A DNA stretch of 56,583 nucleotides. It comes from a virus. The stretch spans positions 1 through 56,583 of the IMG/VR virus record IMGVR_UViG_3300042387_001648, one strand, 5' to 3'. The position numbers and the translations under genes are program-made. This document shows positions 1-56,583 of this stretch, one piece after another. Position 1 is the stretch's first letter. Every line of letters begins with the position of its first letter. The notes under the pieces are model-generated. The model saw only the letters and a list, made by a program, of their open reading frames with translations. It was not told where the DNA came from and ran no database searches.

Positions 1-3000
1 GTGGTTCTCAGGGATCTCAAGGAACTCAAGGTGTTATCGGTTCTCAGGGATTCCAAGGAACTCAAGGAACTGTTGGTTCTCAGGGATCTCAAGGTCTTCA
101 AGGGCAAATAGGTAATCAAGGTTCTCAAGGTCTACAGGGAACTATTGGTTCCCAAGGTTCTCAAGGTCTTCAGGGGCAAATTGGATCTCAAGGTTCTCAA
201 GGTTCGCAAGGAACTGTTGGTTCTCAGGGAATCCAAGGAACTCAGGGAACGATTGGATCGCAAGGTTTTCAAGGTTCTCAAGGTGCTCAGGGAACTCAAG
301 GAACTATTGGTTCTCAAGGTTCTCAAGGTCTTCAGGGAGTAATAGGATCTCAAGGTTTTCAGGGATTAGTTGGGCAACGTGGTAATGATGGAACTTCTGT
401 ATCTATTGTTGGATCGTTAGGATTAACTGTAGGAAATGAGCAAACTCAACTTAATGCTTCTGGAAATTCTTGGTATCCTCCTTCTCCTGGTGATGGTGTA
501 ATTGATAGCAATACTGGAAATCTTTGGGTTTATGATGGTGTAATATGGAACAATGTGGGAACTGTAAGAGGACCTCAAGGACTTCAGGGATCCAAAGGAG
601 ACCAAGGAACGCAAGGTACGATTGGATCTCAAGGATTCCAAGGTTCTCAAGGTGCTCAGGGAACTCAAGGAACTATTGGTTCTCAAGGTTCACAAGGAAC
701 TCAAGGAACTATTGGTTCTCAAGGTGTTCAGGGAACACAAGGCATAATTGGTTCTCAAGGTGTTCAGGGAACACAAGGCATAATTGGTTCTCAAGGTGTT
801 CAGGGAACACAAGGTATAATTGGTTCTCAAGGTTTGCAGGGAACTCAAGGAACTCAAGGAACAACAGGATCACAAGGTTCTCAAGGAACTCAGGGAGTTA
901 TTGGTTTACAAGGAATTCAAGGCATTCAAGGATCTGCTGCACCTTCTTTAACTGTAAGTACTAGATCTGGGTATTCTGGAATTAATAGTACTGATGCTGT
1001 AACAAATGTAAGTGCTATTAGATTTGATAGGAATACTGGATTTGCAGTTACCGATTTGGGTAGCGGTGAAGTTTTTGTCCAACTTGGAAGTAGTTTTAAA
1101 ACTTGGAATGTTGCTGGACAAGATTCTTTAGTTGCAGTTGCCGAAGATACTGTAGAGTTTATTGCTGGACCTGGAATTGCAATAACAACTAAAGCGACAG
1201 ATCCTAAAACAATAACATTTTCAACTATTGTAGGTGTAGGATCTACAGGTTCTCAAGGTGTTCAGGGATCGCAAGGAATTCAAGGTATTATTGGTTCCCA
1301 AGGTTTTCAAGGTCTTCAGGGAGTTATCGGTTCTCAAGGTTCGCAGGGATTACAAGGAATTAATGGATCTCAAGGTGCTCAGGGAACTCAAGGCACAACA
1401 GGAACAATAGGATCGCAAGGATCGCAAGGAACTCAAGGTCTTATCGGTTCGCAAGGTTCACAAGGAACTCAAGGCACAATAGGAACAATAGGATCGCAAG
1501 GATCGCAAGGAACTCAAGGCACAATAGGAACAATAGGATCGCAAGGTTCGCAAGGAACTCAAGGTCTTATCGGTTCTCAAGGTGCTCAGGGAACCCAAGG
1601 AGTAATTGGATCGCAAGGTTCGCAAGGAACTCAAGGTCTTATCGGTTCTCAAGGTGCTCAGGGAACCCAAGGAGTAACTGGATCACAAGGTTCCCAAGGA
1701 ACTCAAGGACTAACTGGATCACAAGGTTCCCAAGGAACTCAAGGACTAACTGGATCACAAGGTGCTCAGGGAACTCAAGGCACAATAGGAACGCAAGGTT
1801 TACAGGGAACTCAAGGCACAATAGGAACGCAAGGTTTACAGGGAACTCAAGGTCTTGTCGGTTCCCAAGGTTCACAGGGAACTCAAGGTCTTATCGGTTC
1901 CCAAGGTTCACAGGGAACTCAAGGTGTTATTGGTTCTCAAGGAACTCAAGGTATTATTGGTCCAATAGCAGGATCAAATACTGAAATTATATTTAATGAT
2001 AATAATACTGCTGGAGCATCTTCTAACTTTACCTTTGATAAGGCAACGTCAACAGTTCAGATTGGTGGTGCTTCCGGAATTGGTATTAATACAAATACTA
2101 TTATCGGTCCTTCAGAAATTACAATTGATCCATCAGCAGTTGGTGATAATACTGGATCTGTAAGAATTAAGGGTGATTTATATGTTGATGGAACTCAGAC
2201 TTACATTAATTCAACTATAATTGAACTTGCAGATTTTAATGTTGGTATAGCAACAACAATAGGAACCAATGCACTTCTTGATGGTGCTGGTATTGGTATT
2301 GGATCTACTAATATAAGAAAAACTTTAACTTGGGATAATGTTAATAGTTCATTAAAATCAAGTGAAAACTTTAATCTTGATAATACAAAAACTTACAAAA
2401 TTAACGGATCTAATGTTTTTGAAGATAAAAATACTCTTGGTACTGGAGTCGTTAATTCATCATTGACTTCTGTTGGAACATTGGGACAATTAAATGTTTC
2501 TGGTGTTTCTACTTTTAGTGGTACAATAGAATTAGATGGTGGTCTTAAAGATAGATCTAATAGTGTTGGTGCTGCTGGATCTATTTTAACTTCTACTGGC
2601 GGAGGAGTTTCTTGGACAACCCCTTATGCTGCTGGTTTGCAGGGACTTCAAGGAACTCAGGGAACTCAAGGTTTTATCGGTTCTCAAGGTGCTCAGGGAA
2701 CTCAAGGAACAATAGGAACGCAAGGTTCTCAAGGTGCTCAGGGAACACAAGGTGTTATCGGTTCGCAAGGTTCACAAGGAACTCAAGGTCTTATCGGTTC
2801 TCAAGGTGCTCAGGGAACTCAAGGAACAATAGGAACGCAAGGTTTACAGGGAACTCAAGGTCTTATCGGTTCCCAAGGTTCCCAAGGAACTCAAGGACTA
2901 ACTGGATCACAAGGTTCGCAGGGAACTCAAGGTGTTATTGGTTCTCAAGGTGCTCAGGGAACTCAAGGTCTTATCGGTTCCCAAGGTTCTCAAGGAACTC

Positions 3001-5273
3001 AAGGACTAACTGGATCACAAGGTTCGCAGGGAACTCAAGGATCCTCTGCAGCAACTGCAATTACAAATAATACAAATAATTACGTAGTTACTGCTACTGG
3101 AGATTCTAATACACCATTTAATGGCGAATCAAATCTTACTTTTGATGGTACAACATTAAAATCTCCAATTCTAGAATCAACACAATCTTCTGGTAGTGAA
3201 GGTGGTGAAATAAAACTCAATAAACCAGCATCAAGTACATCAATTGATACTGGCATTACAATTGATATTTACGAAAATAAAGTTAGAATTTTTGAAACTG
3301 GTGGAACTAATAGAGGTGGATATTGGGACGTAACTGCATTAGGTATCGGTGTAACAACTAATCTTCTATCTGGTGGAGCTGGGGGAGCAACTGGACCAAC
3401 TGGTGCTCAGGGAACTCAAGGAACTCAAGGTATTATTGGATCACAAGGTTCACAGGGAATTCAGGGAATCATTGGTTCTCAAGGATCTCAAGGTCTTCAA
3501 GGTGAACTTGGATCTCAAGGAACTCAAGGAACTCAAGGAACTATTGGATCTCAAGGTTCGCAAGGAACTCAGGGAATCATTGGTTCTCAAGGATCTCAAG
3601 GTCTTCAAGGTGAACTTGGATCTCAAGGAACTCAAGGAACACAAGGTATAATTGGATCTCAAGGTTCTCAAGGTCTTCAAGGTGAACTTGGATCTCAAGG
3701 AACTCAAGGAACTCAAGGAACTATTGGATCTCAAGGTTCGCAAGGAACTCAGGGAATCATTGGTTCTCAAGGATCTCAAGGAACACAAGGTATAATTGGA
3801 TCTCAAGGTTCTCAAGGTCTTCAAGGTGAACTTGGATCTCAAGGTTTGCAAGGAACACAGGGTATAATTGGTTCACAAGGTTCTCAAGGTTTGCAAGGAA
3901 CTATCGGTTCTCAAGGATCTCAAGGAACTCAAGGAACTCAAGGAACTATTGGTGCTCAAGGAACTCAAGGAACTATTGGTGCTCAAGGATCTCAAGGAAC
4001 ACAAGGTATAATTGGATCTCAAGGTTCTCAAGGTCTTCAAGGTGAACTTGGATCACAGGGAGTAGTTGGTAATATTTCTTATAATGTTTATAATTCTGGA
4101 GCATCTTCTTACACTATAAATTCTCAAAATAATCCAACTTTGATTTTAGCAAGAGGATTTACTTATCAATTTGTTGTCAGTGCGTCTGGGCATCCTTTCT
4201 GGATTAAAACTTCACAAACCACTGGAACTGGAGATGCTTATAATACTGGAGTTACGAATAATGGAATTGATAATGGGACAATAACATTTGTAGTTCCTTT
4301 TGATGCTCCAAACACTTTATATTATAATTGCCAATATCATTCTTCTATGGCTGGAACTATTTCAGTTAATGATTTGGGGCAACAAGGAATTCAAGGACTT
4401 CAAGGATTTAGTGGGGGAACTGGAACACAAGGTGCTCAAGGTCTTCAAGGTGATAAAGGTATTGGTTCTCAAGGTTCTCAGGGTTTATCTGTTCAAGGTT
4501 TACAAGGTTTATCCGTTCAAGGATCTCAAGGTATTCAAGGTGTTCAGGGATCTTTAGGTAATCAAGGGATTCAAGGTAATCAGGGAATTATAGGACCAAT
4601 AGGTATTCAAGGTTCTCAGGGAACGCAAGGTATTGATGGTCTTTATGCTGGACAAGGAACTCAAGGTCTTCAAGGTGTTGGATTGGATGGATCTCAAGGT
4701 TCTCAAGGACTTAGAGGTGCATTTGATGCACAAGGACTTCAAGGAACTCAGGGATTAGGAATTCCAGGATCTCAAGGTTCTCAAGGAACGCAAGGTATTG
4801 ATGGTCTTTATGCTGGACAAGGAACACAAGGATTGCAAGGACTTGCAGGTTCTATTGGTATAAATGGAACTCAAGGAACGCAAGGTATTGATGGTCTTTA
4901 TGCTGGACAAGGAACTCAGGGACTTGGTGGAGGATTTAGAGTTTTCCGATCATCATCTCCACCTAATATTTCTACAGTTTCTGGTGATTATTGGATTGAT
5001 GAAGATGATGGAATTACATATACTTGGTTTGATGATGGTGATTCGCAGCAGTGGGTTGAGTTTGGTCCAACACCACAACAAGTTAATATTGGAGTAAGTG
5101 GTTTTGGAATTTCAACAAGTGGTGGATTTGTTGGATTTACTACTTATTTGAGTTTTGAAGGTCCTGGTGTTTCTACAGTAACAGTTTCTTCAGGAATTGC
5201 AACAATAAATATAACAGGCGGAGGAGCGGGAACTCCCGATATAAGTCCAGTAATGATGGGGATGATTTTCTAA
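1..5273 (+). CDS. Collagen-like tail fibre, 5' end outside the window
   Basis: The reading frame (codons beginning at base 3) is open from the left edge to TAA at 5271-5273, so the first ATG inside the window (555) is not the true start. It encodes at least 1757 residues. Six collagen-like Gly-X-Gln tracts (about 3-371, 567-936, 1230-1965, 2628-3042, 3375-4060, 4377-4929) are separated by beta-rich domains of the type seen in marine phage fibres, including one near 2160-2630. The domain at 4062-4376 carries a His (codon 4191) and a Cys-x2-His-x2-Met motif (codons 4329, 4338, 4347) like a type 1 copper site. The C-terminus ends in a small non-collagen domain. The collagen assignment rests on the repeats; a trimeric tail-fibre role is inferred from these repeats and the adjoining fibre genes. 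Confidence 0.85.
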   Translation, partial: GSQGSQGTQGVIGSQGFQGTQGTVGSQGSQGLQGQIGNQGSQGLQGTIGSQGSQGLQGQIGSQGSQGSQGTVGSQGIQGTQGTIGSQGFQGSQGAQGTQGTIGSQGSQGLQGVIGSQGFQGLVGQRGNDGTSVSIVGSLGLTVGNEQTQLNASGNSWYPPSPGDGVIDSNTGNLWVYDGVIWNNVGTVRGPQGLQGSKGDQGTQGTIGSQGFQGSQGAQGTQGTIGSQGSQGTQGTIGSQGVQGTQGIIGSQGVQGTQGIIGSQGVQGTQGIIGSQGLQGTQGTQGTTGSQGSQGTQGVIGLQGIQGIQGSAAPSLTVSTRSGYSGINSTDAVTNVSAIRFDRNTGFAVTDLGSGEVFVQLGSSFKTWNVAGQDSLVAVAEDTVEFIAGPGIAITTKATDPKTITFSTIVGVGSTGSQGVQGSQGIQGIIGSQGFQGLQGVIGSQGSQGLQGINGSQGAQGTQGTTGTIGSQGSQGTQGLIGSQGSQGTQGTIGTIGSQGSQGTQGTIGTIGSQGSQGTQGLIGSQGAQGTQGVIGSQGSQGTQGLIGSQGAQGTQGVTGSQGSQGTQGLTGSQGSQGTQGLTGSQGAQGTQGTIGTQGLQGTQGTIGTQGLQGTQGLVGSQGSQGTQGLIGSQGSQGTQGVIGSQGTQGIIGPIAGSNTEIIFNDNNTAGASSNFTFDKATSTVQIGGASGIGINTNTIIGPSEITIDPSAVGDNTGSVRIKGDLYVDGTQTYINSTIIELADFNVGIATTIGTNALLDGAGIGIGSTNIRKTLTWDNVNSSLKSSENFNLDNTKTYKINGSNVFEDKNTLGTGVVNSSLTSVGTLGQLNVSGVSTFSGTIELDGGLKDRSNSVGAAGSILTSTGGGVSWTTPYAAGLQGLQGTQGTQGFIGSQGAQGTQGTIGTQGSQGAQGTQGVIGSQGSQGTQGLIGSQGAQGTQGTIGTQGLQGTQGLIGSQGSQGTQGLTGSQGSQGTQGVIGSQGAQGTQGLIGSQGSQGTQGLTGSQGSQGTQGSSAATAITNNTNNYVVTATGDSNTPFNGESNLTFDGTTLKSPILESTQSSGSEGGEIKLNKPASSTSIDTGITIDIYENKVRIFETGGTNRGGYWDVTALGIGVTTNLLSGGAGGATGPTGAQGTQGTQGIIGSQGSQGIQGIIGSQGSQGLQGELGSQGTQGTQGTIGSQGSQGTQGIIGSQGSQGLQGELGSQGTQGTQGIIGSQGSQGLQGELGSQGTQGTQGTIGSQGSQGTQGIIGSQGSQGTQGIIGSQGSQGLQGELGSQGLQGTQGIIGSQGSQGLQGTIGSQGSQGTQGTQGTIGAQGTQGTIGAQGSQGTQGIIGSQGSQGLQGELGSQGVVGNISYNVYNSGASSYTINSQNNPTLILARGFTYQFVVSASGHPFWIKTSQTTGTGDAYNTGVTNNGIDNGTITFVVPFDAPNTLYYNCQYHSSMAGTISVNDLGQQGIQGLQGFSGGTGTQGAQGLQGDKGIGSQGSQGLSVQGLQGLSVQGSQGIQGVQGSLGNQGIQGNQGIIGPIGIQGSQGTQGIDGLYAGQGTQGLQGVGLDGSQGSQGLRGAFDAQGLQGTQGLGIPGSQGSQGTQGIDGLYAGQGTQGLQGLAGSIGINGTQGTQGIDGLYAGQGTQGLGGGFRVFRSSSPPNISTVSGDYWIDEDDGITYTWFDDGDSQQWVEFGPTPQQVNIGVSGFGISTSGGFVGFTTYLSFEGPGVSTVTVSSGIATINITGGGAGTPDISPVMMGMIF
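3..4930 (+). repeat. Interrupted collagen-like GxQ coding repeats
   Basis: Short units encoding GSQGSQGTQG, GTIGSQG, GLIGSQG and GELGSQG recur in six blocks within the fibre gene. Many adjacent units are identical at the DNA level, for example copies around 721-840 and 1560-1760, which points to expansion by slippage or recombination. The module [13 protein letters not shown] occurs three times (near 4629, 4794 and 4884). Confidence 0.9.
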
Positions 5274-5274
5274 A

Positions 5275-5637
5275 ATGGCAGCACCAAATCTAAAAAATCC
5301 TACTACTATTGTTGGAGTTACAACATCGGTAAAACTTACAACCAATAACAATACTGGTATTTTAACAAACTTATCTGGAAGTAATAAAGTTTTAAAGATT
5401 AATAGTATTTTTGCAGCAAATGTTGATGGTGCAAATAATGCTGATATAAGCGTTTCTATATTAAGGGATGCGGTAGATTTTTTTATTGCAAGAACAATAA
5501 CTGTACCAGCAGATTCTACACAGATAATTTCAACTAAAGAAAGTTATTTTTATGTGGAAGAAAATGTAGGAATTCGTGCTCAGGCAAGTGTGGCAAATGA
5601 TATTGATATTGTAATATCATATGAGGAGATTTCATAA
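5275..5637 (+). CDS. Small conserved virion protein (tail-associated)
   Basis: This 120-residue protein starts one base after the fibre stop, and its TAA overlaps the next ATG by one base. It begins MAAPN and ends in YEEIS. Its pattern of short beta strands (KVLKINSIFAANVDG, then ISVSIL, then TITVPADST) matches a small protein that I know to be very common next to fibre genes in cyanophages and related marine myoviruses. It is predicted to be an all-beta structural protein. No enzymatic motif is visible. The exact position in the virion is unknown; the call rests on remembered family resemblance and on location. Confidence 0.7.
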   Translation: MAAPNLKNPTTIVGVTTSVKLTTNNNTGILTNLSGSNKVLKINSIFAANVDGANNADISVSILRDAVDFFIARTITVPADSTQIISTKESYFYVEENVGIRAQASVANDIDIVISYEEIS

Positions 5638-8600
5638 TGAAAGTAATCAGTGGAAGTTTACCAACTACACCCCAAGGATTATTAAAAGGTATTTTCTTTC
5701 CAGATGATAATGTTCGTAATGAAGTAATACTTGGTGATATTGTTCGTTATGGTTATACTAATAAATCTTATTCTGTCAGCACTCAAAATAGTGTTCCATA
5801 TTCAGTTGCTATAAGTACTGATGGAACTAAAATGTATGTTATTTCAAATCAACAAGTTTTTCAATATACATTAACAACACCATTTGAAGTTAATACTGCT
5901 TCTTATGCATCCAAATCAATTAGCTTTAGTTCACTAGAGGGAAATGGGCAAGGTTTATCAATCAGTAATGATGGTGTAAATCTTTATATTACTGGAAATA
6001 CAAATGATAGGATCCTTCAATATGTTATGACTACGCCTTGGGATCTTGCAACTGCTAAAATTCCTCCTTTGGTAAAAACTTTTTTAGTTGCTACTCAAGA
6101 AAATGATCCTAACGGAATGTGCTTTGGGGATTCGGGGACGAAACTTTATGTAATTGGAAATACTAATGATACGATATATCAATATACTTTAACTACAGCA
6201 TATGATATTTCTACTGCATCTTATGCTAGTAAATCTTATTATGTTGGTTCAATAGACTCTTTTCCCCTGGGAATGGAGTTTAAACCAGATGGAACTAGAT
6301 TTTATCTGTGTGGTGGAATTAATAATAGAATGTATCAGTTTACTTGCACTACGCCTTGGGATATTAGCACTGCTAGATACTTATTAACTCCATCTCCTGT
6401 TTTCTCTGGTGCTGGAGCAGTTGGAGAACAGCAACCGACTGGAATGTACATAGGAGATTCCGGAACCAAGTTGTATATTGTAGGGAACTGGAACGATACA
6501 ATATATCAATATACCTTGTCTACTCCATATGATGTTTCTACTGCAACTTATGCTAGTAAATCTTTTTTACTTACTAGTCAAACTTCATATCCTACAGGAA
6601 TTACTTTTAAACCTGATGGAACTGAAGTGTATATATGTGATGGATTAAGCGATAGAGTCTTTGAATATGAATTAACAACTGCTTGGGATATTAGCACTGC
6701 TAGAAATATACTTCCCACATCTATATCTTTATCGTCACAAGAATCAATTCCAACTGGAATGGCGTTTAAATCTGATGGGACAGCAGTTTATATCATTGGT
6801 GTAAACAATGATACAATTTATCAATATACTTTAAGTACTGCTTGGGATGTATCTACAGCATCTTATGCATCTAAGAGTTTTTCTGTCACCACACAAGATA
6901 CTAATCCTAGAGGTATTGCATTTAAGGATGACGGAACAAAAGTTTACATGATAGGTGATACGAATGATAGAGTATATCAATACAGTTTAAGTACCGCATG
7001 GGATATTAGCACTGCATCTTACGAAAATAAAAGTTTTCTTGTAAGTGGTCAAGATACTGCACCTAATGATTTATATTTTAGAACTAATGGAACTAAAATG
7101 TACATTCTTGGTGATACGAACAATAGAGTGTACGAATATACTTTGAGTACTGCATGGGATGTAAGCACTGCAACTAGTTCAACCAATATATCAGTGCAAA
7201 CGGAAACTTTAACAGGATTAACATTTAATGCTGATGGAACATCTTTTTATATAATCGGAACAACAAATGATGTTGTTTATCAATATAGTATGTCTACTGC
7301 TTGGTTAGTTAGTAGTGCAACACTAGTGGCTCAAACTGTTAGACCAACTATTTTGCAGGATGGAAATTTTGTAGCAATAAGTTTTAATTCTGATGGGACT
7401 AAAATTTTTCTTTTGGGGGATAGTACTGATAGAATATATCAATATACTGTAAGCACTGCATATACGACTAGTACAATGAACGTCGGTTATGTTCCTGTGA
7501 ATTTGGGACTTAGTTCTAGTTGGGAACCTAGAGATGTTGCTTTTAGTACTGATGGGACTAAAATGTATACTGTCCAATATAATTCAGGTTCAACAGATTA
7601 TATTGAGCAGTATAATTTAGGCGTTGCTTGGAATATTTCTACCGCAGTTTATCAAACTGTGCTTACTTCTCCTGATACTGAGCCTCATTCAATATCATTT
7701 AAACCTGATGGAACTAAATTATATGTTTTGGGATCTACGAATGATAAAATTTATCAATATACATTAAGTACTCCATGGAGTCTTTCAACTGCTACTCAAG
7801 ATACATTGCAAAATGCCACTTATATTGGAATACAGGAGGTATCTCCAACTGGGATGCATTTTAATGATAACGGTACTCGTGTGTATGTTATTGGTGATGG
7901 TAATGACAGAATATATCAATATGAAATTGAAGATGCTTGGAATATGAACAGTATGAACATGGGATATTTTCAAATATCAAATATTTGGGGTACTTCTTGG
8001 ACTTTTCGTGATATTACATTTAAAACTGATGGGACTCGATTCTTTTGCCCTCTTTATGCCATTTCTCTTACCGATTACATAGCACAGTTTACTTTGACTG
8101 CAAATGCTTGGAATATATGTGCTTTATCCTCAACATCCGCAAGTATTACCTCTCCTGATGCTATACCGGAAGGAATTGCATTTAAACCTGATGGAACCAG
8201 GATGTATATAATTGGAGATAGTGGCGATAGAATTTATGAATATACTTTATCTGTTCCTTGGGATTTAGGAAGTGGAACTCTAACCCAACAATCTCATAAT
8301 CATAATGGTAGTATTACACATATCGAAACAAGTCCTAGATCTTTGTTAATTAGTGCAGATGGAACTAAAATATATGTTATCGGGGCTGGAAATGATACAA
8401 TTTATCAAATGGATATGACAACACCATGGATTCTTGATACGATGAATGTTGGTTATAGATCTATAAGTCAAGAAGCAACTTCATATGGTCATACTATGTC
8501 ATATGATGGATCTAAGGTTTATATTATTGGTGCTAATGATACGATATATCAATATAGTTTATCAACTCCATTTAATTTAGGGTCTTTTTCTTATGAATCT

Positions 8601-8882
8601 AAATCTTTAAATATTAATGCAACTTCTCCAGACGCTAGAGATTTATTCATTAATAAAACCGGAACAAAAATGTATACTATAGATCAAACAAATGATAGAG
8701 TATATCAATTTAATTTATCAACACCATTTGACATATCAACAGGAACATCTGCAAATAAAAATATATCAATCGTTTCTAATGAAATAACAGGAGAAGGATT
8801 AACTTTCTCTCAAAATCTTGATAGGTTGTATGTCGTTGGTACTAATAACGATATAGTTTATCAGTATGATTTTAATTTCTAA
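5637..8882 (+). CDS. Beta-propeller receptor-binding-type fibre protein
   Basis: The 1081-residue product contains about 20 imperfect repeats of roughly 52 residues. Each has a core of the form DGTK-hydrophobic-Y-hydrophobic-IG-xx-ND-x-hydrophobic-YQY-x-L-ST-x-WD followed by STASYxSKS. Such repeats fold as propeller blades; 20 units would make about three propellers or a long solenoid. The N-terminus (about residues 1-40) has a different sequence and probably anchors the protein. The start overlaps the previous stop (TAATG). It lies in a run of fibre genes, so recognition of a host surface molecule is a reasonable inference. No lactonase or hydrolase catalytic set was identified. Confidence 0.7.
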   Translation: MKVISGSLPTTPQGLLKGIFFPDDNVRNEVILGDIVRYGYTNKSYSVSTQNSVPYSVAISTDGTKMYVISNQQVFQYTLTTPFEVNTASYASKSISFSSLEGNGQGLSISNDGVNLYITGNTNDRILQYVMTTPWDLATAKIPPLVKTFLVATQENDPNGMCFGDSGTKLYVIGNTNDTIYQYTLTTAYDISTASYASKSYYVGSIDSFPLGMEFKPDGTRFYLCGGINNRMYQFTCTTPWDISTARYLLTPSPVFSGAGAVGEQQPTGMYIGDSGTKLYIVGNWNDTIYQYTLSTPYDVSTATYASKSFLLTSQTSYPTGITFKPDGTEVYICDGLSDRVFEYELTTAWDISTARNILPTSISLSSQESIPTGMAFKSDGTAVYIIGVNNDTIYQYTLSTAWDVSTASYASKSFSVTTQDTNPRGIAFKDDGTKVYMIGDTNDRVYQYSLSTAWDISTASYENKSFLVSGQDTAPNDLYFRTNGTKMYILGDTNNRVYEYTLSTAWDVSTATSSTNISVQTETLTGLTFNADGTSFYIIGTTNDVVYQYSMSTAWLVSSATLVAQTVRPTILQDGNFVAISFNSDGTKIFLLGDSTDRIYQYTVSTAYTTSTMNVGYVPVNLGLSSSWEPRDVAFSTDGTKMYTVQYNSGSTDYIEQYNLGVAWNISTAVYQTVLTSPDTEPHSISFKPDGTKLYVLGSTNDKIYQYTLSTPWSLSTATQDTLQNATYIGIQEVSPTGMHFNDNGTRVYVIGDGNDRIYQYEIEDAWNMNSMNMGYFQISNIWGTSWTFRDITFKTDGTRFFCPLYAISLTDYIAQFTLTANAWNICALSSTSASITSPDAIPEGIAFKPDGTRMYIIGDSGDRIYEYTLSVPWDLGSGTLTQQSHNHNGSITHIETSPRSLLISADGTKIYVIGAGNDTIYQMDMTTPWILDTMNVGYRSISQEATSYGHTMSYDGSKVYIIGANDTIYQYSLSTPFNLGSFSYESKSLNINATSPDARDLFINKTGTKMYTIDQTNDRVYQFNLSTPFDISTGTSANKNISIVSNEITGEGLTFSQNLDRLYVVGTNNDIVYQYDFNF

Positions 8883-8898
8883 TTAGGATTAAATAAAA

Positions 8899-9621
8899 AT
8901 GGCATTAGATTTTCCATCATCTCCAACAATTGGTATAACAACTTCCATAGGAAATAAAACTTGGGAGTGGACTGGATCTGCCTGGAAATTAATTCCAAAT
9001 GTTATTGCTGGAATCCAAGGACTTCAAGGTGTTATTGGTATACAAGGTGTTCAGGGAGTTCAAGGTGTTCAGGGAGTTCAAGGTGTTCAGGGAGTTCAAG
9101 GTGTTCAGGCAACACAAGGTACTCAGGGACTTCAAGGACTACAGGGCGACGTTGGTTATCAAGGTGTTCAGGGTTTAAGTAATCAAGGTGTTCAAGGTTC
9201 TAGAGGATTTCAAGGAACTGAAGGACCTACTGGCATTCAAGGATTACAAGGTCTTCAAGGATTAACTGGTCTTTATGCTGGTCAAGGAACACAAGGTATT
9301 GCTGGTGCTGGTGGAGGTGGTGGTACAGTAATTGAAGTGCAGAGTGATATTTCAGATTCTACTACTAATATATTATTTGTTGCAGATCCTACAAGTCCAG
9401 GAATTGCAACTTTAAGAACTAATCCAAATTTAACTTTTGATGCATCAACAAGTAGAATTGGAATAGGAACAACAACTTTACCATCTTTTACTGTTGATGT
9501 TGAGGGGGATGTAAGAGTTAAATCTGCAAACAAAGTAAGATTTGGTGGAACTTCTGGAACTACAAATTATTACATTCAATATAATTCTTCAACTGATAGT
9601 TTAGATTTTATATCTGGATAA
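8899..9621 (+). CDS. Short collagen-like fibre protein
   Basis: The 240-residue protein has an N-terminal domain of about 35 residues ([21 protein letters not shown]) typical of phage fibre attachment segments. A collagen-like tract follows at about residues 37-135 (GVQGVQG and related units), then a glycine spacer and a C-terminal beta domain ending in [17 protein letters not shown]. It carries the same [10 protein letters not shown] module found three times in the first fibre gene. Its small size and shared modules suggest a product of duplication and shuffling of larger fibres. Confidence 0.75.
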
Positions 9622-9624
9622 AGT

Positions 9625-11184
9625 ATGAATACAGTAGCAAGATTGACACAATACGGAACAATTATAGCATCTGAATTTGATGAGGTCTCTAATTCTGGTG
9701 TTAAAATAACTGGGTTTGGTACATACTATTCAAACTCATTTAATGAGAATGTTGGAATTGGAACTACTTTACATGCAAATGTGTTTAAACCTTTCAATCA
9801 GCGTGATTTAAATTTTTGTGATGTGACAAATAATCCAGGAAATGGGACATTTATGCGTCGAAATAATTCTGGAGAAGTTGATCTTTATAATGAAATAGAT
9901 GAGATTTCTTTTTTACCAATATATGCAATCATACCATTAAAATCTACAGTTAATGAGGGTGAATCAATTGCATTTGATGTTTTTACATCTAATGATCCAA
10001 ATACTACTCTTTATTATGAAATAGTATCTCCCGAAGTGATTACTATTACGCCAAATAGTGAATCTGTAAATGAAGGTAATACTGTAATTTTTAATATTGA
10101 TGCAACTAATATTTCAACAGGAACAACAATACATTATAGTATTTCTGGGATTGGAATTAGTAGTTCTGATTTTACAGACAATAGTTTGACTGGAATTGCA
10201 ACTGTAAGTTTTGGATCAACTTTTATATCAAAAACTGTTGCTGAGGATTATAATAGTCCTGTTATAGAAACTGAAGAATTTTTTGATTTGAGTGTCAGAT
10301 ATGCAAATTCTAGCGGAACACCATATGGGTCAATTTTAGCAACGAGTCCAAGAATAAAAATTTTGAATACTTCATTAACTGCAACTGTTACTGCATCTCC
10401 AGAATCTTTAACTGAGGGTAATTTGGTAACTTTTACTATTAGTGTTAATAGTAATAGTGGAACTCTTTACTATACTATAGAGGGTATAACTGGAACTATA
10501 ACTTCTGCAGATTTTAGTGATGGTCTTTTATCTGGATCTTTTTCTTATAATAATGGAACTGCTCAAATTACAAAAACTGTGGTATCTGATGGATCTTCTG
10601 AAGGAACTGAATCTTTTGTTTTGAAAGTTAGGAGTGGAGGTATTAATGGAACCGTTATCGGAACAAGTCCACCAATATCTGTAACTGATCCGGCAGCATT
10701 TTCTACCTATGCTCAATTTACTGCTAATGCTGTTATAGGAAGTTCGATAACTCTTTTAGGGCAGTCTGGTACAACTAGAACTCTTTCTGTTGTTGCTGCC
10801 CCAGATGGAAATAAATCAATTCGTTTTCCTGTGACATGGCCTTCTTCATTTTTTAGTTTTAATAATCAAAATATAAACTATTCTTTTACGATGTTGGCAG
10901 AAAATTTTACTGTTTTATCTGATGTGGATTATATATTTAACGGTGGATTTTTTGGTGTCCATCCAATTTCTGGAAATTCTGAAAATTGTTGTGATCCATA
11001 TTCTATGAGTTTTAGTGGAATAAGTCTTTTTAATATAAGAGGATTTTATAATAATGCATATTTTAAAGTATCTTTTGGTGGAAATATAAGTAGTAATAGT
11101 GGAAATGTAAATTATACAACTGATATTAGTGTTAATAATGGTAATGGACTTACTGGTGCATCTGGGTTCTTTTATCTTTCTTAG
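9625..11184 (+). CDS. Calx-beta repeat adhesin-like virion protein
   Basis: The 519-residue protein starts three bases after the previous stop. Residues 1-100 form an unassigned N-terminal domain. Two full Calx-beta-like domains follow (about residues 141-250 and 253-357), each with the signature SVNEGN or SLTEGN, a DF(S/T)D motif, and a C-terminal E-T-E-x-F-x-L stretch. Residues 108-137 (STVNEGE through LYYEI) are only the first half of another Calx-beta domain. The final 150 residues are a separate beta-rich domain. Calx-beta domains occur in many surface adhesins; calcium binding and host adhesion are inferred here. Confidence 0.65.
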   Translation: MNTVARLTQYGTIIASEFDEVSNSGVKITGFGTYYSNSFNENVGIGTTLHANVFKPFNQRDLNFCDVTNNPGNGTFMRRNNSGEVDLYNEIDEISFLPIYAIIPLKSTVNEGESIAFDVFTSNDPNTTLYYEIVSPEVITITPNSESVNEGNTVIFNIDATNISTGTTIHYSISGIGISSSDFTDNSLTGIATVSFGSTFISKTVAEDYNSPVIETEEFFDLSVRYANSSGTPYGSILATSPRIKILNTSLTATVTASPESLTEGNLVTFTISVNSNSGTLYYTIEGITGTITSADFSDGLLSGSFSYNNGTAQITKTVVSDGSSEGTESFVLKVRSGGINGTVIGTSPPISVTDPAAFSTYAQFTANAVIGSSITLLGQSGTTRTLSVVAAPDGNKSIRFPVTWPSSFFSFNNQNINYSFTMLAENFTVLSDVDYIFNGGFFGVHPISGNSENCCDPYSMSFSGISLFNIRGFYNNAYFKVSFGGNISSNSGNVNYTTDISVNNGNGLTGASGFFYLS

Positions 11185-11192
11185 AAACTATT

Positions 11193-12260
11193 ATGTTTGC
11201 AACTGATTTTACAGATCAATCTCTAACTGGAACTGTCTCTGTTTCTGGAGGAACAGGATCTTTTATAAAAACTTTATCTTTGGATGGATTTAGAGAAGGA
11301 AGAGAAACGTTCTATGTAAATTTGAGAACAGGAAGTTCTAATGGACCTATTGTTGCAACTTCAAGACTTATAACCGTAAACGATACTTCTCAGCAAGAAA
11401 TTCAAGGGGATTTATATCCATTTACGTCTTTTACATTCACAAATGGAGGAGCAACTGGGAGATTTGGTCCAACTTCATTTGCATCAGTTTCAAGTTATAC
11501 CTCGCAACCTTGGTACTCGACTTATTTTTCAGTAAGTTCTGGAATTCAGTATTGGACAGCACCTTCTACTGGAAATTATGTTATTCGTGCTGCTGGTGCT
11601 GCTAGTCATAATAGTAATTCTTCAGGATCATACCGAGGTATAATAATTGAATCCACAATAGCATTGACTAAAGGGCAGCAATATAAGATATTAGTTGGGC
11701 AGATGGGAACCGTTTATGCTAGTTACTTTCTTTATGCTAGTGGTGGTGGAGGAGGAACTTTTATGACTACTGCAACTAACACGCCAATTATTGTTGCTGG
11801 TGGTGCTGGTGGTGCAGACAGTGGAAATTCTTCTTATGCTTCTGGATCTTTAGGTCAATCTGGTACTAGTGGAGTATCTGGTGATCAAGGTGGATTTGGT
11901 GGTAGTAATGGGTCTGGTGGTGGAGGTTCTTTTTACAGTGCTGGTGGTGGTGGATTTAATGGTAATGGAAATGATTCTTCTAATGGTGGTGCTTATGGTG
12001 GTGGAGGAGCGTCATTTGTTAATGGTGGCGCTGGTGGTGACAGTTCTCCAGGAGCTTATGGTGGGTTCGGTGGTGGAGGAGGATGTTGGGGACCTAATGG
12101 ATATGGTGGTGGTGGAGGAGGAGGATATAGTGGTGGAGGTGGTGGTTCTTATCTACCAAGCATCAAAAATGGTGGAGGTGGTGGAAGTTACTCTCAGGCA
12201 TCAATCTCCATAATTGCTTATAACTCTGGACATGGATATTTAACTATAACTAAAATCTAA
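11193..12260 (+). CDS. Glycine-rich adhesin with partial Calx-beta N-terminus
   Basis: The 355-residue protein begins inside the Calx-beta fold (ATDFTDQSLTG), so the first strands of that domain are missing. The frame is open for some distance upstream without an ATG, overlapping the end of the previous gene. After a jelly-roll-like stretch (residues 70-180), residues 180-345 are dominated by glycine runs with GGGGG and GGGG motifs. This resembles the polyglycine-II sandwich of gp38-type adhesins that cap tail fibres in some T4-like phages, and also ALK-type glycine-rich domains. The fibre-tip role is inferred from composition and location. Recent loss of the gene's front half by recombination is possible. 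Confidence 0.6.
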   Translation: MFATDFTDQSLTGTVSVSGGTGSFIKTLSLDGFREGRETFYVNLRTGSSNGPIVATSRLITVNDTSQQEIQGDLYPFTSFTFTNGGATGRFGPTSFASVSSYTSQPWYSTYFSVSSGIQYWTAPSTGNYVIRAAGAASHNSNSSGSYRGIIIESTIALTKGQQYKILVGQMGTVYASYFLYASGGGGGTFMTTATNTPIIVAGGAGGADSGNSSYASGSLGQSGTSGVSGDQGGFGGSNGSGGGGSFYSAGGGGFNGNGNDSSNGGAYGGGGASFVNGGAGGDSSPGAYGGFGGGGGCWGPNGYGGGGGGGYSGGGGGSYLPSIKNGGGGGSYSQASISIIAYNSGHGYLTITKI

Positions 12261-12262
12261 AC

Positions 12263-12270
12263 TATAAATA
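12263..12270 (+). promoter_or_regulatory. T4-type late promoter TATAAATA
   Basis: An exact match to the T4 late promoter consensus TATAAATA lies in the 31-base gap between the glycine-rich adhesin gene and the 1003-residue structural gene, ending 21 bases before its ATG. T4 late promoters are read by gp55 with the co-activator gp33, and a gp33 gene is present in this window. Similar motifs stand 23-26 bases before other starts here. Confidence 0.7.
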
Positions 12271-12291
12271 ATCTAAAGTCTATTATTAATC

Positions 12292-15200
12292 ATGGCGAGA
12301 AAGGTTATATTAGAAACCGCTTATACTTTTACTCCAGGAGCACCTGGAGCTGGTTATCTTGTCATACCAAAGGCAATTAAAAGAGAAAATTTAATTTTAA
12401 TTACAAACGTAACTAGAAATACTGTAATTTATAATTTTTCAGATCCAAATTTAAAAGCAGCTTCTTACAGTATTACAACATCTGGAACAAACACAACAAC
12501 TACAATTTATTTTGAGTATAATACTGCTGGAATGGGCAGTTCTGACAAAATACAAATTGTAATTGATGAGTATGATGAAAAGTTTACACCAGCAGAAACA
12601 TATACCGATCCAGTTAATAAATTAAGAGTTTCTCAACCACAGGCTCTTATTGATACTGACTTTGAATATGGAACTCAAACTACAAAATGGGAAAATCTTG
12701 GATTGATTAATAATCGTCCTTTTGCATATCAAAGACCAAATCCACTTGTCGTAAGTTCTATTACTTTAAACACTTCTTCCAGAACTGTTACTGTAGTATT
12801 ATCTAGTGGAACTGCACCAGCAAATGGAACTCCAATTAATGTATTAGATACTTTTCTTACAATTGCAAACGGAAACTTTTTAATTGAAGGTGGTGGCGGA
12901 ACTAACACATTTACTTATAGTGCAAGTGCAGTTAATACCACAGCAATTACGAGTATTTTTGATACAAATAAAACTTTAATTTATGCTGGAGATTTATATA
13001 CATCTGCATCAATAGGAACCGCACCAACTTCAATTACAACAAGTGGAAATGCTGTAACTGTTACGACAAGTGTTCCTCATGGATTAGCAATTGGTAATGA
13101 AATTGCTGTTACTGGAATCACAGGAACAAATCCTCCTAATGGATCTTTTGTTGTTGTTACGATATTAAGCGCAACTCAATTTGTTTATTATGCTAATGCA
13201 ACTCCCTCTGGTCTATCATTTGGTTCCGCAAGAATTTATGTAAGACCCCAAGCACAATTTTTACATCGTCCTTTTGATGGTGGAGTTATTTTTACAAGTA
13301 ATGGTAATGCTAATTATGAATCGGCATTAAGACAAACTAGAAGATATTTTAGATATCAATCTGGTAAGGGTATTATGGTTAGTTCTGGAACCATAATCAA
13401 ACCAAACTTACAAGTTGATAATATGACTGCCAGTGGAAGTACAGTTACGGTTCAAACAAAAGAAAAGCATAATATTCTTCCAGGAACTACAATTGTTGTA
13501 AGTGGAGCAACACCAGATGCATATAATGGAACTTTTGTAGTTACTAGCATTACTGGAAACAATACATTTGAATATACCGCACTTTCATCTCCAACTTCTT
13601 CCCCGGCAGGTGGATTATATTATGTAAGTGTTACTGGATGGTATGGTGCTTCAAATCGCCTTGGATTATTTGATTCTCAAAATGGTGTTTACTTTGAATA
13701 TGATGGGCAGCAATTATATGCTTGTAGACGTAAATCAACTTTCCAACTATCTGGTAAAGTAACTGTTACGAATGGATCAAATACAATTACTCAAACAAAC
13801 AGTTCTTTTCCAACATTTTTTACAAAACAATTAAGACCCGGAGATTTTATTGTTATAAGAGGACAATCATATAGAGTTTATGATATAGCAAGCGACACTT
13901 CTTTAACAATATCTCCATCATATCGTGGAGCAACTGCTAGTTATGCCATTGTTTCTTTAACTGAAGATTTAAAAATTCCACAATCAGAATGGAATATTGA
14001 TAAATGTGATGGAACTGGACCTTCTGGATTTACTATTGATCTTGCAAGGATGCAGATGTTTTATATTGATTATTCTTGGTATGGTGCTGGTTTTGTTAGA
14101 TGGGGATTTCGTGGTGCTGACGGAAACGTATTCTATTGCCACAAACTAGCAAACAACAATGTTAATACTGAAGCTTATATGAGATCTGGTAATTTACCTG
14201 CCAGATATGAAAGTATTATAGAACCACCAAAAAGTATTCTTACTCAAACTCTTGCTTCTGGTGGATCTACATTATTTGTTCAAAGCACATCTGGATTTCC
14301 AAGCACTGGAACTTTATGTATACGGAATGCTAATGTTTATGAATATGTTAATTATAGTGGAATTGGTACAACTAGTTTTACTGGGTTGACAAGAGCACAA
14401 GCTGGATCATCAATCAATGTTACTGTTAATCAAGGATCAAATGTTGCTACGGCAGTAACAACTGCTATTCAAGTCGGGCAAAGGGTTGTTTCAACTGCTA
14501 TTCCGGATGGATCTTTTGTGACAAGTATTGGATCTGGTAATGTCAGATTAAGTCAAGCGGCATCGTCCAGTGGATCGGTTTCTGCTGTTTTTGCCCCCAT
14601 GGGTGCTTCATCTGGACAAACTTTTACATATTCTGATACTGATCCAGTTGCTGTTGAACTTGCTTATCCATCATTTGCTCCAACAATATCACACTGGGGA
14701 ACAAGTGTGATTATGGATGGTAGATTTGATGATGATAAATCTTTAGTCTTTACTTATGGTCAAGTCGCTGGTGTTACAATTCCTTCTAACGGAACTAGGG
14801 CACTATTTTCAATTAGAGTTGCTCCATCCGTTGATAATAGTATTGGAGGTAATTTTGGTGCTAGAGAACTTATCAACCGAATGCAGTTGGTTCTTCGACA
14901 ACTTGATATTTCTTCTCAGGCATTTGGAAATTCGTCACTTTTGGTGAGAGTATATTTGAATGCTTTACCTTCAACGTCAACTCCTTGGACTAATGCTGTT
15001 GGAAATGTAACATCAATTTCTAATTCAAGTTTAGCACAAATTGCCGACTATAGTACTGGCGGTGGAACTACAGTTTCTGGTGGTGAAGTTGTAGGTGGAT
15101 TCTTCGTAGGTGCTGGCGCTCAAAGTGTTGATTTTTCACAACTTCGTGATTTGGGAAATAGTATTCTTGGTGGTGGCGGTACAAACTCTAATACTGAAAT

Positions 15201-15303
15201 TTATCCAGATGGACCAGACACTGTTACGATTGTTGTTACAAACTTGACTGGAACACAGGTTGCTGTGTTTGGAAGACTTTCTTGGACGGAGGCTCAAGCA
15301 TAA
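12292..15303 (+). CDS. Large virion structural protein (tail/fibre type)
   Basis: The 1003-residue protein begins MARKVILETAYTFTPGAPG, a start I associate with a roughly 1000-residue structural protein conserved in cyanomyoviruses. It contains several repeated beta modules with the theme SGNAVTVTTSVPHGLAIGN or STVTVQTKEKHNILPGTT (near residues 245 and 380). A long aromatic-rich core follows (about residues 430-640, RYFRYQSGKG and WYGAGFVRWGFRGADGN). No catalytic motif is evident. It is preceded by a perfect late promoter and overlaps the next gene by one base. Virion location is supported by context; the exact structural role is not known. Confidence 0.65.
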   Translation: MARKVILETAYTFTPGAPGAGYLVIPKAIKRENLILITNVTRNTVIYNFSDPNLKAASYSITTSGTNTTTTIYFEYNTAGMGSSDKIQIVIDEYDEKFTPAETYTDPVNKLRVSQPQALIDTDFEYGTQTTKWENLGLINNRPFAYQRPNPLVVSSITLNTSSRTVTVVLSSGTAPANGTPINVLDTFLTIANGNFLIEGGGGTNTFTYSASAVNTTAITSIFDTNKTLIYAGDLYTSASIGTAPTSITTSGNAVTVTTSVPHGLAIGNEIAVTGITGTNPPNGSFVVVTILSATQFVYYANATPSGLSFGSARIYVRPQAQFLHRPFDGGVIFTSNGNANYESALRQTRRYFRYQSGKGIMVSSGTIIKPNLQVDNMTASGSTVTVQTKEKHNILPGTTIVVSGATPDAYNGTFVVTSITGNNTFEYTALSSPTSSPAGGLYYVSVTGWYGASNRLGLFDSQNGVYFEYDGQQLYACRRKSTFQLSGKVTVTNGSNTITQTNSSFPTFFTKQLRPGDFIVIRGQSYRVYDIASDTSLTISPSYRGATASYAIVSLTEDLKIPQSEWNIDKCDGTGPSGFTIDLARMQMFYIDYSWYGAGFVRWGFRGADGNVFYCHKLANNNVNTEAYMRSGNLPARYESIIEPPKSILTQTLASGGSTLFVQSTSGFPSTGTLCIRNANVYEYVNYSGIGTTSFTGLTRAQAGSSINVTVNQGSNVATAVTTAIQVGQRVVSTAIPDGSFVTSIGSGNVRLSQAASSSGSVSAVFAPMGASSGQTFTYSDTDPVAVELAYPSFAPTISHWGTSVIMDGRFDDDKSLVFTYGQVAGVTIPSNGTRALFSIRVAPSVDNSIGGNFGARELINRMQLVLRQLDISSQAFGNSSLLVRVYLNALPSTSTPWTNAVGNVTSISNSSLAQIADYSTGGGTTVSGGEVVGGFFVGAGAQSVDFSQLRDLGNSILGGGGTNSNTEIYPDGPDTVTIVVTNLTGTQVAVFGRLSWTEAQA

Positions 15304-15842
15304 TGGCAAAATTAAGAGACGGAACTAGAGTATATGGTTCTTTAATCGTAGATAATCAATCATTAGTTGGAACTGCAGTTTCTACTGGAACTGCATCTCA
15401 AGGACTTCAAGTTTCTGGAGGCGCTTATGTTTCTGGAAATGTTGGTATAGGAAGCACAAATCCACAGTCAAAACTTTCTGTTGTTGGTAGTGTAAATGTG
15501 ACACAAACAATTACTGCCACAACATATTATGGTGATTGTTCCCAGATGTCTAATGTTCCTGCGTTTGGAATTACTGGACAGGTGCAGTATAATAATGGTG
15601 GAATTCAAACTGGTGCTCAATTTTTTAATTTTGATAATTCAACGTTTAATGTTGGCATTGGATCATCAATACCTGCTAAAAAATTAGATGTTACTGGTGC
15701 TATTCAAATAACTCCCGGAACTTCAGTAACTCCAAGTAAAAATGGGGATCTTGTATTTGAATTTACAAGTAATACAACATTAACTATAAGAGGAAGAGGT
15801 TCTGACGGAGTTGTAAGATCTGCTACAATTACATTGTCATAA
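15303..15842 (+). CDS. Fibre-associated structural protein
   Basis: The 179-residue product starts at ATG 15303, which overlaps the preceding TAA; an earlier in-frame start at 15282 lies well inside the previous gene and is less likely. The sequence holds repeats typical of phage fibre tails (NVGIGSTNPQSKLSVVGSV and NVGIGSSIPAKKLDVTGAI), about 90 residues apart, suggesting two copies of a short beta module. It resembles the last part of longer fibre proteins, so it may be a small fibre subunit or a detached fibre domain. Confidence 0.6.
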   Translation: MAKLRDGTRVYGSLIVDNQSLVGTAVSTGTASQGLQVSGGAYVSGNVGIGSTNPQSKLSVVGSVNVTQTITATTYYGDCSQMSNVPAFGITGQVQYNNGGIQTGAQFFNFDNSTFNVGIGSSIPAKKLDVTGAIQITPGTSVTPSKNGDLVFEFTSNTTLTIRGRGSDGVVRSATITLS

Positions 15843-15843
15843 A

Positions 15844-16071
15844 ATGGTAAAGGAAATTAAAGAAATTAATATCACAGATGGAATTGGAAATATCAAAGTG
15901 TTGTTTGAAAAACAATCTTCTGATGGGCAAATTTATCGTTATATTTGCGGATCTAATTTTCATCTAGAAAACTGTGTTGAAATTGACAAGTTGAGTGGGC
16001 AAGAACTCGTCGATTATGTCAATATTTTAAATTTAAATTGGATTTTGATCGAACAAATCTATCCCGTTTGA
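15844..16071 (+). CDS. Conserved-looking small protein, function unknown
   Basis: This 75-residue protein starts one base after the previous stop. It is rich in acidic and hydrophobic residues, has no signal peptide or membrane helix, and contains two Cys residues. Its stop codon (16069-16071) lies within the -35 element of the promoter for the downstream glycan cassette, so it is the last gene of the fibre cluster. I do not recognise the family. Coding potential is supported by its tight packing and by AT-rich codon use like its neighbours. Confidence 0.55.
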   Translation: MVKEIKEINITDGIGNIKVLFEKQSSDGQIYRYICGSNFHLENCVEIDKLSGQELVDYVNILNLNWILIEQIYPV

Positions 16072-16096
16072 ACTATAATAGATAGTATAGTATAAT
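16068..16096 (+). promoter_or_regulatory. Sigma70-type promoter for the glycan cassette
   Basis: TTGAAC at 16068-16073 and TATAAT at 16091-16096 are separated by exactly 17 bases, an almost ideal bacterial sigma70 promoter. Transcription would start near 16103, about 15 bases before the first gene's ATG. T4-like cyanophages use such host-type promoters for early genes, so the cassette is probably expressed early although it sits beside late fibre genes. Confidence 0.7.
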
Positions 16097-16117
16097 TAAT
16101 TAAAATAAATTATAATC

Positions 16118-17098
16118 ATGAGTAATTTTGTAAAACTTGCTTTGGAAAATGGTGGAAGCATTCACCCTTTGATTTTTCCTTCTTCATATTTGCAAGGACC
16201 TGCAATTACGAATCCTTCAATTTATAATGATAATGGTAAAATTTTAGTCAATCTTAGAAATATAAACTACACTCTTTATCATTCAGAAAAGAAAAAATTT
16301 GAACATCAATGGGGACCTCTTGTTTATATTCATCCTGAAAATGATCTTCACCTAAGAACAAATAATGTAATGGGTGAGATGGATGAAACTATGAACTTAA
16401 AGTGGTATCATAGAGTAGATACTGCTGCGTTTGATACATATCAACCACAGTGGGAATTTGTTGGTCTTGAAGATGCAAGAATTGTTAGATGGGATGGAAA
16501 GCTTTATATTTGTGGTGTAAGAAGAGATCTTGACACAATTGGAACTGGTAGAATGGAACTATCAGAAGTAATTGTTTATGAAGATGGAGTTCGTGAAATA
16601 AATCGTTATAGAATTCCTGCTCCGGGAAATGATGATGAATATTGTAATAAAAACTGGATGCCAATTCTTGATATGCCATACCATTTTGTAAAATGGACAA
16701 ATGGCACAGAAATTGTTAAGTATGATATTAATACTGGTAAAACAGAAACTGTTTGTCAAACTTCTTGGAAAGATTTAGGATGTGTAGATCTTCGTGGTGG
16801 TTCTCAAGTATTACCATTTGGCGAATGCAGAATGTCTCTAAATCATGAAACTTTCTTATATCAAAGTCCTGCTGGAAGAAAAGATGGGCATTACAGGCAT
16901 CGTTTCATTGTTTGGGACAAAAATTGGGAAATTGTAACTGTATCTAAGAGATTTTCTTTCTTAGAAGCAAATGTTGAGTTTGCTGTTGGAATGTGTGAAT
17001 TTGGAGATGACTATTTGATTACTTTTGGTTTTCAGGATAATGCAGCTTACTTACTTAAAGTTCCTCAAAAATTTGTTAAGGAGTATATTTTTGAATGA
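16118..17098 (+). CDS. GH130-like five-bladed propeller glycan enzyme
   Basis: The 326-residue protein shows the conserved GLEDARI motif (Glu118, Asp119, Arg121) seen in GH130 glycoside phosphorylases and related five-bladed propeller hydrolases. It also has a TNPS motif near residue 31 and a late FAVGM stretch (about residue 290). Family members phosphorolyse or hydrolyse beta-mannosides and related glycans. It is the first gene of the cassette and overlaps the next by 4 bases. The precise substrate cannot be read from the sequence, and some family members in glycosyltransferase clusters have no shown activity. It may process or check the glycan made by its neighbours. Confidence 0.6.
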   Translation: MSNFVKLALENGGSIHPLIFPSSYLQGPAITNPSIYNDNGKILVNLRNINYTLYHSEKKKFEHQWGPLVYIHPENDLHLRTNNVMGEMDETMNLKWYHRVDTAAFDTYQPQWEFVGLEDARIVRWDGKLYICGVRRDLDTIGTGRMELSEVIVYEDGVREINRYRIPAPGNDDEYCNKNWMPILDMPYHFVKWTNGTEIVKYDINTGKTETVCQTSWKDLGCVDLRGGSQVLPFGECRMSLNHETFLYQSPAGRKDGHYRHRFIVWDKNWEIVTVSKRFSFLEANVEFAVGMCEFGDDYLITFGFQDNAAYLLKVPQKFVKEYIFE

Positions 17099-17829
17099 AA
17101 GTAGCGGTTTGTATTTCTGGAGGAATCAGATATCCACATATTGGATTGGAAAGTTTAAAAAATATTATTCCTAATGAAGACATTAAAGTTTTTATTCATA
17201 CTTGGAAAATAAATGACAGAGAAGAGTTTGTAAAAACAATTTATGATGTTAAAAATAAAGAAGAGGATAAAACTGTAGATACTGACGTAAGTTTTGTTGA
17301 GCAAAATTATACATATGAAAGTCTTTTAGTAGAAGATTATGATTCAAAACAGAATTATTTTCACGATATTTTTTCATCATTAGAGTTTTCTGAATATTTA
17401 AGAACTGATGTGGGACCTATAAGTATGCATTATTCAATTTATAGGTCTAATGATCTTAAAAGAAAATATGAAGAACTTCATAGAATGACTTTTGATCGTG
17501 TTGTTAGGATGAGGTTTGATAGTAATTTTAAAAGTAAAAATTTAAATCTTGAAGATTTAAATTCTGATGTTTGTGTTCCTGTTGGTGATGATTGGTGCAA
17601 TGGAATCAATGATCAATTTGCAGTTGGAACATCACACGGAATGGACTTGTATTCTAATGTTTTTTGGAATTATCATAACTTGCAAAAAATTGGAGATAGC
17701 AAATATCATCCAGAGTCTATATTGAAAAATCATTTAGATTTTTATGGAATAATTCCACAAAGGTTTGATTTTCAAGTTCAAATTAATAATGGTATAGATT
17801 GGAAAAGAGTTGTATTTGGTAATACTTGA
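17095..17829 (+). CDS. Putative glycosyltransferase-like protein
   Basis: The 244-residue protein starts MKVAVCISGGIRYP, a first strand typical of a nucleotide-sugar-binding fold. In the middle it has VVRMRFDSNF (about residue 140), which resembles the acidic metal and sugar-nucleotide region of GT-A-like phage enzymes. The stretch with NDQFAVG near residue 180 also occurs in sugar-chain enzymes of this kind. It overlaps both neighbours by 4 and 1 bases. I assign a glycosyltransferase role from context and these weak motifs; donor and acceptor are unknown. Confidence 0.5.
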   Translation: MKVAVCISGGIRYPHIGLESLKNIIPNEDIKVFIHTWKINDREEFVKTIYDVKNKEEDKTVDTDVSFVEQNYTYESLLVEDYDSKQNYFHDIFSSLEFSEYLRTDVGPISMHYSIYRSNDLKRKYEELHRMTFDRVVRMRFDSNFKSKNLNLEDLNSDVCVPVGDDWCNGINDQFAVGTSHGMDLYSNVFWNYHNLQKIGDSKYHPESILKNHLDFYGIIPQRFDFQVQINNGIDWKRVVFGNT

Positions 17830-18650
17830 TGGAAAAAACACTTACTGTAGTAATTGGAAATCCTAGGGGTGGTGAAAAAGCATGGAATAGCATGTATAGA
17901 AATTTGTTAGAACCATATCAGTCCGATCTTGCATTATGTTTTGGTTTTAATGAAAATAAATCCCATTCATTGTATTCAAAGGCGAAATATATTTGGGAAG
18001 TTCCAGAATATGAAGAATGGGCTGATTATTACGTAGAAAATTTTGGTGAAGGAAGTTGGAAACAATCTTTTGAATTAGGATCTAAAACTGGTTTTTCTGG
18101 TCTTTATGGAACTATAGGATCCAGTGCAATAACCTTAGCACTTAGGCATTATTTGCTAAAGAATAAAAAGGAAGTACTATTAAATTATGACAGAATAATT
18201 CTTACAAGAAGTGATCATTTTTATGTCCAAGAACATCCAATATTACCAAATGATTTTTTTTGGGTTCCTTATGGTGAAGAATATGGTGGAATAAGTGATA
18301 GGCATCATATATTTCCATCTTCCGATATTGATATTGTTCTTGGTATAATTGATAATTATGTCAACACTGAATATTTAATACAAGATTTTTGGGAAATGAG
18401 AGACGATCCGTTTTATTTAAATATAGAAAGATCTTATGTTTACTATTTTAATAGAATAGGATATTTTAATAAAGTAAAAAAATTTCCTAGAGTTCAATTT
18501 GTGGTTAAATCAAAAGATGATACTACACGGTGGTTATGTAAATCTGAAAAAAATGTTCCATATAATAATGATATTTTTATTAAATATGATACTGAATATG
18601 AAGAATCTATAAAAAATTTGTTTATCTCTAATTCATTTAAAAAATTATGA
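17829..18650 (+). CDS. Putative glycosyltransferase-like protein
   Basis: The ATG at 17829 overlaps the previous TGA, and I prefer it to the TTG three bases earlier. The 273-residue product has YDRIILTRSDHFYV (about residues 125-138), parallel to the VVRMRFDS motif of the preceding gene, and a late stretch with ISDRHHIF. This suggests two members of one broad GT-A-like group. It contains no membrane segment. The 3' end overlaps the next start by 4 bases. Function is inferred from the cassette and the shared motif. Confidence 0.45.
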   Translation: MEKTLTVVIGNPRGGEKAWNSMYRNLLEPYQSDLALCFGFNENKSHSLYSKAKYIWEVPEYEEWADYYVENFGEGSWKQSFELGSKTGFSGLYGTIGSSAITLALRHYLLKNKKEVLLNYDRIILTRSDHFYVQEHPILPNDFFWVPYGEEYGGISDRHHIFPSSDIDIVLGIIDNYVNTEYLIQDFWEMRDDPFYLNIERSYVYYFNRIGYFNKVKKFPRVQFVVKSKDDTTRWLCKSEKNVPYNNDIFIKYDTEYEESIKNLFISNSFKKL

Positions 18651-19546
18651 AAGTATTGTTTGTAACGAATCATATTCAAGATTATATGAAGGATATGGTT
18701 TATCATGGATTAATTGACAATGGCGTTGACGTTTATGAAACGTATCCCCCACATTACATGATGAAATATTACCTTGATTCTGAACAGTCTACTAGTTCTG
18801 ATTTTGTTAGAAAATTTGATGGAAATAACACTAAAGGATTTACTGTATATTGTAAATTAGATCATCAACCAAATGTTGAATCTCCAGAAGTGATTATTGA
18901 TAAGATAAAATCAAAATTTTATGATATGGTAATTTATGGATGCGTATATACACATCCTTGGTTTCCTCAGAGACAATGCTTAGACTACTTAGAGCATGTA
19001 AAAGAACATTATCCAAAAAATAAAGTTCATTTCATTGATGGTGCAGATGAACCTGATGATTTTGCTGGACAATCTGGTTTACATGAGTATGGGATAGTAT
19101 GGAAAAGGGAATTGTATGATATTAGCATTGCAAATCCAATTTCCTTTGCAATACCGGAGAGTCAATTTATAGATCATATTCCAACAAAAGAAAAAATATT
19201 TGGGCATGTTGTTCCTGGATATGCTGATACATACATTTTTGAAGATGAAAAATCATATTATGAAGATTATGCTAAATCTTATTATGGCAGAACCTGTAAA
19301 AAAATGGGATGGGATTGTTTGAGGCATTATGAAATTCTTGCGAATAGAAGTATTCCATATTTTACTGATTTGAAAGATTGTCCTCCGTATATTATGACTT
19401 CTTTACCAAAATCTCTCATCTTAGAGACAAATAAATATGCGATGAAAGGTAAGATACACCCTCAATATGATCAAATTTGTGAATATCTTTTTGACTTTTC
19501 TAAAAAGAATTTAACTACAAAAAAATTGGCTCAATTGTTTCTCTAA
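18647..19546 (+). CDS. Putative GT-B-type glycosyltransferase
   Basis: The 299-residue protein begins MKVLFVTNHIQDY, a Rossmann-type first strand common in GT-B enzymes. Its C-terminal part (about residues 218-265) reads KKMGWDCLRHYEILANRSIPYF followed by CPP and SLPK motifs. This region resembles the donor-binding end of exostosin- or CgeB-like transferases, where a Glu follows a conserved RHYE. The middle has IDGADEPDDF. It starts inside the previous stop and ends three bases before the next ATG. Donor and acceptor cannot be assigned. Confidence 0.5.
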   Translation: MKVLFVTNHIQDYMKDMVYHGLIDNGVDVYETYPPHYMMKYYLDSEQSTSSDFVRKFDGNNTKGFTVYCKLDHQPNVESPEVIIDKIKSKFYDMVIYGCVYTHPWFPQRQCLDYLEHVKEHYPKNKVHFIDGADEPDDFAGQSGLHEYGIVWKRELYDISIANPISFAIPESQFIDHIPTKEKIFGHVVPGYADTYIFEDEKSYYEDYAKSYYGRTCKKMGWDCLRHYEILANRSIPYFTDLKDCPPYIMTSLPKSLILETNKYAMKGKIHPQYDQICEYLFDFSKKNLTTKKLAQLFL

Positions 19547-19549
19547 TTC

Positions 19550-20263
19550 ATGAACATTGTAATTCCAATGGCTGGGGAAGGAACTAGATTTCCCAGAGAC
19601 ACTTATAAAATTCCAAAACCATTAATTGAAATTAATGGGGTTCCAATGATTAAAATGGCAACAGAATCTTTGGGATTGAATGGAACTTATCACTTTGTGA
19701 TAAGAAAGGATAGTTATTATGATCAGGTATGTACACTGCTTCATTCTATTTTTCCAACGTCTAAGATTATTAGTGTAGAGGAAACAACGGAAGGACCTGC
19801 ATCGAGTTGTTTACTGTTTCGTGATTATATTAATAATGAAGATGAATTGGTTGTTGCAAATTGTGATCAAATTATGTGGTGGGATTCTAATTTATTTCTC
19901 ACTTCTGCAAGATACTATAAGTATGATGGTTTAGTTGTAACGTATAGTACTAATACTCCAAAAAACAGTTATGCTAGAATTGATAAAAAAGGTTTTGTTC
20001 AGGAAATAAAAGAAAAAGAAGTTATAAGTGATATTTCTTTAAATGGAATTCATTATTGGAGAAAGGGAAAGTATTTTGTACAAAGTGCAGAAAATATGAT
20101 AAAATGCAATGATAGGGCTCCTAATGGAGAATTTTATGTTGGTCCAACTTATAATCATATGATTAAACAAGGTCTCAAAGTTGGCATTCATCATATTCCG
20201 AATTGGCAACATAATCCAGTTGGCGTTCCAGAAGATTTAGAAACTTTTATTTCAAAATTATGA
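19550..20263 (+). CDS. Sugar-phosphate nucleotidyltransferase
   Basis: The 237-residue protein begins MNIVIPMAGEGTRF with the G-x-G-T-R pyrophosphorylase signature (residues 9-13) and KPLIEINGVPMI (residues 23-34). An NCDQ motif near residue 102 is the usual metal-binding region. Such enzymes join a sugar 1-phosphate (or a similar polyol or acyl phosphate) to NTP, giving an activated NDP-sugar. The length matches the short form of the family without a C-terminal hexapeptide domain. It overlaps the downstream cupin gene by 4 bases, suggesting translational coupling. It likely supplies the activated sugar for the glycosyltransferases of this cassette. Confidence 0.8.
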   Translation: MNIVIPMAGEGTRFPRDTYKIPKPLIEINGVPMIKMATESLGLNGTYHFVIRKDSYYDQVCTLLHSIFPTSKIISVEETTEGPASSCLLFRDYINNEDELVVANCDQIMWWDSNLFLTSARYYKYDGLVVTYSTNTPKNSYARIDKKGFVQEIKEKEVISDISLNGIHYWRKGKYFVQSAENMIKCNDRAPNGEFYVGPTYNHMIKQGLKVGIHHIPNWQHNPVGVPEDLETFISKL

Positions 20264-20580
20264 ATTTAAGTAATTTAAAGGACTATCATAGAGGGTGGAT
20301 TATTGGTGATTTTGATCCATCTATCTTAAGAACGAAAGATTTTGAAGTTGGTGTTTTGTTTCATCCTAAGGGTGAAGTGTGGGCAGCACATTATCATAAA
20401 GATAGTGTAGAATATAATGTTCTTCTTTCTGGAAAAATGATGATTCAAGAAAAGGAGTTAAATAGTGGAGATGTATTTGTATTTGATAAGGGAGAAGTTG
20501 CAGATCCTATCTTTCTTGAAGACTGTACAGTAGTATGTGTAAAAGTTCCCTCCATTCCATCAGATAAATTTGAGGTTTAA
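20260..20580 (+). CDS. Small single-domain cupin
   Basis: The 106-residue protein has cupin motif 1 as H44-x-H46-x4-E51-x6-G58, preceded by a typical strand. The second motif (GDVFVFDKGE, residues 70-79) lacks the usual final metal-binding His, so metal binding may rest on three ligands. Small cupins often isomerise or epimerise sugars or bind small acids. It sits between the nucleotidyltransferase (4-base overlap) and the RuBisCO-like gene (one base away). A joint role in making an unusual sugar is an inference from this arrangement. Confidence 0.75.
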   Translation: MNLSNLKDYHRGWIIGDFDPSILRTKDFEVGVLFHPKGEVWAAHYHKDSVEYNVLLSGKMMIQEKELNSGDVFVFDKGEVADPIFLEDCTVVCVKVPSIPSDKFEV

Positions 20581-20581
20581 A

Positions 20582-21820
20582 ATGAAGTTTTTTAGAGAAT
20601 TAACCGAACAAGAAAAAAATCGTTGTGTGATTGCAACGTATTATATTGAAGCACATCAACAAGTTGGAGATTTGAGAGATGCTGCCTGGAACCTTGCGAT
20701 TGGGCAGAGTGTAGGCAATCCAAAGGTTCGTAATCGTTGGGAAAGCGATGAACTTTTTGAGCTTTCTTCATGTGTAATTTACGATACCGAAGAAAATCTT
20801 ACGGGTGTCTATTCTGGGAAAGTTAAAATTGGTTTTCCGAAAGTAAACACTGATTGGGAAGGTGATGGAATTTCACATCTTCTTTGTCAACTTATGGGAG
20901 GACAATTGGATATTGATGTTTTTAAAGCATGTAGACTTCAGAAGTTAGAGTTTCCTGCAGATGTTGAAGCATCTTTTCTTGGACCAAAGAATGGTATTGA
21001 CGGTATTCGTAAGTTTGTCAATCGTTATGATAAACCACTTTCTGGTGCGATTGTAAAACCGAAGACTGGAATTTCTCCACAAACTCTTTCCGAAATGGTG
21101 AAAGAACTTCTTGATGGTGGTGTAGACTTTATCAAAGAAGATGAGATTCTTTCTAACCCTTCATTCTGCCGTCTTGAAGATCGTGTAGAACTGATTTCTA
21201 ATATTGTTAATAATTGTGGAAGGAATGTGATTTATGCCTTCTGCATTAATGGTGATCACCATACTATTCTTGATCGTGCTAAATTTGTTGCAGACAATGG
21301 GGGCAATGGGATTCATATTAACTTCTGGTCTGGTCTTGGAGTTTATAACTCTGTTAGAAAAATGGATTTACCTTTGTTTATTCACTATCAAAAGAGTGGT
21401 GATAAGATTCTGACTGATAAGAGACATGCATTTGGTATTGATTGGGATGTTCTCTGCGATCTTGCAGGTCTTTGTGGTGTGGATACAATTCATGCTGGAA
21501 TGTGGGGTGGATACTTGAGTGATGATGAGAATGAACTTCGCCAAACTATGGAAACTCTTCACAGGCGTAATGTTCTTCCTGCATTGAGCTGTGGTATGCA
21601 TCCTGGCATCGTAAACACTACGGCAGAGAAGTTTGGTACGGACTTCCTTGCTAACTGCGGAGGTGCCGTACACGGGCATCCAGGCGGCACTCTGGCGGGT
21701 GCTTTGGCAATGCGCCAAGCAATTGATAAGAATCCTGGACCAGAGTTTCGTGTTGCTATTGATAAGTGGGGTTATGAAACTGGTGGAGGTTCTTTACCCG
21801 AGTGGGTTTTAGATTTTTGA
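20582..21820 (+). CDS. RuBisCO-like protein (Form IV type)
   Basis: The 412-residue product aligns by motif with the RuBisCO large subunit. GAIVKPKTGIS places Lys159 at spinach Lys175. DFIKEDE gives Lys185, Asp187 and Glu188 at the carbamylated Lys201 and the metal ligands Asp203 and Glu204. His268 matches His294, His304 matches His327, Ser336 matches Ser379, and Gly360-Gly361 match the phosphate-binding glycines. The loop-6 Lys334 is Tyr311, Arg295 is Tyr269, and the N-terminal Glu60 is also lost. Carboxylation is therefore unlikely; a related enolisation or isomerisation of a sugar phosphate is more plausible, as in Form IV proteins. I start at ATG 20582 with GAGG six bases upstream, rather than the TTG at 20570. 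The 3' third is far richer in G+C than its neighbours, suggesting transfer. Confidence 0.88.
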   Translation: MKFFRELTEQEKNRCVIATYYIEAHQQVGDLRDAAWNLAIGQSVGNPKVRNRWESDELFELSSCVIYDTEENLTGVYSGKVKIGFPKVNTDWEGDGISHLLCQLMGGQLDIDVFKACRLQKLEFPADVEASFLGPKNGIDGIRKFVNRYDKPLSGAIVKPKTGISPQTLSEMVKELLDGGVDFIKEDEILSNPSFCRLEDRVELISNIVNNCGRNVIYAFCINGDHHTILDRAKFVADNGGNGIHINFWSGLGVYNSVRKMDLPLFIHYQKSGDKILTDKRHAFGIDWDVLCDLAGLCGVDTIHAGMWGGYLSDDENELRQTMETLHRRNVLPALSCGMHPGIVNTTAEKFGTDFLANCGGAVHGHPGGTLAGALAMRQAIDKNPGPEFRVAIDKWGYETGGGSLPEWVLDF

Positions 21821-21835
21821 TGGAGATATTTAAAA

Positions 21836-23401
21836 ATGTATGATTTTTGTGTTAACACTTTAGATTTATTTGCGAATAAAATTCGTGAGGTTTATGGAAA
21901 TACAGATCCAGAAATTATCTTAGAGATAGGATCTCGTGATTTAAATTCTAGTATAGAAATTTTAAGTCATTTTCCAAATTCAAGAATAATTGCTTTTGAA
22001 CCGACCCCAGAACAATATAATATGTGTTTTGAAAAATCTAAACACTATGAAAATATAGAAGTTTATAATTTCGCATTGTCCGACGAGGAAGGTGAGGTTG
22101 ATTTTTGGGTTGTTGATGGAAATGTCGGTGGTTCTTCAATGTTTGAACCTATTGATGTTCCTTATAGTTCTGGAACCTGGAATAAGATAAAAGTTCAATC
22201 AAAAAGATTAGATAGTTTTTTGAAATCAATTGGTGTTGAAAAGGTTGATTGTATCTGGATGGATACTCAAGGGGCAGAATTAAAAGTTCTTAAAGGTATG
22301 GGAACTTATTTGGATTCTGTTAAAGTTATTCATACTGAAGCATGTCCAAAACCATACTATAAAGGACAAGCAGTGAAAAGTGATTTGGAAAATTATTTAA
22401 TCGGAAATAATTTTAGATTGGATCAGTTTATACCTGCTCCCAATCACCCATATGAAGAAGGTGATTGGATTTGTGTTAGAACTAAAGAAACTCAAAGAAT
22501 ATCTTTAATTTGTGCATGTAAAAATAGATATAATGCTCTTAGAATTGCATTAAATTCTTGGTTGGCATTTGATCAAATACATGAAATTATAATTGTTGAT
22601 TGGGATTCTGATAAATCTATTTCTCATCTTTCTAAATTGGACGATAGAATTAAAATTATTGAAGTAAAAAATAAGCAATACTTTAATCAACCACAACCTT
22701 TAAATCTTGCTGCAAGTATTGCCACTGGAAATTATATTTTAAAAGTAGATTGTGATTACATTATCAATCCATATTATAATTTCTTTGATGCTTATCCAGT
22801 TGATAATCAAAGTTTTGTTTCTGGAAAAAGCAATTATCAAGCTCCAGAATATTATTCCGAATCTTACGGTGGATATGTAATTGATATGCACCAAATGAAA
22901 CCAGAAGAAATTGTTGATTACACTGTTTCCTATAGTCCATATTTTAAATTCTTAATAGGTCTTTTATTAATCAGTAAAGAAAACTTTTTCAAATGTGGTG
23001 GGTATAATGAAAATTTATCTAAGTGTTATGCATTTGAAGATGAAGAGTTCTATGAAAGGTTAAAATTGATGGGTCTTAAAGAGACTAGATTGAGACACGA
23101 TTATCACACTATTCATCTTCCACATCCTGATAAAAAAAGAACAGAACATTTTGAAGGATTTTCTTGGGAATCTGATTTTATAAAAATGGTTCAAGAAAAT
23201 ATGAGAAATCAAGGACATACTGAACAAGAAGTTCAATGGCAAGTTGAATATGCTTTGGCACAGAAACATATTGATCAAAATAAAGAAATGGTCGGTGAAA
23301 TTACTGAGTATTATGTTGAACCAAAATCTAAGTGGAGAGTTTATGAAATGTGTAAAAATGTCTACAACGCTATAGAAGTTTTAGCATTGAATAATTCATG
23401 A
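21836..23401 (+). CDS. FkbM-type methyltransferase fused to GT2 glycosyltransferase
   Basis: The 521-residue protein has two domains. Residues 1-215 resemble FkbM methyltransferases: EIGSRD (SAM loop, about 31-36), IIAFEPTPEQY (53-63) and WMDTQGAELKVLKG (139-152). Residues 220-450 resemble family 2 glycosyltransferases, with LICACKNRYNAL at the start and the Asp-Cys-Asp (DxD) metal motif within KVDCDYIINP near residue 305. The last 60 residues are charged and helical. The enzyme could add a sugar and O-methylate the glycan, which is often how a chain is capped. Its start is 15 bases after the RuBisCO-like gene and its end overlaps the next start by 4 bases. Confidence 0.75.
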   Translation: MYDFCVNTLDLFANKIREVYGNTDPEIILEIGSRDLNSSIEILSHFPNSRIIAFEPTPEQYNMCFEKSKHYENIEVYNFALSDEEGEVDFWVVDGNVGGSSMFEPIDVPYSSGTWNKIKVQSKRLDSFLKSIGVEKVDCIWMDTQGAELKVLKGMGTYLDSVKVIHTEACPKPYYKGQAVKSDLENYLIGNNFRLDQFIPAPNHPYEEGDWICVRTKETQRISLICACKNRYNALRIALNSWLAFDQIHEIIIVDWDSDKSISHLSKLDDRIKIIEVKNKQYFNQPQPLNLAASIATGNYILKVDCDYIINPYYNFFDAYPVDNQSFVSGKSNYQAPEYYSESYGGYVIDMHQMKPEEIVDYTVSYSPYFKFLIGLLLISKENFFKCGGYNENLSKCYAFEDEEFYERLKLMGLKETRLRHDYHTIHLPHPDKKRTEHFEGFSWESDFIKMVQENMRNQGHTEQEVQWQVEYALAQKHIDQNKEMVGEITEYYVEPKSKWRVYEMCKNVYNAIEVLALNNS

Positions 23402-24204
23402 ACTATTCTGATTTTACATTAGTTGTTCAAGGTCCAACTAATGATCTTACTAAAATAGATTTTTTGGATTCTATTGATTACTATCAATCTTTATTCTCTA
23501 AAATAGTACTATCAACTTACGACGAGCATATTTGCACAAATCAAAAACTTTTAAAAATATGCGAAGAAAAAAGTATTCAAATAGTTACTCAAAGTGTAAC
23601 TAATGGAATAAACAATTTATCATTCAAAGATTTTGATGAGAATCATGAAATAGATAATGACTGTGGAATCAAATTTCAAACTGTCAGTACGTTAAATGGG
23701 TTGAACAATGTTTCTACTCCTTATGTTTTAAAACATAGAGTGGATGAAAGATATTCGAATTTACACTTGATTCTAGATAAGTTTTTATTGGATACCGAAA
23801 AACTGGTAACTGGTGGAACGTTTTTTGGACAAAAAGTTTATTTTGAATATTGTGCGGCAGATCATTTAATGGTGTCTAAAACTAATAAAATGATAAAGAC
23901 ATTTGAAAAAACTCTAGAAATGATAAATTCTGGTATATTAGATAGTGGGCCAGAAATAATGTACACTAAAAATTTTATTAGAATATCTGGAGAAGATCCT
24001 ACAAGTGAAAATCATGACATGCTTATGAGAAAGTATATTGATTTTTTACCAGACAAATATATGGAACCATTTGTTATACGTGCAAATCATTGGAATCAGA
24101 TTTGGACGACTGCAGATTCACTTGGATACAGAAGAAATGAATATGAAACTATAGATGATATGATAAACAGTGAAATTGTAGTTTTAAATCAATTTTATAA
24201 CTAA
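23398..24204 (+). CDS. WavE-like glycan synthesis protein
   Basis: The 268-residue protein starts with FTLVVQGP (residues 6-13) and has YVLKHRVDERY near residue 112. These two features recall the WavE lipopolysaccharide-synthesis family, in which a similar early strand and a later K-x-R-x-D motif occur. A second gene of the same layout lies at 26067-26867. It is placed between the FkbM-GT2 fusion and a GDPD-like gene. I infer a glycosyltransferase role with unknown sugar. Confidence 0.55.
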   Translation: MNYSDFTLVVQGPTNDLTKIDFLDSIDYYQSLFSKIVLSTYDEHICTNQKLLKICEEKSIQIVTQSVTNGINNLSFKDFDENHEIDNDCGIKFQTVSTLNGLNNVSTPYVLKHRVDERYSNLHLILDKFLLDTEKLVTGGTFFGQKVYFEYCAADHLMVSKTNKMIKTFEKTLEMINSGILDSGPEIMYTKNFIRISGEDPTSENHDMLMRKYIDFLPDKYMEPFVIRANHWNQIWTTADSLGYRRNEYETIDDMINSEIVVLNQFYN

Positions 24205-24205
24205 T

Positions 24206-24685
24206 ATGAAAATTATATCTCATCGTGGTAATTTGAATTCTATAAATCCAGTAGAAGAAAATAAACCAGAATATATTGAGAATGCAATTCTAGAGGGATT
24301 TGATGTTGAAGTTGATTTAAGAGTGGAAGATAATCAATGCTATCTTGGTCACGATAATCCTCAATATTTTGTAACTATGGAGTGGTTAAGAAAATATAAG
24401 GATGTTCTTTGGATTCATTGCAAAAATCGTGAAGCACTTGAAAAAATGTCAAGTTCTGTGGTAAAATTTAACTACTTCTGGCATCAAAACGATAGTTATA
24501 CGCTAACAAGTAGTGGAATTGGGTGGGTTCTTGTAGGACAAATTCCATATTCAAATTCAGTAATTGTATTACCAGAGAATGTTAAATTGTATTCTCAACA
24601 TCCAGAATACATAAAAAATAGTTTTGGTATATGCACAGACAAACCAATTTTTTATAGAGATAAAATTAATGGAGGTAATCAATGA
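24206..24685 (+). CDS. Short GDPD-like phosphodiesterase
   Basis: The 159-residue protein carries the glycerophosphodiester phosphodiesterase pattern: HRG (residues 6-8), an EN pair (28-29) in the usual E-N-x-x-x-A helix, E-V-D-L (about 37-40) and GHD (51-53). These are the catalytic His residues and the acidic metal ligands of the TIM-barrel family. The protein is much shorter than typical members (about 240 residues), so half of the barrel may be missing or reduced. It could act on a phosphodiester link in a lipid or glycan. Catalysis is inferred; the short length leaves room for a binding-only role. Confidence 0.65.
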   Translation: MKIISHRGNLNSINPVEENKPEYIENAILEGFDVEVDLRVEDNQCYLGHDNPQYFVTMEWLRKYKDVLWIHCKNREALEKMSSSVVKFNYFWHQNDSYTLTSSGIGWVLVGQIPYSNSVIVLPENVKLYSQHPEYIKNSFGICTDKPIFYRDKINGGNQ

Positions 24686-26067
24686 ATAGTTCGTTAATGA
24701 TGGCAAGTTATCCCGACCAAAAACAAAAATTGAATAATTTTCCAAAAGTTTATTATATTAGTTTGGAAGAAAGTGAAGATAGGAGGGAAAACCTGAGAAA
24801 AAGTTTTTTAAAATATGGAGTTTATGATTTACAAGGAGTAATTTCTAAAAGATATTCAGAATCATCCGATCAAGTTTCTGGACCACAATTGCATATTCTT
24901 GATGGGGGAACTATTGGATGTGTAGTTTCTCATATTAAAATGATTAAAAAATGGTATGAGGAAACTGATGACGAATATGCATTCTTTTGTGAGGATGATC
25001 TTAGTCTAGAAACTGTTTCTAATTGGAATTTTACTTGGAATGATTTTGTAAATAATCTTCCCGAAGATTGGGATTGTGTACAATTATGTTGCATTAAACC
25101 ATCGCACGATTCTATTGTTCTTAAAGAACGATCCATGTATGATTGGTCGGTGACCGCATACATTATGAAGCGCAATTATGCTAAAAAAATTATAGATCGT
25201 TACTGTTTTGGTGATAAGTTTAATCTTGAAATTTACGGAACAGATTTTTATCCTATGCCGGAAACTGTTCTTTTTTATGATATTGGAAAAGTTTACGCTG
25301 TAGATTTATTTGTCGAAGAGGTAAAGTTCCAATCAACTTTTACTGAAACTGCAAATATTGAAGGTGGTACTAAAGACCATCATGCAGAGAGTCAGGAATT
25401 TGTTTCTTCTTGGTGGGAAAAGAACGGACAAAATATTACGATTGAGGAACTTGTGGGAACTGAACAACCAAAACCAAAAAGAGAAAAAACTGAATTAGAG
25501 GATCTTTTGACTAAGTTTTCTCTTGATACTGAAAATGCAATTCATAATTTTAATCTTGGCGTTTGGTACGAAAACGGTGGGCATACTGCACCAGCTCTTT
25601 CTTATTACTTAAGAGCAGCAGAAAGATCTGAAGATGATAATCTTACCTATGAGGCACTTATTAGAGGATCTTATTGTTATGATAAACAGGGAACTAGAGA
25701 CAATAGTTCTAAGTCCCTTTTAACACAAGCACTTTGTTCTGTACCATCTAGACCAGAGGCATATTTCCTTTTGAGTAGATTTGCTGAAAGAAGAAGTCAG
25801 TGGATGGAAGCATATACTTTTGCTTGTCAAGGTTTAGAATATTCAACATTTGATCACCCAGATCTTATTACTGATGTTGAGTATCCTGGTAAATACGGTC
25901 TAATTTATCAAAAAGCACTTTCTGGATGGTGGTGGGGTAAGTCTGAAGAATGTAAAGAATTATTCCAAGATCTTATGACAAATTATGAAATGAATGATTA
26001 TTATCTAGAAAGATCTAAGGAGAATATTGCAAGTTTTAATCTTGAAATCGTAGAAAAAAAGAATTGA
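24682..26067 (+). CDS. GT25-like glycosyltransferase with TPR-like C-terminus
   Basis: The 461-residue protein begins with a family 25-type domain: VYYISLEESEDRRENL (residues 23-38), GCVVSHIKMI (79-88) and the acidic motif FFCEDDLSLE (Glu104-Asp105-Asp106). GT25 enzymes transfer galactose or glucose to lipopolysaccharide or protein. From about residue 270 onward, helical pairs such as NFNLGVWYENGGHTAPALSYY and AYFLLSRFAERRSQWMEAY form TPR-like repeats, which often bind a protein partner. Overlaps of 4 bases and 3 bases link it to its neighbours. A protein target such as a virion or surface protein is possible but not shown. Confidence 0.7.
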   Translation: MNSSLMMASYPDQKQKLNNFPKVYYISLEESEDRRENLRKSFLKYGVYDLQGVISKRYSESSDQVSGPQLHILDGGTIGCVVSHIKMIKKWYEETDDEYAFFCEDDLSLETVSNWNFTWNDFVNNLPEDWDCVQLCCIKPSHDSIVLKERSMYDWSVTAYIMKRNYAKKIIDRYCFGDKFNLEIYGTDFYPMPETVLFYDIGKVYAVDLFVEEVKFQSTFTETANIEGGTKDHHAESQEFVSSWWEKNGQNITIEELVGTEQPKPKREKTELEDLLTKFSLDTENAIHNFNLGVWYENGGHTAPALSYYLRAAERSEDDNLTYEALIRGSYCYDKQGTRDNSSKSLLTQALCSVPSRPEAYFLLSRFAERRSQWMEAYTFACQGLEYSTFDHPDLITDVEYPGKYGLIYQKALSGWWWGKSEECKELFQDLMTNYEMNDYYLERSKENIASFNLEIVEKKN

Positions 26068-26867
26068 TGCAGAATAATAACTTTGAAAAAATTGATATTG
26101 TTCTGCAAGGGCGATACGATGAATTTACTAATGAAGTCATAGATTCTTATTTTGAATTGCCATTCGTAAACAACATTATTCTTTCTTGTTGGGAGGATGA
26201 TGTTGTTACCTACATTCCGAATTCAAGATTCTTTGTTATTTCAAATAAGTTTCCGATTACACCAGGAACAGATAATAGAAATCTGCAAATTGTGACTTCT
26301 TTTGCTGGTTTGCAAAAAGTTACAACTGAATACGCAATTAAAATGAGAACTGATCAAAAATACACTCATCAAAGTATGATGAACATGTATCAGTTCTTTA
26401 TAGAGCACAGGAATGAAGACCGAATTTTTGTTCCTGGAATGTATCCACACCTTTTATTCCACCCAAGAGATCATGTTTTTTGGGGTAAAACCGAACACTT
26501 AATTAAAATGTTTGATATTCCCCTTGAAATAAATGGACTTGTTGACAAAGTGAGAATAAGTAAGTATGATCTATGGAAATATTATGGACACTTTATAAGA
26601 ACTGAAACTTATATTGGAGCACATTATTGTTCTAATTATGATGATAGGATTAAACTGTTTTTACTTTATCCTAACGAATATCTTTATGATTATGCTCCTA
26701 AATGGCAAGAAGTTTATGAAATTAGTCAAAATTTGAATAAAAAAATATTTAAATCATTTCCAAAAACTGATATTGATTTAATGTGGCCCAAAAAACAATT
26801 AAATTTTTATCCATATGAAGATCAAAAAAATGGATACAATGAATGTTGGCATGAAGATGGGTATTAA
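26067..26867 (+). CDS. WavE-like glycan synthesis protein, second copy
   Basis: I use ATG 26067, which overlaps the previous TGA; a TTG three bases earlier is the alternative. The 266-residue product has IDIVLQGRYDEF at its start and YAIKMRTDQKY near residue 90, parallel to LVVQGP and YVLKHRVDERY in the gene at 23398. The two are probably distant paralogues. It is the last gene of the cassette, and a late promoter motif overlaps its end. Glycosyltransferase activity is inferred. Confidence 0.55.
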   Translation: MQNNNFEKIDIVLQGRYDEFTNEVIDSYFELPFVNNIILSCWEDDVVTYIPNSRFFVISNKFPITPGTDNRNLQIVTSFAGLQKVTTEYAIKMRTDQKYTHQSMMNMYQFFIEHRNEDRIFVPGMYPHLLFHPRDHVFWGKTEHLIKMFDIPLEINGLVDKVRISKYDLWKYYGHFIRTETYIGAHYCSNYDDRIKLFLLYPNEYLYDYAPKWQEVYEISQNLNKKIFKSFPKTDIDLMWPKKQLNFYPYEDQKNGYNECWHEDGY

Positions 26868-26873
26868 TAAATA
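26867..26873 (+). promoter_or_regulatory. Late promoter-like ATAAATA
   Basis: ATAAATA overlaps the stop codon of the last glycan gene and ends 25 bases before the glutaredoxin ATG. It matches the T4-like cyanophage late core NATAAATA in sequence and spacing. The short motif in AT-rich DNA gives moderate support only. Confidence 0.45.
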
Positions 26874-26898
26874 TTAAACAAAAAACTATTAACTAATT

Positions 26899-27135
26899 AT
26901 GAATTTTACAATTTACACTAAACAAGATTGTCCTTACTGTTACAAGGTTAAGCAGGTTTTGGAGTTGACAGGGAATAAGTTTGTAGAGTATACTCTAGGT
27001 GAACACTTTACCAAAGACCAGTTTTATGCTGAATTTGGTGATGGTTCTACCTTTCCACAAGTTCTTTGTAATGATAAGAAATTGGGTGGGTGTACTGATA
27101 CTGTTAAATTTTTAAAAGAGAGACAAATTGTCTGA
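26899..27135 (+). CDS. Glutaredoxin
   Basis: The 78-residue protein has the active site C11-P-Y-C14 at the end of the first strand, the cis-Pro loop FPQV near residue 53 and a GGCTDT glutathione-binding turn near residue 63. It is the standard single-domain size. In phages of this type, glutaredoxins keep ribonucleotide reductase reduced, feeding dNTP synthesis. It begins a run of small genes leading to the replication block. Its stop overlaps the TTG start of the following gene. Confidence 0.9.
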   Translation: MNFTIYTKQDCPYCYKVKQVLELTGNKFVEYTLGEHFTKDQFYAEFGDGSTFPQVLCNDKKLGGCTDTVKFLKERQIV

Positions 27136-27337
27136 TACGAACATAAATAATTCCAAGATTCGCGTTAATCGTGGACTAGAACTTATCTTAAGTGGAGGTA
27201 AGAGAAAGCAGCCCAAGTATTTTCACATTATTTTTGAAAAGTTGGTCTGCTTTCTTAAGCGGGAAGTGACCATCTATTTTGAATTTTCTTTAGATATAAA
27301 GAAATCCAGTAGTTCCCGAGGAAGAAAAAAATGTTAG
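27128..27337 (+). CDS. Small basic conserved phage protein, unknown role
   Basis: The 69-residue protein begins at TTG 27128 inside the glutaredoxin gene; no ATG is available nearby. It contains the stretch ELILSGGKRKQPKYFHI and a hydrophobic, beta-prone segment (FLKREVTIYFEFSLDI), and ends in a basic tail (RGRKKC). The pattern matches a short gene I associate with cyanomyoviruses. Its position between glutaredoxin and a membrane protein fits. No catalytic motif is present. The non-ATG start is the main uncertainty. Confidence 0.5.
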   Translation: MSDTNINNSKIRVNRGLELILSGGKRKQPKYFHIIFEKLVCFLKREVTIYFEFSLDIKKSSSSRGRKKC

Positions 27338-27555
27338 CAACAAGTTTAGTATTTGGTTCATTCATGACCATTTTGTTTTTTATTGTTGGACTGCTATCTG
27401 GATGGGTCGCTAGGGAATACATGATGAATTACAGGGAAATTCCAAGACCTCACCCTGAAATGTTTGATTCGCAGGGTAATCTTATACCCGATGAGGTAAT
27501 TGCATTTAATTTTGAGAACTATTATGACAACGACGACACAGAAGAAGACGAGTAG
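27331..27555 (+). CDS. Small single-pass membrane protein
   Basis: The 74-residue protein has one strong N-terminal membrane helix (LVFGSFMTILFFIVGLLSGW, about residues 5-24), followed by a charged segment with HPEMFD and an acidic C-terminal tail (NDDTEEDE). A purine-rich ribosome site (GAGGAAG) precedes the ATG. It overlaps the previous gene by 7 bases and the next by 32. The layout suggests an inner-membrane protein with its tail in the cytoplasm. The function is unknown. Confidence 0.65.
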   Translation: MLATSLVFGSFMTILFFIVGLLSGWVAREYMMNYREIPRPHPEMFDSQGNLIPDEVIAFNFENYYDNDDTEEDE

Positions 27556-28132
27556 AACTTCTAAACCGAAAACAACATCTACTCCGACTAAAAAAATATC
27601 AGAGGATCTTCCTGTAAATCCTTTTGCTTTTGAAGTTTTAGAATTAGTTTCCAGTCAAAGAACTAATGCTAAAAAAGTTGAACTTCTCCAAAGATATGGA
27701 GATCCTTCTCTGAAAGCAATCTTTATTTGGAACTTTGATGAGAGCCTTGTATCTGCCCTTCCAGAAGGCGATGTTCCTTATGCTAATACTGGGGAGCAAA
27801 ATTCATTCAGTGGCACTGTGAGCGATAAGGTGCGGGACGCAGTGGATAAAATGAATGAGATGGGATCTAACTCATTAGGAATGAATGATCAAGGACAAAT
27901 TACAATACGTAAAGAGTATACTCGTTTCTATAATTTTATCCGTGGTGGTAATGATGGGTTGAGCTCTCTTCGTAGAGAAACTATGTTCATTAATATCCTT
28001 CAAGGTCTTCATCCACTTGAGGCAGAAATTTTAATTCTTGTTAAAGATAAAAAATTAGAAACAAAATATAAAGTTAGTAAAGAAATTGTTGCAGAAGCAT
28101 ATCCAGATATTAAATGGGGAAATCGTGTATGA
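27524..28132 (+). CDS. Conserved cyanophage protein of unknown function
   Basis: I choose ATG 27524 (MTTTTQKKTSRTSK) over 27500, because the first eight residues from 27500 lie in the previous gene's coding end and lack a ribosome site. The 202-residue product has a basic, Thr-rich N-terminus (residues 1-27) and then a helical domain with NAKKVELLQRYGDPSLKAIF and LHPLEAEILILVKDKKLE near the end. This pattern is shared with a protein widely present in T4-like cyanophages. It has no recognised catalytic site. A DNA- or RNA-linked role is possible from the basic tail but not shown. Confidence 0.6.
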   Translation: MTTTTQKKTSRTSKPKTTSTPTKKISEDLPVNPFAFEVLELVSSQRTNAKKVELLQRYGDPSLKAIFIWNFDESLVSALPEGDVPYANTGEQNSFSGTVSDKVRDAVDKMNEMGSNSLGMNDQGQITIRKEYTRFYNFIRGGNDGLSSLRRETMFINILQGLHPLEAEILILVKDKKLETKYKVSKEIVAEAYPDIKWGNRV

Positions 28133-28488
28133 GTAGTAAACTTCGTGATGTTGTTCAAATGTCCCATAGTAAGGAGGAAGAAATGATTGAATGGACAAAA
28201 GAAGAGAAAGAAAATCTTCCTCCTAAGTATGGATGCCAAATTTTAGTTGAAAATGGAACTCTTGATCAAGTAAAAGATTCATCTTGGCCTAATGATGCAT
28301 ATTTAATTTGGTATAAAATTGGTGAAGAAGTTCATATGGATCTTTGTAGAGGAACCAGAGTTAGAATCTTTGATCTTTACTATGATAAATTTGGTCCTGG
28401 AGCAATTCAAAAAATTGATTTTGGATATGGAAGAATGAGTCCAAAACTCTGGGGATACAAAGCACCCGAAAAGAAAAAGCGAAAGTAA
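28129..28488 (+). CDS. Conserved small phage protein, unknown function
   Basis: ATG 28129 overlaps the previous TGA (ATGA), which I prefer to the start five codons upstream. The 119-residue product has a lysine-rich end (APEKKKRK), a central beta-rich region (DAYLIWYKIGEEVHMDLCRGTRVRIFDLYYDKFG) and a GYGRMSPKLWGY motif. It is the last gene before a strong terminator. I do not recognise a characterised function. A nucleic-acid-binding role would fit the basic tail, but this is a guess. Confidence 0.55.
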   Translation: MSSKLRDVVQMSHSKEEEMIEWTKEEKENLPPKYGCQILVENGTLDQVKDSSWPNDAYLIWYKIGEEVHMDLCRGTRVRIFDLYYDKFGPGAIQKIDFGYGRMSPKLWGYKAPEKKKRK

Positions 28489-28497
28489 TTTCCCTGG

Positions 28498-28527
28498 AAC
28501 CCCGAAAAAATTTTGGGGTATTTTTTT
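28498..28527 (+). terminator. Rho-independent terminator
   Basis: ACCCC at 28499-28503 pairs with GGGGT at 28515-28519, helped by A and T runs that can extend the stem, followed by a T-rich tract (ATTTTTTT). It stands 10 bases after the stop of the preceding gene and separates that operon from the riboswitch unit. Confidence 0.85.
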
Positions 28528-28544
28528 GCCCTTAAGATTTTATA

Positions 28545-28568
28545 AAACTGTAACAGATGTTACAGTTT
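28545..28568 (+). promoter_or_regulatory. NtcA-type palindrome GTA-N8-TAC
   Basis: AAACTGTAAC and GTTACAGTTT form a perfect 10-base inverted repeat around AGAT. Inside it, GTA (28550-28552), eight bases, and TAC (28561-28563) match the binding site of NtcA, the cyanobacterial nitrogen regulator. Its centre lies about 51 bases upstream of the predicted start near 28608, one helical turn from the classical -41.5 position. Phage use of NtcA-type sites is known from T4-like cyanophages. Binding here is inferred. Confidence 0.65.
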
Positions 28569-28572
28569 AAAC

Positions 28573-28601
28573 TTGCTATATAAATGCAATGGGTCTATAA
28601 T
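28573..28601 (+). promoter_or_regulatory. Sigma70-type promoter for the riboswitch unit
   Basis: TTGCTA (28573-28578) and a perfect TATAAT (28596-28601) are 17 bases apart. The start of transcription would fall near 28608, directly at the first base pair of the aptamer. A TATAAATG sequence at 28579-28586 resembles a late promoter, so the unit may have overlapping early and late control. Confidence 0.7.
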
Positions 28602-28608
28602 GACCTTA

Positions 28609-28701
28609 CGTTCATCTGGGAAACCAGACGCAAGTAGGACGGCGGAACGGGACGTTCATTCGCTATTCGCAAATAGCGAACGCAAACCGCCCGAAGGAAC
28701 G
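28609..28701 (+). ncRNA. Glutamine riboswitch (glnA / Downstream-peptide type)
   Basis: The sequence shows the conserved parts of the glutamine aptamer. P1 is CGTTC (28609-28613) with GAACG (28697-28701). P2 is TCTGG (28615-28619) with CCAGA (28624-28628) around a GAAA tetraloop. The hallmark GACGCAAGTAGG follows at 28627-28638, and CGAAGGAACG closes the fold. P3 is GGCGG (28641-28645) with CCGCC (28687-28691) and carries an unusually long insert: a 9-base-pair hairpin (28659-28667 with 28672-28680) and a possible GAACG/CGTTC hairpin. The related Downstream-peptide RNAs are known upstream of short peptide genes in cyanobacteria and their phages, as seen here. The aptamer lies 33 bases before the peptide's ATG. 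Confidence 0.85.
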
Positions 28702-28734
28702 GGGCCTAAAAATCTCATTCTGGAGGAAATCCTA

Positions 28735-28872
28735 ATGTCAAAAGTAGTATATCGTGGTGTCGAATATGATACCCAAAAACGTCTTGAGTATCAACAACAA
28801 ATGATGCAACAACCTCAACAATATAACGAAACTTATCGTGGCGTTAAGTTTGTAAAGGAGGGACATAAATGA
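28735..28872 (+). CDS. YRGV-motif (DUF4278-like) small peptide
   Basis: The 45-residue peptide starts at ATG 28735 with GGAGG 9-13 bases upstream; an in-frame ATG further upstream would place the aptamer inside the gene and is rejected. It has VVYRGVEYD near its start and TYRGVKFVKEG near its end, joined by a Gln-rich linker. The YRGV motif is that of DUF4278 peptides, which in cyanobacteria include PirA, a partner of the PII nitrogen-signalling protein. A phage copy under NtcA and glutamine control could alter arginine or nitrogen metabolism. The family match is by motif; PII binding is inference. Confidence 0.75.
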   Translation: MSKVVYRGVEYDTQKRLEYQQQMMQQPQQYNETYRGVKFVKEGHK

Positions 28873-28967
28873 TGAAAAAACTCAATTTTCTTCAACTTAT
28901 TAAAGAACAAAAGCAAAAACAAGATAGACGTTATCAAGCACTTCTTATAAATGCGGGAGCAAGGTAA
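28869..28967 (+). CDS. Small basic peptide, unknown function
   Basis: The 32-residue ORF starts at ATG 28869, overlapping the YRGV peptide's TGA, with AAGGAGG just upstream (28855-28861). It encodes MMKKLNFLQLIKEQKQKQD and a short basic tail and ends at TAA 28965-28967, which overlaps the next ATG. The strong ribosome site and tight packing support translation. The product would be a single basic helix. Confidence 0.5.
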   Translation: MMKKLNFLQLIKEQKQKQDRRYQALLINAGAR

Positions 28968-29050
28968 TGATGGTTATTGCACAAATTACTGTTGCATCTG
29001 TTACGTTTATCACTCTATTATCTTTGTTCATTCAGTTGATTTATAGGTAA
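28967..29050 (+). CDS. Tiny membrane peptide
   Basis: The 27-residue ORF begins at ATG 28967, sharing one base with the previous stop. Nearly all of it is one hydrophobic helix (VIAQITVASVTFITLLSLFI). A strong terminator follows 12 bases after the stop. It could be a membrane-inserted peptide that accompanies the nitrogen-linked unit, but its short length makes translation uncertain. Confidence 0.45.
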   Translation: MMVIAQITVASVTFITLLSLFIQLIYR

Positions 29051-29062
29051 ACGAAATACGTT

Positions 29063-29090
29063 AAGGAGGGATTGATTCCCTCCTTTTTTT
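29063..29090 (+). terminator. Rho-independent terminator
   Basis: AAGGAGGGA (29063-29071) pairs with TCCCTCCTT (29077-29085) across a five-base loop and runs into seven T residues. It closes the riboswitch-peptide transcription unit. Confidence 0.9.
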
Positions 29091-29100
29091 ATGGTATGAT
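29072..29100 (+). promoter_or_regulatory. Sigma70-like promoter overlapping the terminator
   Basis: TTGATT (29072-29077) and TATGAT (29095-29100) are 17 bases apart, placing a start near 29107 and 16 bases before the ATG at 29123. The -35 element lies in the loop of the terminator hairpin. This would restart transcription for the thyX group. Confidence 0.5.
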
Positions 29101-29122
29101 GGTGCGAGAGAACAATATTTTA

Positions 29123-29284
29123 ATGGACAAAGAAAAACTAAAATTAATTGTTCGCAATCTGGAATTGTTGGTTGATTCCTTGAAAGCAGAAATCTATTCT
29201 GATGTTTCTGCTTATAAACCTAAAGAACCGATGGGAAAAAGACCAATTTTAGATTACGACGAAATTTTTGAGGATTCTGAATGA
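29123..29284 (+). CDS. Small acidic helical phage protein
   Basis: I start at ATG 29123 (MDKEKLKLIVRNLE), since the in-frame ATG at 29072 lies in the terminator. The 53-residue product has an N-terminal amphipathic helix (about residues 1-25) and an acidic end (LDYDEIFEDSE). It overlaps the next gene's start by 4 bases. No function can be assigned; it is likely a conserved cyanophage gene. Confidence 0.55.
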   Translation: MDKEKLKLIVRNLELLVDSLKAEIYSDVSAYKPKEPMGKRPILDYDEIFEDSE

Positions 29285-29448
29285 GTAGTAGAGCAAGAGA
29301 ATTAGTAAAGTTGTTGGAAAGGTTGGTCAAACAAGATCATCTCTATTCCGATGAGCAACTAAAAGAAATGAAATCACAATTGCGAGTAATAAAACAAGAA
29401 CTTGCAGATATTGAAGCACAAACATCAAAAGGATTTGGAAAAAAATGA
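29281..29448 (+). CDS. Small coiled-coil-like phage protein
   Basis: The ORF starts at ATG 29281, inside the previous stop, and ends at TGA 29446-29448, overlapping the thyX ATG. The 55-residue product (MSSRARELVKLLERLVKQ at its start) is almost entirely helical with heptad-like leucines, consistent with a short coiled coil. Its coupling to thyX suggests shared expression. No catalytic residues are apparent. Confidence 0.6.
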   Translation: MSSRARELVKLLERLVKQDHLYSDEQLKEMKSQLRVIKQELADIEAQTSKGFGKK

Positions 29449-30080
29449 CGGTAAAACTTATTTCAGTAACGCCCGATGCAGAAAAAACAATGGCGTATGT
29501 TGCACGAGTTAGCAATCCTGCGAATCAAGACAACGAAAACTATGCCAAGTTGCTTGCTTATTGCATTAAGCATAATCATTGGTCTGTTTTTGAACAGTCT
29601 TTTATGACTCTTGAGATTGAAACGAATCGTGGTATCGCAGCTCAGATTTTGCGTCACCGTTCGTTTACATATCAAGAATTTTCACAACGTTATGCAGATT
29701 CTTCTCTGCTAGGCGAAACAATTCCTGTTCCAGAACTTCGCCGCCAAGACACAAAGAATCGCCAAAACTCTATTGATGATGTTGATCCTTCTGTAGTTGA
29801 AAAATATGAATATTTGATTCGTGAGCATTTTAGAGATGCTATGGCACTGTATCAAACAATGCTGGATGAGGGAATTGCAAAGGAATGTGCAAGGTTCGTG
29901 CTTCCTTTGGCAACACCGACAAAAATTTATATGTCTGGCTCATGCAGGTCGTGGATTCATTATATCAATCTTCGCTCTGCAAATGGCACTCAAAAAGAGC
30001 ATATGGATATTGCACTTGCATGTAAGGAAATTTTCAAAGAGCAGTTCCCATCAGTATCAGAAGCACTTGAATGGGTCTAA
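29445..30080 (+). CDS. thyX: Flavin-dependent thymidylate synthase ThyX
   Basis: The 211-residue protein has the ThyX signature at residues 70-82: R-H-R followed by the S-x-R end (RHRSFTYQEFSQR), with Thr in place of the first usual Ser. The enzyme methylates dUMP to dTMP using methylenetetrahydrofolate, FAD and NADPH, which supplies thymine for phage DNA. Length and overall motif order match the family. T4-like cyanophages commonly carry thyX beside phoH, as here. The start overlaps the previous stop by 4 bases. Confidence 0.95.
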   Translation: MTVKLISVTPDAEKTMAYVARVSNPANQDNENYAKLLAYCIKHNHWSVFEQSFMTLEIETNRGIAAQILRHRSFTYQEFSQRYADSSLLGETIPVPELRRQDTKNRQNSIDDVDPSVVEKYEYLIREHFRDAMALYQTMLDEGIAKECARFVLPLATPTKIYMSGSCRSWIHYINLRSANGTQKEHMDIALACKEIFKEQFPSVSEALEWV

Positions 30081-30083
30081 ATA
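30077..30083 (+). promoter_or_regulatory. Possible late promoter CTAAATA
   Basis: CTAAATA overlaps the thyX stop and ends 23 bases before the ATG at 30107, the spacing seen for other late-type motifs in this window. Short and AT-rich, so support is weak. Confidence 0.35.
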
Positions 30084-30106
30084 AATTATCTTGATTTCGT
30101 AACTTT

Positions 30107-30349
30107 ATGGCAATTTATCCAGTTATTCACGTAGAAACAGGTGAAAAAAAAGTTGTTGAAATGAGTGTCAACGACATTATGCAATGGTATAAAGACAATC
30201 CTGAATGGAAACGGGATTGGTCTGAAGGATGCGCAACTCCAGGAGAAGTTGGAGATTGGCAGAACAAATTGATTAGTAAAAACCCAGGGTGGAACGACGT
30301 TCTAGGACGTGCTGCGAAAATGCCTGGATCTAACGTAAAGAAAATCTAG
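30107..30349 (+). CDS. Small phage protein, unknown function
   Basis: The 80-residue protein includes EMSVNDIMQWYKDNPEWKRDW and a PGEVGDWQNKLI stretch. It is found, as I recall, next to phoH in several cyanomyoviruses. It contains one Cys and several Trp residues and has no membrane helix or clear motif. One base separates it from phoH, so the two are probably co-translated. Function unknown. Confidence 0.6.
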   Translation: MAIYPVIHVETGEKKVVEMSVNDIMQWYKDNPEWKRDWSEGCATPGEVGDWQNKLISKNPGWNDVLGRAAKMPGSNVKKI

Positions 30350-30350
30350 T

Positions 30351-31109
30351 ATGGCAAGAAGAAAGAGAGGATCTGCAGAGCAACCTATTGGGGTTGGACT
30401 CACAGCAAAGCAGATGAAGCGTAGAAAACCCTTAAGTTCTGAATATCTTTTAGATATTGAACCAGTTACAGATAATCAGAAAAAGTTTTTTGATGCCTAT
30501 GCTGAAGGGAAACATTTAGTTGCTTATGGATGTGCTGGAACTGGTAAAACTTTTATTACTCTCTACAATGCTTTATGTGATGTTTTAGATGAAAATAGTC
30601 CTTATGAAAGAATCTATCTAGTTCGCTCTCTTGTTGCGACACGTGAAATTGGATTCCTTCCAGGAACACATGATGACAAGGCGGATATTTACCAAATTCC
30701 TTATAAGAATATGGTGAAATATATGTTCCAGATGCCTACAGATGCTGATTTTGAAATGCTTTATGGTAATCTAAAGGGGCAAGAAACTATTAAGTTTTGG
30801 AGTACATCATTCCTTCGGGGAACAACATTAGATAATGCAATTGTGATTGTTGATGAGTTTCAGAATTTAACTTTCCATGAATTGGACAGTATAATTACAC
30901 GCATAGGTGAAAATTCTAAGATTATGTTCTGTGGAGACGCGACTCAGTCTGATCTTCAAAAAACAAATGATCGTAATGGAATTATTGATTTCATAAAAAT
31001 CTTAAGATCCATGCCATCAATTGATTTAATTGAGTTTGGGGTAAATGATATTGTTCGCTCTGGTCTTGTTAAAGAATACATTGTTGCAAAAATTGAATCA
31101 GGATTTTAA
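30351..31109 (+). CDS. phoH: PhoH-family ATPase
   Basis: The 252-residue protein has Walker A GCAGTGKT (residues 60-67) and Walker B IVIVDEFQN (Asp168, Glu169), followed by a sensor-like FCGDATQSD. PhoH proteins are RNA- or nucleotide-linked ATPases that are widespread in marine phages, where they are used as a marker gene; their role in infection is unsettled. A short basic N-terminus (MARRKRG) precedes the domain. Its stop overlaps the ATG of the nuclease gene. Confidence 0.93.
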   Translation: MARRKRGSAEQPIGVGLTAKQMKRRKPLSSEYLLDIEPVTDNQKKFFDAYAEGKHLVAYGCAGTGKTFITLYNALCDVLDENSPYERIYLVRSLVATREIGFLPGTHDDKADIYQIPYKNMVKYMFQMPTDADFEMLYGNLKGQETIKFWSTSFLRGTTLDNAIVIVDEFQNLTFHELDSIITRIGENSKIMFCGDATQSDLQKTNDRNGIIDFIKILRSMPSIDLIEFGVNDIVRSGLVKEYIVAKIESGF

Positions 31110-31789
31110 TGTTTAAACATGTTGATATTGAACTCCCTAAACTTGAAAGGGAGACCATAGATGGAGTTAGGTACTATAAGGTTCCTGATGGTGAAGATCT
31201 TATTAAACTATTTTCAATCACTTCAGTAACTAGTCATAAAAATCGCCAAGTATTTGTTAAATGGCGTAAAAAAGTAGGTGATGAAGAAGCAGATAGAATT
31301 ACACGACAATCAACAAGTCGTGGAACTGATATGCACACTCTTACTGAACATCACCTTAAAAATGAAGAACTTCCAGAAGTTCAACCTTTGTCGCAATTTT
31401 TATTTAAAATTGCTAAACCAGATTTAAATCGTATAAATAACATTTATACTCTTGAAGGTTCCCTGTACAGCAAAGTTCTTGGAGTAGCGGGAACAGTAGA
31501 TTGTATTGCAGAGTTTGATGGCGAATTAGCAATAATCGACTTTAAAACATCTAAAAAACCAAAACCACGGGAGTGGATTGAGCATTATTTTGTTCAGTGT
31601 GCTGCTTATGCCTGTATGTTCTATGAACTGACTGGTATTCCCGTCAAAAAACTTGTAATTATCATGGCTTGCGAAAATGGAGAATGTATCGTTTATGAAG
31701 AAAGAGACAAATCAAAGTACATCAAACTACTCACCGAATACATTAGAGAGTTTGTTAGAGATAAACTGGAATTGTATGGAACACAATAA
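31109..31789 (+). CDS. PD-(D/E)XK exonuclease-like protein
   Basis: The 226-residue protein has a nuclease core with Asp131 (GTVDCIAEF), then Asp144-x-Lys146 (IIDFKTSK), which are the metal and catalytic residues of the PD-(D/E)XK fold. A downstream Gln in FVQCAAYA matches the QxxxY helix of RecB-type nucleases. His76 in RGTDMHTL fits the N-terminal motif. Such enzymes in cyanophages probably process phage or host DNA. It is translationally coupled to phoH and overlaps gp33 by 14 bases. Confidence 0.8.
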   Translation: MFKHVDIELPKLERETIDGVRYYKVPDGEDLIKLFSITSVTSHKNRQVFVKWRKKVGDEEADRITRQSTSRGTDMHTLTEHHLKNEELPEVQPLSQFLFKIAKPDLNRINNIYTLEGSLYSKVLGVAGTVDCIAEFDGELAIIDFKTSKKPKPREWIEHYFVQCAAYACMFYELTGIPVKKLVIIMACENGECIVYEERDKSKYIKLLTEYIREFVRDKLELYGTQ

Positions 31790-32036
31790 AGAATTAGAAC
31801 AAGCTATAGAAAATAAATTTTTAACTCCATCTAAATTTTCATTAGAAATCGAAAAGATAGTGGTATCTGAAAATATGAACTACATTGATGCTATTTGTCA
31901 TTATTGTGAAGTTAATAGTATTGATGTAGAATCTGTATCAAAACTGGTTTCAAAACCGTTAAAAGAAAGATTAAAATGGGACGCAACTCGTCTCAATTTT
32001 ATGAAAAAAACTTCTAGAGCAAAACTGCCCCTATGA
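31776..32036 (+). CDS. gp33: gp33-like late transcription co-activator
   Basis: I choose ATG 31776, which begins MEHNKELEQAIENK; the earlier in-frame ATG at 31677 lies deep in the nuclease gene. The 86-residue product contains NYIDAICHYCEVNSIDVE and ends in WDATRLNFMKKTSRAKLPL, matching the small gp33 protein of T4-like phages. In T4, gp33 links the RNA polymerase flap to the sliding clamp for late transcription. Its presence agrees with the late promoter motifs found here. It overlaps both neighbouring genes. Confidence 0.75.
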   Translation: MEHNKELEQAIENKFLTPSKFSLEIEKIVVSENMNYIDAICHYCEVNSIDVESVSKLVSKPLKERLKWDATRLNFMKKTSRAKLPL

Positions 32037-32629
32037 TCGTGACCCCCTTTGAAACTTATCAACATTATTTGTCACTTAAAAATCATTTCACAAATCCAAA
32101 ATACGACTTCTTTAGATATGGTGGTAAATCACGTGCCAGTGTAACTTCTTTTAATAAACGAAAAGATAAGTACTGGTTTGAAAAAACCTCACGTAAGTAT
32201 TCTGATAAAGAAGTCGTAGATTTTCTTGTATCAAACTTTGTATCCGCAGACAACCCACAAAACTTATGGATTGGAGAAATTATCAATTCTGGAGAAAGGA
32301 CCTACGCAGATTGGATGCGGAGACAACAGAGTTTAACTTACTTGTTCAAAGAACAATCGGAGGAATTGTTCTCGGAGATAAAATTAGACGATGCGCTGAA
32401 TTGTTCCAAGGGGCATCCACCAGTCCTCAAAAGGTTCTTAAGCGGGAAATTATCGCTAGAAACATTCGTAATTTACGACAAAATATTCCGTTTCTCAACC
32501 GATTTTGATAAGAAATTGCTCGATCCAGTGTGGGAAACCGTAAGTTTAAAACTTAAAAAGTATAGTCCATTCCTAAATATTGATGTGTTCCAATATAAAA
32601 AGAAATTAAGGGAAATCTTAAATGAGTGA
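32033..32629 (+). CDS. gp59: gp59-like helicase loader
   Basis: The 198-residue protein matches T4 gp59 along its N-terminal half: KYDFFRYGGKS, then FNKRKDKYWFEK, then DFLVSNFVSAD and LWIGEI. T4 gp59 loads the gp41 helicase on gp32-coated DNA at forks. The C-terminal half keeps helical stretches such as LLDPVWETVSLKLKKY in the same order as T4. Start and end overlap neighbours by 4 and 8 bases. The gp32 gene is two genes downstream, fitting the known partnership. Confidence 0.85.
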   Translation: MIVTPFETYQHYLSLKNHFTNPKYDFFRYGGKSRASVTSFNKRKDKYWFEKTSRKYSDKEVVDFLVSNFVSADNPQNLWIGEIINSGERTYADWMRRQQSLTYLFKEQSEELFSEIKLDDALNCSKGHPPVLKRFLSGKLSLETFVIYDKIFRFSTDFDKKLLDPVWETVSLKLKKYSPFLNIDVFQYKKKLREILNE

Positions 32630-32960
32630 CTTTTTTGATTCTGAAATTATTCAGGAAGAATTGAGAGAAATTAATAAACTACAAGAAGACATTTACGGAA
32701 GTATTCTTACTTTCGGTATGATGTCAAATGAAGATAAGTTGGAACATATTGAAAAGTTGAGCAACTTATTAGATAAACAACGTATCATGTATACACGTTT
32801 ATCTCTGTCTGATGATCCAGCGGCAGTTGAAATGAAAGAGAATTTGCGCAAATCTGTGTCTTTGATGGGATTCCCACCAGACACAGATATGCAGGTGTTA
32901 TTTACTAGTATGACAAAAACGATTGAGTCTCTTAAAAAGTTTATCAATCCTACCCCTTGA
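32622..32960 (+). CDS. DUF1825-like protein
   Basis: The 112-residue protein is nearly all helical, with ELREINKLQEDIYGSILTF and KLSNLLDKQRIMYTRLSLSDDP, a pattern of the DUF1825 family shared by cyanobacteria and cyanophages. Such genes are usual neighbours of gp32 in cyanomyoviruses. It overlaps the gp59 gene by 8 bases. The -35 element of the gp32 promoter lies across its stop codon. The molecular role is unknown. Confidence 0.75.
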   Translation: MSDFFDSEIIQEELREINKLQEDIYGSILTFGMMSNEDKLEHIEKLSNLLDKQRIMYTRLSLSDDPAAVEMKENLRKSVSLMGFPPDTDMQVLFTSMTKTIESLKKFINPTP

Positions 32961-32985
32961 CTTCCCTGCTCTTCCTTGCTATACT
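32957..32985 (+). promoter_or_regulatory. Sigma70-type promoter for gp32
   Basis: TTGACT (32957-32962) and TATACT (32980-32985) are separated by 17 bases, a close match to the bacterial consensus. The start would be near 32992, with GAGG near 33015 as ribosome site before the gp32 ATG. It fits strong early expression. Confidence 0.75.
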
Positions 32986-33028
32986 ATCCAAGTAATCCTC
33001 CAAATCCAAACTATCCGAGGTAATCCTA

Positions 33029-33955
33029 ATGTCTTTTGCTGATCTTAAAAAGCAATCTAAACTTGGTTCTCTGACCGCCAAACTGGTCAAAGAAGTTGAA
33101 AAAATGAATACTAGTAGCGGTTCTAGTGATGACCGCGTCTGGAAACTGGATGTAGACAAAAGCGGCAACGGTTATGCCGTAATCCGTTTCCTTCCTGCCC
33201 CCAACGGCGAAGACCTTCCGTTTGTGAAACTCTACAGTCACGCATTCCAAGGTCCTGGTGGTTGGTATATCGAAAACTCTCTCACCACTCTGGGACAAAA
33301 AGATCCTGTATCCGAACTCAATTCCACTCTTTGGAACAACGGTACTGATGCTGGCAAAGAACTCGCCCGTAAGCAGAAGCGTAAACTGACTTACATCAGC
33401 AACATTTACGTGGTGAAGGATCCTGCAAATCCCGAAAACGAAGGTAAAGTTTTCCTCTTCAAATACGGTAAGAAAATCTTCGACAAACTTACCGAAGCGA
33501 TGCAACCCGAATTTGAAGATGAGGAAGCAATTGATCCGTTTGACTTCTGGCAGGGTGCAAACTTTAAACTGAAGGCAAAGAACGTTGCTGGTTATCGTAA
33601 CTATGACTCTAGCGAGTTTGCCAACCCTTCTCCTCTACTGGACGATGATGATGCTCTGGAAGGAATCTGGAAAAAGCAATATTCTCTTGCAGAACTTGTT
33701 GCAGCAGATCAATTCAAATCTTATGATGATCTGAAAAAGCGCCTTGACTACGTTATCGGAACTAAAGGCACTCCTCGTTATCAAGATCCTGAAGAGTTTG
33801 ATGAAGAAGACAACTCGCGTGGTTCTACAAAAGAACTTGATGACGATCTTCGTTCTGAACTGAACAATCTTCAACCTACCCGCCGTGCTGTGGCACCTGT
33901 GGAAGATGATGATGACGATGCTCTTTCTTACTTTGCTCGTTTGGCAGAAGACTGA
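33029..33955 (+). CDS. gp32: Single-stranded DNA-binding protein gp32
   Basis: The 308-residue protein has the gp32 N-terminal self-binding region (MSFADLKKQS), a core with YAVIRFLPAPNGEDLPFVKLYSH and KLTYISNIYVVKDPANPENEGK, and an acidic tail (about residues 290-308, ending YFARLAED). It coats single-stranded DNA in replication, recombination and repair. The four zinc ligands of T4 gp32 are absent: this core has no Cys, as is usual for cyanophage forms. Its codons are richer in G and C than those of nearby genes, consistent with high expression. Own promoter and terminator. Confidence 0.95.
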   Translation: MSFADLKKQSKLGSLTAKLVKEVEKMNTSSGSSDDRVWKLDVDKSGNGYAVIRFLPAPNGEDLPFVKLYSHAFQGPGGWYIENSLTTLGQKDPVSELNSTLWNNGTDAGKELARKQKRKLTYISNIYVVKDPANPENEGKVFLFKYGKKIFDKLTEAMQPEFEDEEAIDPFDFWQGANFKLKAKNVAGYRNYDSSEFANPSPLLDDDDALEGIWKKQYSLAELVAADQFKSYDDLKKRLDYVIGTKGTPRYQDPEEFDEEDNSRGSTKELDDDLRSELNNLQPTRRAVAPVEDDDDDALSYFARLAED

Positions 33956-33965
33956 TTAGCATCTG

Positions 33966-33993
33966 GGGAAGGTTTTAAACCTTCCCTTTTTTT
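33966..33993 (+). terminator. Terminator after gp32
   Basis: GGGAAGGTTT (33966-33975) and AAACCTTCCC (33977-33986) form a stem followed by seven T residues. The end of the converging gp53 gene touches the T tract. It ends the rightward gp32 unit. Confidence 0.88.
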
Positions 33994-34693
33994 ATGGAGA
34001 GGTAATTCTTAAGTTTTCCCCTTGTATCAAGTAATCATTGACGTATTGTGAAGATTTTTTATATTTCATAATCGTTCTAGTATCGTTTAGGAATTCTTGG
34101 AGATATCCTCTTTTAAGAACATAAATTTGTCTTTTAGCATCATTTTTTTCAATTTCATATTCATAATTTGTAACTGGTTTTGTTATATTAAATACGGTTA
34201 CATATGTTTGACTTTGGCTGTCATAATATCTTACATAAGACTGTAATGGTTGATTATCTGTAGTTGGTTTAGGTAGTTTATAATTTTTTTCTACTATTTT
34301 TCCTTCTGGAATAATTATTCTTCCTTTAGAATCTTTTACTTCTTTAGTTACATAATATCTTGGCGAGTCTATTTCCGTTCCATAAAGTCTTTCCACGTAA
34401 TTTACAAGATCTTTATTTGATAAAGGCCATTGATCTCTTACATTAACTATTCCTGCAGATATTAATACAACCCAATCTAATTCTGGAGAACCATAAAGTT
34501 CTTGAGCAACTTGATCTGGACGAATATTTTCTTGTATGGTATATTTGTTAAATGCAGTAAATACGCTTTCAAAATCTTGCCTTACTCTAATTCTTTTGAA
34601 AAGATTTTTGGCTTCGACATAATCTAAAGAAGAACCTCTATCTGGAAGAGGAGAAATATATTTTAAGTTTGGAAGTTCTCTGAAATAACCCAT
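33992..34693 (-). CDS. gp53: Baseplate wedge protein gp53
   Basis: The 233-residue protein has the gp53 layout: a short N-terminal region with YISPLPDRG, then RPDQVAQELYGSPELDWVVL (about residues 58-77), where T4 gp53 has a similar PEELANAIYGNPQLYWVLL stretch, and a helical end (FLNDTRTIMKYK). In T4, gp53 clamps the wedges of the baseplate around the hub. It is the last gene of a leftward four-gene operon, one base downstream of gp48. Its stop meets the gp32 terminator. Confidence 0.85.
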   Translation of the reverse strand: MGYFRELPNLKYISPLPDRGSSLDYVEAKNLFKRIRVRQDFESVFTAFNKYTIQENIRPDQVAQELYGSPELDWVVLISAGIVNVRDQWPLSNKDLVNYVERLYGTEIDSPRYYVTKEVKDSKGRIIIPEGKIVEKNYKLPKPTTDNQPLQSYVRYYDSQSQTYVTVFNITKPVTNYEYEIEKNDAKRQIYVLKRGYLQEFLNDTRTIMKYKKSSQYVNDYLIQGENLRITSP

Positions 34694-34694
34694 T

Positions 34695-35618
34695 TTAGTA
34701 ACCTACTGATCCATCTGTTTCTAAAATTTGACCGCCTTGTTCTACATTGTAGTCTTCTTCATATACTGGAACAAGTTCTTTGAATGTTAAATCCATAATT
34801 ATAGAAACTGGAGTACTATCACTATAAACTGCATAAACATTATCTCCAGTATAGTTTACTGACATATCGGATAATGCACATGGTTTGAATCTATGTAAAA
34901 AAGGATGAGATCCGCCACCTCTCCTATATTCTAATTGAAATACGTGAGGTGCTATAAGAAATGCGCCATCACTTTTTGGGGCCATGTTTCTTTTAAATGA
35001 ACGAATAATTTTTTTAACTTGTGTTGATTCGTTCTGATTTCTCGGAGTCATTTTAAAAGAAAATCTAAAGCTTCTTAAAGTAACTCCATTAAAAAGGAGT
35101 TCCATATTTGGGTTTAAACTTTTACCTTCAGAACGTGCTAATATTTGATTTACTGTGACATTTCCACCAAAAACAGAAACTGCTTGTGATGCTAACGCTT
35201 TGAGCATTATTTCTTTGATTCCAGCATCTTGTAAATTTTTTATTGCATCTACGCTTGTATCCGCAATATTTCCTAATACTTTAGCAACTCCTCCCGGTTT
35301 ACTAAAATCCTGCATCATCATCTTTTGGGCACTTTCTACTCCAATGGCACTAAAAGCATCTAAACTACCCTCTTCATATGATACAGAATTACTATCTTGA
35401 ATATTTGACGGCATGGGAAGTAAAATTATTCCCCCATCATTTACTAAAGTTTGTTTGTATAAATTTGCCGAAGATGTAGTGCTCACATCAGCAGCATTAG
35501 TTGGCACTGCTGATGGTGTGGTCAGCATATCTCCCGCTTCGTAATTTTTTATAGTTATCTGAAGATAATCTGTAGATTTTGTTATGGCTTCGTATGGGTA
35601 ACGTAAAACTTCTGCCAT
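34695..35618 (-). CDS. gp48: Baseplate tail-tube cap protein gp48
   Basis: The 307-residue protein has MELLFNGVTLRSFRFSFKMTP followed by an arginine-rich IIRSFKRNMAP helix, the tube-like core shared by gp48 and gp54 in T4-like phages. Its N-terminal third contains the sequence around DGGIILLPMPSNIQDS, also typical of gp48. In T4, gp48 sits on the hub and starts tube growth. Tight spacing to gp53 and a 9-base gap to the upstream gene mark a single leftward operon. Confidence 0.8.
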   Translation of the reverse strand: MAEVLRYPYEAITKSTDYLQITIKNYEAGDMLTTPSAVPTNAADVSTTSSANLYKQTLVNDGGIILLPMPSNIQDSNSVSYEEGSLDAFSAIGVESAQKMMMQDFSKPGGVAKVLGNIADTSVDAIKNLQDAGIKEIMLKALASQAVSVFGGNVTVNQILARSEGKSLNPNMELLFNGVTLRSFRFSFKMTPRNQNESTQVKKIIRSFKRNMAPKSDGAFLIAPHVFQLEYRRGGGSHPFLHRFKPCALSDMSVNYTGDNVYAVYSDSTPVSIIMDLTFKELVPVYEEDYNVEQGGQILETDGSVGY

Positions 35619-35627
35619 TATCGTTTT

Positions 35628-36032
35628 CTAATTATTTAGACGAAATTTTCCAAATGGAATGGTTTGTAAATCTTTTAGTTCTGATGGATACACTTCATAA
35701 ATTCCACCAGGAATTTCATCCCAGGTATACTGTCTAACTTCTCCCCAGTGAAAATTGATCCCTCTAAATCCCCAAGGAAAAACATCAGTAACTGCCACTA
35801 AAGGATTTTGGTCATATTGAATGTTTGGTGTTTTTGGATTGTATACAAAAACATAATATTTTCCAGTTTTTGGAACTTTTTCACTTTCTGTTAGTGCAGT
35901 TATAATTTCCAGCATCAAATCATCTGGATCTTCGGTTCCAATTAAATTATTAGTTATGTCACGAAGACGATTAACTTTATCATCAGTATCTGTATTTGTT
36001 TTTTTCCTTTGCTTTATAGATTTTCTTGGCAT
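35628..36032 (-). CDS. Conserved virion-linked protein, unknown role
   Basis: The 134-residue protein has a strongly basic start (MPRKSIKQRKKTN) followed by a helical part and a beta-rich C-terminal half (VFVYNPKTPNIQYDQNPLVAV, then FPWGFRGINFHWGE). It is encoded between gp4 and gp48, an arrangement found in cyanomyoviruses, where the corresponding gene is often called structural. No T4 counterpart comes to mind. It is probably a baseplate or head-completion accessory, based on context only. Confidence 0.6.
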   Translation of the reverse strand: MPRKSIKQRKKTNTDTDDKVNRLRDITNNLIGTEDPDDLMLEIITALTESEKVPKTGKYYVFVYNPKTPNIQYDQNPLVAVTDVFPWGFRGINFHWGEVRQYTWDEIPGGIYEVYPSELKDLQTIPFGKFRLNN

Positions 36033-36033
36033 T

Positions 36034-36468
36034 TTAGATATCTAATTCCTTTTCGGTAATAACTTTAAACTGCCACTGACGATCTTCGCAAAACTCTCTG
36101 GCAGCTTTCCATTTTGCTTGATTTTTTGCATACTCGTATGCTTCATAAAGATATTGCTTGGTTTGACGTTTTGGTTTTTGTGGAGGTGATAGTTGTTTTA
36201 GTGGTTTGATTTCAATTAGATACTTTTTAATTTCTCCGTTTGATTCTTTTACCTTAATATAAAAATCTGGAAAATATCTATGAATTCTATTATCTACAGG
36301 AGACCGATAAGGTAATGCAATTTCTTCAGAACCCCATTCTAAAATTCTATTGTTATTATCACAATAGACCATAAACTTTCTTTCCCAAAGAGATCGGTAT
36401 ATAATGTTTGTAGGATCTCCTTTGTATTTTTGTGGATATGATGGTTTATATTTTCCTTTATATGACAT
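36034..36468 (-). CDS. gp4: Head completion protein gp4
   Basis: The 144-residue protein matches T4 gp4: YRSLWERKFMVYCDNN (residues 24-39), RYFPDFYIK (64-72) and LIEIKPLKQ (84-92), ending ITEKELDI. Asp68, Glu86 and Lys88 form the core of a PD-(D/E)XK nuclease. In T4 this protein is needed to finish DNA-filled heads, possibly trimming DNA ends. It is the first gene of the leftward operon and has a late-type motif upstream, shared in mirror form with the rightward gene next door. Confidence 0.9.
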   Translation of the reverse strand: MSYKGKYKPSYPQKYKGDPTNIIYRSLWERKFMVYCDNNNRILEWGSEEIALPYRSPVDNRIHRYFPDFYIKVKESNGEIKKYLIEIKPLKQLSPPQKPKRQTKQYLYEAYEYAKNQAKWKAAREFCEDRQWQFKVITEKELDI

Positions 36469-36507
36469 CTAAATATTTCATAACATAGAATTGCTGTAAA
36501 TATTTAG
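36469..36507. promoter_or_regulatory. Mirror-image divergent late promoters
   Basis: CTAAATATTT (36469-36478) and its exact inverse AAATATTTAG (36498-36507) flank 19 bases. CTAAATA on the plus strand ends 34 bases before the rightward ATG (36510). CTAAATA on the minus strand lies 32 bases before the gp4 ATG (36468). The symmetry suggests one late promoter for each direction. Confidence 0.55.
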
Positions 36508-36509
36508 AA

Positions 36510-37355
36510 ATGGCACAAGTACCAGATATTGGTCAAGTTCATATGAATACTTTGCCAAGTTTTTTAAACTTGGCAAGAACAAATTTATATCAAGTGTTTA
36601 TAACCCCTGGCTGGGGAACGGTAAGTGATAATACAGGTAAAAATTTTACATCTCCGTTTTTGGATCACATATCAAAATACGGATATGAAAAGTATGGTTT
36701 AGTTGGATTTAGTAATGATTTTCAGAATGAGTTGGGATTATTATGCTCTGAAGCGTCTTTGCCAGCATCTACATATGCAACTTCAGAAGTTAAAGATAAT
36801 TTTATAGGAGTAAGCCAAGAATTTGCACATACCAGAATTAATACTGATGTTGATTTTACATTTTATATTGATAGAGAATATAAAGTTCTAGGTTTTTTCG
36901 AGGCCTGGATGGATTACATCTCTGGAGGTAGTGAATTGCCATTAGATGATGAAAATATAATTCAGTCTGGAAATTATTACAGGAGATTTAATTATCCAGA
37001 TTATTATAAAAATTCTGGAGTTTTTATTAAAAAATTTGAAAAAAATTGGATGTCTGCAGGAGCCGCAAATATTTCATATCAACTTATTAATGCCTTCCCA
37101 AAATCTATGGCATCAATTCCAGTTTCTTATGGAGAAGGTGATTTAATGAAAGTTACAGTTACTATGAATTATGACAGATATATTATGAGAAGGGAAAGAG
37201 CTGTTGGACAAACTGTTCAAGGAGTTTATGCAAATTCTGATGGAACTTATACTTTAGATCTTATTATAGGTGGAAAATATACACAAATTACAGTTGATTC
37301 TGCAACCTATAATAGAGATTATGCACCCAAACAAAAATTCGGTGCCCCCAACTAA
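36510..37355 (+). CDS. Tail tube-fold protein, gp54-like (tube initiator)
   Basis: The 281-residue protein has SEASLPASTYATSEVKDNF (about residues 81-99) and VDFTFYIDREYKVLGFFEAW (115-134), the pattern of tube proteins of contractile tails, with more strands and a longer C-terminal end than T4 gp19. By size and location beside gp4, gp48 and gp26, I favour gp54, the protein that starts the tube in the baseplate. A second tube-type protein such as gp19 cannot be excluded. A late promoter motif precedes it. Confidence 0.55.
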   Translation: MAQVPDIGQVHMNTLPSFLNLARTNLYQVFITPGWGTVSDNTGKNFTSPFLDHISKYGYEKYGLVGFSNDFQNELGLLCSEASLPASTYATSEVKDNFIGVSQEFAHTRINTDVDFTFYIDREYKVLGFFEAWMDYISGGSELPLDDENIIQSGNYYRRFNYPDYYKNSGVFIKKFEKNWMSAGAANISYQLINAFPKSMASIPVSYGEGDLMKVTVTMNYDRYIMRRERAVGQTVQGVYANSDGTYTLDLIIGGKYTQITVDSATYNRDYAPKQKFGAPN

Positions 37356-37361
37356 TAAATA
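37355..37361 (+). promoter_or_regulatory. Late promoter-like ATAAATA
   Basis: ATAAATA overlaps the preceding gene's stop and lies 26 bases before the gp26 ATG at 37388. The spacing agrees with the other late-type motifs in the window. Moderate support. Confidence 0.5.
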
Positions 37362-37387
37362 ATCACAACTGAATTTTTTAAAAAATT

Positions 37388-38110
37388 ATGCCTTTACCAA
37401 AGATTTCTGTTCCAACTTATGATTTGGAAATACCATCTACAGGAAAAAAAATTAAATATCGTCCATTTTTAGTTAGAGAAGAGAAAATTCTTATAATGGC
37501 ATTGGAATCTGAGGACATGAAACAGATTTCTAATGCCATTGTTCAAATTTTAGAAGAATGTATTCAAACTAAAGGAATTAAAATATCAAATCTTTCAACC
37601 TTTGATATTGAGTATATTTTCTTAAATGTTAGAGCAAAATCTATTGGTGAAGCAGTAGATGTAACGATAACATGCCCAGATGATGGTGTAACTCAAGTTA
37701 ACGAATCTATTGATATTGATTTAATTAAAGTACAAAGAGATCCTGAGCACACAAATATTGTTAAACTTGATGACAATTTATCTATGAAAATGAAATATCC
37801 ATCTCTAGATCAATTTGTAGAAAATAATTTTGAGTTTAATGAAGATGAAACTGATGTTGACAAATCTCTTTCTATGATTATTTCTTGTGTGGATATGGTA
37901 TACAATAATGAAGAATGTTGGTCTGCTTCAGATTGTTCAAAAGAAGAACTTAAAGAATTTGTTGAGCAAATGAATACTAAGCAGTTTAAAGAAATTGAGA
38001 AATTCTTTACAACAATGCCAAAACTTTCTCACACTGTCGTGGTCAAGAATCCAAAAACTGGTGTTAAGAATGAAATTGTTTTGGAGGGATTAGCAAGTTT
38101 TTTCACTTGA
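37388..38110 (+). CDS. gp26: Baseplate hub assembly protein gp26
   Basis: The 240-residue protein starts MPLPKISVPTYDLEIPSTGK and has RPFLVREEKILIMA (about residues 26-39) and DIEYIFLNVRAKSIGE (77-92), typical of the T4-like gp26 baseplate family. In T4, gp26 helps build the central hub. Its TGA overlaps the next ATG by one base. It is followed by a gp51-like gene, the order also expected of hub assembly genes. No catalytic motif is present. Confidence 0.8.
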   Translation: MPLPKISVPTYDLEIPSTGKKIKYRPFLVREEKILIMALESEDMKQISNAIVQILEECIQTKGIKISNLSTFDIEYIFLNVRAKSIGEAVDVTITCPDDGVTQVNESIDIDLIKVQRDPEHTNIVKLDDNLSMKMKYPSLDQFVENNFEFNEDETDVDKSLSMIISCVDMVYNNEECWSASDCSKEELKEFVEQMNTKQFKEIEKFFTTMPKLSHTVVVKNPKTGVKNEIVLEGLASFFT

Positions 38111-38286
38111 TGATGGCTCATACAAATCTTGAGTCATATTTTAAAGTAAATTTTGCTTTGATGCAGCATCATAAATATTCATTATGGGATATTGAAAATA
38201 TGCAACCTTGGGAAAGGGACATATATGTGACACTACTTCAACAGTATATTGAAGAAGAAAACGCAAAGCAGCAAAGTGGAAATTAA
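38110..38286 (+). CDS. gp51: gp51-like hub assembly catalyst
   Basis: The 58-residue ORF begins at ATG 38110 on the gp26 stop. It encodes VNFALMQHHKYSLWDIENM followed by PWERDIYVTLLQQYI. This pattern matches the small gp51 proteins of T4-like phages, which assist assembly of the baseplate hub without remaining in the particle. Overlap with the following large gene, which uses a non-ATG start, shows that expression is coupled. Confidence 0.75.
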   Translation: MMAHTNLESYFKVNFALMQHHKYSLWDIENMQPWERDIYVTLLQQYIEEENAKQQSGN

Positions 38287-40636
38287 TCAAAGTTATAGCG
38301 CACCATCTATACCCAAAAAAATAAAAATAAACAGAAGAAACATCAAGTCTTCTGTTTTTTCTAGTGCGATTAGACCTCAAATAGAACTGAAAAAAACTTC
38401 TTTCAGTTTTATTAAACCAGTTCTTAACTTACCAAAACCTGAATTTTTAACTTCTTTATTTTCAGAAAGAAGTGAGATTTTCAATAACATAAAAGAAACT
38501 GTTATTGAGAAGTTAATTAGGACAGAAGTAAAAAATAATATTATTAGAATTGTAAAAGAAAACTTTGTAAAGGTTTTTAAAGAAGGCATACAACAAAAGT
38601 TTATACGATTATTACCTCGTGGTAAAGACTCTGAAAATCTAGGTAAAGGTGAAAGTGAATTAGATAAGTCTTTATTTGAAACTAATAAAATACTTTTAGA
38701 AATACAGAAGCAATTAGCACTAGATTATAATTCTAGACTTGATGAAAGAAAAAAAGAATTAGAAAAACGTAAAAAAAGATTATCCAGATCAAGAGCAGAA
38801 GGAAAAGAAAAATTTCTTGAAGGTGCTGGTAAATTAGGTGAAGGAATTACTAAAACTTTTGATAAAGTTACTTCTCCAATTAAAAGTATTTTTCAAAAAA
38901 TAATTGAATTTTTTAAAATTATATTAACTGGATTAATACTTAATAATGCATTTATATGGTTATCTAAACCTGAAAATAGAGAAAAGTTAAAGAAGTTTTT
39001 CCACTTCTTAGCAGATCACTGGAAAGAAATATTAATTATTTTAGGAACTGCTAAACTTCTTGGTGTTATACTTAAGGTAGTAGGTGCAGCAAGATCTCTT
39101 AAGAAGTTAATAGATCTTTTTAGAAAAAATAAACCTCCTGGGGGTGGACCTGGTGGAGGACCAGGAAATATTTGTAATCAATTTTTAAATTGTTTTGGAA
39201 ATCCTGCAGTTGTAACTTCTTTTGCTGGTTTCTTATCTTCTCAACCTAGAATTTATAACACAATTAAAGGTATTGCTGGAGGAACTGTTTTACCTCCGAT
39301 TGGTATTCCTGGTGTTCCGCCAGTTACTCCTGGTGCTCCTACTAGACCTCCTGTTGGCAATCTACCAACTCAAAAAAATCCTTTAAATCCACTCAATTTA
39401 ACTCCAAAACAACAAGCTGCTGGATGGGTTAGTCTAGCTGCTGGTTTGGCTGCACTTGGATTGGTAGTTGCAACTGGCGCTACTGGAGGTGCTGCAACTC
39501 CAGCGACAGCACCAGCATTATCAGTACTTGCTCCTTTACTTGGGATTGGTAGTGCTGGATCTTTTGGTATTGGTCTTGGTGCTGCTACAACAAAAGCAGA
39601 AGGTGGAACAATCAAAGAACCACCTAAGAAAAAATGTACGGCATGTTCTATAGAGAAATCTTCTGGATTCTCTTTAGGAGGAACTGTAGGTAAAGGCGAC
39701 CGACCTGGAACTGATATGGTTCCTGCAATGACTAGAGGTGGACAACAAATTAGATTAGATGAAAATGAAGAAGTTATTCGTGCAAGTGAAGCAACACGTT
39801 GGAGACCTTTATTGAAAGATGTTAATAATAATGGTGCGAAAATGTGGCAAGCATTTGTTGAGGCTATAAAAAGGCAAGAAAATAACAATACTCTAGATGC
39901 TGAAAATATTTTAGAACAAGGAAAAATACTTGATGAATATGATAAATCTTTAAAAGAAGAAGCAAGACGTTTAAAATTAAAATATTTAAAAACTGCACCA
40001 AGTTCTAGTTCTAGTGGTCCTTCATCAAGTGTTGAAATTCCAAAATCTTCTACACATTCTTCGCCAGCAGCATCGCCATCGCCAGCGGCAGCAGCACCAG
40101 CGGCATCTCCAGCACCAGCGGCATCTCCAGCACCAGCGGCATCTCCAGCGCCAGCAGCACCAGCATCATCTATAACACCAACACCAACACCAACAGTAGC
40201 GTCATCCGCACCAGAACCTAGTCCCACAATGACTAAAAATTGGTCTGTTGGTAGACCGATAGAAGAAGTTAATAGAGTAAAAGAAAAATATGAAGGGTTT
40301 GGACGTCCAGTCACACAAGAGGAATACTTACGTCCAACTAGAGAAACATTTGGTATGGGAGAGTCTTCTTCAACCAAAATTAATAATACATTATCTCAAG
40401 TTATACAAAATACTAAAAAATGGAATATCGCAAATTTAGATTTGGGAACTGCTTCACCAAAAACAACTTTTATTAATATGCCTTTACCGGCACAAGTGAT
40501 CAATAACCAACCTAAAACCAAATCACTTCCTGGTCCTCAAGGAAATCCAACTCCTCTTCCATCAGTATCATCGGTAAATCCTGCATTTTCTGATGATATT
40601 TCTAGAACTGCAATTGCTTTAGGTATTGTAGGATGA
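38249..40636 (+). CDS. Large tail protein with membrane-like segment (hub/tape-measure type)
   Basis: The 795-residue protein has no ATG near its start; TTG 38249 is used here, and GTG 38276 is the alternative. Residues 110-210 are charged helices. A hydrophobic stretch follows (about 225-275, IIEFFKIILTGLILNNAFIWL and then EILIILGTAKLLGVILKVV). Glycine-rich parts, an alanine-rich membrane-like segment (about 390-450) and a domain with DRPGTDMVPAMTRGGQQ (about 487-503) then lead to an Ala-Pro repeat (about 610-640). These features resemble tape-measure or hub proteins. It overlaps gp51 and the next gene, whose N-terminus is related. Confidence 0.6.
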   Translation: MKKKTQSSKVEINQSYSAPSIPKKIKINRRNIKSSVFSSAIRPQIELKKTSFSFIKPVLNLPKPEFLTSLFSERSEIFNNIKETVIEKLIRTEVKNNIIRIVKENFVKVFKEGIQQKFIRLLPRGKDSENLGKGESELDKSLFETNKILLEIQKQLALDYNSRLDERKKELEKRKKRLSRSRAEGKEKFLEGAGKLGEGITKTFDKVTSPIKSIFQKIIEFFKIILTGLILNNAFIWLSKPENREKLKKFFHFLADHWKEILIILGTAKLLGVILKVVGAARSLKKLIDLFRKNKPPGGGPGGGPGNICNQFLNCFGNPAVVTSFAGFLSSQPRIYNTIKGIAGGTVLPPIGIPGVPPVTPGAPTRPPVGNLPTQKNPLNPLNLTPKQQAAGWVSLAAGLAALGLVVATGATGGAATPATAPALSVLAPLLGIGSAGSFGIGLGAATTKAEGGTIKEPPKKKCTACSIEKSSGFSLGGTVGKGDRPGTDMVPAMTRGGQQIRLDENEEVIRASEATRWRPLLKDVNNNGAKMWQAFVEAIKRQENNNTLDAENILEQGKILDEYDKSLKEEARRLKLKYLKTAPSSSSSGPSSSVEIPKSSTHSSPAASPSPAAAAPAASPAPAASPAPAASPAPAAPASSITPTPTPTVASSAPEPSPTMTKNWSVGRPIEEVNRVKEKYEGFGRPVTQEEYLRPTRETFGMGESSSTKINNTLSQVIQNTKKWNIANLDLGTASPKTTFINMPLPAQVINNQPKTKSLPGPQGNPTPLPSVSSVNPAFSDDISRTAIALGIVG

Positions 40637-43083
40637 TTAACACTCAATCTAAAAAATTAAAACTAACTGTTACAAAAATAAAAAGTTCTTTATTTTCTTA
40701 TAATAAGAAAATAAAAAAAATACGTTTAGATAAAGAAAGATTTGATTCTCAAGAAGAAAAAAGATCTTTTTTATCAAAGAAAGAAACGTCCATAGAATCT
40801 GCCAAATCTAAAATTACATCTCCCCTAAAAAAAGTATCTTCTGCGATATTATCTGGACCAAAAAGTATTTTTGACAAAATTATGGATTTTTTGGGTACAA
40901 TATTTTTAGGTTTATTGGTTAATAATCTTCCAATAATTATTTCTAAGTTAAAAAAATTCTTTGGAAATAATCCATGGATTTTAAATACTATTAAATTTAC
41001 TATTGATATCATTGGTAAAGGATTAAATGCTATTATTTGGGCAATTCAAAATTTTCCAAAACTTGCTGGTGGTACTTATGATGTCATTAAATCTGCTAGA
41101 AAAAACATATCAACGGAAATTGATAAATTAGGACGTTTGTATGATGGTGTAGAATATGGAATTGAATCCTTATCAAAATCTTGGAAGTCATTTTTTAATC
41201 CACCAAGGCCACAAAGTTCTGGACCAATTCCACCTACATCTCCATCACAGTCTCCATCTGCAACACAACAATCCCCTCCACCAACTTCAACTCCGTTAGC
41301 ACCTTTTACTTTACCTACAACTGCATCTCCTTCTTCACAAAATCCTTACGGTTTTGCTAAGGGTGGAACAGTTTCTCAAGCAAGAAAAACTGCAGCAGGA
41401 ACTGCTACTCAACCATCTGCAACTAAAACTACAACACCATTTGCTAAACCTGGAGGAAGTGCAAAAGGCAAAAAAGCAAATCAAGCAGTAAATTATTTTG
41501 AGTTTTTTAGAAAGAATACTTTAGTAGAAGAAGAAAATACAAAATTGAGTGATGAAAATAATAATAAATTTAAAGAGGTTTTAAAAAAGTTTAACGAACT
41601 TAAAATTTTAAAAACTAAAGTAAAAGATGAAGAAGGTGGTGGAGGAGGTGGAGGAGGAGGGGATGGTCCAGAAGGATTTGGTGGTCAATTTACTGGATCT
41701 GCTGCTGATATCCCACCAGAAGGTAAAGCACTTTTAGATGCTATTGCTGGTGCTGAAGCTCCTGGGTACAATTCTCGGTATCCAAGTAAAACTTTTAGTA
41801 ATGGATATAAAGACCACCCTAGAATTTCAGAACCAACTCCTGATGGAAGAACAAGTGATGCTGCTGGTAGATATCAATTTCTATCTACTACTTGGGATCG
41901 GTATAAACCAGCAAAAGCATTTACGCCAGAAAATCAAGATATAGCTGCTTGGAAATTAGCGGTTGCTGCTTATGGTAAAGGACAAAATGGGATAGTGAAA
42001 GATTTACAAAAAGATCCAATGATAGTTGCCCAAGGATTAACTGGGCAGTGGCCATCTCTTCCTGGAGGATCTCAAGAAAATGTTCACACTAGAGGATTTT
42101 TAAAAAGATATCAATCTGCTCTTAAAAAATATAAATCTTTGGATGTAAAACCAACTTCAGGATCTTTTAAATATGTTCTTCCTCAAGGAAATCCACAATT
42201 CACTAGTGGGTTTAGAACAACTGATAGACCAAATCACAGGGGAATTGATATTGGTGTTGATGCAAATTCACCAGTTACTGCATTTGAATCTGGAACAATC
42301 GTTCATATAGAACCAAAATTTGGTGATTGGGGTGATGCAATTTATGTTCAACATGCAGATAAAACAAAAGTAGTATACGGACATGTTATTGTTGCTCCTG
42401 GATTAAGAAAAGGAAGTTATATTAACCAAGGACAAGTTATTGCAAAAGTTAAATATTGGCCTCCCAATACTGTAGGATCTGGAAATTATGATAATACACA
42501 TTTACATTTAGAACGAATAGTAAATGGTGCTTATGTCAATCCTGCTAGATATGTGAATTCAGTATTTGATCTCAGAAAAAATCAAGTACAAAAAACTCAA
42601 GTATCTACATCCAATAAAATTGACAATAAAACATCAAAACCTATAATAGGATCTGTACCTAAAGGTGGTTTTGAATTTGCTGCTAGAGATGGAAATAGGT
42701 ATATGGTTCAAGATCTTCCTGGAATGGGAATTGTTTTTGTAAAGAAAACAAATGCTGGATTAGTTCCTGATATTATTAAAATTGACGCGAAAAACAAATG
42801 GTTAATAGATGACTATAATAAATCTCTTGAATTGATGCAAATTCAGCAACAAATAAAACCACAACCACAAGCGTTTTTTCCTACAACCGCTAAAAATTTT
42901 GATGTTGCTTCAATAAAATCTTCCAAATCTCGTGATGTGGTATACATAAACAGTATACAACCATACATTGTTAATAATACTGAAGTTGTTGCTTATGCAG
43001 TCAAACAAGGATCTAATACTTCTTCGTCTACCCCTAGATCAAATAAACTTCTTTCACAAGCACTAGACATATTAGAGAGTTAA
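40633..43083 (+). CDS. Tail protein with GH104 lysozyme-like and M23 peptidase domains
   Basis: The 816-residue protein begins with a basic helical region and a hydrophobic segment (FLGTIFLGLLVNNLPIIISKL, about residues 87-107), followed by a Pro-Ser-Thr-rich linker. Residues about 360-505 resemble the lambda R endolysin (GH104): a Glu near residue 376 in AGAEAPG, AGRYQFLSTTWDRY and GQWPSLPGG. Residues about 510-650 form an M23 endopeptidase: HRGIDIGVD (His and Asp zinc ligands) and HLHLE. Together they could cut both glycan and peptide bonds during DNA entry. The domain calls are by motif. Confidence 0.85.
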   Translation: MINTQSKKLKLTVTKIKSSLFSYNKKIKKIRLDKERFDSQEEKRSFLSKKETSIESAKSKITSPLKKVSSAILSGPKSIFDKIMDFLGTIFLGLLVNNLPIIISKLKKFFGNNPWILNTIKFTIDIIGKGLNAIIWAIQNFPKLAGGTYDVIKSARKNISTEIDKLGRLYDGVEYGIESLSKSWKSFFNPPRPQSSGPIPPTSPSQSPSATQQSPPPTSTPLAPFTLPTTASPSSQNPYGFAKGGTVSQARKTAAGTATQPSATKTTTPFAKPGGSAKGKKANQAVNYFEFFRKNTLVEEENTKLSDENNNKFKEVLKKFNELKILKTKVKDEEGGGGGGGGGDGPEGFGGQFTGSAADIPPEGKALLDAIAGAEAPGYNSRYPSKTFSNGYKDHPRISEPTPDGRTSDAAGRYQFLSTTWDRYKPAKAFTPENQDIAAWKLAVAAYGKGQNGIVKDLQKDPMIVAQGLTGQWPSLPGGSQENVHTRGFLKRYQSALKKYKSLDVKPTSGSFKYVLPQGNPQFTSGFRTTDRPNHRGIDIGVDANSPVTAFESGTIVHIEPKFGDWGDAIYVQHADKTKVVYGHVIVAPGLRKGSYINQGQVIAKVKYWPPNTVGSGNYDNTHLHLERIVNGAYVNPARYVNSVFDLRKNQVQKTQVSTSNKIDNKTSKPIIGSVPKGGFEFAARDGNRYMVQDLPGMGIVFVKKTNAGLVPDIIKIDAKNKWLIDDYNKSLELMQIQQQIKPQPQAFFPTTAKNFDVASIKSSKSRDVVYINSIQPYIVNNTEVVAYAVKQGSNTSSSTPRSNKLLSQALDILES

Positions 43084-43084
43084 T

Positions 43085-44377
43085 ATGGTAAAAAATATAG
43101 CAAGAGGTCCATCAAATTATCAACATTTAGTTGTTCAACGAGAGGGAACTAGAGTAGATTTTATAAATCCTGATAGTAAACTAGATGTTGTTAAGTTTTC
43201 TTATTATGAAAGTATATTATCTCCGTTTATTAGTGCTAATGTAGTATACACGGATTTGGGTTACTCTGTAAAATCGGACAAAGCAATTGATCCTACAGAA
43301 AGAAGAGGAACTCTTGTAAATTCTTTACCAATAACTTCAAGTGGCAAAGAAAAATTTGAGTTTATAATAAAACCAAAACTTGGGGAATTAAATTTTAAAT
43401 CTTATCCATTATCAATAATTGCTGCACCACCTGCAGGAAAACAAGAAAGTTTTAGAAATGCAACGATGTTAGTTTTAACATCAGAGTTTGCTGTCACAAA
43501 TGAAACAACAACTGTTTATAAAAAATATTATAACAATCTTTCAAATTCCGTAAAAGAAATCCTTGAAAAAGAATTAAAAATACCTTTAAATAAATTAACT
43601 ATAGAACAAACAAAAAATTCTTGTGCATTTCCAGGATCTGGAGTTTCACCATTTACGTTAATAAAATCTTTGTGCCCCCAAGCAGTTCCTGTAGAAGGCT
43701 CTGCTGGATTTTTGTTTTGGGAAACTAGGACTGGATTTAATTTTAGATCAATTGATAGTTTATTTTCCGCACAACCATATCCTAGAAAATATGTGTATAA
43801 AGAAATTTCCACATCTAGTATTGATGAAGATAATGATTTTAGAATTATTTCATACTCTATAGATAAAAATCAAAATCTTTTAACTGCATTGAAAAATGGA
43901 GTATATAAAACTAAAAATATATTTTTTGATCCATTTACATTTGAGTATAAAGAAATATATCTTTCATTGACTAGTAGTGGAATTGTACCTTTAGGTTTAA
44001 ATGTAGATTATTCTTCTGAATTTGATGCCAAAGATTCTTTTAGTAGAATTTACAATTACATATTTGATACTGGAAATATGGAAGTTGGTATCTCGACAAA
44101 TTTGAATAATGATCCTAGATTGCATTTAGCACAATCTAGAATGAGATATAATACATTAACTGCACAAGTTGTTAATATGATTATACCTTGTAATGCAGAA
44201 TTACAGGCTGGAGATGTTATAGAATGTGAATTTAATAAAGTAACTCCTGATAATAAATCTGTTGGTGCAATAGATCGTTTTCAAAGTGGAAAATATTTAA
44301 TTATGCATTTGTGTCATGATTTTGATCCAAAAAATTCATACACTTCACTTACTTTAGTTAAGGATACATATGGTTAA
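43085..44377 (+). CDS. gp27: gp27-like baseplate hub protein
   Basis: The 430-residue protein has the beta-rich layout of tail hub proteins: DFINPDSKLDVVKFSYYESILSPFISANVVYTD at the start and later PCNAELQAGDVIECEFNK and KYLIMHLCHDFDP near the C-terminus. The latter two stretches are typical of hub barrels that contact the spike. It is encoded just before the gp5 OB domain, as expected for the gp27-gp5 complex. I infer a trimeric hub. No enzymatic motif appears. Confidence 0.75.
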   Translation: MVKNIARGPSNYQHLVVQREGTRVDFINPDSKLDVVKFSYYESILSPFISANVVYTDLGYSVKSDKAIDPTERRGTLVNSLPITSSGKEKFEFIIKPKLGELNFKSYPLSIIAAPPAGKQESFRNATMLVLTSEFAVTNETTTVYKKYYNNLSNSVKEILEKELKIPLNKLTIEQTKNSCAFPGSGVSPFTLIKSLCPQAVPVEGSAGFLFWETRTGFNFRSIDSLFSAQPYPRKYVYKEISTSSIDEDNDFRIISYSIDKNQNLLTALKNGVYKTKNIFFDPFTFEYKEIYLSLTSSGIVPLGLNVDYSSEFDAKDSFSRIYNYIFDTGNMEVGISTNLNNDPRLHLAQSRMRYNTLTAQVVNMIIPCNAELQAGDVIECEFNKVTPDNKSVGAIDRFQSGKYLIMHLCHDFDPKNSYTSLTLVKDTYG

Positions 44378-44401
44378 ATGTATATCCTCAACTATATACA
44401 T
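44378..44401 (+). repeat. Small inverted repeat between hub and spike genes
   Basis: ATGTATAT (44378-44385) and ATATACAT (44394-44401) form an 8-base perfect inverted repeat around CCTCAACT. No T tract follows, so a terminator is unlikely. The rest of the 52-base gap shows nothing clear. Confidence 0.45.
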
Positions 44402-44429
44402 TAAGACATAATTAGGCATATTCAATTAA

Positions 44430-44930
44430 ATGTTTAATCCAGGTTTTTTTGGAAAAAATCCTCCTCGTTGGTTTTTAGGACAAGTTGCACTTGGGCAAAC
44501 TGTTAATAAAGAAGATGCAAACGGATGGGGAGATAGGGTTAAAGTTCGCATTACTGGGTATGATCCGGCAGAAGGAAGTTTATGCGCTGATGATGATTTG
44601 AGATGGGCAATTATTGCAAGACCATCAACGCACGGTTCTCTAAATAAAACAACAGTTGCAATCACTGGTGGAGAGTGGGTATTTGGCATATTTTTGGATG
44701 ATGAAAACCCTCCAAAAAGACCCATGATTTTAGGAGTCCTTGGCAGAAATGATCCTTCATATGAAATAACTGGAAAAGAAGTTGAATCTAAAAAAAGCTC
44801 TGAATTTAAAAGGACACTGAACTGGTACAAAACAGTAACACCGCAAGTTTATCATGTTTTATCTAAAGGATCCTCATCCTCAAAACCGACATTACCAACA
44901 AAAAAAGAGTTTGGAATAAAGGAAAAGTAA
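44430..44930 (+). CDS. gp5: gp5-like spike OB-fold domain protein
   Basis: The 166-residue protein matches the N-terminal OB-fold of T4 gp5: PRWFLGQVALGQ, GDRVKVRITGYDP and a late GGEWVFGIFLDDENPPKRPMI stretch. T4 gp5 continues into a lysozyme and a beta-helix in one chain, but here the protein ends soon after the OB domain. The beta-helix is encoded separately at 47486, and muralytic domains are in the 816-residue tail protein. It probably seats the spike under the gp27 hub. Confidence 0.8.
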   Translation: MFNPGFFGKNPPRWFLGQVALGQTVNKEDANGWGDRVKVRITGYDPAEGSLCADDDLRWAIIARPSTHGSLNKTTVAITGGEWVFGIFLDDENPPKRPMILGVLGRNDPSYEITGKEVESKKSSEFKRTLNWYKTVTPQVYHVLSKGSSSSKPTLPTKKEFGIKEK

Positions 44931-44936
44931 AAAAAT

Positions 44937-47486
44937 ATGGCAACAACTAATGTATCTGACGCCTGTAATGATGATTTAGGTCAATCTTGGAAAGATATTA
45001 AAATAGATGGTAGTGGTGCAAAAATACCCCAAGAAACTTTAGCAAATAATAGAATTTATGTTGCTAGAACTGTTGCTGGAAAAACTTTTGAGGAAATGTG
45101 CGCTGTTCCAATAGGAAAAGCAGATCCTTGTGGTGATGATAAGATGGGAGGTATATGGAGAGCTCTTAAAAAGTTTTTTGCTGTTCTGAAAAGCGTACAA
45201 AAGTATTATGATAAGTACGTAAATGGAGCGTTAAATTTTATTCAAAATTTACAAGGAGAAATAAAAGAAACTATATCAGCAATATCTGCAGGATTAAGAA
45301 CGTTTATTCAAAGAATACGCGAATGGATTTTAAATAAAATAAGAAGAGGTATAGAAGATTTACTGAATTCTGTTTTACCACCACTTATGAAGCAAATTAA
45401 AAGTGGTTTGTTAAAAGAAGTTATTGATCAAATTTTTTGCAAATTTGAAGACATTATTGCCGGTCTTGCCAAAATGGTTGCCGAATTTTTATACTCATTA
45501 GTTGGGCAAGTTATTAATACTCCTTTATGTGCAGCAGAAAACTTTTTAAATGCTTTATTAAATAAATTAGCCAATGATTTAGATAAAGCATTAGAACCAA
45601 TATTTGCTCAAATAAATGATATTCTCGGTGGAATTACTAAAGTTGCAGGTTCTGTTTTTGAAGCTATAGATTTTATTTTAGGATTTGAGGGATTTTTATG
45701 CGACAGACCAAATTGTCCAGAAATAAAAGAATTTACAGCATCTCTTGATGGCGGTTTAAAAAGTCCTGGATTTGATAATTTTGCAAACTTTGATTTATCT
45801 GGATCTGTAGATAAAACAATTACGGGATGGATGAATGATTTCTTTGGACCCTCTGATGGTTCATATGTTTCTCCTGGGGGATGTTATAGCGGAACTTTCC
45901 AGTGTGGTTTGCCTCAAGTATCCATTTTTGGTGGTGGTGGATCTGGAGCAGTTGCAAATGCAGTTGTTAATGAGATAGGACAAGTTATAGGCGCAAATCT
46001 TTTATCCAATGGAAAAGGTTATAAGTCAACTCCTTTTGTTACTATTGCTGATCCTGGAAATTGTGGGAAAAATGCTCATGCTTATGCAGAAATGGAAGAA
46101 GATGAAAATGGAAACTTAAAAGTTAAAGACATAATAATTATAAATCCTGGAATTGGATATACTGATAATATAACTTCTGGTATTATACCGCCAATTATAA
46201 AAAGTTTTACTGGATCTCCAAGTCCAGTTCAGATAAACAATGTATTGACATTATCATGGGAAGTTGAAAATGCCGATTATGTTACAATTTTAAAAGAACC
46301 TGGATACAATAAACTTCCAATTTCTTCTAAAGCAAATTTATCCATTAATTCTTCAAATATTTTATTTCCTGCAGGAAGTAAAAAAACTAAGAAAAAATAT
46401 ACACTTAAAGCTACAAAAAATATTGCAAATTCTGCTCCAATAGAGATATATCAAGACTTGGAAGTTGAAATAGTAGATTTAAATAATAGTGCAACAACCT
46501 CTCCTACTCAAACAAATTCCAATAAACCTTCCATTGATAAATTTACAGTCAAACCAACAAAATTATATCAGGGAGAGGTGTATAAATTTGAATGGGAAAC
46601 TACCGATGCTAATCAAGTTGGGTTGAATATTGTTGGATATAATAATGTCCCCGAAGATGGATCTGCATCTTTAGTTGTTCCTCAAAATTTAAATCTTTCC
46701 GGTGTTAGTACATTTTTCACTTATACTTTAACTGCAACTAATAAAAATGCACCTATAGGAAATAATACTGTTACTAGTAGTGTAACTATAGAAGTTTTAC
46801 CTCCATTGTCAAGTATCGCTGGAATAGGATCTACAAGTCAACTTTTTGTTCCTCCGATTGGTACAGGAAGAACAACGATAGGTAATGTTGGAACTGGAAA
46901 CACATCTTTACCCAATAATTTAATAAATTCCAATACTTTAGTAGGATCTGGATCTTCGGGTGGTGTAACTAAAAATGGTCAAGGAAATTTTAATGCTAAC
47001 AACAACACACCTGGATTTATCAATGGTGGCAAATATAATACTTCAGTAAATGGTACACCTTCTTCTGATCCTTCTGATCCCGGAACACGTATTCCTGGTG
47101 GGGGAACTACACCTCCAATTTCAACAACAGTTAACTTACCTATTCCATATAAAAACACAGTATCTCAAATTAAAGATATTAAGATTTTGAATACTGGCAG
47201 TGGTTATAGTCCAAATGATACTGTTGAAATAGAAGGTGGTAATAATGGTGCAGAATTTAATTTACAATTAACACCTACAGGTCAAATTGTTGGAATTGAA
47301 ATTGTAAATCCAGGAGTTGGATTTTTAGTTCTTCCTGTGATTAGGATAAATAGTAGAACAGGAGTTGGGGCAAAATTTAGATCTGTTCTTAAATTTACAC
47401 CAGTTGATGAATTAGTTGGTCAAGGACAAATTGATGCCATAACTTCAGATAAATTAATTAAAGTTATAGATTGTGTACTTAGATAA
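44937..47486 (+). CDS. Large baseplate-associated structural protein
   Basis: The 849-residue protein has long amphipathic helices at about residues 70-250 and cysteine-containing segments (CDRPNCPE and CYSGTFQCG). The next part has repeated beta modules with GKGYKSTPFV, GIGYTDN, GSGYSPNDTV and GVGFLVLP. Two Ig-like domains (about 420-520 and 530-620) follow, and then a Gly-Asn-Thr-rich linker. It occurs in the gp5 neighbourhood of cyanophages, where homologues are structural. Its placement between the OB and beta-helix parts of the spike points to the baseplate centre. Confidence 0.6.
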   Translation: MATTNVSDACNDDLGQSWKDIKIDGSGAKIPQETLANNRIYVARTVAGKTFEEMCAVPIGKADPCGDDKMGGIWRALKKFFAVLKSVQKYYDKYVNGALNFIQNLQGEIKETISAISAGLRTFIQRIREWILNKIRRGIEDLLNSVLPPLMKQIKSGLLKEVIDQIFCKFEDIIAGLAKMVAEFLYSLVGQVINTPLCAAENFLNALLNKLANDLDKALEPIFAQINDILGGITKVAGSVFEAIDFILGFEGFLCDRPNCPEIKEFTASLDGGLKSPGFDNFANFDLSGSVDKTITGWMNDFFGPSDGSYVSPGGCYSGTFQCGLPQVSIFGGGGSGAVANAVVNEIGQVIGANLLSNGKGYKSTPFVTIADPGNCGKNAHAYAEMEEDENGNLKVKDIIIINPGIGYTDNITSGIIPPIIKSFTGSPSPVQINNVLTLSWEVENADYVTILKEPGYNKLPISSKANLSINSSNILFPAGSKKTKKKYTLKATKNIANSAPIEIYQDLEVEIVDLNNSATTSPTQTNSNKPSIDKFTVKPTKLYQGEVYKFEWETTDANQVGLNIVGYNNVPEDGSASLVVPQNLNLSGVSTFFTYTLTATNKNAPIGNNTVTSSVTIEVLPPLSSIAGIGSTSQLFVPPIGTGRTTIGNVGTGNTSLPNNLINSNTLVGSGSSGGVTKNGQGNFNANNNTPGFINGGKYNTSVNGTPSSDPSDPGTRIPGGGTTPPISTTVNLPIPYKNTVSQIKDIKILNTGSGYSPNDTVEIEGGNNGAEFNLQLTPTGQIVGIEIVNPGVGFLVLPVIRINSRTGVGAKFRSVLKFTPVDELVGQGQIDAITSDKLIKVIDCVLR

Positions 47487-48085
47487 TGGCAGATAGAGCA
47501 CCAGACATTACAATATCAAACAATCCATATTGTTTTATTCATGCTGGACCAATTGGCCCAGAATCTACTGATGATGGAAGAGATCTTACAATCATAACTT
47601 CGGCAAATAACCATGTCGTTTATGGTAGTAATGGAAATAAAGTAGAACATATTCAGGGAACATATCATGAGGTTAGTGGGCACAGTATACCTCCCGATGA
47701 AAAAGAAGCAATTGCAAGATCAATTGTAGCAAAGAATGGGGATATTATTATATCTGCAGAGAGAGGAACTATATCATTAAAAGCAAAAAATATACACATT
47801 GAATCTATGGGTGAAAAAGGTGAAGGAAATTTTTTAGTAGGATCAAACGGGCATATTATTTTTGCATCATCCGAAGAAGTTAGACTTGCTGGGTCAAGAA
47901 TATGTATTAACGGAACTTCTGGTGTAAATGTAATCAGTGGAAATTTTATTAATATGTCTGGTGATATAAAATATTTTGGTCCTGTTAGTGCATTATCTAC
48001 TATAAAGAATCTTCTTGCAGGAAATTGGGGAAATTTAATTGAAGGATTAACAAAATCTTGTGGTAAAACTGGAGCTCCATTATGA
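47486..48085 (+). CDS. gp5-type beta-helix spike protein
   Basis: The 199-residue protein shows short alternating strands such as GDIIISAERGTISLKAKNIH, GHIIFASSEEVRLAG and SGVNVISGNFINMSGD, characteristic of the triple-stranded beta-helix of gp5 and VgrG spikes. A helical tail follows (about residues 170-199). It likely forms the membrane-piercing needle as a trimer. ATG overlaps the previous stop and the end overlaps the next start by 4 bases. It replaces the C-terminal part of T4 gp5 as a separate gene. Confidence 0.75.
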   Translation: MADRAPDITISNNPYCFIHAGPIGPESTDDGRDLTIITSANNHVVYGSNGNKVEHIQGTYHEVSGHSIPPDEKEAIARSIVAKNGDIIISAERGTISLKAKNIHIESMGEKGEGNFLVGSNGHIIFASSEEVRLAGSRICINGTSGVNVISGNFINMSGDIKYFGPVSALSTIKNLLAGNWGNLIEGLTKSCGKTGAPL

Positions 48086-48969
48086 CACATTACGCAGATA
48101 GTAACGCTTTTGGTATGTTGGAATGTTTGAGTGGAACATTCGGTGCTGCCGTAAACATTCCAACGAATTTTTTTAAAAGCGGAGTAGCAAATATATACGA
48201 ATGTTACATTGGATCAGCATCTGGAATAGATGGAGCAGCATTAACAGTTGGTCCTAATATAACAAATCCTGTTACCATAGAAAGTAAAGGATTTACTAAC
48301 TTTAAAGGATTACATACTCAAACTGGAGGATTAGTTGTTAATGGTTATTGTAAAATTAAAGGAAGTGGATTTTTTTGCACTTCACCAGTAACTTCTTTTA
48401 AAGGTGCAACTCTTTCAATTAATAGTGGAGGTAAAAATACTTTTACCGCAGGAACTGCCAATAAAATTGTTTCTCCAGTAACAATTGTTGATAGTGCAGT
48501 TACTAGATTGAAAGGAGTCGTTATGGTTGATGGTCTAGGAAACCTACAAACAGTAGTGAATTCCAAAAAAGGATTTGATATTCCTCACCCAAATAAACCT
48601 AATCATCGTTTACGACATATTTGTGTAGAAGGACCAGAATCTGCAGTTTATGTTCGCGGAAGATTGGTAAATAGTAATATTATTGAACTTCCAGATTATT
48701 GGGATGGTCTTGTTGATTTAGAAACTATTAGTGTAAATTTAACACAAATTGGGCATAGTCAAGATTTATTTGTTGAAAAAATACAATGGGGTAAACAAAT
48801 AGTTGTTAAATCTGGAAATGGGACATCTATAGATTGTTTTTATCAAATCTGGGCTGATCGTTTAGGTGAAAAATTAATTGTTGAATATGAAGGAAACACT
48901 CCTAAAGATTATCCAGGTGACAATTCGGAATATTCAATTGCTGGTTGGGACTACGACAACAGGTCATAA
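48082..48969 (+). CDS. Fibre-type structural protein
   Basis: The 295-residue protein has a beta-helix-like front part and a C-terminal segment beginning KGFDIPHPNKPNHRLRH, followed by EGPESAVYVRGRL (about residues 168-205). This segment appears in tail fibre ends of many marine phages. It ends in an acidic DDNSEYS-like tail. It lies between the spike and the giant collagen-like fibre, so it is likely part of the baseplate or fibre complex. Function beyond structure cannot be assigned. Confidence 0.6.
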   Translation: MTHYADSNAFGMLECLSGTFGAAVNIPTNFFKSGVANIYECYIGSASGIDGAALTVGPNITNPVTIESKGFTNFKGLHTQTGGLVVNGYCKIKGSGFFCTSPVTSFKGATLSINSGGKNTFTAGTANKIVSPVTIVDSAVTRLKGVVMVDGLGNLQTVVNSKKGFDIPHPNKPNHRLRHICVEGPESAVYVRGRLVNSNIIELPDYWDGLVDLETISVNLTQIGHSQDLFVEKIQWGKQIVVKSGNGTSIDCFYQIWADRLGEKLIVEYEGNTPKDYPGDNSEYSIAGWDYDNRS

Positions 48970-48972
48970 AAA

Positions 48973-51900
48973 ATGACAAAAATTAAAATTTACTACGCAG
49001 ATAGACCACCTGAAGATATAACAGATCTTGAGGTTGAAAATTTAATAGTTACTGGCCAATTAGGTGGTGGTGGGGTAGGTTCGGGAATTTCTATCTCAAA
49101 TGGTATACTTAGTGGTGGGCATATTATATTAAAATATGCTAATCAATCTGAGTGGAATGCCGAAAATCCAGTTTTATTAGAAGGTGAAGTTGGTCTTGAA
49201 GTTGATACTAGTAGATTAAAAATTGGCAATGGCACTACTCCTTGGGCAGGATTGCCCTATATAGGTTCTACTCAAGGAACTCAGGGTCTCCAAGGACAAA
49301 TAAGTAATTTCCAAGGAACTCAAGGTCCTATAAGTAATTTCCAAGGAACTCAGGGAAATCAAGGACTTCAGGGGCAAATTGGATTTCAAGGAACTCAAGG
49401 ATCTATAGGAATTCAAGGAAATCAGGGTACACAAGGTTCTATAGGCATTCAAGGACTTCAAGGATCTCAAGGATCTCAAGGATCTCAAGGAACTCAAGGT
49501 AGACAAGGCATTCAAGGATCTATAAGTAATTTCCAAGGAACTCAAGGAAATCAAGGTCTATCGGGACTTTATGTTGGTCAAGGTGCTCAAGGTACTGTAG
49601 GATTTCAAGGAACGCAAGGAACGCAAGGAACGCAGGGAAATCAAGGTTCTCAAGGATCTCAAGGTTCTCAGGGATTAAGTAATCAAGGTATTCAAGGAAC
49701 ATTAAGTAATTTTCAAGGTACACAAGGTCCTATAAGTAATTTCCAAGGAACTCAAGGAAGACAAGGTATCCAAGGAAGACAGGGTGTTCAGGGAATACCA
49801 GGATTTCAAGGTGCTCAGGGTTTGCAGGGTGTTCAAGGCCCAATAAGTAATTTTCAAGGTACACAAGGACTTCAAGGAGAGTCTATTCAAGGAACTCAAG
49901 GAATACAAGGAAGACAAGGTGTTCAAGGCAATCAAGGTGTTCAAGGTTCACAAGGAAGGCAAGGTATTCAAGGAACCCAAGGTGTCCAGGCAACACAAGG
50001 TAATCAAGGACTTCAAGGATCTCTAAGTAATTTCCAAGGAACTCAAGGTAATCAAGGAACTCAAGGAACTCAAGGTGTTCAAGGATTAAGTAATCAAGGT
50101 GTTCAAGGTTCACAAGGAAGACAAGGTATTCAAGGATCACAAGGATCGCAGGGAACTCAAGGTTCTCAAGGCTCTCAAGGTCTTCAGGGATCTCTAAGCA
50201 ATTTCCAAGGAACTCAAGGATCCCAAGGATCCCAAGGATCCCAAGGTGTTCAGGGATTAAGTAATCAAGGTGCTCAAGGATCACAAGGATCACAAGGATC
50301 ACAAGGATCTCAAGGAAGACAAGGTACTCAAGGGTTTCAAGGTCTTCAGGGATCTCTAAGTAATTTCCAAGGAACTCAAGGTAATCAGGGTGTTCAAGGA
50401 ACTCAAGGAACTCAAGGAACTCAAGGAACTCAAGGAACTCAAGGTACTCAAGGAACTCAAGGTACACAAGGTAATCAGGGAGTCCAAGGTACTCAAGGTC
50501 CTATAAGTAATTTCCAAGGAGTTAGAGGATCTCAGGGATTCCAAGGTTCTCAAGGGGCACAGGGTAGACAAGGAACACAAGGATTCCAAGGAACTCAAGG
50601 TAATCAAGGTGTTCAAGCAACACAAGGTACTCAAGGTAGGCAAGGAACACAAGGATTCCAAGGAACTCAAGGTAATCAAGGTGTTCAAGCAACACAAGGA
50701 ACTCAAGGAACGCAGGGTAGACAGGGAGTCCAAGGAACCCAAGGTAATCAGGGAGTCCAAGGTAATCAAGGTATTCAAGGTCTAACTGGTAGTCGTGGAG
50801 GAGTATCTTATCAATACGATTCTTTAACATCCACTCCTACTTCAACTACTTTAAATACCGGAAAATTTAGATTTAATGCGAATCCATTAAGTGAAGGATT
50901 ATCCACTTTATGGATAGATAATGAAGATATTTTTGGAAATGACAATTCTGATTGGTACGATACTTGGGATGATTCTTCTGATACTTTTAAGGGGTATCTC
51001 ATACTTCAAACTTCTACTGCTATTTCATTAGTTCAAAGAACAATAATTTTAAGAGTTTTATCAGTTAGTTCAGGTATTAATTTTGCTACTGTTTCAGTTG
51101 AGTTGGTTAGTGGACTAGCACCAACAAATAATGAAATAATTGGTTTTACATTTTCTAGAACTGGTAATCAGGGTGTTCAAGGTATTCAAGGAACACAAGG
51201 TATTCAAGGAACACAAGGAACTCAAGGAACTCAAGGAACTCAAGGTACACAAGGTTCGCAAGGAAGACAGGGTATTCAAGGAACACAAGGATTCCAAGGA
51301 TTGCAGGGATTGCAGGGAACTGGAGTACAAGGAAATCAAGGAACTCAAGGAACTCAAGGTGTCCAAGGTTTAAGTAACCAGGGTGTTCAAGGTCTTCAAG
51401 GTGATCAAGGTGTTCAGGGTGTTCAGGGAACTCAAGGAAATCAAGGCATTCAGGGAACACAGGGATTCCAAGGATCCCAAGGAACACAAGGTGTTCAGGG
51501 TTTAAGTAATCAAGGTGTTCAAGGAACACAAGGATTCCAAGGAACGCAAGGATCTCAAGGTGTTCAAGGTGTTGGACACCAGGGATCACAAGGTTTCCAA
51601 GGTGTTCAGGGTGATCAAGGTGTTCAAGGAACAATAAGTAATTTCCAAGGAACCCAAGGAACACAAGGCAATCAAGGAATTCAAGGAAATCAAGGTGTTC
51701 AGGGTACTCAAGGTGTTCAAGGTCCTATAAGTAATTTCCAAGGGACTCAAGGTAATCAAGGTGTTCAAGGAACTCAAGGTACTCAAGGTGTTCAGGGTAC
51801 TCAAGGTGTTCAAGGTCCTATAAGTAATTTCCAAGGGACTCAAGGTAATCAGGGAGTCCAAGGTGCTCAAGGTAATCAGGGTCATCAAGGACTTCAAGGA

Positions 51901-54900
51901 TCTCTAAGTAATTTCCAAGGTACTCAAGGTGTTCAAGGTATTCAAGGTGTTCAAGGTCCTATAAGTAATTTCCAAGGTACTCAAGGAAATCAAGGTGTTC
52001 AAGCAACACAAGGAACTCAAGGCACACAAGGTACTCAAGGAACTCAAGGAACTCAAGGTACTCAAGGTACACAAGGTTCTCAAGGAAGACAGGGTATTCA
52101 AGGAACACAAGGATTCCAAGGTAATCAAGGTCTTCAGGGAACTCAAGGTGTTCAGGCAACACAAGGTAATCAAGGACTTCAAGGATCTCTAAGTAATTTC
52201 CAAGGAACTCAAGGTAATCAAGGAACTCAAGGAACTCAAGGAACACAAGGATTCCAAGGTCTCCAAGGTCTCCAAGGTCTCCAGGGGCAAATAAGTAACT
52301 TCCAAGGAACACAAGGTCTTCAAGGTGATCAAGGTGTTCAAGGTGTTCAAGCAACACAAGGAACACAAGCAACACAAGGTACTCAAGGAACTCAAGGTGC
52401 TCAAGGAACTCAAGGTGCTCAAGGAAGACAGGGTATTCAAGGCCCTATAAGTAATTTCCAAGGAACTCAAGGTAATCAAGGTGTTCAAGCAACACAAGGA
52501 ACTCAAGGTTCTCAAGGAAAACAGGGTATTCAAGGAACACAAGGATTCCAAGGTCTTCAGGGTCTTCAGGGAACAGGAACTCAAGGTGTTCAAGGTAATC
52601 AGGGTATCCAAGGAACACAAGGATTCCAAGGATTGCAAGGAACTGGCGTCCAGGGAACACAAGGCACTCAGGGAACACAAGGAACTAGAGGTCTTCAAGG
52701 ATCTCAGGGGACACAAGGAACCCAAGGTGTTCAAGCATCCCAAGGTGTTCAAGGAATGCAAGGGATTCAGGGTTCTTCAGTTTCTATAGAATTAAAAGAT
52801 ACTGAAGACAATTTTGTTTCTTACATAGGTTTTTCAACAGAAAAATCAGGATCCATTTCAACAGTATTTGTTTCTTCTGAAAAATTAGTATTCAACCCTT
52901 CATCCGGAAGTATTGGTATTGGAACAAGTGCAATTACTAATACTTTGACGGTTGTTGGAACTGCAACTGCTACAAATTATTATGGTAATGGAGAAACATT
53001 AGTAGGAATTGTAACTCAAATTGTTCCTGGAATTGGAATTGACATTTTTGAATCACAAATTCCTGGAAAAGGAAAGGTTAAAATTCAATCTTACAAACCA
53101 GTTGGAAGGACGATTTATGTTTCTATGAACGGTAATGATGATAATACTGGCCTTGCAGAAAATTATCCAAAGAAAACAATTAAATCGGCCGCATCTGTTG
53201 CAGTATTTGGAGACACTATTAAAGTATTCCCAGGAACTTATATTGAAGACAACCCGATTATTCTTGCCAAAACGGTTTCTGTTGAAGGAACAGAACTTAG
53301 AAACTGTGTAATTACACCGAAAAACTTAAATCAAGATATGTTCCATGTAAATAATGGATGTCATATTACAGATGCAAGTTTTATTGGTCCAGCAATGAAA
53401 AATGGAGCTGCTGTTGTTGCTCTTCAACCCTTACTTGGTGTTGCTACTGATAGATTCTTTGATGCTGCAAGAATGATTCGATTTAACTTAAGATATATTG
53501 CAAAAGAGTCTGTTGGGTTCTTAACCAGTGGATTTAGTGGATTTGCTGGAAGTCATAGGGAACAAGATGCCGCAAGATTAATTGATAAGAACTTAAATTA
53601 TATTTCAGCAGAAGCAGTTGGTTTCTTAACATCACCATCTGGATATAATTTTACTCTTGGAATTAGTAGTTACACTAATTGTAAAGAAGATGTTGTTAGT
53701 ATTATGCAAGCAATTTCTTATGATTTAAAAGCAAATAGTAATCGTAAATCAATTGGTGCTGGATATTCATATTTTAATAGTTCTGGTGGTTTAATTCATA
53801 TTACAGGTGTTGGTGTTTCGGAAGCGACAATCGCAGCACTTGATTATGCTGCTGGAATTGCAACTCATGTGATTAATAACACAACACCACCAATATCATA
53901 TCAAGGTATTGGAAATAGCGTTTCTCAAGTTAAGGATCTTTCCGTTATTCAAGTAAATGGTGGATGTGTAGGTGTAGGTACAACAATCAAACAATTAGTT
54001 GGTATTGTAACTAATATGATTGGTGCAGGAACAACATCAAATGCACCTGCTGTTAGATATGGTGTTAATTTAGAAAGTAATGATTGTGCAGATGATGTAT
54101 CGGATATTTGGAAGTGCATTATACATGATATTACTAGAGGTGGAAACTCTAGATCTATTGATGCTGGTAAAGCATATTATAATAATGATTGGAGTTTAAA
54201 ATCGGGAATTCTAAAAAATCCAGAAGAAGTTAAGCAAACTATAGCAACTCTAGATTATTCATTCAATGTTGCAAGAGCAGTTATCAATAATTGTTCTTGG
54301 GGTGGATATCCAGTAGGATTAGGAACAACAGTTGTGAATGCTGTTTATGATGCCAATACTGGTATTACTACAGTAACAGCAATTAATCATGGATTAAGTA
54401 CAAAAGATCCAGTAAAAGTTCAAGGATTAACTTATTCATGCACTCCAGGATCTTCTGGATTCCCTGTTGGTGTTGTAACTGCTTCTTACGATAGATTAAC
54501 TGGAATTTCAACTATAGAAACTTCAACAGCATTAAAAATTACATCTGGAGATAGAGTAAAACTTCAGAATCTCGTATTTGAATGTAATAGTGGTGGTGGT
54601 CCATCAACTGCAATTTATCCATCAGGTAATTATGGATATGAATTTACAGTTCAAGATATACTTGATACAAAAACATTTGTTGTTAATGTAGGAAAATCCA
54701 CTTTAGATCACATTTACCAATATGGTGGAGAAGTATCAAAACTCTATACTCCTATTTTCGGTATCTCAACAGCATCTTATGATCGTACAACTGGTATTGC
54801 CACAGTAACTGCGGTTGGTTTAGGAACAACTGCTGGAGCACATTTATATATTGAACCTGGTAAAAAAATTAAGTTAGAAAATCTTGTTTGGGAATGTGAT

Positions 54901-56583
54901 AGTGGTGGTGGTCCTTCTACTGCATACTATCCATCAGGAAATCTTGGATATGAATTTACCATAATTGCAACTGCAGATAACCGTTACATAGATGCTGCTA
55001 ACTTAATTCAAAAGAATAGAACGGAAATTATTGATAAGTCTCTTGCTGCAATTGCAATTTCACATCCAGATTTCTACTATCCAAATGACGTTCAAACCAC
55101 AAGATTCTCAAGATTTAAAGATTCTTACAGATTAATTCAACAAAACAGAACAGAAATTGTCAACAGTGCTTGGTCGGCAACAGTTGCACAATATCCTGGA
55201 ATTTCCGGAACGCAAACCAAATGTAAGAGAGATCTTGGATATTTTATTGATGCGGTTTCTACAGACATATTTACTGGTGGAAATTCTTATTCTATTGCAT
55301 TTGTAAGACAATATTTCAATAATGGAGCACCAATTTCTAATGGTTTAGTTGGTGAAGAAACAGAATCTGTTTATGCTTTTAATCAGGCAAGAAACCTGAT
55401 GAAGCAGGCAATTACAAATCAACTTACCACAAAAGATCTAACACTAACTGCAGATCCTGTAACTGGATCTAATACTTCATCATCATCTTGTGCAAATGTC
55501 CAAAGTGCATTAGACACTTTAACTTCTCTAATTACAACTGTTGTTTCTGCTGGTTCACTAACTTCTCTTAATACAATTAGAAACAATCCAGGAATATTTG
55601 TTTCTGGTGAAAATAAGTGTCGTAGAGATATTGGATATATTGTTGATGCTTTGGTTAAGGATGTTAAGTATGGAACTAATAAGCACATTCGTGAAGCAAC
55701 TAGAGCATATTTTAATAAGAATGGAGCACCAATTTCTAATGGTTTAGTTGGTGAAGAAACGCAAAGTGTAACTGCATTTAATGCGGTTCGTGATTATGCT
55801 AAGAAAGCAATTACAAATCAACTAAATGTTAAGGATTTAACAATAAGTGCAGATCCTGCTACAGGATCTAATACTAGTGAAAATTCTTGCGCCGATGTTA
55901 AAACAAATATTGATAATTTAATTTCAATACTAACCACAGTTATATCTGCAGGTAATCTAGGATCTTACCCAGCACTTTATGTTTCAAATAAAGTTAAGGT
56001 AAATGTAGGAACTTCTACATTAGATCATCGTTACATGTATGGAGGTACTTTAACTTCTAACTATACAACCACAACTTTCCCAGATGGAACTTTTAATTAT
56101 ATTTTCCCAGTTAAATCGGTAGTTGGACCAAATACATTTGAGTTTGTTGGTGGAAAAACTGTTCTTCCACACACCTATGTTTCTGGTGGAACAGTTCAAA
56201 AATATACCAATTTCCAGAATGAATTCACTCAAATTAAAGACCTTGCGATGCAAGTTGATCCTGCAACTGGATTTAATAATGTAATTAATTCATGTGCTGA
56301 CGTAACTTCAGCGATGAAAGTTTGTGTTGGAATTGTTACTTCAATTATAGGAATAGGATCAACTGCATTCTCATATGTTGGATTTAATACCACATATCCA
56401 GGAAATAGAGGAAAAGGGTTTGATTCTATTGTCGGTGTTACGAGTGCTCTTTATGAAGAAACTTCAGGAAAAACTACTATCAAAGCACCAGGATTGTTAG
56501 TCAAGGTTGGAGATTTAATTGAGGTTAGAAACCTTAAGTTCTCATGCTCCTCTGGAGGACCTGTTTCAACTCAATTATTCCCA
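48973..56583 (+). CDS. Giant collagen-like fibre, 3' end outside the window
   Basis: Starting at ATG 48973 the frame stays open to the last base, giving at least 2537 residues. Residues 57-95 (SEWNAENPVLLEGEVGLEVD, then IGNGTTPW) resemble the N-terminal Mtd_N domain of phage tropism determinants. Collagen-like GxQ repeats fill about residues 97-604 and 730-1266, split by a beta-rich domain. From residue 1379 (GRTIYVSMNGNDDNTG, then GDTIKVFPGTY) a pectate-lyase-type beta-helix follows. Later come repeated domains with RDLGYFIDAVS, then NGAPISNGLVGEET. It is the largest gene here and is most likely a long host-binding fibre. Confidence 0.85.
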   Translation, partial: MTKIKIYYADRPPEDITDLEVENLIVTGQLGGGGVGSGISISNGILSGGHIILKYANQSEWNAENPVLLEGEVGLEVDTSRLKIGNGTTPWAGLPYIGSTQGTQGLQGQISNFQGTQGPISNFQGTQGNQGLQGQIGFQGTQGSIGIQGNQGTQGSIGIQGLQGSQGSQGSQGTQGRQGIQGSISNFQGTQGNQGLSGLYVGQGAQGTVGFQGTQGTQGTQGNQGSQGSQGSQGLSNQGIQGTLSNFQGTQGPISNFQGTQGRQGIQGRQGVQGIPGFQGAQGLQGVQGPISNFQGTQGLQGESIQGTQGIQGRQGVQGNQGVQGSQGRQGIQGTQGVQATQGNQGLQGSLSNFQGTQGNQGTQGTQGVQGLSNQGVQGSQGRQGIQGSQGSQGTQGSQGSQGLQGSLSNFQGTQGSQGSQGSQGVQGLSNQGAQGSQGSQGSQGSQGRQGTQGFQGLQGSLSNFQGTQGNQGVQGTQGTQGTQGTQGTQGTQGTQGTQGNQGVQGTQGPISNFQGVRGSQGFQGSQGAQGRQGTQGFQGTQGNQGVQATQGTQGRQGTQGFQGTQGNQGVQATQGTQGTQGRQGVQGTQGNQGVQGNQGIQGLTGSRGGVSYQYDSLTSTPTSTTLNTGKFRFNANPLSEGLSTLWIDNEDIFGNDNSDWYDTWDDSSDTFKGYLILQTSTAISLVQRTIILRVLSVSSGINFATVSVELVSGLAPTNNEIIGFTFSRTGNQGVQGIQGTQGIQGTQGTQGTQGTQGTQGSQGRQGIQGTQGFQGLQGLQGTGVQGNQGTQGTQGVQGLSNQGVQGLQGDQGVQGVQGTQGNQGIQGTQGFQGSQGTQGVQGLSNQGVQGTQGFQGTQGSQGVQGVGHQGSQGFQGVQGDQGVQGTISNFQGTQGTQGNQGIQGNQGVQGTQGVQGPISNFQGTQGNQGVQGTQGTQGVQGTQGVQGPISNFQGTQGNQGVQGAQGNQGHQGLQGSLSNFQGTQGVQGIQGVQGPISNFQGTQGNQGVQATQGTQGTQGTQGTQGTQGTQGTQGSQGRQGIQGTQGFQGNQGLQGTQGVQATQGNQGLQGSLSNFQGTQGNQGTQGTQGTQGFQGLQGLQGLQGQISNFQGTQGLQGDQGVQGVQATQGTQATQGTQGTQGAQGTQGAQGRQGIQGPISNFQGTQGNQGVQATQGTQGSQGKQGIQGTQGFQGLQGLQGTGTQGVQGNQGIQGTQGFQGLQGTGVQGTQGTQGTQGTRGLQGSQGTQGTQGVQASQGVQGMQGIQGSSVSIELKDTEDNFVSYIGFSTEKSGSISTVFVSSEKLVFNPSSGSIGIGTSAITNTLTVVGTATATNYYGNGETLVGIVTQIVPGIGIDIFESQIPGKGKVKIQSYKPVGRTIYVSMNGNDDNTGLAENYPKKTIKSAASVAVFGDTIKVFPGTYIEDNPIILAKTVSVEGTELRNCVITPKNLNQDMFHVNNGCHITDASFIGPAMKNGAAVVALQPLLGVATDRFFDAARMIRFNLRYIAKESVGFLTSGFSGFAGSHREQDAARLIDKNLNYISAEAVGFLTSPSGYNFTLGISSYTNCKEDVVSIMQAISYDLKANSNRKSIGAGYSYFNSSGGLIHITGVGVSEATIAALDYAAGIATHVINNTTPPISYQGIGNSVSQVKDLSVIQVNGGCVGVGTTIKQLVGIVTNMIGAGTTSNAPAVRYGVNLESNDCADDVSDIWKCIIHDITRGGNSRSIDAGKAYYNNDWSLKSGILKNPEEVKQTIATLDYSFNVARAVINNCSWGGYPVGLGTTVVNAVYDANTGITTVTAINHGLSTKDPVKVQGLTYSCTPGSSGFPVGVVTASYDRLTGISTIETSTALKITSGDRVKLQNLVFECNSGGGPSTAIYPSGNYGYEFTVQDILDTKTFVVNVGKSTLDHIYQYGGEVSKLYTPIFGISTASYDRTTGIATVTAVGLGTTAGAHLYIEPGKKIKLENLVWECDSGGGPSTAYYPSGNLGYEFTIIATADNRYIDAANLIQKNRTEIIDKSLAAIAISHPDFYYPNDVQTTRFSRFKDSYRLIQQNRTEIVNSAWSATVAQYPGISGTQTKCKRDLGYFIDAVSTDIFTGGNSYSIAFVRQYFNNGAPISNGLVGEETESVYAFNQARNLMKQAITNQLTTKDLTLTADPVTGSNTSSSSCANVQSALDTLTSLITTVVSAGSLTSLNTIRNNPGIFVSGENKCRRDIGYIVDALVKDVKYGTNKHIREATRAYFNKNGAPISNGLVGEETQSVTAFNAVRDYAKKAITNQLNVKDLTISADPATGSNTSENSCADVKTNIDNLISILTTVISAGNLGSYPALYVSNKVKVNVGTSTLDHRYMYGGTLTSNYTTTTFPDGTFNYIFPVKSVVGPNTFEFVGGKTVLPHTYVSGGTVQKYTNFQNEFTQIKDLAMQVDPATGFNNVINSCADVTSAMKVCVGIVTSIIGIGSTAFSYVGFNTTYPGNRGKGFDSIVGVTSALYEETSGKTTIKAPGLLVKVGDLIEVRNLKFSCSSGGPVSTQLFP
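49261..52785 (+). repeat. Collagen-like coding repeats of the giant fibre
   Basis: GxQGxQ units fill 49261-50785 and 51165-52785. A longer cassette encoding PISNFQGTQGNQGVQ (or LSNFQGTQG) recurs many times, for instance near 49330, 49730, 50040, 50500, 51730, 51820 and 51960. Near-identical DNA copies indicate repeated recombination. Open reading frames on the opposite strand here only mirror the repeats. Confidence 0.9.

Follow-up and report, generated by a model that had tools for sequence, protein, structure and literature searches.

Within a collagen-like tail fibre encoded by IMG/VR virus record IMGVR_UViG_3300042387_001648 (the window, analysed over its full 56,583 nucleotides), one segment is likely to be a cupredoxin domain in which two histidines, a cysteine and a methionine form a metal site. 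We assign this reading, which draws on a predicted fold and on the behaviour of the four residues among relatives, a probability of about 0.8. The fibre frame is open from base 3, with no start codon within the window and its first GTG at 555; scanned from that position, it matches the Collagen family (PF01391; E-value 6e-119) in 13 stretches, and outside the domain the visible frame consists mainly of collagen. Runs of G-X-Y flank the domain on both sides (Table 1), as stated in a sequence-only reading of the same DNA that had placed it between two collagen tracts. The extent given there, positions 4062–4376 of the plus strand, translates as VVGNISYN...SASGHPFWIKTS...LYYNCQYHSSMAGTISVNDL and does contain the domain, but the HMM bounds are narrower and a few flanking residues had been included. 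The four codons singled out in that reading are exactly those of the candidate ligands in Table 1.

Table 1. Features of the fibre frame and of the candidate metal site (positions in the window)
Feature	Positions	Strand	Remarks
Collagen-like tail-fibre ORF	3..5273	+	at least 1756 aa, open at left contig end
Collagen-like G-X-Y tract before domain	3375..4076	+	
Cupredoxin-fold domain (predicted)	4077..4373	+	HMM match 2e-49; AF2; Foldseek/VIA
His44, first candidate ligand	4191..4193	+	loop between strands 34-40 and 46-49
Cys90, candidate ligand	4329..4331	+	last residue of strand 85-90; sole Cys of visible frame
His93, candidate ligand	4338..4340	+	loop following strand 85-90
Met96, expected axial ligand	4347..4349	+	directly before strand 97-103; also in ligand-poor relatives
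Collagen-like G-X-Y tract after domain	4377..4490	+	more short tracts up to 4937
Non-collagen C-terminal part of fibre	4938..5273	+	

The whole visible frame of 1756 residues contains 1 cysteine, 2 histidines and 4 methionines. The lone cysteine, both histidines and one methionine are the motif residues, and the other three methionines are C-terminal. An HMM scan of all frames detected no second copy of the domain in the window (next best E-value of 0.25).

Structure prediction, which the sequence-only reading had proposed as a check, returned a cupredoxin fold. Guided by an alignment of 86 sequences, the AF2 model (pLDDT 95.7, pTM 0.88) is a Greek-key beta-barrel of eight strands with the four motif residues in the places that they occupy in cupredoxins. 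The leading solved matches found by Foldseek and VIA are cupredoxin-fold copper proteins and span the whole domain: AcoP, rusticyanin, multicopper oxidases, NirK, amicyanin and plastocyanin lead the Foldseek matches in the PDB, and VIA places nitrite reductase 2dv6_A first (Z 11.4, 1.8 A over 89 residues), with the rusticyanin variant 2cal at Z 11.1 (2.2 A over 95 residues).

At the sequence level, the domain scores below every curated cut-off that was tried: PF00127 (Copper-bind; 15.1 bits, E-value 0.033, gathering cut-off 21.2 bits), PF25489 (At5g54830-like; 20.4 bits, E-value 5.4e-4, gathering cut-off 27 bits), the NCBIfam rusticyanin model TIGR03095 (16.9 bits, E-value 0.0056, cut-off 146.7 bits) and DUF4352 (E-value 0.035 in the window). 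Among the 86 members of the domain alignment, 32 match PF25489 at E<=0.01 (best 5.7e-6), 13 match DUF4352 (best 9.8e-6) and 4 match PF00127 at the same threshold, and 3 match Head_fiber_dimeric. The match to nitrite reductase ranges from an E-value of 0.72 with one sequence to 0.0069 with a profile.

In hhalign comparisons with three PF00127 proteins, His44, Cys90, His93 and Met96 register on their H, C, H and M (E-values of 2e-4 and 4e-5 from one comparison each, with probabilities of 46 and 69 per cent), and the C-x2-H-x2-M of nitrite reductase 9cck registers on Cys90, His93 and Met96. The His, Cys, His, Met order, described in the sequence-only reading as that of plastocyanin-like proteins, is correctly so described, and in the predicted model the residues lie in the right structural elements. 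The spacing C-x2-H-x2-M is common to the PF00127 proteins compared (L170, L173 and L174). Amicyanin has this short spacing, whereas plastocyanin has C-x2-H-x4-M. One cysteine, two histidines and a methionine are the residue set of type-1 copper sites. Fold, register and joint retention or loss of the residues (see below) thus support the proposed type-1 copper site at the level of sequence and predicted fold.

Conservation of the candidate ligands was assessed in several sets of relatives. From the named-phage, viral and bacterial set, duplicates and rows with X were removed, as were domains scoring below 60 bits (viral and bacterial) or 50 bits (named phages); diverged upstream copies in OCS116/PS1 proteins fell below the bit cut-off. 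All four ligands are present in 19/19 named-phage domains (19 of 338 records were fetched). When these are aligned with the domain of the window, to which they are 32–64 per cent identical, only 9 columns are invariant across the 20 sequences, including every one of the four ligand columns; the chance that four given columns of 99 are all invariant is 3e-5, a figure that ignores relatedness. The first IMG/VR sets also keep all four (60/60), which proves little because the words used for recruitment partly or wholly contained the ligands. For a fair test, we recruited IMG/VR relatives in two scans with segments that exclude the ligands, and found complete sites in 51/59 and 48/48 distinct domains (86/94 when pooled). 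The seeds of a third scan were ligand-poor segments, which tilts its count of 27/31 complete sites against the ligands; of its 80 loci, the 43 that were new were credited to it. The best 80 loci made up each scan, with more distant relatives outside the sample, and merging of identical domains reduced the 203 loci of all three scans to 114 distinct domains. Read by fixed offset, 48/55 sites are full. In one lineage, the first ligand position is F by fixed offset and D by MAFFT, and His by neither. Across these relatives, the four ligands are conserved (19/19 and 86/94).

Where ligands are missing, they are missing together. Every ligand-deficient domain (8/94 in the fair set, 10/114 with the third scan) lacks at least two of His44, Cys90 and His93, and none lacks just one. 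Among 561 column pairs in the fair set, the coupling of 44–93 ranks first, that of 90–93 sixth and that of 44–90 fourteenth; the corresponding ranks in the larger set are 1, 5 and 9. Part of this coupling reflects shared descent, because the non-ligand column 41 couples with 93 nearly as strongly (phi 0.78). On the tree, the joint loss needs approximately four changes, and an independent-pairs test found four pairs, too few events for significance. The number of losses is itself uncertain because long branches meet in the tree (L181 with the DCQM group). We read the pattern as loss of a type-1 copper site as a unit in some lineages. A chance motif is ruled out by the fold, the conservation and the joint loss.

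These data also bear on an alternative that we consider unlikely, in which the domain is a bare cupredoxin scaffold, a structural or adhesive knob that holds no metal in the virion, and in which the four residues remain because of packing or as an inheritance from a secreted copper protein. Consistent with such a scaffold, ligand-poor members exist, and one of them (L338) is predicted to fold alike (pLDDT 96.9, best VIA Z 10.5), so the copper site is not apparently indispensable to the module, which may function without copper in some settings. In 114/114 viral domains, ligand-poor ones included, Met96 is retained, and its conservation may therefore be structural; in the IMG/VR set, conservation of His44, Cys90 and His93 is equalled or exceeded by that of many non-ligand columns. 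Against it stand the invariance of all four residues in divergent named-phage domains and the disappearance of His44, Cys90 and His93 jointly and never singly, although the events are few. Packing alone is not expected to give such invariance together with joint loss of a cysteine and two histidines.

The domain recurs in other phages. At E<=1e-5, 338 of 50,697 phage records contain it, at 348 places in total, and 331 of these records carry cyanophage names; it is also present in at least 589 IMG/VR stretches. Related domains were found at 28 loci in bacterial genomes, and plasmids gave no match. The statement in the sequence-only reading that similar segments occur in other marine phage fibres thus holds for the phage records, most of them named for cyanophages, but the bacterial relatives had gone unmentioned. 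The domain is often the C-terminal end of the gp9 baseplate–fibre connector: scanned on its own, it matches phrog_677 (gp9 connector) at an E-value of 8.4e-28 over profile positions 306–410 of 412, and it lies at gp9-type C-termini in S-SSM5, P-SSM7, S-RIM14, S-RIM12, ACG-2014d and syn9. The syn9 record labels its domain-ending protein a gp10-like tail pin. In the gene after gp9, 11 low-scoring stretches of 7.3 to 24.4 bits, only part of which retain the ligands, likewise fell below the bit cut-off for the conservation counts. A collagen tract directly precedes 58 of the 114 distinct domains, a count that includes rows of the scan seeded with ligand-poor segments and flanks cut by contig ends. 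The inspected records that contain the domain name it "hypothetical" or only after the protein that it ends. Among the bacterial domains (n = 26), L097 has Gln in place of Met96 and L107 is truncated before the cysteine. A signal peptide or lipobox, judged by eye, suggests export for at least six of the bacterial relatives (L082, L083, L091, L097, L100 and L104); L103, L106, L108 and L109 appear to be phage fibre genes that were binned with bacterial sequence.

A broad speculation, to which we give little credence, is that numerous phages, and cyanophages in particular, have copper-bearing virions: blue-copper domains, intact in fibres and at the baseplate–fibre joint, would be loaded in the water, the copper would act as a docking handle or a redox trigger at host contact, and the ligand-poor lineages would have escaped from this dependence. 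Copper-mediated docking in its own right, in which host copper-uptake or surface redox proteins would recognize the copper-loaded knob, we regard as improbable. The domain is indeed located on virion proteins, both collagen-like fibres and the gp9 connector, and docking would be a copper version of the "Ferrojan/Trojan Horse" idea, whose iron analogue is published: one report proposes an iron site in HxH tail fibres (T4 gp37 type, alterophage R22Y; PMC11705849). However, the ligand-poor relatives would need another binding mode, and gp9, by its record name, joins the baseplate and the fibres and is not a tip. Occupation of the site by zinc, iron or nickel instead of copper is distinctly improbable: His/Cys sites can hold other metals, but copper proteins lead the fold matches and the four residues are the type-1 copper set. 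A redox switch, in which the Cu(I)/Cu(II) state alters fibre or baseplate conformation and thereby lets the phage sense oxygen or electron flow in the host, is very improbable, for although type-1 sites are redox-active by nature and gp9-type copies are, by record name, at the baseplate–fibre joint, no partner protein or coupling element is seen and the domain of the window sits between long collagen tracts.

Under the preferred cupredoxin reading, the segment would be an intact type-1 copper domain that forms a compact knob in the presumably trimeric collagen-like fibre of a T4-like, cyanophage-related virus. Each chain would bind one metal ion, probably copper, via His44, Cys90 and His93 and weakly via Met96. 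Free copper is scarce in the cytoplasm, where the fibre assembles, which counts against a copper site; the ion may be taken up after lysis. Once bound, copper would lock the loop that carries Cys90, His93 and Met96 and thereby yield a stable knob. The likeliest use of such a knob may be as a virion-surface module for spacing or host contact; a role of the domain in stability or adhesion seems to us nearly as probable as its absence.

Cyanophages rank among the most abundant phages of sunlit waters. Should the site bind copper, their structural proteins would include metalloproteins, and virus particles would be linked to copper chemistry as HxH fibres are linked to iron. A domain labelled "hypothetical", or named for the protein that it ends, would also gain a name and a testable role. 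Because it recurs in 338 phage records, often at the end of the gp9 connector, the proposal is easy to test: the domain lends itself to expression on its own, and nature supplies the controls, relatives that have the ligands and relatives that lack them. Among the papers listed in full-text searches of open-licence PMC, we found no description of a cupredoxin or blue-copper domain in a virion; PMC8115048 treats nirK as a metabolic gene.

Among known systems, AcoP of Acidithiobacillus is the best Foldseek match to the phage domain (E-value 1.2e-5), and rusticyanin, from the same genus, resembles it in fold throughout, although the phage domain is approximately 50 residues shorter. Rusticyanin also binds its copper through His, Cys, His and Met, with a longer ligand loop than that of the phage domain. 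Both are blue-copper proteins, whereas the phage domain is part of a virion fibre. Nitrite reductase 9cck shares with it the C-x2-H-x2-M motif and a GTISV ending, but the nitrite reductases (2dv6 and 9cck) are enzymes with further copper domains. Amicyanin, plastocyanin and other PF00127 proteins have the same ligand order and registered ligands; unlike the fibre module, they are soluble carriers. HxH iron fibres are defined by HxH motifs, in contrast to two histidines 49 residues apart with a cysteine and a methionine, and an HxH iron site is ruled out in the visible frame, in which these are the only two histidines. The domains of Acidobacteria (L082 and L097), Verrucomicrobia (L083) and Bdellovibrionales (L091) are 61–66 per cent identical and lie in frames of 149–204 aa; they are cellular and, by eye, apparently secreted or lipid-anchored, whereas the phage domain is on a virion protein. 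The cyanophage gp9 connector carries the same domain with all four ligands, but there it ends a protein of 400–417 aa, and in the window it lies inside a collagen fibre.

The fibre frame that carries the domain runs off the left end of the contig, a linear record of 56,583 bases (IMG/VR), and comprises at least 1756 residues; position 555 is merely its first GTG. From this codon onward, collagen-like tracts alternate with four long stretches of other sequence, and a further non-collagen stretch forms the C-terminus. The sequence-only reading placed four type 1 copper residues, in the order of plastocyanin-like proteins, in a domain that corresponds to the fourth stretch, and its positions for the codons of His44, Cys90, His93 and Met96 (domain numbering) were exact. 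In the whole visible frame, the single cysteine and the only two histidines all fall within this motif, and three of the four methionines, all but Met96, are at the C-terminus.

Coordinates and assignments of features in the window
Feature	Position	Strand	Observation
Fibre frame, open from base 3 to its stop	3–5273	+	
Collagen-like G-X-Y tracts, mostly GSQ and GTQ	from 555	+	Pfam Collagen, E = 6e-119
Cupredoxin-like domain, fourth non-collagen stretch	4077–4376	+	
Codons of His44, Cys90, His93, Met96	4191, 4329, 4338, 4347	+	
1081-aa protein directly 3' of the fibre region	5637–8882	+	Beta-propeller-type matches (SGL, E = 1.4e-23; Lactonase, 9.3e-16); perhaps another adhesin
Structural protein	12292–15300		Top matches are Synechococcus phages and cyanophages, about 47 per cent identity along its length
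416-aa RuBisCO-superfamily protein	20570–21820	+	PF00016, E = 2.7e-43
Glutamine riboswitch RF01739	28607–28705	+	39.9 bits (gathering 35)
211-aa ORF resembling thymidylate synthase ThyX	29445–30080	+	RHRSFTYQEFSQRY stretch, which we take to be a ThyX motif

Structure prediction, which the same reading had proposed, gave a cupredoxin fold: the AlphaFold2 model computed from the domain and an 86-sequence alignment (A1) has a mean pLDDT of 95.7, a pTM of 0.88 and strands at residues 5–12, 16–19, 27–30, 34–40, 46–49, 71–77, 85–90 and 97–103. In the model, His44 lies between strands 4 and 5, Cys90 ends strand 7, and His93 and Met96 are in the next loop, which is the ligand arrangement of the cupredoxin layout. 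Foldseek returned 1337 PDB matches with E up to 10, of which 109 had E ≤ 0.001, led by AcoP (E = 1.2e-5) and rusticyanin (E = 2.1e-5). Among the best 50 of the 1337, for which titles were inspected, every title that names a protein denotes a cupredoxin-fold copper protein, multicopper oxidases and an engineered CuA domain included; the title of 3cvd names none. In VIA-align, a nitrite reductase (residues 24–133; 1.8 Å over 89 residues) scored Z = 11.4 and a rusticyanin variant (2.2 Å over 95) scored Z = 11.1.

The proposed ligand order holds when the profile is set against that of three proteins of Pfam family PF00127 from other genomes (A8): the four candidate ligands align with their H, C, H and M (with A1, E = 2e-4 and probability 46 per cent; with alignment A2, E = 4e-5 and 69 per cent); the C-x2-H-x2-M spacing is common to these proteins and the domain. 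Because the ligands align but the scores fall below the cut-offs of PF00127 (15.1 versus 21.2 bits), PF25489 (20.4 versus 27) and the rusticyanin model (16.9 versus 146.7), the domain is a cupredoxin by predicted fold and aligned ligands that exceeds no curated Pfam or NCBIfam family cut-off.

All 60 members of a first IMG/VR set carried every ligand, a count that was partly built in, as the search words contained ligands; we therefore recruited relatives with ligand-free segments, namely residues 47–86 only (A4) or the part before His44 only (A5). All four ligands are present in 51 of 59 distinct domains in A4, in 48 of 48 in A5 and in 86 of the 94 pooled. A further set (A6) was seeded on purpose with ligand-poor segments, and all four are present in 27 of the 31 counted among the new loci of this deliberately tilted scan. 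The 203 loci of A4, A5 and A6 represent 114 distinct domains, 104 of them with the full site. At positions 44/90/93/96, the ten exceptions read D C Q M (five domains of one lineage), H S N M, Q S G M, S S Y M, Q S Q M and Q S S M. Met96 is present in all 114, and none shows a single loss among His44, Cys90 and His93. With the tilted A6 rows included, the site occurs in 51 of 52 distinct domains with a collagen tract on both sides and in 45 of 54 with one on neither side.

Among the 561 pairs formed by 34 columns that are at least 85 per cent conserved and not invariant, pair 44–93 ranks first both in the 94 domains recruited with ligand-free segments (phi = 0.93; 90–93 sixth, 44–90 fourteenth) and in all 114 (phi = 0.94; 90–93 fifth, 44–90 ninth). 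Shared descent accounts for part of this coupling, because the non-ligand column 41 also couples with 93 (phi = 0.78 in the 94). Since the ligand-poor rows represent at least four changes on the tree, where some long branches meet, and tree pairing yields at most four pairs (too few for significance), the joint loss of His44, Cys90 and His93 appears as a clear pattern resting on few events.

The ligand-poor domain of L338 (Q S S M), from a collagen fibre, is predicted to have the same fold (pLDDT 96.9; best VIA Z-score 10.5, to a rusticyanin variant), so the module may persist without the candidate copper site. This favours an underlying scaffold role, with metal as an added property retained by most sampled lineages. 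L338 is also a natural negative control. Collagen tracts form trimers, so a fibre would carry three knobs. Fibres are assembled in the cytoplasm, which is poor in free copper, and loading would hence be expected after lysis. Bound copper would tie the Cys90/His93/Met96 loop to the His44 loop, giving a stiffer knob. We rank stability or adhesion first among the possible roles, copper-aided docking second and redox switching third.

Similar segments do occur in other phage fibres, as the sequence-only reading held: tblastn and predicted structures place the domain in further cyanophage tail proteins. By tblastn, 338 phage records out of 50,697 carry it, at 348 places in all; the names of these records begin with Synechococcus (264), cyanophage (48), Prochlorococcus (19), 'Marine' (5), Actinomycetia (1) or Pelagibacter (1). 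Gene context was examined in 19 of the 338. The domain forms the C-terminus of a 400–417-aa protein in six of the 19, annotated as the gp9 connector in five and as a gp10-like tail pin in syn9; in ME01, the connector-named protein extends past the domain. The other domain proteins fetched are named as tail fibre or minor tail proteins or as hypothetical, and two of them are from Autographiviridae. The gene after the gp9-type gene in these cyanomyoviruses (about 830 aa; loci L113, L115, L120, L121, L126 and L128) contains additional, weak cupredoxin-like stretches, 11 in all (7.3–24.4 bits), with ligand residues present in some and absent in others.

BFVD viral protein models place the domain in further cyanophage fibres as well, and 'beta-sandwich proteins' from records that bear pithovirus or marseillevirus names resemble it in fold. 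The small proteins A0A481Z6J5, A0A481Z7Q7 and A0A481YVH3, which match the domain model at E = 4.7e-9 to 7.9e-8, come from records entitled Pithovirus LCPAC and Marseillevirus LCMAC; judged by these models, giant-virus records appear to hold a cupredoxin-like fold. In a scan of one genome per species across 84,980 bacterial and archaeal species, sensitive enough for close relatives only, the domain turned up at 28 loci, and the protein start in some resembles, by eye, a signal peptide or lipobox. The plasmids searched gave no match. Marine-type Alphaproteobacteria (OCS116, PS1 clade and kin; L084–L089, L093–L096, L098, L101, L102 and L105) have a frame of about 420–450 aa with one clear domain and a diverged second stretch upstream, which reads YYYCLxHxGM where its end matched.

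T4-type parts encoded elsewhere in the window are a tail tube cap (phrog_230), wedge subunit (phrog_232), head closure (phrog_218), DNA end protector (phrog_429) and single-strand binding protein (phrog_224), and we would go no further than calling the virus cyanophage-related and T4-like. On a sister contig (IMGVR_UViG_3300051212_001061; 55,403 bases), the domain is 91 per cent identical, and the same frame (L001) holds a second copy. The best NCBIfam match of the RuBisCO-superfamily protein is type III at 204 bits, below the cut-off of 497. Aligned with the archaeal-type RuBisCO chain 2cwx, it retains KPK and K..DE and lacks the HAHR stretch and loop 6 GK, all of which we presume to have roles in RuBisCO; because the latter two are missing, it is rather RuBisCO-like and no sure carboxylase. 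It has no match among the 50,697 phage records; relatives are encoded in 225 IMG/VR stretches (the best 80 of 225 were kept), and the sister contig carries one of them (L401). A paper search on RuBisCO-like auxiliary metabolic genes of phages gave no paper. The riboswitch lies immediately 5' of, or overlaps, a short ORF with a YRGV...YRGVKF repeat.

Full-text searches of open-licence PMC, judged for the larger result sets by the titles and abstract openings listed, gave no account of a cupredoxin domain in a virion fibre, and such a domain is likely undescribed. It looks like a known fold in what is probably a new place, a virion fibre module with an apparently intact type 1 copper site. Among published ideas, the closest one found is the iron Trojan Horse proposed for fibres with HxH motifs (PMC11705849), from which the domain differs in both the metal proposed and the motif.
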